NCBI GenBank assembly: GCA_030655145.1
Contig: JAURWD010000047.1
Location: 1 to 45,696 of the forward strand
Direction: 5' to 3'
Source: Ferruginibacter sp.
Lineage (GTDB): Bacteria; Bacteroidota; Bacteroidia; Chitinophagales; Chitinophagaceae
DNA: 45,696 nt
The position numbers and the translations under genes are program-made. Positions 1 through 45,696 of this stretch are shown here, in pieces (position 1 is the stretch's first letter; the number at the start of each line of letters is the position of its first letter). The notes beneath the pieces are model-generated. The model was given only the letters and a program-made list of their open reading frames with translations. It had not been told where the DNA came from and ran no database searches.

Positions 1-108
1 CTGTAGAATTATTTGCGGCGCAACGTTAAGAATTGCAAAAACTCCTGGTGAGCCTGGCAAGGACTGTAAGAAAGAACCCCTATTTTTAATGCTCAATTGA
101 AGCAATAA

Positions 109-531
109 ATGGCAACCAATCTTTCAAAATTATCCATCAACTGCAGTCCCGAAAAACTATGGGAGGTTGTGACCTTGCCTGCTTTTGTAAAGCTTTGGCA
201 GTATGGAAGCGAATTGAAAACAACCTGGGAAGTCGGCAGTCCAATCAAATTTGTAACGGAATGGGACAATCAGGTATTCGAGCAGTGGGGCACCGTGCTG
301 GAATTTGATCCTCCGCGGAAGCTACGCTATTCGTTGTTTGCGGCCGGGCCCGGGCGGGAAGACAGGCCTGAAAATTATTTTGAGATGAGCTATATCCTCA
401 CTCCCGGCAACGGGCACACGATGCTTGAAATAGTACAGGTAGATAACCGGCCGAATGCCGTGCAGGAAGCTGAACAAGGGGAAGAAAACCCGGTACTGAA
501 AATGCTGAAGGAAGTTGCAGAGCAGGATTAA
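109..531 (+). CDS. SRPBCC-family protein (AHSA1/polyketide cyclase-like)
   Basis: This is a 140-residue cytosolic protein without a signal peptide. Its opening (a beta strand, then SPEKLWEVVT, then an aromatic-rich strand with WEVGSPI and W-x-x-GTVLEFDPPRKL) is the usual pattern of the SRPBCC/START-like fold, close to the AHSA1 group. These proteins form a hydrophobic cavity that binds small ligands; the ligand cannot be read from sequence. Length is typical for a single-domain member. The ATG lies after an AT-rich stretch. It stands alone: the next gene starts 81 bp later and has its own exported product. Family assignment is fairly safe; function is unknown. A second SRPBCC protein lies at 18162. 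Confidence 0.8.
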   Translation: MATNLSKLSINCSPEKLWEVVTLPAFVKLWQYGSELKTTWEVGSPIKFVTEWDNQVFEQWGTVLEFDPPRKLRYSLFAAGPGREDRPENYFEMSYILTPGNGHTMLEIVQVDNRPNAVQEAEQGEENPVLKMLKEVAEQD

Positions 532-612
532 CAAATCTGGCCGATCGCATTAAAGCTACCCTGGACCTATCGGGATTTTCTTAAATCACTGAAATTAAAA
601 TGCATAAAAAAA

Positions 613-1512
613 ATGAAAAAGATTTTATCCATCCTGGTTGCGTTCCTTGTTTTTTCAACGTCGTTTGGGCAACCACCTTCTGGTAGCCGGGTGCAGGCAG
701 CGTTGCCGCCCGGAACCATCATTCACGGAAATATTCCCTATAACAACGATACGCTAAAGCAACACCTGTTAGACATCTACCTTCCTGCCGGAACAAAAAA
801 GAAGGTACCCCTGGTCGTGTTCATTCATGGCGGAGGCTGGGTGAGCAATGATAAATATGCAGACATGGGCTACATGCCAAACACCGTTGCTGCCATGCTC
901 AACAACGGGCTGGCCGTGGCTTCCATTGATTACCGGTTCGCCATGCAAGCGGTGTTCCCGGCCATCCTGCAGGATTGTAACAAAGCGGTTTCTTTTCTTT
1001 ATGATAACGCCGCCAGGTACAACCTTGACAACAGCAAGATCGCCTTGATGGGTTTCTCCGCAGGTGGCCACCTGGCATCATTGATGGGTACCTCGCAAAA
1101 TAATAAAGTGAGTAGTTTGTATTTTCCTTCCAGCTATCGGCCATTCCAATACAAAGGAGTTGTTGATTTTTACGGCCCGGTCGACCTGGTACTCCTCCCC
1201 GGGAATGAAAACTTAAAGTCTCCCGAAAGTATCCTCATTGGTGCGGCACCGCTACTGCGGCCAGACCTAGCCAAAGCTGCCAGTCCGCTGACTTACCTTG
1301 ATAAAAATGATCCGCCCTTCCTCATCTATCATGGGGAAAAGGATGACCTCGTCTCAAACAAACAATCAAAATTGCTAAGTGCCTGGCTAACTTATTATGG
1401 GGTTAAGAATGAATTGACGATCGTAAAGGATGCCCCACATTTCGGAACCATGTACGATGTTGAAGAGATCAGCACCAAGGTGATCGCATTCTTACTACAG
1501 CAATTGAAATAA
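613..1512 (+). CDS. exported alpha/beta hydrolase (esterase/lipase, BD-FAE/HSL-like)
   Basis: This 299-residue protein has an N-terminal signal peptide (residues 1-20, ending SFGQ). The mature part is an alpha/beta hydrolase: oxyanion-hole motif HGGGW at residues 72-76, nucleophile elbow GFSAGG with Ser149, a probable acid at Asp244/245 (GEKDD) and a catalytic His277 (APHFG). The HGGGW motif plus GxSAGG is typical of carboxylesterases acting on short acyl esters, such as feruloyl or acetyl esterases and kynurenine formamidase relatives. The start ATG follows an A-rich run (601-612) typical of Bacteroidota ribosome loading. It probably acts in the periplasm or outside the cell. Substrate is unknown; no polysaccharide locus is adjacent. 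Confidence 0.85.
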   Translation: MKKILSILVAFLVFSTSFGQPPSGSRVQAALPPGTIIHGNIPYNNDTLKQHLLDIYLPAGTKKKVPLVVFIHGGGWVSNDKYADMGYMPNTVAAMLNNGLAVASIDYRFAMQAVFPAILQDCNKAVSFLYDNAARYNLDNSKIALMGFSAGGHLASLMGTSQNNKVSSLYFPSSYRPFQYKGVVDFYGPVDLVLLPGNENLKSPESILIGAAPLLRPDLAKAASPLTYLDKNDPPFLIYHGEKDDLVSNKQSKLLSAWLTYYGVKNELTIVKDAPHFGTMYDVEEISTKVIAFLLQQLK

Positions 1513-1836
1513 AATAATCGCTCTCCATCAGTAATGCTTTCTTACACCTCGACTTATATTTTAAAGCGGTAGTCGACGTAAGAAAAATAGTTGCACCCAA
1601 GCATTTCGGAAAACGTTGATTTAAAAGTTTCATTGGTATTTAATGGATGACGGTTACGCCTGTCCGAAGATCCGATTGTTGCTTCAGCTGGCTCCTTGCT
1701 TTCATATCATCATTATTTCTAATTATCTTCCGGACTGTATATGCCGACAAATTAAATGGCATGGCAGGATCGTTCTGTTTTGATTTTCCGCATGGATGCT
1801 CCACCTCATCTTATCCAACTACCAACAATTAACTGT
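1513..1836. other. intergenic region, no supported gene
   Basis: This 324-bp gap separates the esterase from the DUF885 gene. A short open frame (1647-1832) encodes a hydrophobic stretch, but it has no convincing start context and runs into the upstream extension of the next gene. I see no hairpin terminator with a T-run and no clear TAnnTTTG box. Confidence 0.4.
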
Positions 1837-3612
1837 ATGAAAAGAATTATCGCGACCGCGACCTTTATCTTCCTCATCGGCTTCTCCCAGTCTTCTTTTA
1901 AAACACCGCCCTCGCAGCTCGACCAGTTATTCGATCGTTATTCAGCCGCGTATTACGCCTTAAATCCGCTCGCGGCCACCGCCCAGGGTTTTAACCAGTA
2001 CAACGATCAACTGGAGATCAAGATCAGCGAAGCCTATGTAACAAAATCGCGGAACCTCAACCAACGATACCTGGATAGTTTAAGTGGCATTAATAAGAAA
2101 GAACTGTCAGCCGCTGAAAAATTGAGTGTCGAAATACTCACTTACAAACTGCAGGCTGAAAACGATTGGTTCAACAACTCCCTGATGTATTACACGCCGG
2201 TCAACCAGTTTGTCTTTAGCTTTCCCACGCAGTTTGCAACCCTGGGTTCGGGGGCTGGTTATATCCCTTTTAATACCGAGTTGGATTACCGGAATTTCAT
2301 GAGCCGCATGAAACAATTTCAACCCTGGGTAGACCAGGCGATCGCCAACATGCAGGAAGGAATCCGGGTAAAGAATACTACGCCCAGGGCAGCCATGCTT
2401 AAGGTGCCGGTGCAACTGAAACCCTTCTTTGACGGCCCGGATTCCGGTAACGTTTTTTTTAAACCCCTGGAAAAGCTGCCCGCTAACCTGGATACAGCCA
2501 CAGCTACTACTTTGAAAAAAGAATATGCTGCTGCCATTGAAACCTACCTCAAACCGGCCTACAAAAAATTGCATGATTACATCGTGACGGTTTACATTCC
2601 GAAGGCGAGGGAAACCTCGGGCTTGCTGGATAACCATAACGGGAAGAAGGAATATGCGGCCTGGCTGAAGTATCACACGACCACCAACATCACCGCGGAA
2701 ACCATCTTCACGGTAGGACTGAACGAGGTAGCCCGCATCAAAAAGGAAATGGATTCGCTAAAAAATGTAATAGGCTTTAAGGGTGATTTGAAATCTTTTT
2801 TTGACTATGTAAAAACGGATCCCAAGTTTTTTCCCTTCAAAACTGAAGACGAAATATTGGACCGGTTCAGAAGTTTTGAAAAGCGGATGGAGCCGCAGTT
2901 GAGCCGCCTTTTTAACATGAAGCCCAAGGCGAAATTCGAAGTGCGGGCCATTGAAAAGTTCCGGGCGGCGGGGGCCAATGCGCAATACATGAAGGCCTCG
3001 CGGGATGGCAAGCGGCCCGGCATATTTTACGAGGCAGTTTACGAGCCTGCTAAGTACAATTATTCCACCATGGAGGGATTGTTCATTCACGAAGCGATCC
3101 CCGGGCATCACTACCAGGTTTCCATCCAGCAGGAAGCGGCCATCCCTGAATTCAGGATGACCTACGGCACCACCGCTTTCGGCGAAGGCTGGGCGCTGTA
3201 TGCGGAAAGCCTGGGCACAGAGTTGGGCATGTATACCGATCCGTATCAATATCTTGGCAGGTTAAATAATGAAATTGAAAGGGCGGTCCGGCTCGTGGTT
3301 GATGCAGGAATTCATGCCAAAGGCTGGTCCCGCGAAAAAGCCATCAGTTACATCCTGGAGAACCAGCCGGTCTCGGAGGCCCAGGCCGAACAACGCATTG
3401 AACGGTACATGGTCATTCCCGGCCAGGCCGTGAGTTATAAAGTTGGTGAGATAAAAATTTTGGAACTGCGTGCAAAAGCAAAACAACAATTAGGCGAAAA
3501 GTTCGACATCAGGTCATTTCATGACGAGGTCTTAAAAGATGGCAGTCTGCCCCTCTTGTTGTTGGAAAGAAAGATAGACAATTGGATAGAGCATCAAAAA
3601 GCAACAAAGTAG
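1837..3612 (+). CDS. exported DUF885 protein (putative metallopeptidase-like)
   Basis: The frame is open from 1756, but the ATG at 1837 begins a clear signal peptide (MKRIIATATFIFLIGFSQSS), so I take it as the start, giving 591 residues. The mature protein matches the DUF885 family: an N-terminal helical region (LNPLAATAQGFNQYND) and the hallmark HEAIPGHHYQ motif (3088-3117), whose histidines and glutamate look like a zinc site, followed by EGWALYAESLGTELG. DUF885 proteins are described as bacterial peptidase-like enzymes of mostly unproven substrate. Length is usual for the family. The signal peptide suggests a periplasmic location. Family call is secure; the activity is inferred. Confidence 0.88.
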   Translation: MKRIIATATFIFLIGFSQSSFKTPPSQLDQLFDRYSAAYYALNPLAATAQGFNQYNDQLEIKISEAYVTKSRNLNQRYLDSLSGINKKELSAAEKLSVEILTYKLQAENDWFNNSLMYYTPVNQFVFSFPTQFATLGSGAGYIPFNTELDYRNFMSRMKQFQPWVDQAIANMQEGIRVKNTTPRAAMLKVPVQLKPFFDGPDSGNVFFKPLEKLPANLDTATATTLKKEYAAAIETYLKPAYKKLHDYIVTVYIPKARETSGLLDNHNGKKEYAAWLKYHTTTNITAETIFTVGLNEVARIKKEMDSLKNVIGFKGDLKSFFDYVKTDPKFFPFKTEDEILDRFRSFEKRMEPQLSRLFNMKPKAKFEVRAIEKFRAAGANAQYMKASRDGKRPGIFYEAVYEPAKYNYSTMEGLFIHEAIPGHHYQVSIQQEAAIPEFRMTYGTTAFGEGWALYAESLGTELGMYTDPYQYLGRLNNEIERAVRLVVDAGIHAKGWSREKAISYILENQPVSEAQAEQRIERYMVIPGQAVSYKVGEIKILELRAKAKQQLGEKFDIRSFHDEVLKDGSLPLLLLERKIDNWIEHQKATK

Positions 3613-3833
3613 GCCGAAGTTTTTTTACTTGTCTTGTGTCACCTGGAGTGCAACGGTCGGCGCCAGCCCGTTTCTTTCAAAAAAATCCGGTAAAATTTTA
3701 CTATTTTTCTCACGGTATTCTGCAGAACACGTTCACATCCCTGTCCCGCATTGCTCCGTTCATCGTGTTAGCGAAGTACCATGCTTCCCCGCCACTTGTT
3801 TAAAAGTTATTTATCACTTTTAAATCAATAGCA

Positions 3834-4307
3834 ATGACACATTTCAAACCCGGTGCCTTTTTGTTGGTTGCAACCACCTCCTTATTTCTTTATGGCTGCA
3901 ACAATGCAACCACTCCGCCTCAAACTAAAGAGAGCGATACAGCCTCGGCGACAACAATGACCGAAAACACTCCCACCATGCCTGCCTACGATCCCGCCAT
4001 GGATGCCCTGAATGTCGGGGGCGACATGAACAAAAAACTCGTCGATAGCCTGGGCGTAAAGATGTACGAATTCTCCATAAAGCCTGGCCAGTCCTGGTCC
4101 GTGCACACCCATCCCGATCACACTGTATATGTGCTGCAGGGCGGCAAAATGGCGCTTTACATGGGGCAAGCAGGCCGGCTGGATACGCTCACCTTTCCGA
4201 CCGGCATGGGTTTTGTCAGCGGGCCGCTAACGGACTCCGGCAGAAACATCGGCAACACCACCATCAAAATGGTCGTCACCGATATCTATCGCCCACGCGG
4301 TAAATAA
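3834..4307 (+). CDS. cupin-domain lipoprotein
   Basis: This 157-residue protein begins with a lipoprotein signal (LFLYGC, Cys22) followed by a Thr/Ser/Pro-rich linker. The rest is a small cupin beta barrel. The first cupin motif is visible as HTHPDHTVYVLQGG, supplying metal-binding histidines, and a second strand set follows (TFPTGMGFVSGP). Such small cupins often bind a divalent metal; here it would be tethered to the cell envelope. The signal KESDTAS-type linker and lipobox support export. No partner gene is adjacent in an operon. The catalytic or binding role is unknown. Confidence 0.8.
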   Translation: MTHFKPGAFLLVATTSLFLYGCNNATTPPQTKESDTASATTMTENTPTMPAYDPAMDALNVGGDMNKKLVDSLGVKMYEFSIKPGQSWSVHTHPDHTVYVLQGGKMALYMGQAGRLDTLTFPTGMGFVSGPLTDSGRNIGNTTIKMVVTDIYRPRGK

Positions 4308-4551
4308 ATAGCGGCGTGTATAGGTCAATGTTATAAGCCGGATAACGTAGGAGGTTTGCCGGTTGCGCTACGCGAATTTCCTGCACCTCTTAATCAATTT
4401 TTCGACAAAGGTTTTAATTGAACAAGCTGTTACAGCGCTTCCCGGCATCGTTGTGTCACTCACGTGTACGGCAATGCAAGCGGGAGCATTTCTTTCAAAC
4501 GGATTGTTGGTTGGCATTGATTCAAACCGCAACTTTGTTGAAACGATTTAC

Positions 4552-5568
4552 ATGATCCATACATACATATTTCAACGGGGTAAACGCTGCTGCCAATTTT
4601 TGATTTTTAGTTTGCTGACATTGTCTGCCGGTGCGCAACAAAAAACCAGCGCCAGGCACCTGCCCATCATTGATGTTCATGTGCATGCCATGAAAGTGAA
4701 CCCGGCCTTTGGCGGTGATATGTGTCCCTGGTTTTTAAGCAGCATGCCCGGTGGTGATCCCACTCAAAAAGCTCCGGCCTTTATGAACACCGATTGTGCC
4801 ACGCCGTTGCGGGCTGCTAAAACCGACCAGGAATTCCAGGACTCCCTGATGGCCACCATGAGAAGATTGAACATGACGATCGTTGCAAGCGGTGATGCGA
4901 GCATTTTACGCAACTGGCAGAAAGCCGCAGAGCCGGGCAGGGTGATTCCAAGTATTTCTTTAAGTTCCTCCAGTGAAATGACCGTCGTGGCTTTCACCGA
5001 TTCATTGACAAAAGGTTTTTATAAAGTTATGGGCGAGGTTGCTCCGCAGTACGCGGGCATGTCACCGAGCGATACTTCTCTCGATGCTTATTTCGCTGCT
5101 GCCGAACGCTTGAATATACCGGTGGGCATCCACATGGGCACCGGCGGAAACGGAACCATCAACATCAACAATCCTAAATACCGGGCTTCGATGGGCAATC
5201 CCTTTTTGCTGGAAGACCTGTTGGCCCGGCATCCGAAATTAAAAGTATGGGTAATGCATGCGGGCTACCCGATGATCGACGAAATGATCGCCTTGATGGG
5301 TGCTAACGCCTACGTGTACGTGGATGTAGCCGGAATGATCTGGAGTTACCCACTCGCAGAAATTCACGACTACATCAAACGACTGGTACAGGCCGGTTTT
5401 GGGAAACGCATCATGTACGGCACTGACTTGTTGGTGTGGCCGAAACTTATAGAAACTTCCATTGGAGTTATCGAAAATGCCAACTATTTATCCTTCGATC
5501 AAAAGCGGGACATCTTCTTTAACAATGCCGTGCGTTTTTTCCGCCTGGAAGAAAGCAAATATCAATAG
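4552..5568 (+). CDS. exported amidohydrolase (amidohydrolase_2 family)
   Basis: The frame extends upstream to a TTG at 4363, but the ATG at 4552 starts a plausible signal peptide (residues 1-29, ending LSAGAQ), so I choose it; the product is 338 residues. It is a TIM-barrel metal-dependent hydrolase: IIDVHVHAM gives the HxH metal motif after strand 1, GIHMGTGG and WVMHAGYP give later histidines, and YGTDLLVW supplies the C-terminal Asp. This set is typical of the amidohydrolase_2 group (aminocarboxymuconate-semialdehyde decarboxylase-like). Export is less usual for this group but common in Bacteroidota. Substrate unknown. Confidence 0.8.
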   Translation: MIHTYIFQRGKRCCQFLIFSLLTLSAGAQQKTSARHLPIIDVHVHAMKVNPAFGGDMCPWFLSSMPGGDPTQKAPAFMNTDCATPLRAAKTDQEFQDSLMATMRRLNMTIVASGDASILRNWQKAAEPGRVIPSISLSSSSEMTVVAFTDSLTKGFYKVMGEVAPQYAGMSPSDTSLDAYFAAAERLNIPVGIHMGTGGNGTININNPKYRASMGNPFLLEDLLARHPKLKVWVMHAGYPMIDEMIALMGANAYVYVDVAGMIWSYPLAEIHDYIKRLVQAGFGKRIMYGTDLLVWPKLIETSIGVIENANYLSFDQKRDIFFNNAVRFFRLEESKYQ

Positions 5569-5649
5569 GTGACCTACTCTCTCAACTTGATTAACCGGAT
5601 GATCGATTCCGAACTACTCGTTTATCCCTAAAGTTCAACAGCTTTGCAA

Positions 5650-6270
5650 ATGAAAAAAAAGGCCATCATCTTCGACCTGGACAATACCATTTATCCTGTG
5701 GCTTCTATCGCGGCGGAACTATTTACGCCACTGTTTCAAATGATCGAGGAGGAGGGAACTCACCACATGTACATGGCCGCGATCAAGGCTGATCTTATGC
5801 GCCGCCCGTTCCAGTTGGTGGCCGCCGAACACAAGTTCAGCAAAGAGCTGGCGGAAAAAGGCCGGGAACATTTGAGCCAGGTCGCCTACACCGGTAAAAT
5901 AAAACCCTTCGAGGACTATGCCGACACCAAAGATCTTTCCGTAGATAAATTTTTGGTCACCACCGGTTTTCCCAGGCTCCAACAAAGCAAGATCGACGGT
6001 ATGAAGATCGCTGCCGACTTCAAAGAGATCCACATCGTTGATCCCGGAAGTTCGGGGCTTACAAAAAAAGATGTGTTTGCCGGCATCCTGGAGCGACATC
6101 ACTATAACATTGCCGACGTGCTGGTAATTGGTGACGACCTGGAATCGGAGATCAAGGCAGCGCAGGCGCTCGGTATGGACGTGGTCTTATACGATAGTCC
6201 CAATGTGCAACAGCATGTTACCAACATTCCAAGGATTGAACATTTCAGCGAACTGCGGAATTTTATTTGA
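5650..6270 (+). CDS. HAD-family hydrolase (putative phosphatase/nucleotidase)
   Basis: A 206-residue cytosolic HAD hydrolase. I choose the ATG at 5650 because motif I (IIFDLDNT, Asp9 nucleophile and Asp11) then sits at the normal distance from the N terminus. Motif II is VTTGFPR, motif III a lysine in SGLTKKD, and motif IV the acidic VIGDDLESEIKAAQ. A small helical cap is inserted between motifs I and II, as in pyrimidine 5'-nucleotidase-like subfamily I members. It probably removes phosphate from a small metabolite. The gene is isolated; the gene downstream is on the opposite strand and converges on it. Confidence 0.85.
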   Translation: MKKKAIIFDLDNTIYPVASIAAELFTPLFQMIEEEGTHHMYMAAIKADLMRRPFQLVAAEHKFSKELAEKGREHLSQVAYTGKIKPFEDYADTKDLSVDKFLVTTGFPRLQQSKIDGMKIAADFKEIHIVDPGSSGLTKKDVFAGILERHHYNIADVLVIGDDLESEIKAAQALGMDVVLYDSPNVQQHVTNIPRIEHFSELRNFI

Positions 6271-6460
6271 CCTTGGCAGCGCACAGTTTCGCTTTTTCGA
6301 CCGCAGAAGCAAAGTGTTTTTCCCGCCAGGGAACATTTTTTATTTGTACCCATTTCCGCTGATCCGTCAACAACTGTTGATCCCCGTTAAAGCAGCTATT
6401 CGTTACCGTTATACCACGATACCCGTTACCATTGACCACTTGCTTTAAAAACTTTCCTGC

Positions 6461-7225
6461 TTACAAATTCATTCCACCTGAAACTTCTATGCGTTGCCCG
6501 TTGATCCATCGGGCATCTTCGGTACAGAGGAACGAAACAACGCCGCCAATATCCTCGGGGAGGCCGACGCGGCCCAGGGCGGTAATGCCTGCGATGTGTT
6601 CATTTACTTGCGGATTGTCGCGAACGATTCCACCGGCAAAATCAGTTTCAATAGCGCCCGGCGCAACAGTATTTACGCGGATGCCTCTCGGACCCAATTC
6701 TTTTGCCTGGTAGCGGGTAAGCACTTCCACCGCTCCCTTCATCGCGGCGTAGGCTGTATAACCCGGTGAGTAAAATCTTGCGAGCCCGGTTGACAGGTTG
6801 ACGATTCCGCCGCCATCGTTCATCATCGCCAGCGCTTTTTGCGCCAGGAAAAACACGCCCTTGAAATGAACATTCATCAATAGGTTGAACTGCTCTTCGC
6901 TGGTTCCCGCAAATGTTGCACCCACGCCGACACCCGCATTGTTGACCAGGAAATCGATCGACCTGGTGTTGAATTTTTCGTGAAGCTTTTCTTCCAGCGT
7001 TTTAAAAAATACGTCAAAGCCAGCGGTGTCAGCAGTATTCAATTGAATGGCCAGCGCCTTACTGCCCAATGCCTCCACCTGTTTCACCACCGCAAGCGCT
7101 TCTCCCTCTTGACTATTGTAAGTAATTATTACGTAGAGCCCTTTTATTGCCAGGCTGATCGCCATGTTTTTTCCGAGTCCCCGGCTTCCGCCGGTTACCA
7201 GGGCGATTTTTTTATTTGGTGTCAT
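6461..7225 (-). CDS. SDR-family oxidoreductase
   Basis: A 254-residue classical short-chain dehydrogenase/reductase. The cofactor-binding TGGSRGLG is at residues 11-18, NNAG at 95-98, catalytic Ser145 in NLSTG, and the YxxxK pair at Tyr159/Lys163. The C terminus (VAPGAIETDF, then NGQRIEVSGGMNL) matches the 3-oxoacyl-ACP reductase/glucose dehydrogenase-like branch. The TGGSRGLG loop has an Arg, which often favours NADP(H). It follows the AraC-type regulator on the same strand with a 352-bp gap, so the regulator may control it, as is often seen for AraC-SDR neighbours. Substrate is unknown. Confidence 0.88.
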   Translation of the reverse strand: MTPNKKIALVTGGSRGLGKNMAISLAIKGLYVIITYNSQEGEALAVVKQVEALGSKALAIQLNTADTAGFDVFFKTLEEKLHEKFNTRSIDFLVNNAGVGVGATFAGTSEEQFNLLMNVHFKGVFFLAQKALAMMNDGGGIVNLSTGLARFYSPGYTAYAAMKGAVEVLTRYQAKELGPRGIRVNTVAPGAIETDFAGGIVRDNPQVNEHIAGITALGRVGLPEDIGGVVSFLCTEDARWINGQRIEVSGGMNL

Positions 7226-7577
7226 TCGTTTGATTTTTTTATGAGAATTTATTTGTTTGATTGAATTAAGAATTTCGTCTGTTCGTTAACGGTAGACATG
7301 GAATTTTTCGGCGAGGCGGCTATTCGATCAGGCGCTTAACCTGTTACAGCGTGTATGCAAGCCTGAATTGCGCCGAGATAACAAATCGCTGCCAGCGAAT
7401 GGGCAGGATAAACTCTGGAAGGATAGATGCAGGTGATTGTTGCTTTGCACAAGCGGATACGTGGTGATTTTTTGTTTCATCTCTTACCTAAAAATTTGAT
7501 AAAACAAAGGTCAGCACAAGCAGGCAATGCGTATTTGCGGGCGTCAATCGAACATTTGCAAATTTCAATCTTTGCGG
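7226..7577. other. intergenic region between SDR and AraC genes
   Basis: This 352-bp stretch should hold the promoter of the SDR gene (minus strand). I do not see a convincing TTG-N19-TAnnTTTG pair, nor a coding region. It is otherwise unremarkable. Confidence 0.35.
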
Positions 7578-8483
7578 CTAGTTTCTAAAAGCGAGGGGAG
7601 AATGGGAGGTCTGTTTCTTGAAAAAATTGGAGAAGTGCGCAATTTCTTCAAATCCTAAACAGTAGGCGATCTCGGAGATGTTCCAGTCCGTTTGTTTGAG
7701 GAGGATCTTTGCTTCGGTCACCAGGCGGCCCGTAATGAGTTGGGTGGTAGTCTGGCCCGTGTTCTCTTTCAACACCTTGTTCAGGTGATTTACATTTACA
7801 GCAAGCGAATCCGCATACGCTTTCGCGGTTCTTAACTTGAGCCGCTGGTCTTGTGTTTCTATGGGAAACTGCCGGTCAAGCAACTCAACAAATAAGGTGG
7901 ATATCCTTGCAGCTGCATTATGCGATACCTGGAGTGCGGGAAGAGGCTGCAACTTTTGACCGATGTGGATGAGTTCCACGACGTAGTTGCGGATGAGGTC
8001 ATATTTATACCGGTAGTCTGACTTTAGTTCCCGGTCCATTTTTATAAAGATGGCTTCTATGTCGGCACAATCTTCTGCAGACAGTTGAAAGACCGGGAAA
8101 CCGCGGGGTGTAAAGATCGGCAGGTCATCCAGGACAACGCCGCTCTTGGATTGCGTCAGGAAGTCTTCCGTAAATATGCAGAAATGGCCAGACTGGTTCG
8201 TTTCCTGCGGCACCCAGTTGTACGGGATCTTCGGGGAAGCAAATAATAAGGCGGTTTGGTCAATCTCAATCACCTTGTCAGCATACTCGGCCCGGTTTCG
8301 TCCCTTGATCAAACTGATCTTGTAGTAGGCGCGGCGGTTATAGGGCATACCCGGATCGTCCTTCATTCGTTCCATCAGTGCCTCCATGTCAAAGAGATCG
8401 AAATGCCCTATCTCTTTGGTGAGCCCTTCGGGAATAGAAGCGTGGGCCTCTTTGTAAAAATCTTCGAGCGATGTTGGTTTCAT
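7578..8483 (-). CDS. AraC-family transcriptional regulator
   Basis: The protein has an N-terminal ligand-sensing region (cupin-like, with GHFCIFTEDFL and PIFTPRGFPVF) and a C-terminal pair of helix-turn-helix motifs (DSLAVNVNHLNKVLKENTG, then ISEIAYCLGFEEIAHFSNFFKK, ending SPLAFRN) typical of AraC/XylS regulators. The frame is open from 8507, but I prefer the ATG at 8483 (301 residues, starting MKPTSLED) because a possible -7 box at 8497-8504 would lie inside the longer version. It likely activates a nearby gene, perhaps the SDR downstream on the same strand, in response to an unknown effector. Confidence 0.85.
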   Translation of the reverse strand: MKPTSLEDFYKEAHASIPEGLTKEIGHFDLFDMEALMERMKDDPGMPYNRRAYYKISLIKGRNRAEYADKVIEIDQTALLFASPKIPYNWVPQETNQSGHFCIFTEDFLTQSKSGVVLDDLPIFTPRGFPVFQLSAEDCADIEAIFIKMDRELKSDYRYKYDLIRNYVVELIHIGQKLQPLPALQVSHNAAARISTLFVELLDRQFPIETQDQRLKLRTAKAYADSLAVNVNHLNKVLKENTGQTTTQLITGRLVTEAKILLKQTDWNISEIAYCLGFEEIAHFSNFFKKQTSHSPLAFRN

Positions 8484-8496
8484 TTGATTGCAAAAC

Positions 8497-8504
8497 CAAA
8501 AGTA
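8497..8504 (-). promoter_or_regulatory. possible -7 box (TACTTTTG) for the AraC-type gene
   Basis: On the minus strand TACTTTTG matches the Bacteroidota TAnnTTTG box. No TTG lies at the right distance upstream, and the 5' leader to the ATG at 8483 would be only a few bases long. Weak evidence. Confidence 0.25.
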
Positions 8505-8646
8505 CAATAAGCCGGGGAAAAGCCGACGGTTAGCGGGAAATAGGAAACAGCCGCTTTAAATTCGGTGGAGTTAAACGCTATGCGAGTAGGCGAGTGCATA
8601 GCATAGCGAACGCGGATTCAACTAATCTTCAACAGCAGGTTGATGA

Positions 8647-9063
8647 TCATAAATATTCCCGCACAAACTCCTTGCAGTAAATTTTTATTTGTTCCCGCAC
8701 CTCCCGGAATTGTTGGTCTATTTCATCCGGGGTGCCAGTTGCTTTCGCGGGATCCGGGAAGTTATAATGAAATGTTTTTGCGGTGGACGGCAATACCGGG
8801 CAAACTTCTTTTGCATGATCACAAACGGTGATGACAAAATCGAATTCAATGTCCTGGTATTCGGTGATTTTGTTAGAAGTATGGGCAGAGATGTCAATGC
8901 CATCCTCCTGCAGCGTTGCGACTGCTTTCGGATTCACCCCATGCGTTTTAATACCGGCGCTGTACACCCTGGCTTTGTCGCCTGCAAAATGTTCCAGGTA
9001 ACCTTCAGCAATTTGACTTCGGCAACTATTGCCCGTGCAAAGCACCAGTATTGTTTTCTGCAT
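8647..9063 (-). CDS. arsC: arsenate reductase, thioredoxin-coupled (low-molecular-weight phosphatase fold)
   Basis: This 138-residue enzyme reduces arsenate to arsenite in the cytosol. The phosphatase-type P-loop CTGNSCRS starts at Cys9, and the redox pair Cys81 and Cys88 (TVCDHAKEVCP) completes the three-cysteine relay known from Staphylococcus ArsC (Cys10/82/89). Presence of all three argues for arsenate reductase rather than a protein tyrosine phosphatase. The C-terminal HYNFPDPAKATG supplies the conserved acid loop. It is the last gene of arsR-arsM-arsC; a 145-bp spacer separates it from arsM. A GCTATGC/GCATAGC hairpin (8577-8602) lies just downstream but has no T-run. Confidence 0.92.
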   Translation of the reverse strand: MQKTILVLCTGNSCRSQIAEGYLEHFAGDKARVYSAGIKTHGVNPKAVATLQEDGIDISAHTSNKITEYQDIEFDFVITVCDHAKEVCPVLPSTAKTFHYNFPDPAKATGTPDEIDQQFREVREQIKIYCKEFVREYL

Positions 9064-9208
9064 GATTATTTTTATTTATTGTTATTGCTTCGGTAGCGAC
9101 GGTTCATTGGAGCGAACCTTAGCGGTAACCGCCAGCCGGGTGCCTCCGTGGCCGGGATCAATGAGAATGTGGTTAAGCAAGACACAGGAGGTGCGCTGGT
9201 CGCCATGA

Positions 9209-10048
9209 TTAATTGCAACAGCCGGGTGCGCATCCGCAGGTTTTTGATTTCTCTGCATACACAGTGATGCTGAAAATCCCGGTGTTGCCGTTTTTAAAAT
9301 CATTCAGCTCATCCTCCTTCAAATAATTTTTAAGAATGTCATCGGGAATGTTGATCGGCTTTTCTTTTTGGAGCGTGATATTTGAAAAACCATTTGCATT
9401 AATGAGTTCGAGGTACACTTCTTTTTGAATGGCACCCGATACACAACCGGCGTACATTTCGGCATCCTTCCGCAGTGCTTCAGGCAGGTTGCCCACCAAC
9501 ACGATATCCGAAATACTGAAATGTCCACCTGGCTTTAACACCCGGAACATTTCTTTAAACACCTGGTCTTTATTCGGAACAAGATTCAACACGCAATTGC
9601 TCACGATCACGTCTGCAACGTTATTGGATACCGGGATTTTTTCGATATCTCCCTGGCGGAACTCAACGTTTGTGTAGCCGAGCTTCCGGGTATTGCTTTC
9701 TGCTTTTTCGATCATCGCCGGCGTAAAATCAATACCGATGACGCGGCCATCCTCGCCGGTTTCTTTCCTGGCAATGAAGCAATCATTACCGGCGCCACTG
9801 CCGAGATCAATGACGGTGTTTCCCTTTTGAATCTTAGCGAATTGCGTGGGTAATCCACAACCCAGGCCCAGGTCTGCGTCTGGATTGTACCCTTCAATTG
9901 CACCGTAATCGTCGGTCATAATATTGTACACTTCTGTTGAACAACCACCGGCGCCACAGCAGGAAGCCTGGTTCGTTTCTTTGTCCTGCAAGGCAATAGC
10001 GCTGTATTTCTGGCGGACGATTTCTTTTAATTGATCTGAATTTTCCAT
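9209..10048 (-). CDS. arsM: arsenite S-adenosylmethionine methyltransferase
   Basis: A 279-residue SAM-dependent methyltransferase that methylates trivalent arsenic. The SAM-binding motif DLGSGAGND is at residues 81-89, with GIDFTPAMIEKA as the following acidic loop. Cysteines fit the four conserved positions of ArsM: the cluster Cys30/31/36 near the N terminus, Cys64 (LGCGLP), Cys152 (SNCVLNLV) and Cys202 (GCVSG). The C terminus adds a Cys-rich tail (CGCAPGCC) that could bind metalloid. It starts 17 bp after arsR and is surely co-transcribed with it. Methylation plus reduction could form a detoxification path giving volatile or diffusible methylarsenicals. Confidence 0.92.
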   Translation of the reverse strand: MENSDQLKEIVRQKYSAIALQDKETNQASCCGAGGCSTEVYNIMTDDYGAIEGYNPDADLGLGCGLPTQFAKIQKGNTVIDLGSGAGNDCFIARKETGEDGRVIGIDFTPAMIEKAESNTRKLGYTNVEFRQGDIEKIPVSNNVADVIVSNCVLNLVPNKDQVFKEMFRVLKPGGHFSISDIVLVGNLPEALRKDAEMYAGCVSGAIQKEVYLELINANGFSNITLQKEKPINIPDDILKNYLKEDELNDFKNGNTGIFSITVYAEKSKTCGCAPGCCN

Positions 10049-10065
10049 GTTGAGATAGTTTTAAA

Positions 10066-10395
10066 TTAACAACAATTATTTTTCTTTTCGAGTTTGATAG
10101 CTATGTTCTTGAAGTAGTCCTGGAGTTTGCCGATGGTTTTTTCGTCGATGCAGTAACAGATCGCATTCCCTTCGATGCTGCCCTTGATGAGCCCCGCGTT
10201 CTTTAACTCTTTTAAATGCTGGGAGATGGTAGGCTGGGCCAGGGGAAGTTCGTTTACGATGTCACCACAAATGCAGGTGTCCACTTTGATGAGGTATTCC
10301 AGGATGGCAATTCTTGCCGGGTGCCCCAGCGCTTTCGCGAGTGTCGCAATACTATTTTGCTTGTCTGTAAAATGATCTGTTTTAGATGCGCCCAT
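10066..10395 (-). CDS. arsR: ArsR-family arsenic-responsive repressor
   Basis: A 109-residue winged-helix repressor. The sensor motif is TCICGDIV (Cys41, Cys43), equivalent to the ELCVCDL site of ArsR/SmtB proteins, placed before the recognition helix ([21 protein letters not shown], 50-70). Further cysteines occur at 80, 82, 108 and 109 and may add to metalloid binding. Binding of arsenite should release it from DNA and open the operon. It is the first gene of the arsenic operon, and a palindrome overlapping its promoter (10409-10420) is a good candidate for its own binding site. Confidence 0.92.
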
Positions 10396-10408
10396 TTGCT
10401 TTAATTGT

Positions 10409-10444
10409 ATATTGCAATATTACGATAGAGTTTCGAAATGGCAA
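10409..10444 (-). promoter_or_regulatory. arsR promoter with overlapping palindromic operator
   Basis: Read on the minus strand, a TTG (10442-10444) is followed after 19 bases by TAATATTG (10415-10422), one base off the Bacteroidota -7 box TAnnTTTG. The perfect 12-bp palindrome ATATTGCAATAT (10409-10420) overlaps that box, 13 bp upstream of the arsR start codon. A repressor bound there would block initiation, which fits ArsR autoregulation. The promoter and palindrome are seen; the binding protein is inferred. Confidence 0.6.
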
Positions 10445-10840
10445 CTATTTTTTCATTTTCTTTTCCAGTAGTGTCAATTTTTATTATTGGGTGATGATCA
10501 AGACTGTCATAAGACGCAGTCTATTCTGCAAGTTCGGAAGCAAGGAAATCCGGGCTTTAGCCTTTGCGCTTTATGGATGTGTAACAGCTTAAAAAAATAA
10601 GAGCCTTAAAAATTATCATTCACTGTGATCACTTTAATAAATAATCTTGCTAAGGACAGTAAAAAGAATTATTGCGCAATTAAAATTTTTTAAAACAGCT
10701 GGGTATTCATTGGACTGCTTCTTTAAATTAAGCACTATATTTATTCATACTGACACATTAAAAAACGGAATGAGATTTTTATAAGTTCTACCAGCTGCTG
10801 AAATAGTAACCGCTTTCTTAAAACTGATCAACTGATAAAA
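10445..10840. other. intergenic region between divergent arsR and DUF1593 genes
   Basis: About 400 bp, AT-rich towards the right. It holds a perfect 10-bp palindrome ATTGCGCAAT (10671-10680) in an AT-rich context and a TATATTTA element near 10736 that resembles a -7 box but lacks a TTG at proper spacing. No supported gene. Confidence 0.35.
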
Positions 10841-12466
10841 ATGAATCAAAACAACTCGCTTGTAAAGTCATTTGTTACCGTGCTGACCGGTGTGTTGCTA
10901 GGTTGCTTTTTTGCGACCAACTCCGTTGCCCAGGTTGCGGGTAAGCAACTGCGTCCACGCATCATCGTTACCGCGGATCCGGAGTTGGATGATAACAACT
11001 CCCTGATCCGTTTCCTGCTGTATAGCAGCGATCTCGACATTGAAGGGTTGATCTATGCAAGCAGTGGCTTTCATTGGAAGGGAGATGGTAAGGGAACCAA
11101 ATGGTTTGTCCCCGGCCGGGAATATGCACGTTTTGGTCTGGATACCTGTCCCTGTACTTCCTGGCGTTGGGCGGAAAACGAACGTTTTATTCATGACGCC
11201 GTCGAAGCTTACGGTAAGGTGTACCCGAACCTGAAAATCCATAACCCAAATTTCACTTCGCCTGAAGAGTTGAAAGCGACGGTCCGCTATGGCAACATTG
11301 AATTTGACGGGGACATATCCCGCAATTCTCCCGGTTCCGACCTAATCAAATCACTGATCCTGGACGATGAGCCCGGGCCCCTATTCATCACCGCCTGGGG
11401 CGGACATAGCACCATAGCGCGGGCGCTGAAATCCATCCAGGAGCAATATAGTCACAGGGCTGAATGGGAACAGGTGAAGAAGCAGGTTTCACAGAAAGTT
11501 GTTTTGCTTCCATCTGGTGACCAGGACGATACCTATGTTACTTATATAAAACCCAACTGGCCCGGGATAGAGTACCGGCAGTTCACCGGCGGTCCTAACT
11601 ACGGTTACGGCGCACAGTTGCGGGCTAAAGAAGAAGATGCGGATTTATTGACCAGCGCCTGGATGAAAGAAAATGTGTCAGGCCGCGGGCCTTTAGGAAA
11701 ACTATACCGGGTATGGGGCGATGGAAAACAAATGGTCAAAGACGACATTATGGATTATTTCGGGTTTGCTGGTCACACCAATGAAGCGTTGAAAAAAATG
11801 GGCTACATCGTATGGATGCCGGTGCAACCTAAAGGTTCCTGGCTGGGCGAAGGAGATAACCACACGTTTATGAATATGCTGGGAAATGGATTGCGGGCAT
11901 ACGAATCCGGATTCTACGGTGGGTGGGGTGGACGAGAAGTAACCAATAAAAAGATCTTCAATTTCTCTTTGCCCTTCACAAACGAAGCCATCATCGATAC
12001 CAGCGCCACCGCGATGACGAATACCCTCAGCCCCGCGACTGACCAGGTTAAGGCCAAGGTGACGGAAGTTGCCATTCCTAATTTGTTTCCGCAGGCCCAG
12101 CTCGATTTCGCTGCCCGCCTCAAATGGTCGGTGACACCAAGGTTTAGCGACGCCAACCATGAACCCGTTGTCACCATTGAAGGCCCCTTGCAGTTTATGG
12201 CCTCGGCGGGTGAAAAACTTCGGCTCAATGGTTCTGCAAAAGACCCGGATGGAAATGCTGTTACACTCAAGTGGTGGCAATTCCCCGTGGGTACATATCC
12301 CGGAAGGATAGACATCATTACTCCCGCATTAGCGCAAACGGCCATCGTGGTGCCCAAGGATGCAGTTGGCGGACAAACCATTCACCTCGTGCTTGAAGCA
12401 ACCGATAATGGAACGCCAGCACTAACCCGATACCAGCGGGTAATCATCACCGTGAGAGAGAAATAA
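10841..12466 (+). CDS. exported DUF1593/Sde182-like protein (nucleoside-hydrolase-like fold)
   Basis: This 541-residue protein has a signal peptide (about 1-31, ending NSVAQ). The main domain begins RPRIIVTADPELDDNNSL (39-56), where the Asp cluster resembles the calcium-binding DxDxxDD site of nucleoside hydrolases, and continues with LFITAWGGHSTIARAL. This is the DUF1593 family, to which the cellulose-binding protein Sde182 of Saccharophagus belongs. The last ~100 residues (from GEKLRLNGSAKDPDGNAVTLKWWQ to VIITVREK) are a cadherin/Ig-like beta domain. Length and two-domain order are usual. A role in plant polysaccharide use is possible but unproven; no glycoside hydrolase is next to it. Confidence 0.85.
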   Translation: MNQNNSLVKSFVTVLTGVLLGCFFATNSVAQVAGKQLRPRIIVTADPELDDNNSLIRFLLYSSDLDIEGLIYASSGFHWKGDGKGTKWFVPGREYARFGLDTCPCTSWRWAENERFIHDAVEAYGKVYPNLKIHNPNFTSPEELKATVRYGNIEFDGDISRNSPGSDLIKSLILDDEPGPLFITAWGGHSTIARALKSIQEQYSHRAEWEQVKKQVSQKVVLLPSGDQDDTYVTYIKPNWPGIEYRQFTGGPNYGYGAQLRAKEEDADLLTSAWMKENVSGRGPLGKLYRVWGDGKQMVKDDIMDYFGFAGHTNEALKKMGYIVWMPVQPKGSWLGEGDNHTFMNMLGNGLRAYESGFYGGWGGREVTNKKIFNFSLPFTNEAIIDTSATAMTNTLSPATDQVKAKVTEVAIPNLFPQAQLDFAARLKWSVTPRFSDANHEPVVTIEGPLQFMASAGEKLRLNGSAKDPDGNAVTLKWWQFPVGTYPGRIDIITPALAQTAIVVPKDAVGGQTIHLVLEATDNGTPALTRYQRVIITVREK

Positions 12467-12942
12467 TACGGGTGATTTTTTTTTACAGCTATCTGCTGCA
12501 GGCCCTGGCAAACCTAGCCTGGCTAATAACGGGGTGAATTACCAACCGGGTAGCAAAACTAACGCTTGAATTTTCTCACAATATTTATTATGTTTATCCG
12601 GTCATCCCCTTTTTGTAATGGGGCATTGCCTATTGACAACTTCCGGCGTTCACCAGCATAAGAATAGCAGCCTGGCCAACCCGGTAGAAATTTTCACTAA
12701 TACGTTTGCCTACCTATAAACTGGTCGCGACAAGTTTGTCGCGTCAATGCAGCTATTGGAAAGAATGTTAAAAGAAAGAGCATAAGACGATTTGCACAGT
12801 CAATGTTGAGTTTGATAAGAGGCCTGATTAGGCTGAGTTTTTTTAGGGCTCATTTGGCTTTCTAAATGGGCGTTCAAAAAAAAATCATGGTACACGCAAC
12901 CCGCATTCGCTTAATCAATTTGTTAAATAAATTTAATAGAAC
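12467..12942. other. intergenic region containing an 18-bp palindrome
   Basis: This 476-bp gap has no supported gene. A T-run (around 12475-12484) follows the upstream stop codon but has no stem before it. The notable element is the 18-bp palindrome listed separately. A GCCT/AGGC mini-stem followed by a T-run near 12822-12846 is too weak to call a terminator. Confidence 0.4.
12726..12743. promoter_or_regulatory. perfect palindrome CGCGACAA-GT-TTGTCGCG
   Basis: Two 8-bp arms, CGCGACAA and TTGTCGCG, are separated by GT, about 200 bp upstream of the SnoaL-like lipoprotein gene. It is markedly GC-rich compared with its surroundings. It could be a dimeric repressor site or a structured repeat; no regulator is nearby. 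Confidence 0.45.
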
Positions 12943-13398
12943 ATGAAAAACTTAATGGCCGTGTTTATTCTCCTAACATTTTTAAGTTGTAATCATTCAA
13001 CAATTGACAAAAAAGCAGAGGGTGAAAAGTTGATGCAACTGAGTAAAGAATGGTCCCAGGCTGCAGCCACCGGCGATGTAGAAAAAACGGTGGCCTATTG
13101 GGCCGAGAATGCGGTGATGTTTTCAGCCGCACATGAACCGCTGAATGGTAAGCAGGCCATCCGCCAGATGGTTGAAGAAAGTTTTAAGATCCCAGGTTTC
13201 AAGATCAGTTGGCAACCCAGCCAGGTAGAGGTTTGCGAGAGTGGAGACATGGCCTATATTCTTGAAGACGCTCAAATTTTACTCACTGATTCCTCCGGCA
13301 AACCCATTGTCATCAACAACAAGGCCGTCACTATCTGGCGCAGGCAGGCAGACGGCTCCTGGAAAAACGTTGTTGATATTTCTACACCGAAACCCTGA
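12943..13398 (+). CDS. SnoaL-like/DUF4440 (NTF2-fold) lipoprotein
   Basis: This 151-residue protein starts with a lipoprotein signal (LLTFLSC, lipid Cys at residue 16). The rest has the NTF2-like layout seen in SnoaL/DUF4440 proteins: an N-terminal helix (LMQLSKEWSQAAATGDVEKTVAYWAENAVMF), GKQAIRQMVEESF, then beta strands ending WRRQADGSWKNVVDIS. These proteins form a cone-shaped ligand cavity. Some act as isomerases or cyclases, but most exported ones have no known activity. It stands alone, with an AT-rich upstream region. The family call is good; the function is open. Confidence 0.82.
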   Translation: MKNLMAVFILLTFLSCNHSTIDKKAEGEKLMQLSKEWSQAAATGDVEKTVAYWAENAVMFSAAHEPLNGKQAIRQMVEESFKIPGFKISWQPSQVEVCESGDMAYILEDAQILLTDSSGKPIVINNKAVTIWRRQADGSWKNVVDISTPKP

Positions 13399-13561
13399 TA
13401 CAACCCAGTTCGGCTTCTGCTGCACCCAACCGTTAAGCCCTTTTGATTTTCAATTTTGAGAAGTATTCGCCAACATTCAGCAAACCGCGGTATGTTTTTC
13501 CGTTTTTAAACCTGCTCATGATCCAATCAACTCTTTTTCCTAACTGTTAAAACAACACCTA

Positions 13562-14332
13562 ATGCCGACATCAAATTCAATCGTTCTCATCCATGGAAAT
13601 TTTGTTAATGATCTTACCTGGGCAAAATGGAAAAGCCGCTATGAACAAAAGGGGTATACCGTTTATACGCCCACAAATCCAGGTCATGCCGGTAACCCGG
13701 CTGAGTTACGCAAAAAGGTTCATCCTGATCTGACAAAAACCGGGTTCATTGATGTCGTGAATAATATTGCAGAGCTCATTGACTCGCTCCCCGGCAAGCC
13801 GCTGGTCATCGGGCATTCCATGGCCGGTATGGCTACTTTGAAGTTATTGGAAATGGGCAAAGCGGCCGCAGCCGTTAGCATTGATGGCGCTCCCCCAAAA
13901 AATGTGTTCCCCCCGTTTACAACTTTAAAAGCGGTGCTGCCCGCCTTTGGCTTTTTGTCTTTCAAACCTTATTTTATGGGTAGTCGTAGTTGGTACGACC
14001 ATTGTTTTTTTAACACCCTACCTGCGGGGGATCGAGCCGCCGCCTTTGATGCCTTTGCCGTTCCTGAAAGTTATAAGGTAAGCAGGGAACTGGTGTTGAA
14101 CCCATTTTCTAACATTGATTTTAAACAAGCCCATGCGCCGGTATTATTTATCGGCGGTGGTAAGGATAATATTTTCCCACAAGACCTTACGGCTACAATA
14201 GCGAAAAAGTATTCGGATCCAACTAGCCGCGTTGATCTGAAGGTGTTTGAAGATCGGAGTCATTTTATTTGCGGCGAGCCGGGATGGGAGGAGGTGGCGG
14301 ATTATATATTGGACTGGTACGAGAAGTTATGA
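13562..14332 (+). CDS. alpha/beta hydrolase (cytosolic)
   Basis: This 256-residue protein has the alpha/beta hydrolase fold without a signal peptide. VLIHGNF (residues 8-14) supplies the oxyanion loop, GHSMAG the nucleophile Ser86, GGGKDNIFP the acid region, and RSHFI the C-terminal catalytic His. The AB_hydrolase/non-heme peroxidase-like and salicylate-esterase-like families share this pattern. It could cleave an ester or amide of a small molecule. It is not tightly linked to the SnoaL-like gene upstream (163-bp gap). Downstream lies a tandem repeat region rather than a gene. Confidence 0.85.
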   Translation: MPTSNSIVLIHGNFVNDLTWAKWKSRYEQKGYTVYTPTNPGHAGNPAELRKKVHPDLTKTGFIDVVNNIAELIDSLPGKPLVIGHSMAGMATLKLLEMGKAAAAVSIDGAPPKNVFPPFTTLKAVLPAFGFLSFKPYFMGSRSWYDHCFFNTLPAGDRAAAFDAFAVPESYKVSRELVLNPFSNIDFKQAHAPVLFIGGGKDNIFPQDLTATIAKKYSDPTSRVDLKVFEDRSHFICGEPGWEEVADYILDWYEKL

Positions 14333-14378
14333 GATTTTCAACTTCTTTGTTTTCATGCTTCCGTGATTTTTTTCTAAG

Positions 14379-14600
14379 CAGTTCATTTACCTCTTTGCCT
14401 TGATGCAAAGAAGTAACAAGAAAGATCAAGGCTGCGAACAAATAGCTAAAATTTACTGCGCTCCGCTACAGCGAAAATGCCAAGCATCAACTGCAGTTCC
14501 AGATCAGCGATTGGTTATATCAGCTCCGATCTGCTTATCAAGATTTTCGCTGCTTAACGCTCCGTTCCGTAAATTTTTGAACGCTATTTATCCGAGGCCG
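14379..14600. repeat. 222-bp tandem repeat, copy 1 (nested inverted repeats)
   Basis: This copy is about 90% identical to the copy at 14671-14892, with a period of 292 bp. It carries the same hairpin at its left end (CTTTGC/GCAAAG core) and the same pair of arms CAGCGAAAAT/ATTTTCGCTG and AAATTTAC/GTAAATTT. The outer stem has two mismatches compared with copy 2. An open frame across it is a by-product of the repeat and not a gene. Confidence 0.85.
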
Positions 14601-14670
14601 AAGGCTCGACGCTGTTGTTCAGACGTATTGATTTGTGTTGCTTACACCTTTGCGATATGGTTTTCTTGAA

Positions 14671-14892
14671 CAGTTCATTTACTTCTTTGCCTTGATGCAA
14701 AGAAGTAACAAGAAGGATCAAGGCTGCGAATAAATAGCTAAAATTTACTGCGCTCCGCTACAGCGAAAATGCTAAGCGTCAACTGCAGTTCCAGATCAGC
14801 GATTAGTTATATCAGCTTCGATCTGCTTATAAAGATTTTCGCTGTTTTACGCTACACTCCGTAAATTTTTGAACGCTATTTATTCGAGGCCG
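14671..14892. repeat. 222-bp tandem repeat, copy 2 (nested inverted repeats)
   Basis: The left end is a perfect hairpin: ACTTCTTTGC (14681-14690) with GCAAAGAAGT (14697-14706). A second pairing, GCCTTGAT (14689-14696) with ATCAAGGC (14717-14724), competes with it. The rest folds as nested arms: CGAATAAATAGC (14727-14738)/GCTATTTATTCG (14875-14886), AAAATTTAC (14740-14748)/GTAAATTTT (14861-14869), CAGCGAAAAT (14761-14770)/ATTTTCGCTG (14835-14844), CAGATC (14792-14797)/GATCTG (14820-14825). It could be a non-autonomous mobile repeat or a structured intergenic element. Confidence 0.88.
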
Positions 14893-14993
14893 GGGTAAGG
14901 CTTGCGGAATCATTGCGAACGCAATTTGTTTTTTGGATCGAGGTATCGCACAGAAAAAATATGATTACTGGTTTAGCTGCTCTTGCTTACTCT

Positions 14994-15419
14994 TTAAAGC
15001 TTAAGCTTGAAACTTATCGAAGGGATCGATTGTTGAAGTGCCATGTTGTATAACCCGGGTGCCCTTGGAATATTCTCGAAGGACATAGAGAGCGCTAGCC
15101 GTTTGTTCTTTTTGGCAGACACGAAAAAAGGAATGCTGCCAAACAAAGATGCCGCACCGATTGCGTACAAGGCAATGATGAGACCCTCGTTTTTGCTTTC
15201 TTCAAAAATGTTTTCAAGTTCCTTCGCAGCGAAGATAGTGCCAGCCCCCAGGGCCGCTGAACCAATCCCAATTAACACAAATCCTGTGCTCCGTTGACTG
15301 CGACTCTTCAGCATTAGGGATTCGTAAGTTGGCGTTGTTGAATTTTCGACAGGCTGGTCCTGGGCCTTTGTGCTGAGCATAAGGATGGTCATTGCAAAAA
15401 GCAAAAGCATTGTTTTCAT
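14994..15419 (-). CDS. small exported/membrane protein, unknown function
   Basis: The frame is open from 15581, but the ATG at 15419 starts a clean signal peptide (MKTMLLLFAMTILMLSTKAQ), giving 141 residues. After a short polar segment (LMLKSRSQRST) come two hydrophobic segments: GFVLIGIGSAALGAGTIFAA and, after an acidic loop, GLIIALYAIGAASLFGSIPF. The end (NMALQQSIPSISFKLKL) resembles an outer-membrane beta-strand tail ending in Leu. Small proteins of this shape are frequent in Bacteroidota, where their function is unknown. It lies between the repeats and the metalloprotease gene. Confidence 0.7.
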   Translation of the reverse strand: MKTMLLLFAMTILMLSTKAQDQPVENSTTPTYESLMLKSRSQRSTGFVLIGIGSAALGAGTIFAAKELENIFEESKNEGLIIALYAIGAASLFGSIPFFVSAKKNKRLALSMSFENIPRAPGLYNMALQQSIPSISFKLKL

Positions 15420-15662
15420 GTTGTTTGTTTTAGGTTGTATGAATGGGTAACTGTTTAAGTTCCTGGTAAAATCAGGCCTATTCAATTTCCAAAAGAAAAA
15501 TGTTTGTTGAAGAGGCGTGGGGTAGCTTTTCCTGGTCGTAGGATAGTGTGGGTAGTGGGCAGATCGCACAGTAAAGTACAAATCTTTTTACGCCAAACAA
15601 GGGCAGATATTTTTTCCCAGGAAACTGGGGTCGGAAGAAAAACGAAAGGAAGTCAGGCTCAA

Positions 15663-16397
15663 TTATTTTCCACCATTCGCCTTCAGGTCGGCAATGCAAT
15701 TTGCATCCAGCGTCGGGAGGCTATTTGTATTTCCGGCCGAGTTGGAACTCTCAATCTGGAAATACATGAGACAGTCTGGGTTGGTGCAATGTGCAGGATT
15801 AGCGGGGTCAACATGATTGGATTGCATGGGTGATCCTTGGTTTACTAAACCAAGTAAATGTCCGAATTCATGTTGCAAAAGAGTGGTAAGTAGGGTGGTT
15901 CTTTTAATTTGCCCGGGATTACCCGAGAAATCGTTGAGTGATTTTCCGAATATACAAAAAGAGGTATTCCAGTAAGATGTTGCGAAAATATCTGGTTTAT
16001 AATATTCCCCATCGGTTATCAATACTTGCACACCAATCACGTGGTAGGCACTAAAATTTGTCCGGTATTTTTTTTCAATTCTTACAATATCTGATATGGA
16101 TAAAACAGGTTTATTCTCGGAAGGTATTTCACGTGCATAGATATTAATCCCGCCTGGTTTATTTATATAAGTTTTCAGAAAATCCACGAGGTTGCTCATG
16201 CTTTCTGGATCCGGAGCGTTGCCGGGCATGAAATTTATTTCAATTTCCAGCCTGGAATAAGATCCTCCACTCAGCAAATCATTTGCGGAAGTTCCAAGTG
16301 TTTGGTAGTCAAGATTATCATGGATTTCTTCTTTCTGGCAGGCACTTAAAAAAAAACAGGTTGATATGACAACAAAGACAAAAATTTTTCTTCTCAA
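15663..16397 (-). CDS. zinc-metalloprotease lipoprotein (HExxH, metzincin-like), TTG start
   Basis: This 244-residue protein carries a lipoprotein signal (FFLSAC, Cys20). The catalytic motif HEFGHLLGLVN has His176, Glu177 and His180. Position 186, where metzincins have the third ligand His or Asp, is Asn; His195 nearby (MQSNHVDP) may replace it. Cys204 and Cys209 flank the Met-turn-like CLMY (Met211) and may form a disulfide. I see no ATG upstream in frame before a stop, so translation most likely starts at the TTG at 16397. It should cleave proteins in the envelope or outside the cell. Substrate unknown. Confidence 0.78.
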   Translation of the reverse strand: MRRKIFVFVVISTCFFLSACQKEEIHDNLDYQTLGTSANDLLSGGSYSRLEIEINFMPGNAPDPESMSNLVDFLKTYINKPGGINIYAREIPSENKPVLSISDIVRIEKKYRTNFSAYHVIGVQVLITDGEYYKPDIFATSYWNTSFCIFGKSLNDFSGNPGQIKRTTLLTTLLQHEFGHLLGLVNQGSPMQSNHVDPANPAHCTNPDCLMYFQIESSNSAGNTNSLPTLDANCIADLKANGGK

Positions 16398-16513
16398 AAG
16401 TTTCTGTTTGATGTTAGATAATTTTTACACCAAAATAACTCAATTTTCTGGTCGGTCGAATAATTGTAGATCGGACTAAAGTGTGGCAAATTAGCAATTA
16501 AAGGCTTGAAATG

Positions 16514-16543
16514 AAAAGGCCGGATTCCAAGGGAAACCCGGCC
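16514..16543 (-). terminator. Rho-independent terminator of the GYWK-domain lipoprotein gene
   Basis: On the minus strand, GGCCGG (16538-16543) pairs with CCGGCC (16518-16523), with an inner GGG/CCC-like extension, followed at once by TTTTCATTT. It lies 50 bp after the stop codon at 16593. Confidence 0.8.
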
Positions 16544-16592
16544 GACAATTCATTTGATAAATCAATTTTTAATAATTCTTGTCACAGGATAA

Positions 16593-17531
16593 TTACTTGC
16601 AATGACCTGGACCTGTGGCTCCTTCATTATAACTTGTGAAGATGCCGTTTAGCGTGCTTGTCACGGAAGGAGCAAGCGAACCTGTCCCTACGATCGGTAT
16701 TACTAATCCCCCAATCAACGCATCAGCTTCTGTAATTGAGGTAGCAATAACAGCTCCATCAGCGCCACTTGCAATATTTAACTTAGCTGCTATTAATTGA
16801 TGAGCAAGTGAAACCAAACCATTTCCTTTAGCTGGCGTATTCAAGATATCTAACAGTTGCAAGTCAGTATACTCAACAGTTCCAAGGGTTAGAGACGTTA
16901 CGTTCCAAACATTTGAGTTGTTCCCTGTTGGAACAGGACCGTGAGTCTTCCAGTAACCTTGTGTATAGGTGCAGCCCTCAGTTGCAGTGCACTCTGAAGT
17001 TTTGCAAATTAGTGTCTTGGTAAAGGCACTTTTTCCTGCCCCTGTCTTAGGATCGTTGTGTGCAAACGCCCTGAAAGCATACTCTGTACCACAAAGCAAT
17101 GGCGCATTTGTGCAAGTGCTCGATGCACCACAAGCGTCGAACAGATTATCGCCAATGTTTACTGTAACGCAGTTTGTGCCAACGACGTTGTATTGAGAAC
17201 AACCCGGAACACCTGAAAAGGAAGCTTTACAAAAGTTAGGTGAAGTGCCGTCATAAGCTGGCCAAACTCCACCGAGTGCATCCAGATCAGCTTTTAACAT
17301 CCATTGTACTGAAAAGCCAGCTGGTGCTCCTAAAGAACTTCCGCCGCAAACAGAAAGATTGATAGACGCGCTGGTGGAAGTACCGCAACTCAACACGGGC
17401 GTGGCAAGAGTTACCGCTTTTCCATCACTTGTAACTGACGGGTCATTTAAAGTTTTTTTACAACCCAAAAAGGCAAGGGTGAAGAGGCCTGCAAATAGCA
17501 AAGCCAGCATCGGGAATCTTAATTGTTTCAT
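16593..17531 (-). CDS. cysteine-rich lipoprotein with C-terminal GYWK domain, unknown function
   Basis: The ATG at 17531 starts a lipoprotein signal (LAFLGC), giving 312 residues; the longer frame from 17585 adds a basic tail with no merit. The middle part has about ten cysteines (SCGTSTS, SVCGGS, FCKASFSGVPGCS, ACGASSTC), probably disulfide-paired, in a fibronectin/Ig-like beta region. The last third starts CTYTQGYWKTHG and continues with TDLQLLDILNTP and LAHQLIAAKLN, ending GPGHC; this arrangement recurs in secreted proteins of diverse bacteria. It ends at a strong terminator. Function is unknown; surface display is likely. Confidence 0.72.
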   Translation of the reverse strand: MKQLRFPMLALLFAGLFTLAFLGCKKTLNDPSVTSDGKAVTLATPVLSCGTSTSASINLSVCGGSSLGAPAGFSVQWMLKADLDALGGVWPAYDGTSPNFCKASFSGVPGCSQYNVVGTNCVTVNIGDNLFDACGASSTCTNAPLLCGTEYAFRAFAHNDPKTGAGKSAFTKTLICKTSECTATEGCTYTQGYWKTHGPVPTGNNSNVWNVTSLTLGTVEYTDLQLLDILNTPAKGNGLVSLAHQLIAAKLNIASGADGAVIATSITEADALIGGLVIPIVGTGSLAPSVTSTLNGIFTSYNEGATGPGHCK

Positions 17532-18161
17532 TTTTTTACTAGTTTTTATGGTGATTTTTCGTTTACTGGTTTGTAGGAAAGCCATAAGAATGGCCCGCCG
17601 ATAGTTGTATCGAACTTTGCTTATCGGCTGTGCAGGACAGCGTTCAACGCACTATAGATAAATTTTAAGGGGATGAATTTTCCAGGATATGGGATAATGT
17701 TATGGCTATATTATATCGGGTAAGTTTTTAGTCTCGGCGATCGATAGCAACCGTCAGGCCATTTCTTCTCAGTATTGGAAATTATTTAAAATAAATTCAG
17801 TAAAACCAAACATTAAGTCCGGAACTGGCATCACTGCAGTTAAAATAATTGTATTCAAAATGATTGGATTTCTTTAATAATCTGGACTCATCGACCTCGG
17901 GGGAGGCAGGTAATCTAAATGAAAAAATAACCGGGGAAGTTTTTAGGAGGATGTGGTATTTACGTAAAGTAAACACATTGTTATAATATACTGATAGTTT
18001 TTTCGATATATTTTTTTCAACATTGGCAACCCGGTCTTCCTAAGGCATTCAGTATAACGGTTAGCCTTAGTTGTAGTTGACATGATGGCCAGATCAATTA
18101 GATCAAAAAAACAGGTTTCTTTCAGAATTCAAATCTTTACATTGCTCATCAAACCGATCAA
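17532..18161. other. 630-bp intergenic region between divergent genes
   Basis: I see no gene here. On the minus strand, in the leader of the lipoprotein gene, GCCGATA (17597-17603) pairs with TATCGGC (17622-17628), about 70 bp before the start codon. The rest is AT-rich and unremarkable. Confidence 0.4.
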
Positions 18162-18659
18162 ATGTCAAATATTCGCTTGAAACTTTTAATCGCCGCAAGC
18201 CCTGGGGTTGTTTACCAAGCCCTCACAACGAGTGACGGCCTTTCCGCCTGGTGGACGCCTGGGTCGACCGCCGAACCTTTGCTCCAAAGCAGCGCCTGTT
18301 TTCCATTCGGTCCAACTTATTACAAACAGATGAAAATTACTGACCTGCAACCTTCGAGCGGGATTAGCTGGCATTGTATCGCCGGCACCGAAGAATGGGT
18401 TGGAACAAATATTTCTTTCAATCTGCAGGAAGGAACGCATGAAAATCTGCTGAAGGACCATCCGGAGCTTTCTGATCAATTGCACCAGGTAGGGAACACC
18501 GCGGAGTTAACAGTGCTGAGCTTTCAACACAGCAAGTGGAGGGAGGCTTCACCGATGTTTGCGGAATGCAGCTACACCTGGGGACAGTTCCTGCGCAGCC
18601 TGAAATTATATTGTGAAACCGGCAAAGGAAAACCCTGGCCAACTCAACACCGGGTCTAG
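18162..18659 (+). CDS. SRPBCC-family protein (AHSA1-like)
   Basis: A 165-residue cytosolic protein starting at an ATG after an AT-rich leader. It shows the AHSA1 signature: IAASPGVVYQALTTSDGLSAWWTP near the N terminus, then ISWHCIAGTEEWVGTNISF, and SYTWGQFLRSLKLYCETGKGKPWP at the end, typical of the last helix. These proteins bind hydrophobic ligands or act as stress-related co-factors; the role here is unknown. It stands alone. The next gene converges on it and ends at a terminator hairpin between them. Confidence 0.85.
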   Translation: MSNIRLKLLIAASPGVVYQALTTSDGLSAWWTPGSTAEPLLQSSACFPFGPTYYKQMKITDLQPSSGISWHCIAGTEEWVGTNISFNLQEGTHENLLKDHPELSDQLHQVGNTAELTVLSFQHSKWREASPMFAECSYTWGQFLRSLKLYCETGKGKPWPTQHRV

Positions 18660-18715
18660 GTTCGCACTAAAGTTTCTTACTTTTCAATTCCTGGCAGCAG
18701 ATCACTATTATTAAC

Positions 18716-18745
18716 AAAAAAGTCTGCCCAATATTGAGCAGACTT
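18716..18745 (-). terminator. Rho-independent terminator of the PepSY-type membrane gene
   Basis: AAGTCTGC (18720-18727) pairs with GCAGACTT (18738-18745), leaving a 10-base loop. On the minus strand the stem is followed by a run of T, so it ends transcription from the gene at 19303-18788. On the plus strand there is no T-run. Confidence 0.75.
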
Positions 18746-18787
18746 CTTAACGATCCTTGTATAAATATTTTCGGTTTGCTACCGCAA

Positions 18788-19303
18788 TTAAAAGAAGAGC
18801 ATGATCAGCGTAAGCACAATTCCCGCCAGGGTAAAATACATACCTTTTTTAAAGATGGAGGTCTTGGGCATAAACATCCAAAAAGAAGAGATCACGAAAA
18901 ACAAGAGTGATACCCCGAAGAAAATGTTGAGATAGAATAGGGGATCCTTGGTGGTCGCCTTGTGGAGGTGATTTAGTTTTTCCACCAGTTTGGGCAGCGA
19001 GGTCACGGTGTAACTTGTTGCGCCGGTCTTTATATTATATGTGCCTTCCTTAAAACTCTGCACGTCGCCATTGAGTGCCGTGAATTTTAGATTTCTTACC
19101 CTGGTTTCCTTTCCCAGGGCCTCGGCTGATAGACCGGGTTCAAATTGTTTTTCAACCTTCGTTTCTTTTTTCAGGAATTTGGTATCCCTGAAGATCATGA
19201 TCACCCCGCTGAAGGCATACACGGCCATGATGCCTGCGAGAAAGAATCCTAAATAGCGGTGATATATCCGCATGGTATTATTAACTGTGGCTCGGGTACT
19301 CAT
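18788..19303 (-). CDS. PepSY-associated transmembrane-type protein
   Basis: A 171-residue inner-membrane protein. A short basic cytosolic start (RIYHRYLG) leads into a first membrane segment FFLAGIMAVYAFSGVIMIF, the pattern of PepSY-associated membrane proteins. A periplasmic domain of about 75 residues follows, with a NLKFTALNGDVQSF...Y core like a single PepSY module. Two further membrane segments (IFFGVSLLFFVISSFWMFM and GMYFTLAGIVLTLIMLFF) close it. It is much shorter than the usual iron-uptake-linked PepSY_TM proteins (350 or more residues). Role unknown; an iron or redox link is only a family hint. Confidence 0.72.
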   Translation of the reverse strand: MSTRATVNNTMRIYHRYLGFFLAGIMAVYAFSGVIMIFRDTKFLKKETKVEKQFEPGLSAEALGKETRVRNLKFTALNGDVQSFKEGTYNIKTGATSYTVTSLPKLVEKLNHLHKATTKDPLFYLNIFFGVSLLFFVISSFWMFMPKTSIFKKGMYFTLAGIVLTLIMLFF

Positions 19304-19576
19304 TTTTTAGATTTGTGCAAAGAAAAGAAACCTTTTTCTCTGAAGACGGAAATCCATTTACAAAAACGGGAAAAATTTGAAGCTGCGCCTGGAACCATAT
19401 CCTGGCTATCAAATTCCCTTTTTTCAACTAAAAAAATTCAGCCAACTGTAAAATGCACATCAACAAATAAGTGGAGATTGAATGGCAGCCTACGCTACAG
19501 GGTAATTTCCGGGCTAAGTTCAACCGATCAATCCATGCGCTCACTAAAAATATTTTTCAAAATATTATGTTATTCT

Positions 19577-19606
19577 TTGGAGTTTAACATTAACCTTGTA
19601 CATTTG
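19577..19606 (+). promoter_or_regulatory. Bacteroidota-type promoter of the leader-SusC-SusD-DoxX operon
   Basis: TTG (19577-19579, preceded by T) is followed after exactly 19 bases by TACATTTG (19599-19606), a full match to TAnnTTTG. The start site should fall near 19612. This would give a leader of close to 390 nt before the SusC start codon. It is the best promoter in the window by eye. Confidence 0.75.
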
Positions 19607-19624
19607 TCTACCAAAATAGTAGAC
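19606..19624. promoter_or_regulatory. operator-like palindrome GTCTAC-N7-GTAGAC at the transcription start
   Basis: GTCTAC (19606-19611) and GTAGAC (19619-19624) form perfect arms; with one mismatch the match extends to TT/AA outside. It begins at the last base of the -7 box and covers the predicted start site, so a bound dimer should block initiation. Arm size and AT-rich centre would suit a small dimeric repressor such as an Rrf2-type protein. The regulator is not in the window. Confidence 0.6.
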
Positions 19625-19702
19625 TAAAGAAAATGCTACTTTTTTGCACACTGTTAACCACCAGCATTGTGCAATTATTTTTATCGATTAAATAAAAATG
19701 AA

Positions 19703-19789
19703 ATGACATTCTCATTCAACGTACAATCAATTGTACCGGTGGCCATGCCCAACAGTTTAAGTTTCATGCGAAGCTGTTGTTGTTGCTGA
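19703..19789 (+). CDS. putative cysteine-rich leader peptide (28 aa, ends CCCC-stop)
   Basis: An open frame of 28 codons starts at an ATG after an A-rich run and ends FMRSCCCC followed by TGA. The four final codons are TGT TGT TGT TGC (19775-19786). In-frame ATG codons at 19745 and 19766 would give shorter versions with the same end. A three-codon ATG-AAA-TGA (19698-19706) overlaps its start. Four consecutive cysteine codons just before the stop are very unlikely by chance and recall the cysteine-rich leader peptides that attenuate sulfur genes in mycobacteria. It lies 211 bp before the SusC start, inside the leader of the promoter at 19577. It most likely senses charged tRNA-Cys by ribosome stalling. 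Its expression is not proven. Confidence 0.62.
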   Translation: MTFSFNVQSIVPVAMPNSLSFMRSCCCC

Positions 19790-20000
19790 TCCTGATGCAG
19801 GCTGTTTAACCAGCCTCGATCTTCTTCCATATTTCACTGAATAAATTCATTGGCATTCCGCTGCAGCCTGTATTCCATACAGCAACTGGTGGTTAGTTAC
19901 CTGTATGTTTTACGGGTTGCGGCGAGGCCATACCTAATAGATTGCTGTCCTGTCAAAAAATGACCTGCTGCAATCGTATGCCCGTAAAATTAAATTGTAA
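19790..20000 (+). promoter_or_regulatory. structured leader RNA between leader peptide and SusC (candidate attenuator)
   Basis: Visible pairings: AGGCTG (19799-19804)/CAGCCT (19811-19816); CTGTAT (19868-19873)/ATACAG (19877-19882); and GATTGC (19940-19945)/GCAATC (19970-19975) enclosing GTCA/TGAC with an A5 loop. GTTGCTG over the last Cys and stop codons (19782-19788) can also pair with CAGCAAC (19880-19886), which excludes the CTGTAT hairpin. A ribosome stalled on Cys codons would prevent that pairing. No T-run follows any stem, so control would be translational or Rho-dependent rather than a simple terminator. Confidence 0.45.
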
Positions 20001-23000
20001 ATGAAAAAATATATTATAAATAGCTTTCTTATCCTGCTGCTCGCGGCACCTTCAATTGCCCATGCTCAAAGTCCGCAAAAAGAGAATCCGCCACACATCA
20101 ATTCTATTTTAACCGGGAAGGTTGTTGATGGTAAAACACAGCTACCGCTGGAAGGAGCAGTGGTGAAGATCAAGGGTACCACGCATGAAGTGCTTGTTGA
20201 TAATAAGGGTGATTTCAATTTTAAAACCGGACAGATCTATCCCTATACCCTGGTGGTATCCTATGTTGGATATGAAACGGTAGAAGTTACTGCGAACGAG
20301 AATTCGATCAGGATCGCATTGTCCACACAACCAAAACAACTGGATGAAGTGGTGATGGTAGGTTATGGTTCCCAGAACAGGAAGAGCGTAGTCGGTGCAA
20401 TCACCAAGGTGAATGCGCAGGAGACCAAACATTTTCCCGTTGCAAGTTTCGATGCACAGCTGCAGGGAAAAGCGGCAGGAGTTCAGATCAATACTTTTTC
20501 CGGTACGCCGGGAGAAAGCGTACGGGTGCAGGTTCGCGGAACAGCGTCCATCAACGCAAGCAATGATCCGCTGTATGTGATCGACGGAGTATTGGTAAAT
20601 AACAATTCTTTGGCGACCATTGACCTGGGTAGCAAAAAGACATCGCCGCTGGCAGACATTAATCCTGCCGACATCGAAAGCATCGAAGTGTTGAAAGATG
20701 CGAGCGCCATCGCCATTTATGGATCGCGTGGTTCAAACGGTGTGATCCTGGTAACAACTAAACGCGGAGAATACAATTCGCCGCGTACAAAATATAATTT
20801 AGATATCTCCCAGGGATGGCAAAAAGCTGACCCGGGCCGGCTCTGGAAACTGACTACCGGTGCCGAACACGCGACAATTGTAAATGAACAATGGGTCAAC
20901 TCCGGCCTTGATCGCCCGAGCCTCAATCAAACTTATGCAAACCGGCCCTTTCGTCCTGTAAACGAGGTGATCAACGGCGTGGCCGGAAGGGGTAATCCTG
21001 GAGAACAACAAACCTACGATCGCCTGGACCGGGTCTTCCGCACTGCACAAATAAAAAACTACGATTTTAATGTCCTGGGCGGAAGTGAAAAGGTGCGGTA
21101 CAATATCGGTGCCGGCTATTCGAACCAGGAAGGTATTTTACAACCGGCAAGGTTTGAAAGAGCAAGTGCGAAATTTAATTTCGATGCAAAACTTTCTTCC
21201 AGAATTGTTTTCAGTTCAAGCAATGGCATCTATCGTTCGTTTCGCCAGCAGGTAAGGGGAGGAGCGGGCCAGCAGGCCGGGCATCTATTGGCAGCCCTGC
21301 ATCATCCTACTTACCTTCCATTGTACAATGCGGACGGTACTGCGGCGCGTGGGTCCATCTATGAGAATATTGATAACCTTACCAATACGGACATCACAAA
21401 TATTTCAACTAAAAGTCTTCGCTACATCGGGAGCCAGTATATTGAAGTTGACCTCATGCCCGGCTTGAAATTTAAATCATCCGTAGGGCTCGATTACAAC
21501 AATTATAATGAGAGCGAATTCTTCAATGACCAAACGATCATTGGCGGAGCGCCAAACCCACCGGGTTATAGAAATGATGTGCTGACCACGCTGTCGGTAT
21601 TCCAGGCTGACCAGTTGCTCTCTTACAATAAAAAGTTGAATGGCAACCATACCATCACCGCCTTGTTGGGTAATAGCCTGCAGTCAACCAATGTCAGCAT
21701 CACTTCGGCCAAAGGCCAGGGGTTTCCAAATAATTCTTTTAAACAGATCGCGGCAGCCTCCGTCAGGACCTCTTCTCAGAACCAGTCAAAATCCACCATC
21801 GCATCTTTTTTTGGAAGGATAAATTATAACCTAAGCAACAAGTATTTCTTCGAAGCCTCACTAAGGGCTGACGGTTCTTCGAAGTTTGGCGCAAACAACA
21901 AGTGGGGATATTTTCCTGCGGCGGGATTTTCCTGGAGAGCTAAGCAGGAAGATTTTTTACAGGATGTTAAATGGGTTTCGGATCTGAAAATTCGCGGAAG
22001 TGTTGGCCTGGCCGGGAATCAAAACGGCATCAACGACTATGCTTCCCGCGGGCTGTGGACGGGCAATGTGCAGTACCCGGATAATCTCACCAGCGGACCT
22101 CGGGCAGGCATTGCGCCCTGGCAGTTGGAAAACCCCGACCTGAAATGGGAACGTACTACGACTTACAACCTGGGGTTAGATCTTGGCTTATCAAACAATG
22201 CCATCTTTATTAACCTCGATGCGTATTACAAAAACACGAAAGATGCCCTTTTATTTCTACCCGTTCCAGGTTCTACCGGTTACGGTAGCACGCTGTCGAA
22301 CGCGGGTGAGGTAAGTAATAAAGGAATTGAATTAGGGATCAGTACAACGAATATAAAAAGCCAGGCTTTTGAATGGACGACGAGTTTCAACATTTCACGC
22401 AATGTGAACCGGGCGGAGAAATTATTGACGCCCATCACTTTTGAAGCGCGGGAATACCGCCGCACCGAAGAAGGCGCCGCTCTCGGGAGTTATTGGTTGT
22501 ACAAACAATTGTCTGTGGACCCACAAACCGGCAATGCTATTTTTGATGATCTAAATAAGGATGGAAAACTCACGCAGGCAGACCGCCAGCTGATGGGGAA
22601 TTTGCTGCCGGATTATTTTGGTGGACTCACCAATGATGTTACTTACAAAGGGGTTGAACTAAATGTGTTATTCACTTACCAATTTGGCAACGAGGTTTTC
22701 AACTTCAATAAATATATACTGGAGGGCGGCGGTACCCGCGATGCTTCAAGGTCGATTTTAGCCAGCCAGTTAGACCGGTGGCAAAAGCCCGGCGACCTCA
22801 CCAATACCCCCCGCGTAACCAGTGTCGGCAACAACTACAACATTGAACAAAATAGCCGCTACCTCGAAGACGCCTCCTTTGTTCGCTTGAAAGCTGTGAC
22901 GCTCGGTTATACACTTCCAGCAACTTTGACGGCAAGAGCAGGTATCAAAAAGTTAAGCCTGTATGTACAGGGTACCAACCTCTTGATCGCAACAAAATAT

Positions 23001-23114
23001 ACCGGCGCTGATCCCGAATCTTCTGGCAGCGCAACGCAAAATCTCGATGGGCTTGATACGGCTACACCACCACAACCAATTGGTCTCCAGGTGGGCGCAC
23101 GGGTATCTTTTTAA
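20001..23114 (+). CDS. SusC/RagA-type TonB-linked outer-membrane transporter
   Basis: A 1037-residue TonB-dependent transporter with a signal peptide (residues 1-22, ending HAQ), an N-terminal carboxypeptidase-like domain (LTGKVVDGKTQLPLEGAVV to YVGYETVEV), the plug with the SusC hallmark DEVVMVGYGSQNRKSVVGAI and IESIEVLKDASAIAIYGSRG, and a beta barrel ending in VGARVSF with C-terminal Phe. It pairs with the SusD-like lipoprotein 22 bp downstream to import a ligand. No sigma/anti-sigma gene is adjacent, and there is no extra N-terminal signalling domain. It contains no cysteine and only four methionines, which is strikingly low, and it lies behind a cysteine-codon leader. Substrate unknown. 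Confidence 0.95.
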   Translation: MKKYIINSFLILLLAAPSIAHAQSPQKENPPHINSILTGKVVDGKTQLPLEGAVVKIKGTTHEVLVDNKGDFNFKTGQIYPYTLVVSYVGYETVEVTANENSIRIALSTQPKQLDEVVMVGYGSQNRKSVVGAITKVNAQETKHFPVASFDAQLQGKAAGVQINTFSGTPGESVRVQVRGTASINASNDPLYVIDGVLVNNNSLATIDLGSKKTSPLADINPADIESIEVLKDASAIAIYGSRGSNGVILVTTKRGEYNSPRTKYNLDISQGWQKADPGRLWKLTTGAEHATIVNEQWVNSGLDRPSLNQTYANRPFRPVNEVINGVAGRGNPGEQQTYDRLDRVFRTAQIKNYDFNVLGGSEKVRYNIGAGYSNQEGILQPARFERASAKFNFDAKLSSRIVFSSSNGIYRSFRQQVRGGAGQQAGHLLAALHHPTYLPLYNADGTAARGSIYENIDNLTNTDITNISTKSLRYIGSQYIEVDLMPGLKFKSSVGLDYNNYNESEFFNDQTIIGGAPNPPGYRNDVLTTLSVFQADQLLSYNKKLNGNHTITALLGNSLQSTNVSITSAKGQGFPNNSFKQIAAASVRTSSQNQSKSTIASFFGRINYNLSNKYFFEASLRADGSSKFGANNKWGYFPAAGFSWRAKQEDFLQDVKWVSDLKIRGSVGLAGNQNGINDYASRGLWTGNVQYPDNLTSGPRAGIAPWQLENPDLKWERTTTYNLGLDLGLSNNAIFINLDAYYKNTKDALLFLPVPGSTGYGSTLSNAGEVSNKGIELGISTTNIKSQAFEWTTSFNISRNVNRAEKLLTPITFEAREYRRTEEGAALGSYWLYKQLSVDPQTGNAIFDDLNKDGKLTQADRQLMGNLLPDYFGGLTNDVTYKGVELNVLFTYQFGNEVFNFNKYILEGGGTRDASRSILASQLDRWQKPGDLTNTPRVTSVGNNYNIEQNSRYLEDASFVRLKAVTLGYTLPATLTARAGIKKLSLYVQGTNLLIATKYTGADPESSGSATQNLDGLDTATPPQPIGLQVGARVSF

Positions 23115-23136
23115 TTAAATTCAAAATGCATCAACA

Positions 23137-24444
23137 ATGAAACTCAATCAACTTCTGTCTATACTTTTATTTAGTGTCTTTCTTACTTCCTGTGAAAAAT
23201 ACCTTGATGTTGAACCCTTTGATACGGTCTCTGATGAGAACACCATTTTTGATAAGGCCTCGGCTGAAACGGCTGTTCGGGGCGCCTATCGCTCTTTGGC
23301 CAGTAGCAATTACGGCAGCGCTTTCCAGGGTGCGGTTTTACAATCTGGCGGGGACATTCGCTCCCTGAACAATGCACAATCAGACCTGAATGTGATCAAT
23401 TACGACCTGCGGTCAGACATTGGTTTTTTGTCCACCCTCTGGTCAAATTTTTATAATACCATCAACCGGGCAAATCATGTGATCGAAAAAGTTCCGCAGA
23501 TCGAAGATGTGAAATTGAACAGCGGCTTAAAGAATCAATTGATCGGTGAAGCGTATGTCATCAGGGCCTTGTCTTACTTCGACCTCGCAAGATTATTCGG
23601 CAACGTGCAGGTGTTTTTGACCCCGACAAAAATAGTTTCCGACAGGCTGGGGGTTAAACAGAAAACACAGGCCCAGGTGTTTGACCAAGTGGTAGCTGAC
23701 CTGGACACTGCCATCTCTTTATTACCGGATGACGTCGTACGAAACCGGTCGCGGAGATCGACGGCGCTTGCCTTACGCTCGCGGGTCTATCTCTATCAAC
23801 AGAAATATGCCGAAGCCGAAGCCGACGCGAATACGGTCTTATCAAATCAACAATACCGCCTGATGAAGCCATTTGCCCTTGCAGCAGGAACACCGGAATC
23901 GATTCTCGAACTCGCCTATAGCGTGGATGCTGTAAATGCCGGTTATGCACTTTGGAATACGAGTAACCGTGCGTTGGAACCAAAAGCCTCTGTACATAAT
24001 TTATTGAACGACGCTGAAGTTGGTGGAGGACGAAAACTTTTATCGGTCGCTAACAATGCCGGCCAGTTCATCGGCGGCATATTCCCAACAAATACTGCTT
24101 CTAATTACGTGATCAGGACCGCGGAGCTCTACCTCATCCGGGCCGAGGCCCGCGTTCAAAAAGCGGAGCCTGATTTTGAAGGCGCAATATCCGATGTAAA
24201 TGCCGTGAGAGCAAGAGCCGGCGTTGCTAACAGTTCCGCCTCCACGAAGCAGGATATTTTGGTATCCATCGAAAATGAACGTCGGGTTGAATTTGCGTTG
24301 GAACCATTTCGTTGGTTCGACCTGGTTAGAACCGGCAGGGCTGCTGCCATGCTGAACGCGACCAACCCGCAAAAATATATTTTCCCGATCCCGGCTTCGG
24401 AGATTATCGCCGATCCGTCACTGGTGCAAAATCCCGGCTACTAA
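23137..24444 (+). CDS. SusD-like substrate-binding lipoprotein
   Basis: A 435-residue surface lipoprotein with lipobox FLTSC (Cys19) followed by EKYLDVEP, the standard SusD start. TPR-like helices (SRRSTALALRSRVYLYQQKYAEAEADANTVLS) and the C-terminal block ENERRVEFALEPFRWFDLVRTG, then YIFPIPASEIIADPSLVQNPGY are typical of RagB/SusD proteins. It is shorter than the usual 500 or more residues. It acts as the lid over the SusC barrel and binds the ligand outside the cell. Apart from the lipid-bearing Cys it has no cysteine, and only three methionines. Co-transcribed with SusC. Confidence 0.93.
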   Translation: MKLNQLLSILLFSVFLTSCEKYLDVEPFDTVSDENTIFDKASAETAVRGAYRSLASSNYGSAFQGAVLQSGGDIRSLNNAQSDLNVINYDLRSDIGFLSTLWSNFYNTINRANHVIEKVPQIEDVKLNSGLKNQLIGEAYVIRALSYFDLARLFGNVQVFLTPTKIVSDRLGVKQKTQAQVFDQVVADLDTAISLLPDDVVRNRSRRSTALALRSRVYLYQQKYAEAEADANTVLSNQQYRLMKPFALAAGTPESILELAYSVDAVNAGYALWNTSNRALEPKASVHNLLNDAEVGGGRKLLSVANNAGQFIGGIFPTNTASNYVIRTAELYLIRAEARVQKAEPDFEGAISDVNAVRARAGVANSSASTKQDILVSIENERRVEFALEPFRWFDLVRTGRAAAMLNATNPQKYIFPIPASEIIADPSLVQNPGY

Positions 24445-24478
24445 AGTATGCAAGCCTTCATCATAAACCTGATTTGAC

Positions 24479-25906
24479 ATGAGTGAATTACTTTTCAAAA
24501 CAGCAGACACCCCTTTGAAAAAATTGCAGTTGCCGTTTGCCAATATTTTCTCGAGTATTGCCGGCCCAACGCAAACATTCAACGCATGGACGAGCCTGGA
24601 AAAGATCGTGTTCCGTTTCTTTTTTATTTTTCTCCTCCTGTTGGTGCTGCCCATCGACTGGAAAATATTCCGGCAGTTATTCAACATTAACTGGAGCCGC
24701 TTACACTTCCACGAATTGTTTGATCTGTCGAAATACCAGGTACAGTTTATTGCCGAACAGCATTTACCAAAATGGGGTATTGGCGCATTTGCAAACTGGG
24801 GCATCGCCGCGGTTACCGCTGTCGCGGGAACGGTTGCCTGGACGAGGCTTGATCCTCATACAAAGGAGTATGCGGTGTTGTATTATTGGTTACGCGTGGT
24901 GGTTCGTTACCGGCTGGCGTTCGTACTCATTACCTATGGTTTTATCAAGTTGTTCCCGCTGCAGATGCCTTACCCATCGCTCAGCAACCTGCTCACGAAT
25001 TACGGTGATTTTTTTCCCTGGAAGATCTATTTTCAGACGGTGGGCATCGCGCCCAAATACCAGTCATTCCTCGGTTTTGTCGAAGTGCTTTCTGCGTTCT
25101 TATTGTTTAACAGGAAAACAGTAACATTTGGCGTGGGCCTCATTTTTGGCTTTATTGGCAACGTGGCTGTCGTTAATGGGTTGTATGATATTGGTGAGCT
25201 CGTGACGAGCACCTTTATCGTGTTGCTCGCATCCTTTTTATTCGTGAACGACATTCCTCGCTTGTACCGGTTGCTCATAAACGAATTACCTACCAGGGCC
25301 AACAAACTCGTGCCCGATTTTACGGATCCGCATTTAAAAAAGCTGCGCTTATTTGGCCGCTCGGCCTTCCTGTTGTTTACTGTTTTGTTTGCCTACCGTG
25401 CATTGGATAGTTATGCGAATGATCCTTATAAAATTCCAAAGACGCCTGGGCTCACTGGCGCGTATGGATATTACAACGTAAAAGAATTCGTGCTGAACAA
25501 CGACACGATTCCTTATTCAAAAACAGATTCCTCCAGGTGGCAGGACGTGGTGTTTGAAAAATGGTCAACCATGACGGTGAAATCAAACAAGCCGGTAAAA
25601 ATCGATTTCTCCAGCGGCGAAATTGCCGCGGAAAAAGACATCGACCGAAACTATGAACTCGCTGGTCACGCCGGCCGCCATTATTTTTATTACGAAGCCG
25701 ACACTCTCCATCAATCTTTGTCGCTCCAGAATAAAAACATTCATCATCGTGCGGAGAAAATGTCTTTGCACTACAGCCGCCCAAACGATTCTACAATAGT
25801 CTTAAACGGCATCAATGAGGATAGTGATTCACTGCACGTGGTATTGGTCAGGATCAACAAAAAATACCTGATGCTGGAAGGCCGCCGTAAACCAGTCAAG
25901 ATCTAG
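24479..25906 (+). CDS. DoxX-family membrane protein with C-terminal soluble domain (paralogue 1)
   Basis: A 475-residue inner-membrane protein starting 34 bp after SusD. About seven or eight membrane segments (for example IVFRFFFIFLLLLVLPI, WGIAAVTAVAGTVAW, LAFVLITYGFIKLFPLQM, FGVGLIFGFIGNVAVV, TSTFIVLLASFLFV) match DoxX-like proteins, with RLAFVLITYGFIKLFPLQMP as the characteristic segment. After the last membrane span a soluble domain of about 150 residues begins at PKTPGLTGAYGYYNVKEF. The next gene is a clear paralogue with the same layout. DoxX/DoxD proteins are known as thiosulfate:quinone oxidoreductase subunits in Acidianus; whether this distant form does that is unknown. It contains no cysteine. 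Confidence 0.8.
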   Translation: MSELLFKTADTPLKKLQLPFANIFSSIAGPTQTFNAWTSLEKIVFRFFFIFLLLLVLPIDWKIFRQLFNINWSRLHFHELFDLSKYQVQFIAEQHLPKWGIGAFANWGIAAVTAVAGTVAWTRLDPHTKEYAVLYYWLRVVVRYRLAFVLITYGFIKLFPLQMPYPSLSNLLTNYGDFFPWKIYFQTVGIAPKYQSFLGFVEVLSAFLLFNRKTVTFGVGLIFGFIGNVAVVNGLYDIGELVTSTFIVLLASFLFVNDIPRLYRLLINELPTRANKLVPDFTDPHLKKLRLFGRSAFLLFTVLFAYRALDSYANDPYKIPKTPGLTGAYGYYNVKEFVLNNDTIPYSKTDSSRWQDVVFEKWSTMTVKSNKPVKIDFSSGEIAAEKDIDRNYELAGHAGRHYFYYEADTLHQSLSLQNKNIHHRAEKMSLHYSRPNDSTIVLNGINEDSDSLHVVLVRINKKYLMLEGRRKPVKI

Positions 25907-25948
25907 CCACGACAAGTAATTATTCCCCGCGCACTAAAAAAATATTTT

Positions 25949-27463
25949 ATGTCAAACGTAGTTGCCACGCTTCCTCCAACCGTTTTGCAACAGGAAGAAA
26001 CATCCACCCGGCAGATCATTGCGCAAGCAAAAAGCAGGTGGACGAACAAAGAGAAACTGGTGTTCAGGATCGCATTTCTCTACATTCTTTTTTTGTGTAT
26101 ACCAACCTACGCGGCTTTCTACACGCATTTGTCTGGACTTAAATTGTCCACGATCACCTATCACGATTTTCAATCGATTGTTGCTTTCTGGCCACCGCAA
26201 ATTATCCTGATCGAATCTGAAGAAGGCGTGTTCGGACTGTTTAATTACATCAACCTGTTTTTATTATTGGTAGCTGCCGTTGTGGCTGGATTAGTATGGA
26301 CGCTGCTCGACAAGAAATCGATCAACTATAGTAAACTCTATTACTGGATCAGGGTACTGGCAAGGTACCGCCTCGCGTATGGCATGATCGGGTGGGGATT
26401 AAAAAAAGCATTTCCCATGCAGATGGTTCTTCCTACTGAAGGAATGCTTAATACATCCTTCATCGATTTCGCAGAAAAAAAATTGTATTGGAGCCACGTA
26501 GGCGTTTCCTTCAATTATACCGTTTTTCTCGGCTTTGCCGAGATACTTCCCGGCTTGTTGTTGTTGCACCGAAAGACCGCCGTGTTGGGCGGGACACTTG
26601 CCGCAGTAGTGACCTTCAATATCTGTATTGCCAATCATGCTTATGACGCCGGCGTTGCAGTACCGGCCGCCTATTTTGCCATCCTCGGAATTTTTATTGC
26701 CTGGTCCGATTTGCCGAGGATCTGGCAGTTGCTGGTACATGAAAAAGATGTGTTGCAGCCATACCGATACTACCCGGTCTTGCCGGAAAAATGGCAGCAG
26801 TATTTGTGCAATGGACTCAAGCTTACTTTCAATTTTATTTTTGTGGTGCTTGCTGCTGCGGCCTGGGGCTACGGCTTTTTTAATGGCAACAATTACAATA
26901 TACCCAGCACACCTGGGCTGGCGCAAACTAAAGGATATTATTCCGTTAGTTCCTTCCAGTTGAATCATAAAGAAATCCCGTTTTCGCCCCAGGATTCCAT
27001 TCGCTGGCAGGATGCAATTTTTGAGGGCTGGTCAACGCTGAATTATAAAACAAACCGGGGTGCCATCGCTGACCGCATGATCGGTTACTCGCCGCTTCGC
27101 GTGAAGGGAGACAAGGCGAACAGTAAATTGAACCAGGTAAATACGCAGGACTCTGATAAATTAAAAAAAGAGAAAAAGAACAGGGATCTCGGTGTTACCC
27201 GCTGGGAGGTTGGGGGCATGGCCGGTGACCGGCGCTATTTCTTTTACAAAGCCGATACGGTGAAGCAGGTGTTGTACCTGCAGAATAAAAATAAGTACCA
27301 CAAAGATGAACAGCAGGTGTTGCATTACGAACGGCCGAGTGCAACCCGCATCGTATTAAGTGGCGTGAATGAATTCAAAGATTCTATCAGGGTCGTGTTG
27401 GATAAGGTGGATAAAAAATACCCGTTGGTAGAAGGCAGGCAAACTGCCGTCGAAGCATTTTAA
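25949..27463 (+). CDS. DoxX-family membrane protein with C-terminal soluble domain (paralogue 2)
   Basis: A 504-residue paralogue of the preceding protein, starting 42 bp after it. The membrane part (IAFLYILFLCIPTYAAF, LFLLLVAAVVAGLVWTLL, YRLAYGMIGWGLKKAFPMQM, AVLGGTLAAVVTFNICIAN and others) aligns segment by segment with the first copy. The soluble domain shares PSTPGLAQTKGYYSVSSF, SIRWQDAIFEGWSTLNYK and LYLQNKNKYHKDEQQVLHYERP. It has an extra charged insert of about 40 residues (DKANSKLNQVN to KKNRDLG) absent from copy 1. Three cysteines are all in or near membrane segments. The pair may form a heterodimer. Last gene of the operon. Confidence 0.8.
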   Translation: MSNVVATLPPTVLQQEETSTRQIIAQAKSRWTNKEKLVFRIAFLYILFLCIPTYAAFYTHLSGLKLSTITYHDFQSIVAFWPPQIILIESEEGVFGLFNYINLFLLLVAAVVAGLVWTLLDKKSINYSKLYYWIRVLARYRLAYGMIGWGLKKAFPMQMVLPTEGMLNTSFIDFAEKKLYWSHVGVSFNYTVFLGFAEILPGLLLLHRKTAVLGGTLAAVVTFNICIANHAYDAGVAVPAAYFAILGIFIAWSDLPRIWQLLVHEKDVLQPYRYYPVLPEKWQQYLCNGLKLTFNFIFVVLAAAAWGYGFFNGNNYNIPSTPGLAQTKGYYSVSSFQLNHKEIPFSPQDSIRWQDAIFEGWSTLNYKTNRGAIADRMIGYSPLRVKGDKANSKLNQVNTQDSDKLKKEKKNRDLGVTRWEVGGMAGDRRYFFYKADTVKQVLYLQNKNKYHKDEQQVLHYERPSATRIVLSGVNEFKDSIRVVLDKVDKKYPLVEGRQTAVEAF

Positions 27464-27595
27464 TTGCGAAAATATTTCTGACCCTGAAAGATTTTTTATA
27501 GCGGATATTTTTCCTGCAAAATTTAAATTCCTGTTCATAAAACATGAACTTATCACACGATCAACTAACTTCTAATCTTCTGATCCGGATGGCGT

Positions 27596-28768
27596 CTATG
27601 CATCGGTGTTAGCTGGTTTTATCGCTGTGCCAGGAAGATGAATGAGCACCGCATTGCCCTTTGAATTTGGTGTTAAGGTTAATTTCCCGTTTAGCAATTC
27701 TACTCTTGTGATAATATTGTTTAGTAACTCGGACGAGAGGAAATCATTTTTGTCAATTTTTACATTGTCCCTGTAGTCTAATTTGATTTCGTGATTATTC
27801 ATAATATCAATTGATATTTTGTCTGCACCCATTATCTTAGAAATTTCTAAGAGATGTTGCACTATCCTGAATAAGTTAAGTCCGATATTAGACTTCTTAC
27901 TATTTATTGCCTCATGTTTTCCGAAGTCTACTTGTATATTATTAAGCTTGCCAAATTGCATTCCGTAGTCATGGATGATCCAATAATAATCCGCATTTTG
28001 AAATGTTGTTGGGATGATCGATTTTGACAGGCTTTTTATTTCATCGATCAGGAAGGATATGGCTTCCTTGCTTTTTTCCAGGAAGTATGGCTGCAGATCT
28101 TTTGAGTCAGTTGCAGAATTAAGTAACAATTTTGTCGCAGCCAATGTCTGGGCTAGATTTTCATGAAGCTCGTAGGCAATCAAATTATCTTTTTTGTCGC
28201 TTTCTGCAATTATCAAACGGGAGATTCTTTTTTCAGCTTCAATTTGGGCCTCAACATGCTTCGTTACTAATTTATTCTTTACCCTCAACTCCAATAATTT
28301 AGAGACTTGCCGTGCTATTATGGTCAATGAGTTTTTTTGCTGCGGTGACAATTCATCCTTTTTAACCTGGTCAATTACACACACTGAACCAAGGTTGTAA
28401 CCAGAACTACTCAGGATGGGAGCCCCGGCATAAAATCCAATTTGCAAGTCTCCGGTCACAAGTGGATTATCGAAAAACCTTTCATCGGTCCTGGCATCTG
28501 TCACAACCATCACATCGTTTTGAAGAATGGTATGGGAACAAAAAGCAACATCCCTGGTGGTTTGCGGCGCTTCAAGGTTTTTACTGGCCTTGAACCATTG
28601 TCTTTCGTCATCTACAAAAGTAATTAGTGCGATCGGGCAGTCGCAGATCTGGGATGCGAGTTCAACCAGGTCATCATAATCTTTTTCTTTCTCTGAATCC
28701 AGGATGCTGTAGGATAGAAGATCTTTTATTCTCAACCCTTCACCGATTGTCGGTGCTGCTATTTTCAT
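27596..28768 (-). CDS. GAF-domain histidine-kinase-like protein with degenerate ATPase domain
   Basis: A 390-residue cytosolic protein. An N-terminal GAF domain (about 20-165) includes FVDDERQWFKASKNL and APILSSSGYNLGSVCVID, the form common in GAF kinases. A coiled region leads to ELHENLAQTLAATKLLL, which resembles the HisKA_3 dimerization helix with the phospho-accepting His. The C-terminal part is placed like a HATPase_c domain but lacks the usual N-box Asn pair, the DxGxG loop (here YRDNVKIDKNDF) and a clear GxG. It may therefore be a non-catalytic sensor or a pseudokinase. It sits between two + strand operons, divergent from the MBL gene. No response regulator is adjacent. Confidence 0.75.
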   Translation of the reverse strand: MKIAAPTIGEGLRIKDLLSYSILDSEKEKDYDDLVELASQICDCPIALITFVDDERQWFKASKNLEAPQTTRDVAFCSHTILQNDVMVVTDARTDERFFDNPLVTGDLQIGFYAGAPILSSSGYNLGSVCVIDQVKKDELSPQQKNSLTIIARQVSKLLELRVKNKLVTKHVEAQIEAEKRISRLIIAESDKKDNLIAYELHENLAQTLAATKLLLNSATDSKDLQPYFLEKSKEAISFLIDEIKSLSKSIIPTTFQNADYYWIIHDYGMQFGKLNNIQVDFGKHEAINSKKSNIGLNLFRIVQHLLEISKIMGADKISIDIMNNHEIKLDYRDNVKIDKNDFLSSELLNNIITRVELLNGKLTLTPNSKGNAVLIHLPGTAIKPANTDA

Positions 28769-28992
28769 GGGTTAAATTTAAACATTAACTCAATCCGGGG
28801 CGTTAACTAAATGTCAAACTTCCACTCAGGATGCTTGATCTGTTAATTCAGCAAGCGCCTTATTCTTCAAAGACATTCGTCAACAATATTCTCTGCGTTC
28901 GAAAGGCCTCGCTCAGGCATGACCTTTTTTTACAGCCCGATTTTAAAAAGCCTTATTTTTAGCGTACTCCATTCTAATTGCAAATTGCTGCT

Positions 28993-29976
28993 ATGATAAA
29001 AAAAATAGGAATCGCTTTCCTTATCATAATACTGGTCGGTGTTGTTTTCGTTTACATAAGAACGCGTCCTTCCGGCGACATCAACAAATACAAGACTTAC
29101 TTCACGAACGATACCAGTGCGCCACGTGACGGCGAAATTAAAGCCAGTTTTTTTGGCGTCTCCACGCTGCTGCTGGATGATGGAAAAACACAGTTGCTGA
29201 TCGATGGCTTCTTTTCACGGCCTTCTATTACCAGCGCGTTGTTCACCGATATTCATTCCGATACAGTCGAGATCGCTCGCGTGCTTGGGCAGTTTGGTAT
29301 TAACCGCCTAAAAGGAATTTTTGTTACCCATTCTCATTACGATCATGTGTTCGATGCCGGATATGTCAGCAAGATGACGGGAGCCACGCTCTACGGTTCC
29401 GTATCCACGCTGAACGTTGGCCGTGGCGCTGGCGTAGCGGAAGACATGTTGAAATTATATCAGCCGAATACCGACGTAACCATCGGTGAGTTTACCATTC
29501 GCGTGGTGCCATCGAAACATTCCCCGGGTAACGCGTTGAAAGATGATGGTGTTGCCATTGCCGAACCGCTGCCCCAGCCGGCCTCGATGAAAGTTTATTC
29601 AGAGGGTGGCTCTTACGATTTTTTTATCACGCACAGGCAAAAAAAGATCTTCATCAAACCGAGTCCAAACTTCATCGTCGGCGCCCTGGACAGTTTGAAA
29701 GCTGATGTCCTTTTCCTGGGCATCCCAACGATTACGAAACAAGACACAGCCTGGATGGAACAGTTCTATAAAGAGAATGTAACCTCCTTAAAACCAGCGC
29801 TCGTAATTCCCCTGCATTGGGATAATTTCTTTTACCCGCTTTCCGACAACCTGGTGATGCTTCCGAAATTTACCTGCAACGCTGAAAAGGATTTTGATTA
29901 TTTTATCGGGAAAGCAACACAAGACCACATCGATTTCAAAATTTTGCAAGGAACACACAGCATCATCCTGAAATAA
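28993..29976 (+). CDS. MBL-fold metallo-hydrolase, membrane-anchored
   Basis: Translation should start at the ATG at 28993 (327 residues); a TTG at 28978 would add five residues. The N terminus is a signal anchor (IGIAFLIIILVGVVFVYI). The metallo-beta-lactamase fold shows the zinc motif THSHYDH, the strand DDGKTQLLIDGFF, a His in SKHSPGN, and a last His in PLHWDNF. It is nearest the Lactamase_B_2/UlaG-like group, which hydrolyses lactones or phosphoesters. The stop codon ends one base before the start of the PQQ-dehydrogenase gene, so the two are translationally coupled. One possibility is hydrolysis of the lactone that the dehydrogenase makes from a sugar. Confidence 0.8.
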   Translation: MIKKIGIAFLIIILVGVVFVYIRTRPSGDINKYKTYFTNDTSAPRDGEIKASFFGVSTLLLDDGKTQLLIDGFFSRPSITSALFTDIHSDTVEIARVLGQFGINRLKGIFVTHSHYDHVFDAGYVSKMTGATLYGSVSTLNVGRGAGVAEDMLKLYQPNTDVTIGEFTIRVVPSKHSPGNALKDDGVAIAEPLPQPASMKVYSEGGSYDFFITHRQKKIFIKPSPNFIVGALDSLKADVLFLGIPTITKQDTAWMEQFYKENVTSLKPALVIPLHWDNFFYPLSDNLVMLPKFTCNAEKDFDYFIGKATQDHIDFKILQGTHSIILK

Positions 29977-29977
29977 C

Positions 29978-32353
29978 ATGACAATCCAGAAAGGATCTTC
30001 GGTTTTAATTTTCCTGGTAGTGAACTGCATGCTACTGGCTCCATTCTCGTCCTGCAACACAGGTGCTGAGAAGAAAGTCGTGTTGGCGAGCGCAGCCAAT
30101 GACGGCGTTTTTACAAAGGCCCAGGTTGACCGTGGGGCAGAGATCTACGCCAACAATTGTGCGGCTTGCCATGGCAAAGATCTACGCGGATCGGAAGGTG
30201 GTACGGCCTTGGTTGGTGATCGCTTCATCGATAAATGGAAAGATCAGACCTTGTCCGCCCTCTTTTCCCTCACGAAAAACACCATGCCAAAAACGGCTCC
30301 GAAATCGCTCGATGATGCGAGCTATGCCGCGCTGCTTGCCTTTATGTTGAATACTAACGGTTTCGCACAGGGGCCAACCGTACTCACCGCCAGCCTTTCG
30401 ATCTTAGATACCATTTTGATAGGGGCTCCACCAGCCACGGGCAGGCGCAGTATGCGTTTTACGCCCGCCCCCTACAATGCTTCCGCGCCCACCATCGAGG
30501 CAGAGTGGTTACAACATCGCGGTGATTACGGCAGCACGAATTATTCCCCGCTTGACCAGGTGAATGCAGGCAACGTAAAAAATTTGAAAGTCGCCTGGCG
30601 CTGGAAAACCGACAACTTCGGCCCGACGCCGGAATACTATTTCAAAGCTACCCCGTTGATGGCTAACGGTATCCTGTATACGACCGCCGGTACCAACCGT
30701 TCAGTAGCGGCGATCGATGCACAATCAGGTGAAACCATCTGGACCTATCGCTTCGATGAGAAGCAGCGGCGCACCTCCGTTCCCCGCCAGAACTCCGGCA
30801 GGGGCGTGGCCTATTGGGCCTCACCGGCACGAACGAAGGATCGCATCATTTTTATCACACCGGGTTTTCATTTGATCGCACTCGATGCTGCCACCGGTCA
30901 ACCCGTAAATGGTTTTGGTGTGAATGGGATCGTCGATCTCAAGAAGGGCCTGTCCAATGATACCGCGGTTTTAAATGCCACCATCGGTTCTACTTCGCCG
31001 CCGGTGATCATCAACGATGTGATCGTGATCGGTTCAAGTTTCCCGGTTGGCCTGGCGCCCGTGTCCCGGAAACAGGTGAGGGGTGATATCCTCGGCTATG
31101 ATGTACATACCGGTCGCAAACTGTGGACTTTTCATACGATCCCGCAACGCGGGGAAGAAGGCAATGAAACCTGGCAAGACAGCAGTTGGAAATTTACCGG
31201 CAATGTGGGTGCCTGGGCGCCCTTGACTGCCGACCCGGAGCTTGGTTGCGTTTACATCCCACTCGAAGCGCCGACCGGTGATTTTTATGGGGGGCATCGG
31301 CCGGGTAATAACCTGTTTTCACAAAGCCTGGTTTGCCTTGATGCAAAGACGGGAAAGAAACGCTGGCATTACCAGCTTATTCATCATGACATATGGGATT
31401 ATGACTTGCCTGCACCGCCGGTACTGGCTGATATTACTGTTGATGGAAAGCCGGTAAAGGCCGTTGTCCAACTGACTAAACATGCCTTTGCATTTGTGTT
31501 CGATCGCGTTACTGGAAAACCTGTTTGGCCCATTGAGGAACGGGCGGTACCTCGCAGCAGCGTGCCTACTGAATGGACTTCTCCCACACAACCCTTTCCT
31601 ACAAAGCCAGCCCCGTATGATCGGCAGGGTTATTTGGACGACTACCTGGTTGACTTTACCCCGGAAATAAAGCAACAAGCGTTGAAAATTGTGCAGCTGT
31701 ATAAAACCGGTCCTTTATTTACGCCCATATCTGTTTATAAAAAACCGGATCAACTCGGTACGCTGGTGCTGCCGGATGCTGCCGGCGGCGCAAACTGGCA
31801 GGGTGGTGTGCTGGATAAGGAAACCGGGATTCTTTATGTTTCTTCGAGCACTGTCTTGCGCCCGATGAGCCTGGAGCCAGCGCCCGAACTGTCAGACATG
31901 GACTATGTCGGGTTCATGGGCAGTTCCAAAATTGGCCCTTATGGATTGCCGTTAGTGAAGCCGCCTTATGGGCGCATCACGGCGATTGACCTCAATACCG
32001 GCCAACATAAATGGATGGTGGCGAATGCCAGTACCCCGCAATGGTTAAAAGATATTCCTGCCTTGAAAGGATTAAATATCCCCAGTACCGGGATACCAGA
32101 TCGGGTAGGCATGCTCGTTACGAAGACCTTGTTGTTTGCAGGGGAAGGTTCAGGTATGTATGCGTCGGACTTTCCCGGGGGAAATAAATTGCGCAGTTAT
32201 GATAAGTCGACTGGGGCAGTGATCGCAGAATTTGAACTTCCTGCCAACCAATGTGGCATTCCCATGACCTATTCCATAAATGGCAGGCAATACATTGTAT
32301 TGGCTGTTGGAGCTCCTGGCCATGCCGGGGAACTTGTCGCACTTTCGTTGTGA
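29978..32353 (+). CDS. PQQ-dependent dehydrogenase with N-terminal cytochrome c domain (lipoprotein)
   Basis: A 791-residue exported quinoprotein. It starts with a lipoprotein-like signal (LLAPFSSC, Cys26), followed by a cytochrome c domain with heme motif CAACH (Cys61, Cys64, His65) and a probable Met ligand in KNTMPKTAP. The rest is a PQQ beta-propeller starting EWLQHRGDYGSTNYSPLDQVN with repeats such as AIDAQSGETIWTYRF, VCLDAKTGKKRWHYQ and AIDLNTGQHKWMV. It resembles membrane glucose dehydrogenase-type enzymes, which oxidise sugars in the periplasm. The cytochrome is N-terminal here. Electrons would pass from PQQH2 to the fused heme. Substrate is uncertain. It is coupled to the MBL gene. 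Confidence 0.88.
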   Translation: MTIQKGSSVLIFLVVNCMLLAPFSSCNTGAEKKVVLASAANDGVFTKAQVDRGAEIYANNCAACHGKDLRGSEGGTALVGDRFIDKWKDQTLSALFSLTKNTMPKTAPKSLDDASYAALLAFMLNTNGFAQGPTVLTASLSILDTILIGAPPATGRRSMRFTPAPYNASAPTIEAEWLQHRGDYGSTNYSPLDQVNAGNVKNLKVAWRWKTDNFGPTPEYYFKATPLMANGILYTTAGTNRSVAAIDAQSGETIWTYRFDEKQRRTSVPRQNSGRGVAYWASPARTKDRIIFITPGFHLIALDAATGQPVNGFGVNGIVDLKKGLSNDTAVLNATIGSTSPPVIINDVIVIGSSFPVGLAPVSRKQVRGDILGYDVHTGRKLWTFHTIPQRGEEGNETWQDSSWKFTGNVGAWAPLTADPELGCVYIPLEAPTGDFYGGHRPGNNLFSQSLVCLDAKTGKKRWHYQLIHHDIWDYDLPAPPVLADITVDGKPVKAVVQLTKHAFAFVFDRVTGKPVWPIEERAVPRSSVPTEWTSPTQPFPTKPAPYDRQGYLDDYLVDFTPEIKQQALKIVQLYKTGPLFTPISVYKKPDQLGTLVLPDAAGGANWQGGVLDKETGILYVSSSTVLRPMSLEPAPELSDMDYVGFMGSSKIGPYGLPLVKPPYGRITAIDLNTGQHKWMVANASTPQWLKDIPALKGLNIPSTGIPDRVGMLVTKTLLFAGEGSGMYASDFPGGNKLRSYDKSTGAVIAEFELPANQCGIPMTYSINGRQYIVLAVGAPGHAGELVALSL

Positions 32354-32406
32354 TCCACATTCATGAGCGAAGAGGTAGTACAATGATTTTCATTTAGCAA
32401 GAACTA

Positions 32407-33885
32407 TCAACTAGCAAGAGTTGCAGCTCCCTTGCCAATCCGCACCCAGGCACCATCCACAAGGGCGCAGGCAAATTTGAATAAATATTGATCCATGCCG
32501 TGTTCATCTGCTGCACCTGATTCAAATTGCGTGGCATAGCTGCCCGCACTCAGCCGATTTGGGTCGCTAGTCAAAAAACGGGTAGACGCCTGGATGGATT
32601 GTTCGACCTCGTACATCTGTTGCCGGATTTTTTCCTGTGTTTCGAGATCCAGCTGCTCAAATTCCGTTTCCCTGTTAGTGGCTGCAGTTGCTTCGATGGC
32701 CTCGGTCATGTTGCTGATCACGTGTCCATTATTGAAAGAGCGTGGCTCACCACCGAGGTGATGAAATCCCAATAACTTAAGTGGTATGGTAGTTACGATA
32801 TCCCTGTTGTTGATGTGCAGGAAGGTCTTTGCCTCCAGCAATTCATTGTAGCACGCCACGAATTCGCGGTTGGCTACCCGTGGTGAACCAAAGACATAAA
32901 TATGCGCTACGTTATATTTTCCTAATGCAAGGCGATGGGCCGCTAATTGTGCAAGGGCTGCACCGAGGCTATGTCCGCAGATGAATAATTTTTTCTTTGC
33001 CCCCATGCTATCAACGGCCGCCTGCACTTCGCTCCATACACCATCCAGCGCCCGCTGGAATCCCCGGTGCACTTTTCCGATTCCACCAAAGGCTTCGGTC
33101 TTCAGGAAATTTAAATCTGCCAGCGCGTCTTTCCAGCTGCTCGTCCCGCGGAAGCTGATAACCAAATGCTCGTCTTTTCCCGCCAAAAATACCTGCGTAT
33201 CTGTCTCCGCATTTTCTATCCACTTGAACGAATGATAGCCCCAGTCTGCCAGTTGTTTCTCCACAAAGGCGGGTGTGAAATATGCGATGTGTGCAAGCTC
33301 AGCCATGGTGATGGCATTCTCTAAAGTATGGCCCGTCGCATCTTCGTCAAAACCAAAAGCGTTGGAGGGAATTACATCATCACGTCCATATCTTGCCCGG
33401 TTAATGACAGGCCCAATCGTGCGTAGGGTGTAGGCTGAACTCAAGCCTGGTATCCGTTCCCACCGCGGGCAGGTCACATCTTTACCATCGATGTTCAAAA
33501 TGGAATTGCCTTCAGTATCCCTGGTCATCCCGACATTTAATAAACCTGCATACCGGGTTGCTGCTTCAACAACATCAAAGGGATCGCTGTCTTCGGCCTC
33601 CAGGATCGGCCCCGTTGTATTGACAATATAATGCAGAAAAAGCCGGTCAATCAACTGCGTTAAATCTTTGCCTTGCCTGGTAGCCTCAGCGATTCTTTTG
33701 CGAAAGACCAGCAGCGTTTCCGCTAATTTTTCATTGTACAAATTCGTTTCTAACAAAAACCTATCCTGCTCAGGGTGTAAGGCGAAGGCCCGGACGATAT
33801 TGCCAAAATCATGCTGAGATAAAGCCGGGTTGGTTTTAAGTGCCGCTAAAGATTGCTGAATTTTTTCCTGGTCCATAATTGACAT
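32407..33885 (-). CDS. class 3 lipase family protein
   Basis: The open frame runs from 34044, but the ATG at 33885 (starting MSIMDQEKIQQSL) gives a sensible start, with 492 residues and no signal peptide. The lipase class 3 core is visible: FRGTSSWKDALADLNF as the oxyanion region, LFICGHSLGAALAQLAAH with the nucleophile Ser, VFGSPRVANREF, and a late His in NRDIVTTIPLKLLGFHHLGGE. These match fungal-type triacylglycerol lipases. An N-terminal all-helical region of about 150 residues has no clear family. Absence of a signal suggests a cytosolic enzyme or export by another route. Converges on the PQQ gene. Confidence 0.8.
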   Translation of the reverse strand: MSIMDQEKIQQSLAALKTNPALSQHDFGNIVRAFALHPEQDRFLLETNLYNEKLAETLLVFRKRIAEATRQGKDLTQLIDRLFLHYIVNTTGPILEAEDSDPFDVVEAATRYAGLLNVGMTRDTEGNSILNIDGKDVTCPRWERIPGLSSAYTLRTIGPVINRARYGRDDVIPSNAFGFDEDATGHTLENAITMAELAHIAYFTPAFVEKQLADWGYHSFKWIENAETDTQVFLAGKDEHLVISFRGTSSWKDALADLNFLKTEAFGGIGKVHRGFQRALDGVWSEVQAAVDSMGAKKKLFICGHSLGAALAQLAAHRLALGKYNVAHIYVFGSPRVANREFVACYNELLEAKTFLHINNRDIVTTIPLKLLGFHHLGGEPRSFNNGHVISNMTEAIEATAATNRETEFEQLDLETQEKIRQQMYEVEQSIQASTRFLTSDPNRLSAGSYATQFESGAADEHGMDQYLFKFACALVDGAWVRIGKGAATLAS

Positions 33886-34399
33886 GGGGATTGTTTGTTT
33901 GCTCAACAAGGTATTAGTTTTTCGGCTGAGATTTTTTTGAATTGTAAACAGAAAAAGAGTCAGAAAAGAAACCCGGTAATTGTAGATTTTATCAGGAATG
34001 AATTCGGCGACTCCAGGTGAAGGCCCGGTGATTTTCGGTTCCATAAAATAAGATTTTTACGATGGCAAGATTTCCATATGCGGCAGCCCGGTGAAAAGGT
34101 GATTCCGCCTTGAAGTAAGCATACCACATATAGCAAAGCGTGGATTCCGGCTTCCGCAGGAGATTGGTGTATCACCATTTGTATTTTTCATGGTTGGATC
34201 AGCGCCAGCATCTTTTGGTAACCATTACCCCGCATATGTGCAACTAATGGGTTATGAAATTTCTTAGCTGTCAGGCAGGCACTCATCTCTTGACAATCAA
34301 CACAGCTGGCATTTGAGAGACATCGAGGTACGGCGCTTGGTGGTTTTTAAAGAGAATTATAAGCGACGTGTTTGCTCACCTAAGAAATATTGAAAAAAT
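33886..34399. other. intergenic region, no supported gene
   Basis: This 514-bp region lies upstream of the lipase gene and downstream of the small membrane gene, both minus strand. Open frames here lack good starts or recognisable protein. No clear hairpin-plus-T terminator or promoter box was found. Confidence 0.4.
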
Positions 34400-34699
34400 T
34401 TAGCGAATGAATTTGAAAATAAGCAGGAAAATGATTCCGATAATTCCTGCAAGTGAAACCAGGAACAGGCAGTCGGCAAGCCACTCCAGCTTTTGATTGC
34501 GCAGCTCATTGTTTGAGCGAATGGAAATAAATGACAGGAGGCAGGAGAACGCCAACAGCAACGCGATGATGGAAACAAATTCATCAATGGCACTTGAAGC
34601 CGCCTTGTCAGAAATGTGAAAGGAGGTAATAACAAACAGGCAAAAACCCAGGAGATTGGTGGAAGTTGGTAAAATGTGTTGGGATGTTTTGCTTGGCAT
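34400..34699 (-). CDS. small three-span membrane protein, unknown function
   Basis: A 99-residue protein with three membrane segments: LLGFCLFVITSFHI, VSIIALLLAFSCLLSFISI and FLVSLAGIIGIIFLLIFKF. The polar connections (SDKAASSAIDEF and RSNNELRNQKLEWLAD) are consistent with a compact inner-membrane protein. The opening SQHILPTSTNLLGFCL is a pattern I associate with a conserved uncharacterised Bacteroidota family. It may be real despite its size because the hydrophobic pattern is clean and the start ATG is well placed. Function is unknown. The gene to the right is divergent. Confidence 0.68.
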   Translation of the reverse strand: MPSKTSQHILPTSTNLLGFCLFVITSFHISDKAASSAIDEFVSIIALLLAFSCLLSFISIRSNNELRNQKLEWLADCLFLVSLAGIIGIIFLLIFKFIR

Positions 34700-34859
34700 A
34701 AGTCAGGGACAAATGTAAAAGTTTTTCTTCGCCACACCCGCAACCTCAGATGAAGTGGGCTGGCAAAGTCTCTTGTAGATAATGTTTCAGGCAGCTGCAA
34801 AATCAAGGCACTTGCGTATTCCACCCACTGATTAAAAGCCCTGTTAATTCTGACCCAAA

Positions 34860-34867
34860 TAAATTTG
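34860..34867 (+). promoter_or_regulatory. possible -7 box (TAAATTTG)
   Basis: TAAATTTG fits TAnnTTTG and lies 33 bp before the start at 34900. No TTG occurs at 19-21 bp upstream, so the match is only partial. Confidence 0.35.
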
Positions 34868-34899
34868 CATGCACATTTTTCTCTAATTTCGCCGGACAA

Positions 34900-35295
34900 A
34901 TGAACGTCCGTTTCTTTTTAGCTTCGTTGGTTTTCCTCCTGTTTGGTGGCAGCGTCCACGCATTCGCCGGCCCCGACGTTCATGCCGAAGCCGCTTTATC
35001 AGCCCAAAAAAATACTCGTTTTGTCCTGGCAAATACCTTGTATGAAGGTTGGGATAAGATCACTCAAGGCAACAGCGGCGTTCCTGACGAAGTAAAAATT
35101 CTTTTCTACGAAGACGTTGCCGAGGAAGATGAAAATGATTCTGCCGACAAGAATCTACGCCTCATCACTGGCTTTCATGCGATTGCTTCCTACCATTCCG
35201 CTTTACCTTTTTTACAGCACTCAAGCAGGGCCATTCCAACATCCTGGTACCCTGTTTCCCCCCGTTACATCGTTCATAGAAACCTAAGGATCTGA
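34900..35295 (+). CDS. small exported protein, unknown function
   Basis: A 131-residue protein with a clear signal peptide (MNVRFFLASLVFLLFGGSVHAFA). The mature part is short, with an acidic centre (EDVAEEDENDSADKN) and an aromatic, His-rich end (FHAIASYHSALPFLQHSS, then RYIVHRNLRI). I do not recognise a domain. Similar short signal-bearing proteins with acidic middles occur in Bacteroidota without assigned roles. A possible -7 box lies 33 bp upstream. It is followed by a CCGCAG/CTGCGG hairpin at 35382-35398 and then the efflux operon. Confidence 0.6.
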   Translation: MNVRFFLASLVFLLFGGSVHAFAGPDVHAEAALSAQKNTRFVLANTLYEGWDKITQGNSGVPDEVKILFYEDVAEEDENDSADKNLRLITGFHAIASYHSALPFLQHSSRAIPTSWYPVSPRYIVHRNLRI

Positions 35296-35381
35296 TCGTG
35301 TTCCAGGTGCATTCCATTTAATCTTCTGTACTTCGGTTGCCCGGCATCCCGGTGAGCCCATGTACCGGCACCTGCAAATTC

Positions 35382-35398
35382 CCGCAGCACACCTGCGG
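35382..35398. other. hairpin CCGCAG-N5-CTGCGG
   Basis: A 6-bp perfect stem with a CACAC loop lies between the small exported protein and the efflux operon. It has no proper T-run, so it is at best a weak terminator. Confidence 0.35.
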
Positions 35399-35406
35399 AA
35401 ATAGTT

Positions 35407-35420
35407 TAACCAATTGGTTA
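35407..35420. promoter_or_regulatory. 14-bp perfect palindrome upstream of the RND operon
   Basis: TAACCAATTGGTTA is a perfect palindrome 36 bp before the adaptor start codon. Location and symmetry suit the operator of a TetR- or MarR-type repressor of the efflux operon. No such regulator is encoded next to it. Confidence 0.5.
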
Positions 35421-35456
35421 TTTATCCCATTACCAACCTAATTATTCCACTCACAA

Positions 35457-36539
35457 ATGAACAAGATTATCATGTGCGCAGGGCTGTATGCACTGGTGTG
35501 CCTCACAAGCTGCGCTGCAAAAAAAGAAGCAAAAGAAGAAGAAGGTTCCTATTCAGTAACCAGTCCGCTCAGGGTCGATACCTCCTTTACAAAAGAATAT
35601 GTTGCGCAAATACGCTCCATCAAAAACATCGAGATACGAGCCCAGGAAAAAGGCTTTCTCCAAAATATTTATGTAGATGAAGGCCAGGTTGTAACCGCCG
35701 GACAGGTGTTGTTCAAGATCATGCCGAAACTCTACGAAGCGGAATTGATGAAGGCCCAGGCCGAAGCAACGGCGGCTGAAATTGAATTACGCAACACGAG
35801 ATCACTCGTGGAGAAAAATGTGGTGTCACCCAACGAACAGGCGATGGCGGAAGCGAAACTGCAACAGGCGAAGGCCGCCATCTCGCTCGCAAAAATTCAT
35901 CTTTCCTTTACGGAGATCCGGGCCCCGTTTTCCGGCATCATTGACCGCCTTCCAAAAAAATTGGGTAGCCTCATCGACGAAGGCGAATTACTCACGACTC
36001 TTTCAGATAACAGCCAGGTATATGCGTATTTCAATGTTTCTGAGCCCGAGTACCTCGAATATCAAACTAATATCAAGGATCGCGGAAACCCGCAGGTGAA
36101 ACTACTGCTGGCGAACAACCAGCCGCTGAATTACACCGGGAAAGTCGAAACCATCGAAGGCGAGTTCAATAATGAGACGGGCAACATTGCTTTCCGCGCC
36201 AACTTTCCTAACCCGGAACGCCTGCTTAAAAATGGTGAGACCGGTAAGGTGCTTATGACCATCCCTCTGCGCAATGCGCTGGTGATCCCACAAAAAGCAA
36301 CCTACGAGATCCAGGATAAGAAATATGTTTTTGTAGTAGGACCAAACAATGTTGTTCGCTCACGGGAGATCACCATTGCCGGGCAAATGCCCGATCTCTA
36401 TTTTGTAACAACCGGCCTCGCAGAAACTGACAAGGTGCTGCTGGAAGGCGTGCAAAAAGTAAAGGACGACGACCAGATTCACTTCGTTTACCAAAACCCC
36501 GCTGAAGTGATTTCGCAATTACGGTTAAAGGCCGAATAG
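35457..36539 (+). CDS. RND efflux periplasmic adaptor (membrane fusion) lipoprotein
   Basis: A 360-residue adaptor with lipobox CLTSC (Cys at residue 19). The N-terminal half has a biotinyl-lipoyl-like hairpin (VDEGQVVTAGQVLFKIMP), then a coiled-coil hairpin (YEAELMKAQAEATAAEIELRNTRSL to EAKLQQAKAAISLAKIHL) and the second lipoyl half (IRAPFSGIIDRL). The beta-barrel and membrane-proximal domains follow, with NALVIPQKATYEIQDKKYVFVV as a typical strand. It links the inner-membrane pump and outer-membrane factor encoded next. The pump gene starts 19 bp after its stop codon. Member of the AcrA/MexA family. Confidence 0.92.
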   Translation: MNKIIMCAGLYALVCLTSCAAKKEAKEEEGSYSVTSPLRVDTSFTKEYVAQIRSIKNIEIRAQEKGFLQNIYVDEGQVVTAGQVLFKIMPKLYEAELMKAQAEATAAEIELRNTRSLVEKNVVSPNEQAMAEAKLQQAKAAISLAKIHLSFTEIRAPFSGIIDRLPKKLGSLIDEGELLTTLSDNSQVYAYFNVSEPEYLEYQTNIKDRGNPQVKLLLANNQPLNYTGKVETIEGEFNNETGNIAFRANFPNPERLLKNGETGKVLMTIPLRNALVIPQKATYEIQDKKYVFVVGPNNVVRSREITIAGQMPDLYFVTTGLAETDKVLLEGVQKVKDDDQIHFVYQNPAEVISQLRLKAE

Positions 36540-36558
36540 TTCACCAAAAACATAATCG

Positions 36559-39500
36559 ATGTTTAATAAATTTATACAAAGGCCAGTTCTGTCCATTGTG
36601 ATCTCGCTTATAATAGTTTTTCTCGGCATCCTCGCGATCACGCAATTACCTGTTACGCAATTTCCTTCCATCTCACCACCCAAGGTAAACGTCACCGCTG
36701 CCTATCCCGGCGCCAATGGCGAATTGATGATCAAGTCGGTGATCATTCCGCTTGAAAGAGCGATCAACGGTGTACCCGGAATGAAGTACATGGCCTCCGA
36801 TGCGGGTAACGACGGTGAGGCTACAATACAGGTTGTTTTCAACCTGGGTACCGATCCCAACCAGGCTTCATTAAACGTTCAAAACCGCGTGGCCTCCGTG
36901 GTTAATAAACTACCGCCACTGGTTGTACGCGAAGGTGTAAAGATCACCCGCGAAGAATCGAACATGCTGCTTTACATCAACCTCTACAGCAAGGATACCG
37001 CAACCGATCAAAAGTTCCTTTTCAATTTTGCCGACATCAATGTTTTGTCTGAATTGAAGCGGGTAGATGGGGTAGGTGTCGCTGATATTGTTGGTAACCG
37101 GGAGTATGCCATGCGTGTCTGGTTAAAACCGGACCGGATGCTCGCCTACAAAATTTCCGCCGAAGAAGTAATGGAAGCCCTCAACCAGCAAAGCCTTGAA
37201 GCCTCCCCGGGTAAAACCGGCGAGAGCTCCGGTAAAAGATCGCAGGCGTTTGAGTATGTGCTAAAATATTCCGGCCGTTTTACCACCAAGGAACAATACG
37301 AAAATGTCGTGCTGCGCTCCAGTCCGGACGGTGAATTACTTCGCCTGAAAGATGTGGCCAGTATTGAGTTTGGAAGTTCCATGTATGATATCTATTCGAA
37401 CCTCAACGGCAAACCTTCAGCGGCCATCGTGTTAAAACAATCTTATGGAAGTAACGCCAGTGATGTTATCAAAAAAGTGAAAGCGAAGATGGCGGAGATC
37501 AAAGCCAATTCTTTTCCCCGCGGGATGGATTACGAGATCAGTTATGATGTTTCCAAGTTCCTCGATGCCTCAATTGAAAAAGTAATTCATACGCTCGTGG
37601 AGGCCTTCATCCTCGTCGGATTGGTGGTGTTTCTTTTCCTCGGCGATTGGAAGTCGACGCTCATCCCGGCGATCGCGGTACCGGTTTCCCTCATCGGCAC
37701 CTTCGTGTTTATGCAGTATTTCGGAATCACGTTAAACCTCATAACCTTGTTTGCCCTGGTGCTTGCGATCGGTATCGTGGTAGATAATGCCATCGTGGTA
37801 ATTGAAGCGGTGCATGCGAATATGGAGACGAAAAATCTCTCCGCCCCCGCGGCGACGAAATTGGCGATGCACGAGATCAGTGGTGCCATTGTGGCCATCA
37901 CTTTTGTAATGGCTGCGGTGTTTATCCCGGTAGCGTTTATGTCGGGCCCGGTGGGAATTTTCTATCGGCAGTTTTCGATCACCATGGCAACTTCCATCAT
38001 ACTTTCGGGCGTTGTCGCTCTCACCCTTACTCCCGCGCTTTGTGCGCTCATGTTGAAAAATACGCATGGTAAGGTAAAGAAGAAAACAGTGATGAGCCGG
38101 GTGCTTAGCGGCTTTAATAATTGGTTCAACGGGCTAACCGGTAATTATCAAAACCTGTTGGTGAAGATCGTAAACCGGCGCGTGTTAACCTTTTTGATGT
38201 TGATCGCTTTTTGCATCGGCATCTTTTTTTTAAACAACAGCGTGCCCGCGGGCTTTATTCCGAATGAAGACCAGGGTATGTTTTACGCGGTGATACAAAC
38301 GCCACCCGGATCCTCGCTGGAACGCACCAACCAAATAGCGGAGAAGCTGCAAAAAGTTGCCGAAGGCATCGAAGATGTGCAATCCGTTTCTGCCCTTGCA
38401 GGTTACGAGATTCTTACTGAGGGTACCGGCGCAAATGCAGGCACCTGTCTGATAAACCTCAAAAGCTGGGACGACCGGAAACACAACGTGCAACAGGTGA
38501 TGGCGGAGCTGGAAGAAAAAACAAAAGACATCACCGGGGCCACGATCGAATTTTTTCAACCGCCCGCTGTTCCGGGGTATGGCGCCGCCGGCGGCTTTGA
38601 ATTACGCCTGCTTGATAAAGCGGGATCGGGTAATTATAAAAAGATGGAAACGGTGAATAACGATTTTGTGAAGGAACTCAACAAGCGACCCGAACTGTCT
38701 TCTGTATTCAGCTTTTACAGCGCAAGTTTTCCGCAGTATATGTTGCGGGTTGATAACGACCTGGCACAACAAAAAGGGATCACCATTGAAAATGCCCTTA
38801 ACACTTTATCCACCTTGATCGGTAGCAACTACGAGATCAGTTTCATCAAGTACGATCGCCAGTATAAAGTGATCGTACAGGCTTCGCCGGAATACCGGGC
38901 CCTGCCGGAAGACATCCTGAAATTGTATGTAAAAAATAGCCGGGATGAGATGGTGCCTTTCTCTGATTTTATGAAGATGGAAAAGGTCTACGGCTTGTCG
39001 GAGATCACCCGGCACAATATGTACAATGCCTCTGAGATCAGTGGCTCTTCGGCCGCGGGCTACAGCAGTGGCGAGGCCATCAAGGTGATCAACGAAGTAG
39101 CACAAAAAACCTTGCCTCGCGGATTCGCCATTGACTGGGCAGGTATTTCGAAAGATGAAGTAGGGCGGGGGAATGAGGCCATGTATATTTTTATCATTTG
39201 TCTCGCCTTCGTGTACCTGATCCTGGCGGCACAATATGAAAGTTTCATCCTGCCGTTCTCTGTAATTCTTTCGCTCGTAGCGGGTGTGTTTGGTGCCTTC
39301 CTCTTACTCAAGGTCTTTGGACTGGAGAATAACATTTATGCCCAGGTAGCCATGATCATGCTGATTGGTTTGTTGGGAAAGAACGCGGTACTCATCGTAG
39401 AGTTCGGCGTGCAGAAACACCGGGCAGGCTACACGGTTTTACAGGCAGCCATTGAAGGCTCCGTCGTGCGCTTCCGCCCGATCCTCATGACTTCGTTTGC

Positions 39501-39726
39501 TTTTATCGCGGGGCTGATACCGTTAGTATTTGCCTCGGGGCCGGGAAAGATCGGTAATCGCACGATTGGTACGGCCGCCGCTGGCGGGATGTTTTTTGGT
39601 ACCGTGTTCGGCGTACTGATCATCCCTGGTCTTTATTACATATTTGGGCGCCTCGCCGAAAGACGCCAGTTGGTACAAGATGAAAATGAAAATCCGTTAA
39701 CAGAAGAAATCGATCACAATGTTTAA
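36559..39726 (+). CDS. RND multidrug efflux pump (AcrB/HAE1-type)
   Basis: A 1055-residue inner-membrane pump. The start FIQRPVLSIVISLIIVFLGILAITQLPV is the standard HAE1 N terminus; the motif-rich membrane block at about 345-420 includes GLVVFLFLGDWKSTLIPAIAVPVS and GIVVDNAIVVIEAV. At the proton relay, Asp409 is kept but the next residue is Asn410 where AcrB has Asp408. The second half ends in GLLGKNAVLIVEFG with the relay Lys, and GNRTIGTAAAGGMFFGT. Twelve membrane spans and two large periplasmic loops are expected. It exports drugs, detergents or metabolites using the proton gradient. Co-transcribed with the adaptor; its 3' end overlaps the outer-membrane gene by 8 bp. Confidence 0.94.
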   Translation: MFNKFIQRPVLSIVISLIIVFLGILAITQLPVTQFPSISPPKVNVTAAYPGANGELMIKSVIIPLERAINGVPGMKYMASDAGNDGEATIQVVFNLGTDPNQASLNVQNRVASVVNKLPPLVVREGVKITREESNMLLYINLYSKDTATDQKFLFNFADINVLSELKRVDGVGVADIVGNREYAMRVWLKPDRMLAYKISAEEVMEALNQQSLEASPGKTGESSGKRSQAFEYVLKYSGRFTTKEQYENVVLRSSPDGELLRLKDVASIEFGSSMYDIYSNLNGKPSAAIVLKQSYGSNASDVIKKVKAKMAEIKANSFPRGMDYEISYDVSKFLDASIEKVIHTLVEAFILVGLVVFLFLGDWKSTLIPAIAVPVSLIGTFVFMQYFGITLNLITLFALVLAIGIVVDNAIVVIEAVHANMETKNLSAPAATKLAMHEISGAIVAITFVMAAVFIPVAFMSGPVGIFYRQFSITMATSIILSGVVALTLTPALCALMLKNTHGKVKKKTVMSRVLSGFNNWFNGLTGNYQNLLVKIVNRRVLTFLMLIAFCIGIFFLNNSVPAGFIPNEDQGMFYAVIQTPPGSSLERTNQIAEKLQKVAEGIEDVQSVSALAGYEILTEGTGANAGTCLINLKSWDDRKHNVQQVMAELEEKTKDITGATIEFFQPPAVPGYGAAGGFELRLLDKAGSGNYKKMETVNNDFVKELNKRPELSSVFSFYSASFPQYMLRVDNDLAQQKGITIENALNTLSTLIGSNYEISFIKYDRQYKVIVQASPEYRALPEDILKLYVKNSRDEMVPFSDFMKMEKVYGLSEITRHNMYNASEISGSSAAGYSSGEAIKVINEVAQKTLPRGFAIDWAGISKDEVGRGNEAMYIFIICLAFVYLILAAQYESFILPFSVILSLVAGVFGAFLLLKVFGLENNIYAQVAMIMLIGLLGKNAVLIVEFGVQKHRAGYTVLQAAIEGSVVRFRPILMTSFAFIAGLIPLVFASGPGKIGNRTIGTAAAGGMFFGTVFGVLIIPGLYYIFGRLAERRQLVQDENENPLTEEIDHNV

Positions 39727-41152
39727 TACAAGAATAAAAAGGAACCTTGCCGTTCTGCTTGCCTGTGCTGCCCTTGGCAGCTGCAAGGTGCCGGCGATCA
39801 CACAAAGGAGCGAAAACAAAACTCTGCCCGCTACCTATAACGGCAACGGTGACACGTCGGGTGCAGCTGCTATAAATTTTCGGACTTTCTTCCCCGATAA
39901 ATACCTCCTGGCGTTGATTGACACCGCGGTAAAAAACAACCAGGAACTCAACATCACCCTTCAGGAAATTGAAATTTCCAGGAACGAAATCCGCCTGCGG
40001 AAAGCAGCGTTGTTGCCTACCGTTAGTTTAAGGGGCGGTATCGGGGTAGAAAAGGTCGGACGCTACACCAGCCAGGGAGCTGGCGATGCCTCTACCGAGA
40101 TAAAGCCCGGGAAAGAGATGCCGGATCCGCTAATGGACTATGCCGTCGCGGCTGTGGCCAACTGGGAAGTTGATATCTGGAGAAAATTACGCAACGCTAA
40201 AAAGGCAGCGGTCACGCGCTATCTCGCCAGTGTGGAAGGAAGAAACTTCGTGGTAACGGGGCTCATCGCGGAAGTAGCCAATTCCTACTATGAATTGGAA
40301 GCGCTGGACAACCAATTGATGTTCGTTCAGCAGAACATCGAACTCCAGAAGAATGCGCTTAACGTGGTGAAAATTCAGAAAGAGGCCAGCCGGGCCACAG
40401 AACTCGCCGTGCAGAAATTCCAGGCTGAGGTATTGAAAACTGAAAGCCTGCAGTTCGACATTCGTCAACAAATTACGGAGACGGAAAATCGCATCAACCT
40501 GTTGCTTGGGCGTTATCCTCAGCCAATCCAACGAGACACGGCGGACTTCCTGGAAAAAGTGCCGACCGTAGTTGGTACCGGCTTGCCTGCACAGTTACTG
40601 ACCAACCGTCCAGACATCAGGCAGGCGGAGTTGGAGTTAACTGCAGCGAAACTGGATGTGCAGGTAGCACGGGCAGAATTTTTACCCTCATTTGGTTTGT
40701 CGGCGGCCATCGGCTTCCAGGCTTTCAACCCAACCTACCTCGTGAAACTCCCGGCGTCTTTATTATACTCGCTGGCCGGTGACCTGGTGGCACCATTAGT
40801 CAACCGGAACGGGATCAAGGCAGAATTTAATTCAGCCAATGCCCGGCAGGTGCAGGCCATGTACAATTACGAGCGCCGCATCCTCAAAGCATATCTCGAA
40901 GTGTCGACGCAGCTTTCAGGGATCAGCAATCTTCAACAGAGTTTCGACTTCAGGTCAAAACAGGTAAATGCACTTACGCAGTCGATCAGCATTGCGAATG
41001 ATCTTTTCAAATTTGCGCGGGCAGATTATTTTGAAGTGTTGATGACGCAGCGGGATGCTTTGGAAGCAAAACTGGAATTAGTGGAAACCCGGAGGCAACA
41101 ATTAAACGCGGTGGTAAATGTGTATCGCAATTTAGGCGGCGGGTGGAGATGA
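39719..41152 (+). CDS. TolC/NodT-type outer-membrane efflux lipoprotein
   Basis: A 477-residue outer-membrane factor, overlapping the pump gene by 8 bp, which suggests translational coupling. Lipobox LGSC (Cys22). Two repeated helical hairpin units are visible, for example DTAVKNNQELNITLQEIEISRNEIRLRKAALLPTVSL and RQAELELTAAKLDVQVARAEFLPSFGLSAAIG, plus TNRPDIRQAELEL, a hallmark of NodT-type factors. It forms the channel that the pump and adaptor dock on. The C terminus ends NVYRNLGGGWR, as is usual. All three parts of a tripartite system are thus present in this operon. No regulator gene is beside it. Confidence 0.93.
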   Translation: MFNTRIKRNLAVLLACAALGSCKVPAITQRSENKTLPATYNGNGDTSGAAAINFRTFFPDKYLLALIDTAVKNNQELNITLQEIEISRNEIRLRKAALLPTVSLRGGIGVEKVGRYTSQGAGDASTEIKPGKEMPDPLMDYAVAAVANWEVDIWRKLRNAKKAAVTRYLASVEGRNFVVTGLIAEVANSYYELEALDNQLMFVQQNIELQKNALNVVKIQKEASRATELAVQKFQAEVLKTESLQFDIRQQITETENRINLLLGRYPQPIQRDTADFLEKVPTVVGTGLPAQLLTNRPDIRQAELELTAAKLDVQVARAEFLPSFGLSAAIGFQAFNPTYLVKLPASLLYSLAGDLVAPLVNRNGIKAEFNSANARQVQAMYNYERRILKAYLEVSTQLSGISNLQQSFDFRSKQVNALTQSISIANDLFKFARADYFEVLMTQRDALEAKLELVETRRQQLNAVVNVYRNLGGGWR

Positions 41153-41318
41153 TAGGTGAGCGGGCGAAACCAACTGCGTTCAGGTGCTAGTACTGTTAAC
41201 GTGGTTCGAAGGAAAGAATAATCCGGCTCCCTGTATTGTGCCTTATCTTTCAAAGACCTAATTTGCACGGAACGGCAGCAGGACATCATTGTTTTATCTG
41301 CCGCTCAAACCAACAAAC

Positions 41319-41846
41319 ATGAAAAAGAGAGTATGGTTTACCGCCGCGCTGCTGGCCACCTTTATACTTGGTTTTGCGTTTCGGTCTTTTGTAGAAAAAT
41401 TTGAGGTCAAGCCACCGGCACTAAAAAAAGCAACGGGCATTGGTGGGATATTTTTCAAATGCAAGGATCCTAAAAAAGTCCGGGAATGGTACAAGAAGCA
41501 CCTTGGTTTGCAAACCAATGATTATGGAGCTGTTTTCGAATGGCGGCAGGGAGCTGACTCTACCAGGAAAGGATATACGCAGTGGAGCCCGTTTTCGGAA
41601 AGAACGAAATATTTCGAACCATCCACGAAAGACTTCATGATCAACTACCGGGTGGAAAACCTTGAAGCCCTCGTTGAACAATTGCGAAAAGATAGCGTGG
41701 TGATCGAAGATAAGATCGAATCGTTTGAATATGGGAAGTTCGTCCACATCATGGACCTGGAGGGCAACAAGCTCGAGTTGTGGGAACCGAATGATATCGA
41801 ATATGAAAAACTCGGTAAGCAGATGGGTAGCATTATAACAAAGTAG
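41319..41846 (+). CDS. VOC-family protein (glyoxalase-like), membrane-anchored
   Basis: The start at the ATG 41319 (175 residues) begins a signal anchor (VWFTAALLATFILGFAF); the longer version from a TTG at 41289 is less likely. The C-terminal domain is a single VOC/glyoxalase module: GIGGIFFKCKDPKKVREWYKKHLGLQ opens it, and YGKFVHIMDLEGNKLELWEP closes it with the last metal-binding Glu position. VOC domains often dimerise and bind a metal. An N-terminal anchor is unusual in this family and suggests a periplasmic site. Function is unknown. It ends at a bidirectional terminator. Confidence 0.8.
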   Translation: MKKRVWFTAALLATFILGFAFRSFVEKFEVKPPALKKATGIGGIFFKCKDPKKVREWYKKHLGLQTNDYGAVFEWRQGADSTRKGYTQWSPFSERTKYFEPSTKDFMINYRVENLEALVEQLRKDSVVIEDKIESFEYGKFVHIMDLEGNKLELWEPNDIEYEKLGKQMGSIITK

Positions 41847-41938
41847 GACAACCATGTGACAATCGATACTGCAGGCTACTCCCATTACGAAGCACGCGTA
41901 AAAGATTTAGAATAGTTTTCTTCTCACAAAAAATTCAA

Positions 41939-41979
41939 GCCCATGATCGGTTACCAGTCGATCATGGGCTTCATTTTTT
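41939..41979. terminator. bidirectional Rho-independent terminator
   Basis: GCCCATGATCG (41939-41949) and CGATCATGGGC (41959-41969) form an 11-bp perfect stem with a 9-base loop. T-rich runs follow on the plus strand (TTCATTTTTT) and, read on the minus strand, after the other arm (TTGAATTTTTT). It ends the VOC gene from the left and the GloVer gene from the right. It is the strongest terminator in the window. Confidence 0.9.
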
Positions 41980-41993
41980 CCTTTCTATATCAT

Positions 41994-44900
41994 TTACAAT
42001 TTTACCATCCGGTGCGCTGAGACACCAGCGGTTGTTTCAACCTGTACGGTGTACGCACCCGCTTTCAGCTGGGTGGCGTTAACGGTTAACTGGCCACTGC
42101 TGCCATTATGTGTTCTACTATAAACCATACTTCCATCAGTGCTGAAAATACTCAGTTTTACCTCCTGGAAATTTGATCCAAGCACGATCTTAAATTGTTC
42201 GGTAACCGGGTTTGGATAGATGCCCGGAGACATACCCTTGATCCCATGAAGGCGCATCGTTGGATTTTCTTCAGCTGCAGGCAGAAGCCCAGCTGGTGGG
42301 GCTGCGACTGTCACCGTGATCGTTTCGTCATCAAACAACACCGGTGAACCATTGTCTGTCACTTTTACTTTAAAAATGAAGCTGCCGGTCGTGGTTGGCG
42401 TCCAGGTGAACGCGCCGGTGGTACTGCTGATCAAAGCACCGGTTGGTGGTGTCACGAGCGAAAATGTTTTTGTTTGTCCCGCATCAACATCCGTTGCGAA
42501 AGCGGTGAACTTTAGTTGCGTGTTTGGCGCAACGGTTTTGTTACCAATGAAGGCTAATACCGGTGCATCATTTACCGCAGTGATGTTGAAGGTGACCCAG
42601 GCTGGTGTCGAGGTGATACAACCCACGCTCACTGTAAAGGCGAAAGAATCTTTCCCTGAATAATTCGCAAAAGGCGTGTAGGTTCTTGCTGAAGCAGTTC
42701 CGGAATTCATCGATCCATGGCGCGGTGGAATGGCAATATTGTAGTTCAGGACCACAGCACCCGTGCCAGTTAAAGTAAGGGATTTCGCGACATCTTCTGT
42801 GGTGGCCAGGTTAGCTTGCGCATTTGCGACCAGGCTGATCTTTGGCGCCATCACCAAACCTCCCTGCGGAGAACTTCCGTCTGAGGTGATGTTAAAGTTT
42901 TTCAGGATCGAGTATGCATTGAGGTTAGTTATCCGGAAGATAGTTCCCGCCTGGCTGCTACCACCTGTTGAGGCAGTACCGTAAAATGCACCGTCAGTGC
43001 CGATCACCAAACCTCCTTTAGGATTACCACCATCGGACGTGCCATTCAGGTGGCGCATTTTGGTCATTGCACCTGCAGTACTTATTTTAAAGATCACGCC
43101 CTTTCCATAAGTGCCGCCCGTAGCCATAGTTCCGTAAAAAAATCCATCACTGGCGCGGACCATATTGCCGGCAGGGCCGCTTCCGTCACTGCCTGAAACA
43201 AGGGTTTTCAAGACGGTGAATAAGCCGCCCTTTGTTATTCTGAAAAACCGGCTGTTATAACCTGTCAGGCCGTAGAAGCTACCATCCGTTCCTTCCACCA
43301 ATCCGCCTTCTGAATAATTGCCATCCGTCGCCGGTACAAGATGCCGCAGCACACTAAACGAACCGCCGGTTGTTATCCTGAAAATTGTTCCGCCGGTGCC
43401 CGTCCCACCGGAATAGGTCATGCCATACAGGGCACTGTCAAGGCCTACGATCATAGTGCCTTTTATCTCGCCACCATCAGTGGCGGATTTCAAATGACGC
43501 AACACAGAAAACTGGCCAGCCGCAGTCCATTTGAAAATCGTTCCACTTCCATTGGTGCCCCCGGTTTCCGTGGTACCGTAAATGTTTCCATCCTTACCTT
43601 TCACCAATCCCCCCATCGGGTTGCCCCCGTCAACGTTCCGGTTAAAGGAACGCAACACGGTGGTGGTGCCGCCGCAGATCTTAAACAAAGTGCCATAGTT
43701 ATATGTGCCGCCATTGCGGGTTACACCGTAGTAAGCGCTGTCTTTTCCTATAGCAAGATTATCCTGTGGCGTATTGCCCATCAACGCGCCGTTGAAATGT
43801 GTCAGGACCGAAAACACGTGGGCAGTGGTTATTTTGACGATCGTTCCCAGTGCAAGTTTTCCCCCTAGGTTCGTCATGCCGTACAAAGCGCCATCGCTTC
43901 CCTGCACCAGCCCACCCATGGGGTAGCTGCCATCCGTTGCGGGCGTTAATTTTTTTACGACCGTAACAACACCGGCGGTGGACATCTTAAAAATGGATCC
44001 ACCAAATCCACCGCTGAGACTGTAGGTCATGCCCCAAAAATTGCCATCACTGGCGAGGAAGAGACTGCCAGTTGCATTACCACCCTCAATACCAGCGGAT
44101 AAGTTTTTTATCACAGAGAATGTTTTTCCGTCGAGCGTGGTTTTAAAAATGGTGCCATTGTAGAGACCGCCGGCCGGCGTGATGCCATAGAGCCAGCCAT
44201 CCTTTCCCTGTATCAAATCTCCGCGGGGGTAGATGCCGTCAGGATCGTTCAGGCTACGCAAAATCGTGTATGCACCGCCGGTAGTGAAGCGAAAGATAAC
44301 GCCATCGTTGGTTGTTCCGCCTGTGTACGTCATTCCATAGAGATTGCCATCATTGGCCTGAATAAGGCCACCATAGGGCGTTGCTCCATCAGTTTTTGTA
44401 AACGATTTCATCATCGTGTATTGCCCGGCCATGGTGATCTTGAAAATGGTACCATACCCAAGTGTTCCCCCTGAACTTGCGAGTCCGTACAAATTATCAT
44501 CACTGCCCTGCACCAGTTTTCCATGTGGATGTCCGCCCTCGGTATTCACCAGCAAACTTTTGATCACACTATATTGTCCACCTGGCGTGATGCGGAAAAT
44601 GCCGCCACCATTGTTAACCGTACCTGCACTCACGGTTCCGTAAAAGTTTCCGTCCCTGGCCTGTACCAGGCTGCCTCTTGGATAGCCACCATCAACCGAC
44701 AGGTTAAAGTGTTTTAGGATCGTGATGCTTCCCGTGTTGGAAACCCGGAACAAGGTGCCATGATTGTAGGTGCCTCCTTCCGGCGTAAGGCCATAGAGAT
44801 TGCCATCGGAACCTTTCACCAGGTCATCGACGGGGTTAGCGCCCCAGTCTGCAAATCCTTTGATCACGTTGAAATTTTTTCCATCGCTTTTGATGGAGTA

Positions 44901-45068
44901 CGCGGTTCCTTTGCCTTCGGGCCCGCCGTTAGAAGTTAGTCCGACCAATACGTCCTGCGCCTGCAGCGTTGAAAAACTGCCGAGCAAAAAAATGCAGAGT
45001 ACGTAGATGAAGTGCCGGGAGATCGGGCGGCGCATAAAGCTGCCACCTGCAAGATGTGTCCTTGTCAT
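41994..45068 (-). CDS. GloVer-repeat T9SS-secreted protein
   Basis: A 1024-residue secreted protein. A signal peptide ends STLQAQ (start at the ATG 45068, or 45035 giving a shorter n-region). Next are about 14 tandem units of roughly 50 residues, each with the GloVer pattern SDGNLYGLTPxGGTxxxGTLFRIT and a KxLxxxDGxxPxGGLV linker. After these come Ig/cadherin-like domains (ISLVANAQANLATTED; VNDAPVLAFIGNKTVAPN; a He-PIG-like block) and a T9SS type A sorting domain (GIYPNPVTEQFKIVL to AGAYTVQVETT, ending RMVKL). Such repeats build a beta-propeller-like stalk. Probably a surface or extracellular adhesin-like protein; function unknown. Confidence 0.9.
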   Translation of the reverse strand: MTRTHLAGGSFMRRPISRHFIYVLCIFLLGSFSTLQAQDVLVGLTSNGGPEGKGTAYSIKSDGKNFNVIKGFADWGANPVDDLVKGSDGNLYGLTPEGGTYNHGTLFRVSNTGSITILKHFNLSVDGGYPRGSLVQARDGNFYGTVSAGTVNNGGGIFRITPGGQYSVIKSLLVNTEGGHPHGKLVQGSDDNLYGLASSGGTLGYGTIFKITMAGQYTMMKSFTKTDGATPYGGLIQANDGNLYGMTYTGGTTNDGVIFRFTTGGAYTILRSLNDPDGIYPRGDLIQGKDGWLYGITPAGGLYNGTIFKTTLDGKTFSVIKNLSAGIEGGNATGSLFLASDGNFWGMTYSLSGGFGGSIFKMSTAGVVTVVKKLTPATDGSYPMGGLVQGSDGALYGMTNLGGKLALGTIVKITTAHVFSVLTHFNGALMGNTPQDNLAIGKDSAYYGVTRNGGTYNYGTLFKICGGTTTVLRSFNRNVDGGNPMGGLVKGKDGNIYGTTETGGTNGSGTIFKWTAAGQFSVLRHLKSATDGGEIKGTMIVGLDSALYGMTYSGGTGTGGTIFRITTGGSFSVLRHLVPATDGNYSEGGLVEGTDGSFYGLTGYNSRFFRITKGGLFTVLKTLVSGSDGSGPAGNMVRASDGFFYGTMATGGTYGKGVIFKISTAGAMTKMRHLNGTSDGGNPKGGLVIGTDGAFYGTASTGGSSQAGTIFRITNLNAYSILKNFNITSDGSSPQGGLVMAPKISLVANAQANLATTEDVAKSLTLTGTGAVVLNYNIAIPPRHGSMNSGTASARTYTPFANYSGKDSFAFTVSVGCITSTPAWVTFNITAVNDAPVLAFIGNKTVAPNTQLKFTAFATDVDAGQTKTFSLVTPPTGALISSTTGAFTWTPTTTGSFIFKVKVTDNGSPVLFDDETITVTVAAPPAGLLPAAEENPTMRLHGIKGMSPGIYPNPVTEQFKIVLGSNFQEVKLSIFSTDGSMVYSRTHNGSSGQLTVNATQLKAGAYTVQVETTAGVSAHRMVKL

Positions 45069-45220
45069 GATGTTAGTGTTGATGTAATTATGTTATGTTG
45101 GGAAATTTGGTTTTGGCTTTTCGGGCTCAAAAATAATTGGTGATGAATTTTTTTACAGGCAGAAGTGGAGGGAACCGCAGAAATGCAGGTTGAGTTGTAT
45201 TTTCTGGCGATGAATGATGT

Positions 45221-45264
45221 GCATTCGCCTTTGCAGCCGGCGTGGCTGTGTTATTGCAACGGCT
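45221..45264. repeat. short intergenic repeat, diverged copy A
   Basis: About 37 of 44 bases match the left part of copy B (45374-45417), including GCATTCGCCT and ATTGCAACGGC. The right part is missing. It suggests an older, decayed copy. Confidence 0.5.
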
Positions 45265-45377
45265 GGTGAGTAGAATTACAGAGTCAGTTTAAGTCACATA
45301 TTGATTCTAATTTAAATTTTTTCTTTTGTTGCGTTTTGTGTTTTCATAATTCGTTAAATTAATTCGACTCGGCGCAT

Positions 45378-45452
45378 TCGCCTCTTCCGCCGGCGGGGCT
45401 GCGTCATTGCAACGGCGCTGCTTTCGCTTCTTTGAAAAATCTCGCTTACGCT
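45378..45452. repeat. 75-bp intergenic repeat, copy B
   Basis: It matches copy C (45622-45696) at 71 of 75 positions, with a spacing of 244 bp. It contains the perfect palindrome CCGCCGGCGG (45387-45396), which copy C does not keep. No reading frame explains it. Confidence 0.75.
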
Positions 45453-45526
45453 CGATGTTTTCAATGCCGACTTCGTCGTCACCGAACCGAAAGATGCGCC
45501 TTATGCAACAACCGGTGAAAGAGATG

Positions 45527-45558
45527 CAGCGTCAATTTGTTTGCACTCATTGACGCTG
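45527..45558. other. hairpin CAGCGTCAAT-N12-ATTGACGCTG with T-rich tail
   Basis: A 10-bp perfect stem sits between repeat copies B and C, followed by TCTGTGTTTTATTTTTT. It looks like a terminator on the plus strand, but no gene ends near it, so it may belong to the repeat unit. Confidence 0.45.
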
Positions 45559-45621
45559 TCTGTGTTTTATTTTTTGCTGGTACTGTATTCTTTGTTCGAT
45601 ACAGTTTTTACTTCGCCACAG

Positions 45622-45696
45622 TCGCCTCCTCAGCCGGCGGGGCAGCGTCATTGCAACGGCGCTGCTTTCGCTTCTTTGAAAAATCTCGCTGACGCT
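45622..45696. repeat. 75-bp intergenic repeat, copy C (cut by the window end)
   Basis: This copy matches copy B at 71 of 75 bases and runs off the window. The true length of the unit cannot be judged here; copy B is followed by more sequence that may also be shared. Confidence 0.7.

Follow-up and report, generated by a model that had tools for sequence, protein, structure and literature searches.

A cysteine-codon reading frame in the leader of a Ferruginibacter SusC/SusD operon, a candidate attenuator within a putative sulfur regulon

Control of SusC/SusD import is usually framed in terms of sugar-sensing transcriptional regulators. In the attenuators of trp, his and ilv, a run of a single codon lies near the stop of an upstream open reading frame (uORF), together with potential competing helices. 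CymR is a sulfur regulator of the Rrf2 type, with a palindromic operator before cysteine genes. Leaderless short ORFs encoding polycysteine were reportedly described by Canestrari in 2020 (cited in PMC13236596). Cys leader peptides have been described for actinobacterial cys operons, for which no conserved terminator was found and Rho was suggested (Seliverstov, 2005; PMC1262725). In Bordetella, the uORF CruR controls a TonB-dependent transporter, and transcription was shown to terminate in a Rho-dependent manner in the interval from uORF to receptor. CruR senses copper and belongs to the DUF2946 proteins, with a CXXC motif and arrest at RAPP (PMC9426467).

The window analyzed here is the whole stretch of 45,696 nucleotides from Ferruginibacter sp., and its features are collected in Table 1. 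An earlier note had claimed a full Bacteroidota promoter with a 19-nt spacer, a leader of almost 400 nt and a 28-codon frame ending in four Cys codons, and all three were recovered. The promoter was named by the Bacteroidota consensus, and a layout like TTTG...TACATTTG is visible in most of 11 aligned Pedobacter leaders. Because SusC starts at 20001, the leader counted from the expected start point would be about 390 nt long. A palindrome directly 3' of the -7 box was absent from the earlier note. The uORF runs from ATG 19703 to TGA 19787-19789 and encodes MTFSFNVQSIVPVAMPNSLSFMRSCCCC. Its Cys codons TGT TGT TGT TGC (19775-19786) directly precede the TGA, and ATG 19745 and ATG 19766 are possible inner starts. 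The pattern TGYTGYTGYTGYTRA (CCCC-stop) has 5 matches in the 5.3-Mb genome and 0 when reversed as a control. The other four matches sit in frames that look like chance, so that a single genome is weak evidence for the Cys frame.

Table 1. Coordinates of promoter, leader and operon features in the window
Feature	Position	Strand	Description
Promoter, Bacteroidota-type	19576..19606	+	TTTG 19576-19579, 19-nt spacer, TACATTTG 19599-19606 (sequence)
Palindromic operator (putative)	19607..19624	.	TCTACCAAAATAGTAGAC; directly 3' of -7 box, over expected start point
P1 hairpin	19644..19674	+	7-nt loop AACCACC (19656-19662); predicted fold; motif TGTTWACCACCARC
Cys leader peptide uORF (putative)	19703..19789	+	28 codons; sequence and conservation in homologous leaders
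Competing helices	19794..19924	+	A 19794-19805:19863-19874; P3 19859-19872:19911-19924 (predicted)
Terminator-like hairpin	19799..19826	+	AGGCTGTTTAACCAGCCT, tail CGATCTTCTT; 9 nt 3' of uORF stop
Helix C	19907..19990	+	19907-19917:19980-19990; excludes P3; ends 10 nt 5' of SusC ATG
SusC/RagA TonB-linked outer-membrane receptor	20001..23114	+	TIGR04056 E=2e-228
SusD-type lipoprotein	23137..24444	+	PF07980 and PF14322
Membrane protein 1 (earlier 'DoxX')	24479..25906	+	Helix bundle and C-terminal barrel (predicted model); no Pfam/NCBIfam match
Membrane protein 2	25949..27463	+	Paralogue of protein 1, 36% identity

For comparison with homologous operons, 91 upstream regions were used: the window, 13 relatives and 77 of 80 further loci (three have no SusC), these being the best 80 of 265 confirmed candidates. 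Removal of near-duplicates left 81 non-redundant regions; that of L083 spans just 281 nt. A Cys mini-ORF was defined by at least 3 Cys in the last 12 codons and a distance of at most 500 bp from SusC. The antisense strand and 40 shuffle rounds served as controls. Such frames were found in 47/81 regions, versus 6 in antisense and a shuffle mean of 3.4 (max 7). For CCC the count was 38/81, versus 0 in antisense and a shuffle mean of 0.3 (max 3). Conservation of the Cys run in homologous leaders had been named beforehand as a check by which the idea could fail. The run recurs, with CCCC in 24/81 regions versus 0 in antisense and 0 in each of the 40 shuffle rounds. Among triple runs in such frames, Cys is the commonest residue (38), followed by Leu (16). 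By genus and with duplicates included, the frame is present in Pedobacter (13/16), Mucilaginibacter (13/13), Ferruginibacter (2/2) and Flavobacterium (1/1). TGT (165) and TGC (67) are both used, and the last Cys lies 0-1 codons before the stop in 41/55 frames. The pattern itself is loose, with CCCC, CCYCC, CYCCACTCC and CNFTCC among the leaders. The homologous upstream regions are strong evidence that the Cys frame is real.

No Cys frame was found in 34/81 regions. Its distribution is patchy among genera: it was missing in Chitinophaga (9/9), Runella (4/4) and 11/14 other loci which we take to belong to the Cytophagales. Eight negatives (L101, L103, L115, L117, L132, L138, L126 and L133) carry no information; in each, the SusC gene follows a long frame on the sense strand that ends less than 70 nt away, so SusC is not the first gene of the operon. 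Within the window genome, no CCC frame precedes 28 other SusC genes, one of which shows scattered Cys; at least three of these 28 (L197, L202 and L206) are gene fragments whose upstream region is not a true leader. This control set comes from the 30 of 57 SusC matches taken as loci, minus one that was too short and the window itself.

The promoter palindrome has the form TCTAC-N7-GTAGAC. Searched as TCTAY-N7-RTAGAC with at most 1 mismatch, it occurs in 50/91 upstream regions versus 8/910 shuffled ones. A search of six relatives gave 18 matches at 17 places versus 3 for the reversed pattern. Sulfite-reductase genes are among those that it precedes. In the window genome (G000), sites lie beside SUMT-CysJ-CysI and TauE-siroheme genes. 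In relatives, they lie beside PAPS-reductase-domain (CysD-type), siroheme, PALP (CysK-type) and TonB-receptor genes. Being common to cysteine genes, the site, which is read from comparison, would place the operon within a cysteine/sulfate-assimilation regulon under a putative DNA-binding protein. One copy in the window genome separates an Rrf2 gene from a peroxiredoxin gene transcribed divergently. Among 14 relatives with an Rrf2 orthologue, a site adjoins its start only in the two of the same genus, G126 and G034 (1 mismatch), and none was found there in the other 12. The regulator may, on circumstantial grounds, be a repressor of the Rrf2 family.

The two genes following SusC and SusD had earlier been called DoxX. 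This identity was rejected, as neither membrane protein matches any Pfam family even at E<=1. A match to protein 2 follows protein 1 in 75/80 loci, and the remaining five are loci on other coordinates. A Foldseek search with the model of protein 1 gave a likeness to lipocalins and designed barrels, without significance (best E 2.4e-3, to barrels; GGCX at 0.04). The link of the downstream genes to sulfur is indirect and comes from the operator shared with cys genes and from their SoxC/YeiH-type neighbours in relatives. A SoxC sulfite dehydrogenase occurs in relatives' loci and scored above the curated cut-off in both loci tested (n=2). A SoxC- or YeiH-like gene lies on the same strand in 64/75 loci of at least 16 kb; none was found in the window.

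Cys uORFs also precede other genes. Before a second class of TonB receptor in the same regulon, the frame was found in 11/30 cases versus 0 in antisense and a shuffle mean of 1.05 (max 4), two of the 11 (L226 and L227) lying more than 190 nt upstream and apparently inside the preceding gene. CCC was found in 4/30, versus 0 in antisense and 0 in shuffles. In a third context, the operator and MTISLASKHTYCCCCGPSF precede an 89-aa protein. The attenuator reading first proposed for the SusC/SusD operon is supported but was therefore drawn too narrowly.

We give a probability of roughly 0.7 to a leader that combines control of initiation by a sulfur regulon with ribosome stalling at Cys codons; the uORF and the site are read from sequence, and their action would be as follows. 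Attenuation by cysteine is supported by the conserved Cys run, the palindrome shared with cysteine-biosynthesis genes, and the SoxC and YeiH-type genes in relatives' loci. Because the frame recurs in relatives and adjoins a site common to cysteine-synthesis genes, the leader probably senses cysteine shortage and then turns on sulfur uptake. At the first level, the palindromic operator over the start point would put the operon under the sulfur regulon. At the second, the leader would encode a short peptide of which the frame and the Cys cluster at or near the stop are the only clearly kept features. When charged Cys-tRNA is scarce, the ribosome would stall on 19775-19786 and either block premature termination in the spacer or allow a permissive leader fold. 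Such termination could be intrinsic, at weak hairpins like the one at 19799-19826, or Rho-dependent. The latter is an option because the spacer is richer in C than in G, with C>G over the 80 nt 3' of the uORF stop in 44/55 leaders; against this, C>G also holds for the 60 nt preceding SusC in 47/55. With termination blocked, SusC, SusD and the two membrane proteins would be made. With ample cysteine, the ribosome would finish at 19789 and leave, and expression would drop. The operon would import a sulfur compound, in line with relatives' loci that carry sulfite-oxidation (SoxC) and YeiH-type genes. Against the scheme stand the upstream regions that lack the frame, some of which have the operator, as well as the missing third-position bias in the uORF, the small effect of ribosome masking and the spacers with no terminator-like hairpin.

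The last, structural step of this scheme is one that we infer, since terminator-like hairpins are not uniform and masked folding gave no clear switch. The hairpin of the window has a poor T-run. Comparable hairpins occur in 13/55 spacers between uORF and SusC, versus a shuffle mean of 2.9 (range 1-5), and are absent from 42/55. A single uniform intrinsic terminator was not seen; the hairpins are enriched but lie at differing places. The region 19620-20040 folds with z = -4.09, and helix C is a possible sequestor in the predicted fold, to which masked folding lends no clear support. In the window, accessibility of the SusC start was 0.71 with the leader free, 0.58 with a stalled ribosome and 0.49 with the ribosome at the stop. 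For each of the 12 further leaders, the gap between the stalled and the at-stop value was no more than 0.06. A switch of start-codon sequestration by ribosome position thus gained little support from this masked folding of 13 leaders.

The P1 loop has its complement, GGUGGUU (19888-19894), in the terminal part of P3. In some leaders, that of the window included, complementary 7-nt loops lie on either side of the uORF. A complementary loop partner is present in 8/9 leaders, which were chosen for their loop. The pair AACCACC/GGUGGUU changes to UACCACC/GGUGGUA in Ferruginibacter. An A-U to U-A change was seen in L071/L072. For the group of the window, we tentatively consider that the Cys uORF sits between hairpins with perfectly complementary kissing loops and that a ribosome on the Cys codons controls their long-range contact, although the odds are rather against it. 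If true, operator, codon-level cysteine sensor and RNA tertiary switch would be joined in one leader, a new attenuator architecture; none joining operator, Cys codons and kissing loops was found in the literature searched. These loop changes, together with compensatory changes (judged by eye) in paired hairpins before SusC in Pedobacter and Mucilaginibacter, would also fit a leader RNA that is itself a riboswitch-like sensor with P1-P3 kissing loops, the uORF being accessory. This is improbable, as the kissing pair occurs in a minority of leaders and the SusC-proximal sequences vary by clade. Moreover, no Rfam leader family reached the gathering score in the window or in the loci searched for 10 of the 13 relatives, and in 4 of the 80 loci only tRNA did. 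The P1 motif TGTTWACCACCARC has one exact match in the window genome, in this leader. It was rejected as a repeated element, with 8 exact matches in 9 genomes, of which two (L292 and L294) lie outside these leaders and lack both an operator and a GGTGGT partner in the vicinity; matches with 1 mismatch are frequent and uninformative. The SusC-proximal motif was likewise rejected as a generic SusC leader, ten of its 12 matches (at most 1 mismatch, 11 genomes) lying in these leaders and two elsewhere (L155 and L169). Leader L108 has it only at 2 mismatches, and the L116 genome has no match.

About equally improbable is a metal- or redox-sensing arrest peptide like CruR, in which the nascent Cys cluster would bind copper or another thiophile and, in place of the Cys-tRNA level, set ribosome release. 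It would account for the position of a Cys-rich uORF 5' of a TonB-dependent receptor, as known for Bordetella CruR (PMC9426467), and for a PepSY_TM-like gene upstream (26.7 bits, below the cut-off of 28.8). However, the uORF peptide has no CXXC with C-terminal RAPP, its Cys pattern is loose among leaders, and its Cys lie at the stop, so that most would still be within the ribosome. The operator common to sulfur genes and SoxC in relatives' loci also argue against metal sensing. A functional Cys-rich micropeptide, simply co-transcribed and serving, e.g., to carry metals or thiols, would fit the spread of the frame across genera but is very unlikely, as the peptide drifts outside the Cys cluster without synonymous-site bias among compared pairs; no third-position bias was seen (differences at the three codon positions numbered 46/55/43, with redundant pairs counted), and purifying selection across the whole peptide was rejected. 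Regulation by the operator alone, with the Cys frame as a by-product, would suit the 15/91 upstream regions that have an operator and no Cys frame (as do L098, L099 and L146) and is just as hard to uphold against Cys frames far above shuffles, other gene contexts included.

If the combination of sulfur regulon and stalling at Cys codons is correct, outer-membrane import of a sulfur source would be gated by translation, through a leader that gauges charged Cys-tRNA. Attenuation at Cys codons, known from Actinobacteria, would reach the Bacteroidota, and a sulfur regulon would be defined by a readable operator. There would also be a handle on the substrate of a widespread operon of SusC, SusD and membrane proteins. 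Since it also precedes the second receptor class and the small protein, the Cys uORF could serve as a marker in searches for sulfur genes.

Compared with CymR, the window shares a palindromic operator before cysteine genes and, in its genome, a site adjoining an Rrf2 gene; in contrast, such a site lies beside the orthologue start in only 2/14 relatives, and binding is putative. With CruR it has in common a uORF before a TonB-dependent receptor, whereas CXXC and the C-terminal RAPP are absent from its peptide. The classical attenuators resemble it in the codon run near the stop and the potential competing helices; here, however, the codon is Cys, and no uniform terminator/antiterminator pair was found. 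Unlike leaderless ORFs, the uORF lies away from the expected start point. In the actinobacterial Cys leaders, too, sulfur genes are preceded by a short ORF whose Cys codons lie close to its stop. The leader described here differs from them in belonging to another phylum, in its target, an outer-membrane SusC/SusD import operon, in its coupling to a regulon operator and in its hairpins.

The sequence agrees with the short reading frame that the earlier note had placed in the leader before SusC and that ends in SCCCC-stop. The note's description of the operon as SusC-SusD-DoxX-DoxX is borne out by profile for SusC and SusD; neither of the two membrane proteins has a Pfam match at E ≤ 1, and their identity as DoxX proteins was rejected. 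For the first of them, a structure model (mean pLDDT 80.8) consists of a helix bundle and a C-terminal barrel, and no match in the PDB was found at E ≤ 0.001. A PepSY_TM-like gene, slightly under its Pfam cut-off, is divergent from the SusC leader, and in some operon loci a cyanophycinase-like S51 gene is located 3' of SusD.

Features of the leader region in the window
Feature	Position	Basis or detail
PepSY_TM-like gene	18788-19303	- strand
Promoter TTTG-N19-TACATTTG	19576-19606	sequence
Palindrome TCTACCAAAATAGTAGAC, immediately 3' of promoter	19607-19624	sequence
Hairpin P1, 5' of Cys frame	19644-19674	7-nt loop AACCACC
Cys frame	19703-19789	
GGUGGUU, at end of hairpin P3, 3' of Cys frame	19888-19894	

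In the window's genome the Cys-run 15-mer pattern occurs five times, four of them apparently by chance. Taken from one genome, the Cys run barely exceeds chance, and therefore the same operon was gathered from relatives. Hits to the first membrane protein at E ≤ 1e-30 came from 29 genomes out of 147 in the family; 20 stretches were taken, and the order SusC-SusD-membrane protein pair was observed in 13 relatives. From a scan of a named genome collection, the best 80 of 265 loci were used, 77 of which contain SusC. Mini-ORFs with at least three Cys among the last 12 codons were detected in 55 of 91 upstream regions (antisense 6; shuffle mean 5.0, max 9). The idea withstood the check proposed earlier, a search for tiny Cys-ending frames upstream of homologous SusC genes, and the excess persisted after removal of near-duplicates (47/81; antisense 6; shuffle mean 3.4). 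CCC frames were found in 38 of these 81 non-redundant regions (antisense 0, shuffle mean 0.3) and CCCC frames in 24 (none in antisense or shuffles). Among residues forming triple runs Cys ranks first (38 regions), followed by Leu (16). Frame tails include CCCCC, CYCCACTCC, CCYCCS, DCCCCK and HCCCCSMQ. In a control set upstream of 28 other SusC genes of the window's genome, at least three of which are gene fragments, no CCC frame was found and three scattered Cys occurred once.

By genus, counting loci with a genus name and near-duplicates still included, the Cys frame is present in Mucilaginibacter (13/13), Pedobacter (13/16), Ferruginibacter, Longitalea, Niastella and Sphingobacterium (2/2 each), Flavobacterium, Larkinella, Daejeonella, Cnuella and Paracnuella (1/1 each), and Pontibacter and Dyadobacter (1/2 each). 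It is absent from Chitinophaga (9/9), Runella (4/4), Spirosoma, Fibrisoma and Siphonobacter (2/2 each) and from one locus each in five further genera. Eight frame-less loci, six of them Chitinophaga, carry another gene directly before SusC and are uninformative negatives.

Within the frames TGT (165) is used more often than TGC (67), and in 41 of 55 the final Cys lies 0-1 codons before the stop. The spacer from this stop to SusC measures 104-350 nt (median 246). Residues beyond the Cys cluster drift, which fits a leader peptide whose reading frame and Cys codons are all that matters. Differences by codon position are 46/55/43 (pairs compared, redundant ones included), and synonymous bias therefore gives no proof of coding.

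The palindrome TCTAY-N7-RTAGAC, with at most one mismatch, was found in 50 of 91 upstream regions versus 8 of 910 shuffled ones. Site and Cys frame occur together in 35 regions, the site only in 15, the frame only in 20 and neither in 21. In L114 (-48, exact) and L085 (-67, two mismatches) the palindrome lies immediately before SusC and leaves no room for a leader, likewise in second-receptor loci lacking the uORF. The window's genome contains nine matches at six places (reversed control 2). Besides the operon, sites precede the siroheme methyltransferase-CysJ-CysI genes, a TauE-siroheme gene and a second TonB receptor; another lies between a peroxiredoxin and an Rrf2 gene, and one in an intergenic region of contig C321. 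Six relatives have 18 matches at 17 places (reversed pattern 3), and neighbouring genes include PAPS-reductase-domain (CysD-type), siroheme, tetrapyrrole-methylase, PALP (CysK-type) and TonB-receptor genes. Five sites in relatives (L245, L250, L254, L255, L257) have no obvious sulfur gene nearby, and L258 precedes a different SusC without Cys frame.

The loci L213-L242 represent a second TonB-receptor class of the cysteine cluster (L066:1553 in the window's genome), with palindrome and Cys uORF in some members. Cys frames (at least three Cys in the last 12 codons, within 300 nt) were found in 11 of 30 homologues, two of them doubtful (L226 and L227); antisense gave 0 and shuffles a mean of 1.05 (max 4). 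CCC frames occur in 4/30 (antisense and shuffle 0). Examples are RCCCIAKAF (window's genome), QRCCCTK, ECSCCCG and SCCRCCSHKNIFF. Several of these loci have a second palindrome just 5' of the receptor; others have that one only. In genome G119 (L246:1501-2002) the palindrome is followed by a 19-codon leader, MTISLASKHTYCCCCGPSF, and an 89-aa protein with no significant Pfam match. On the palindrome's other side lies a divergent sulfatase-modifying-factor gene (PF03781).

Operon loci of relatives contain genes for cytochrome c, for SoxC sulfite dehydrogenase (its TIGR04555 score passes the cut-off in both loci tested) and for a transporter of the YeiH type (matching PF03601, with TIGR00698 under its cut-off). 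Among the 75 loci that span 16 kb or more, 37 have a SoxC-like gene, 47 a YeiH-like gene and 64 either, on the same strand and not always downstream. A search of the window matched neither SoxC nor YeiH. In L098, L123, L130 and L145, as in many loci, a SoxC-type sulfite dehydrogenase, cytochrome c, a YeiH-type transporter and a CrtO-like oxidoreductase are located near the membrane-protein pair.

An Rrf2 protein is a tentative candidate for the regulator acting at the palindrome. Its orthologue is present in 14/14 relatives; a site beside its start was observed only in the window's genome and its two same-genus relatives (G126, exact; G034, one mismatch). In G009 and G109 a second Rrf2 paralogue maps roughly 10 kb away from the receptor. 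G077 also has a second paralogue; an exact palindrome (L277:2224) lies about 300 bp past its 3' end, on contig C201, which carries that genome's SusC-SusD-pair operon as well.

The fold of the window leader (19620-20040) is more stable than those of its shuffled versions (z -4.09), and competing helices are predicted within it, compared by reading with a few relatives. In nine leaders picked for containing an [AU]ACCACC loop, eight have a perfect 7-nt downstream partner (G-U allowed), the exception being L046. In L071 and L072 the first loop pair is U-A in place of A-U. Two of the eight, L106 and L135 (Runella), lack the Cys frame, and in a third, L037, the frame contains just one Cys. Pedobacter and Mucilaginibacter share another conserved hairpin pair close to SusC, with compensatory changes judged by eye and a loop motif nearly specific to their leaders. 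This two-hairpin RNA, with the loop motif CGYAACGSCAATCACTYA, occupies the final 130 nt before SusC in L076, L088, L109, L130 and others; Rfam matched none in the loci searched.

At the sequence level, the Cys frame and the operator both recur, and they do so in the company of sulfur genes. We infer that the frame would be translated, that ribosomes would stall in it and that the stall would act on SusC, premature termination being the first choice for this step. Terminator-like hairpins were found in 13 of 55 spacers between uORF and SusC (shuffle mean 2.9). An excess of C over G that Rho could use is seen over the 80 nt 3' of the uORF stop in 44/55 (window +0.125; mean over whole leaders 0.015); however, C also exceeds G over the 60 nt before SusC in 47/55. 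Ribosome-masked folding of the window leader gave a SusC start accessibility of 0.58 (stalled), 0.49 (at stop) and 0.71 (free), a slight shift in the direction expected, and in 12 other leaders the change was at most 0.06.

In the open-licence papers searched, no Cys leader peptide in Bacteroidota or before SusC was found. Cys leader peptides of actinobacterial cys operons are known (PMC1262725; Canestrari 2020, as cited in PMC13236596). Among uORFs that serve a TonB receptor, CruR (PMC9426467) comes closest.
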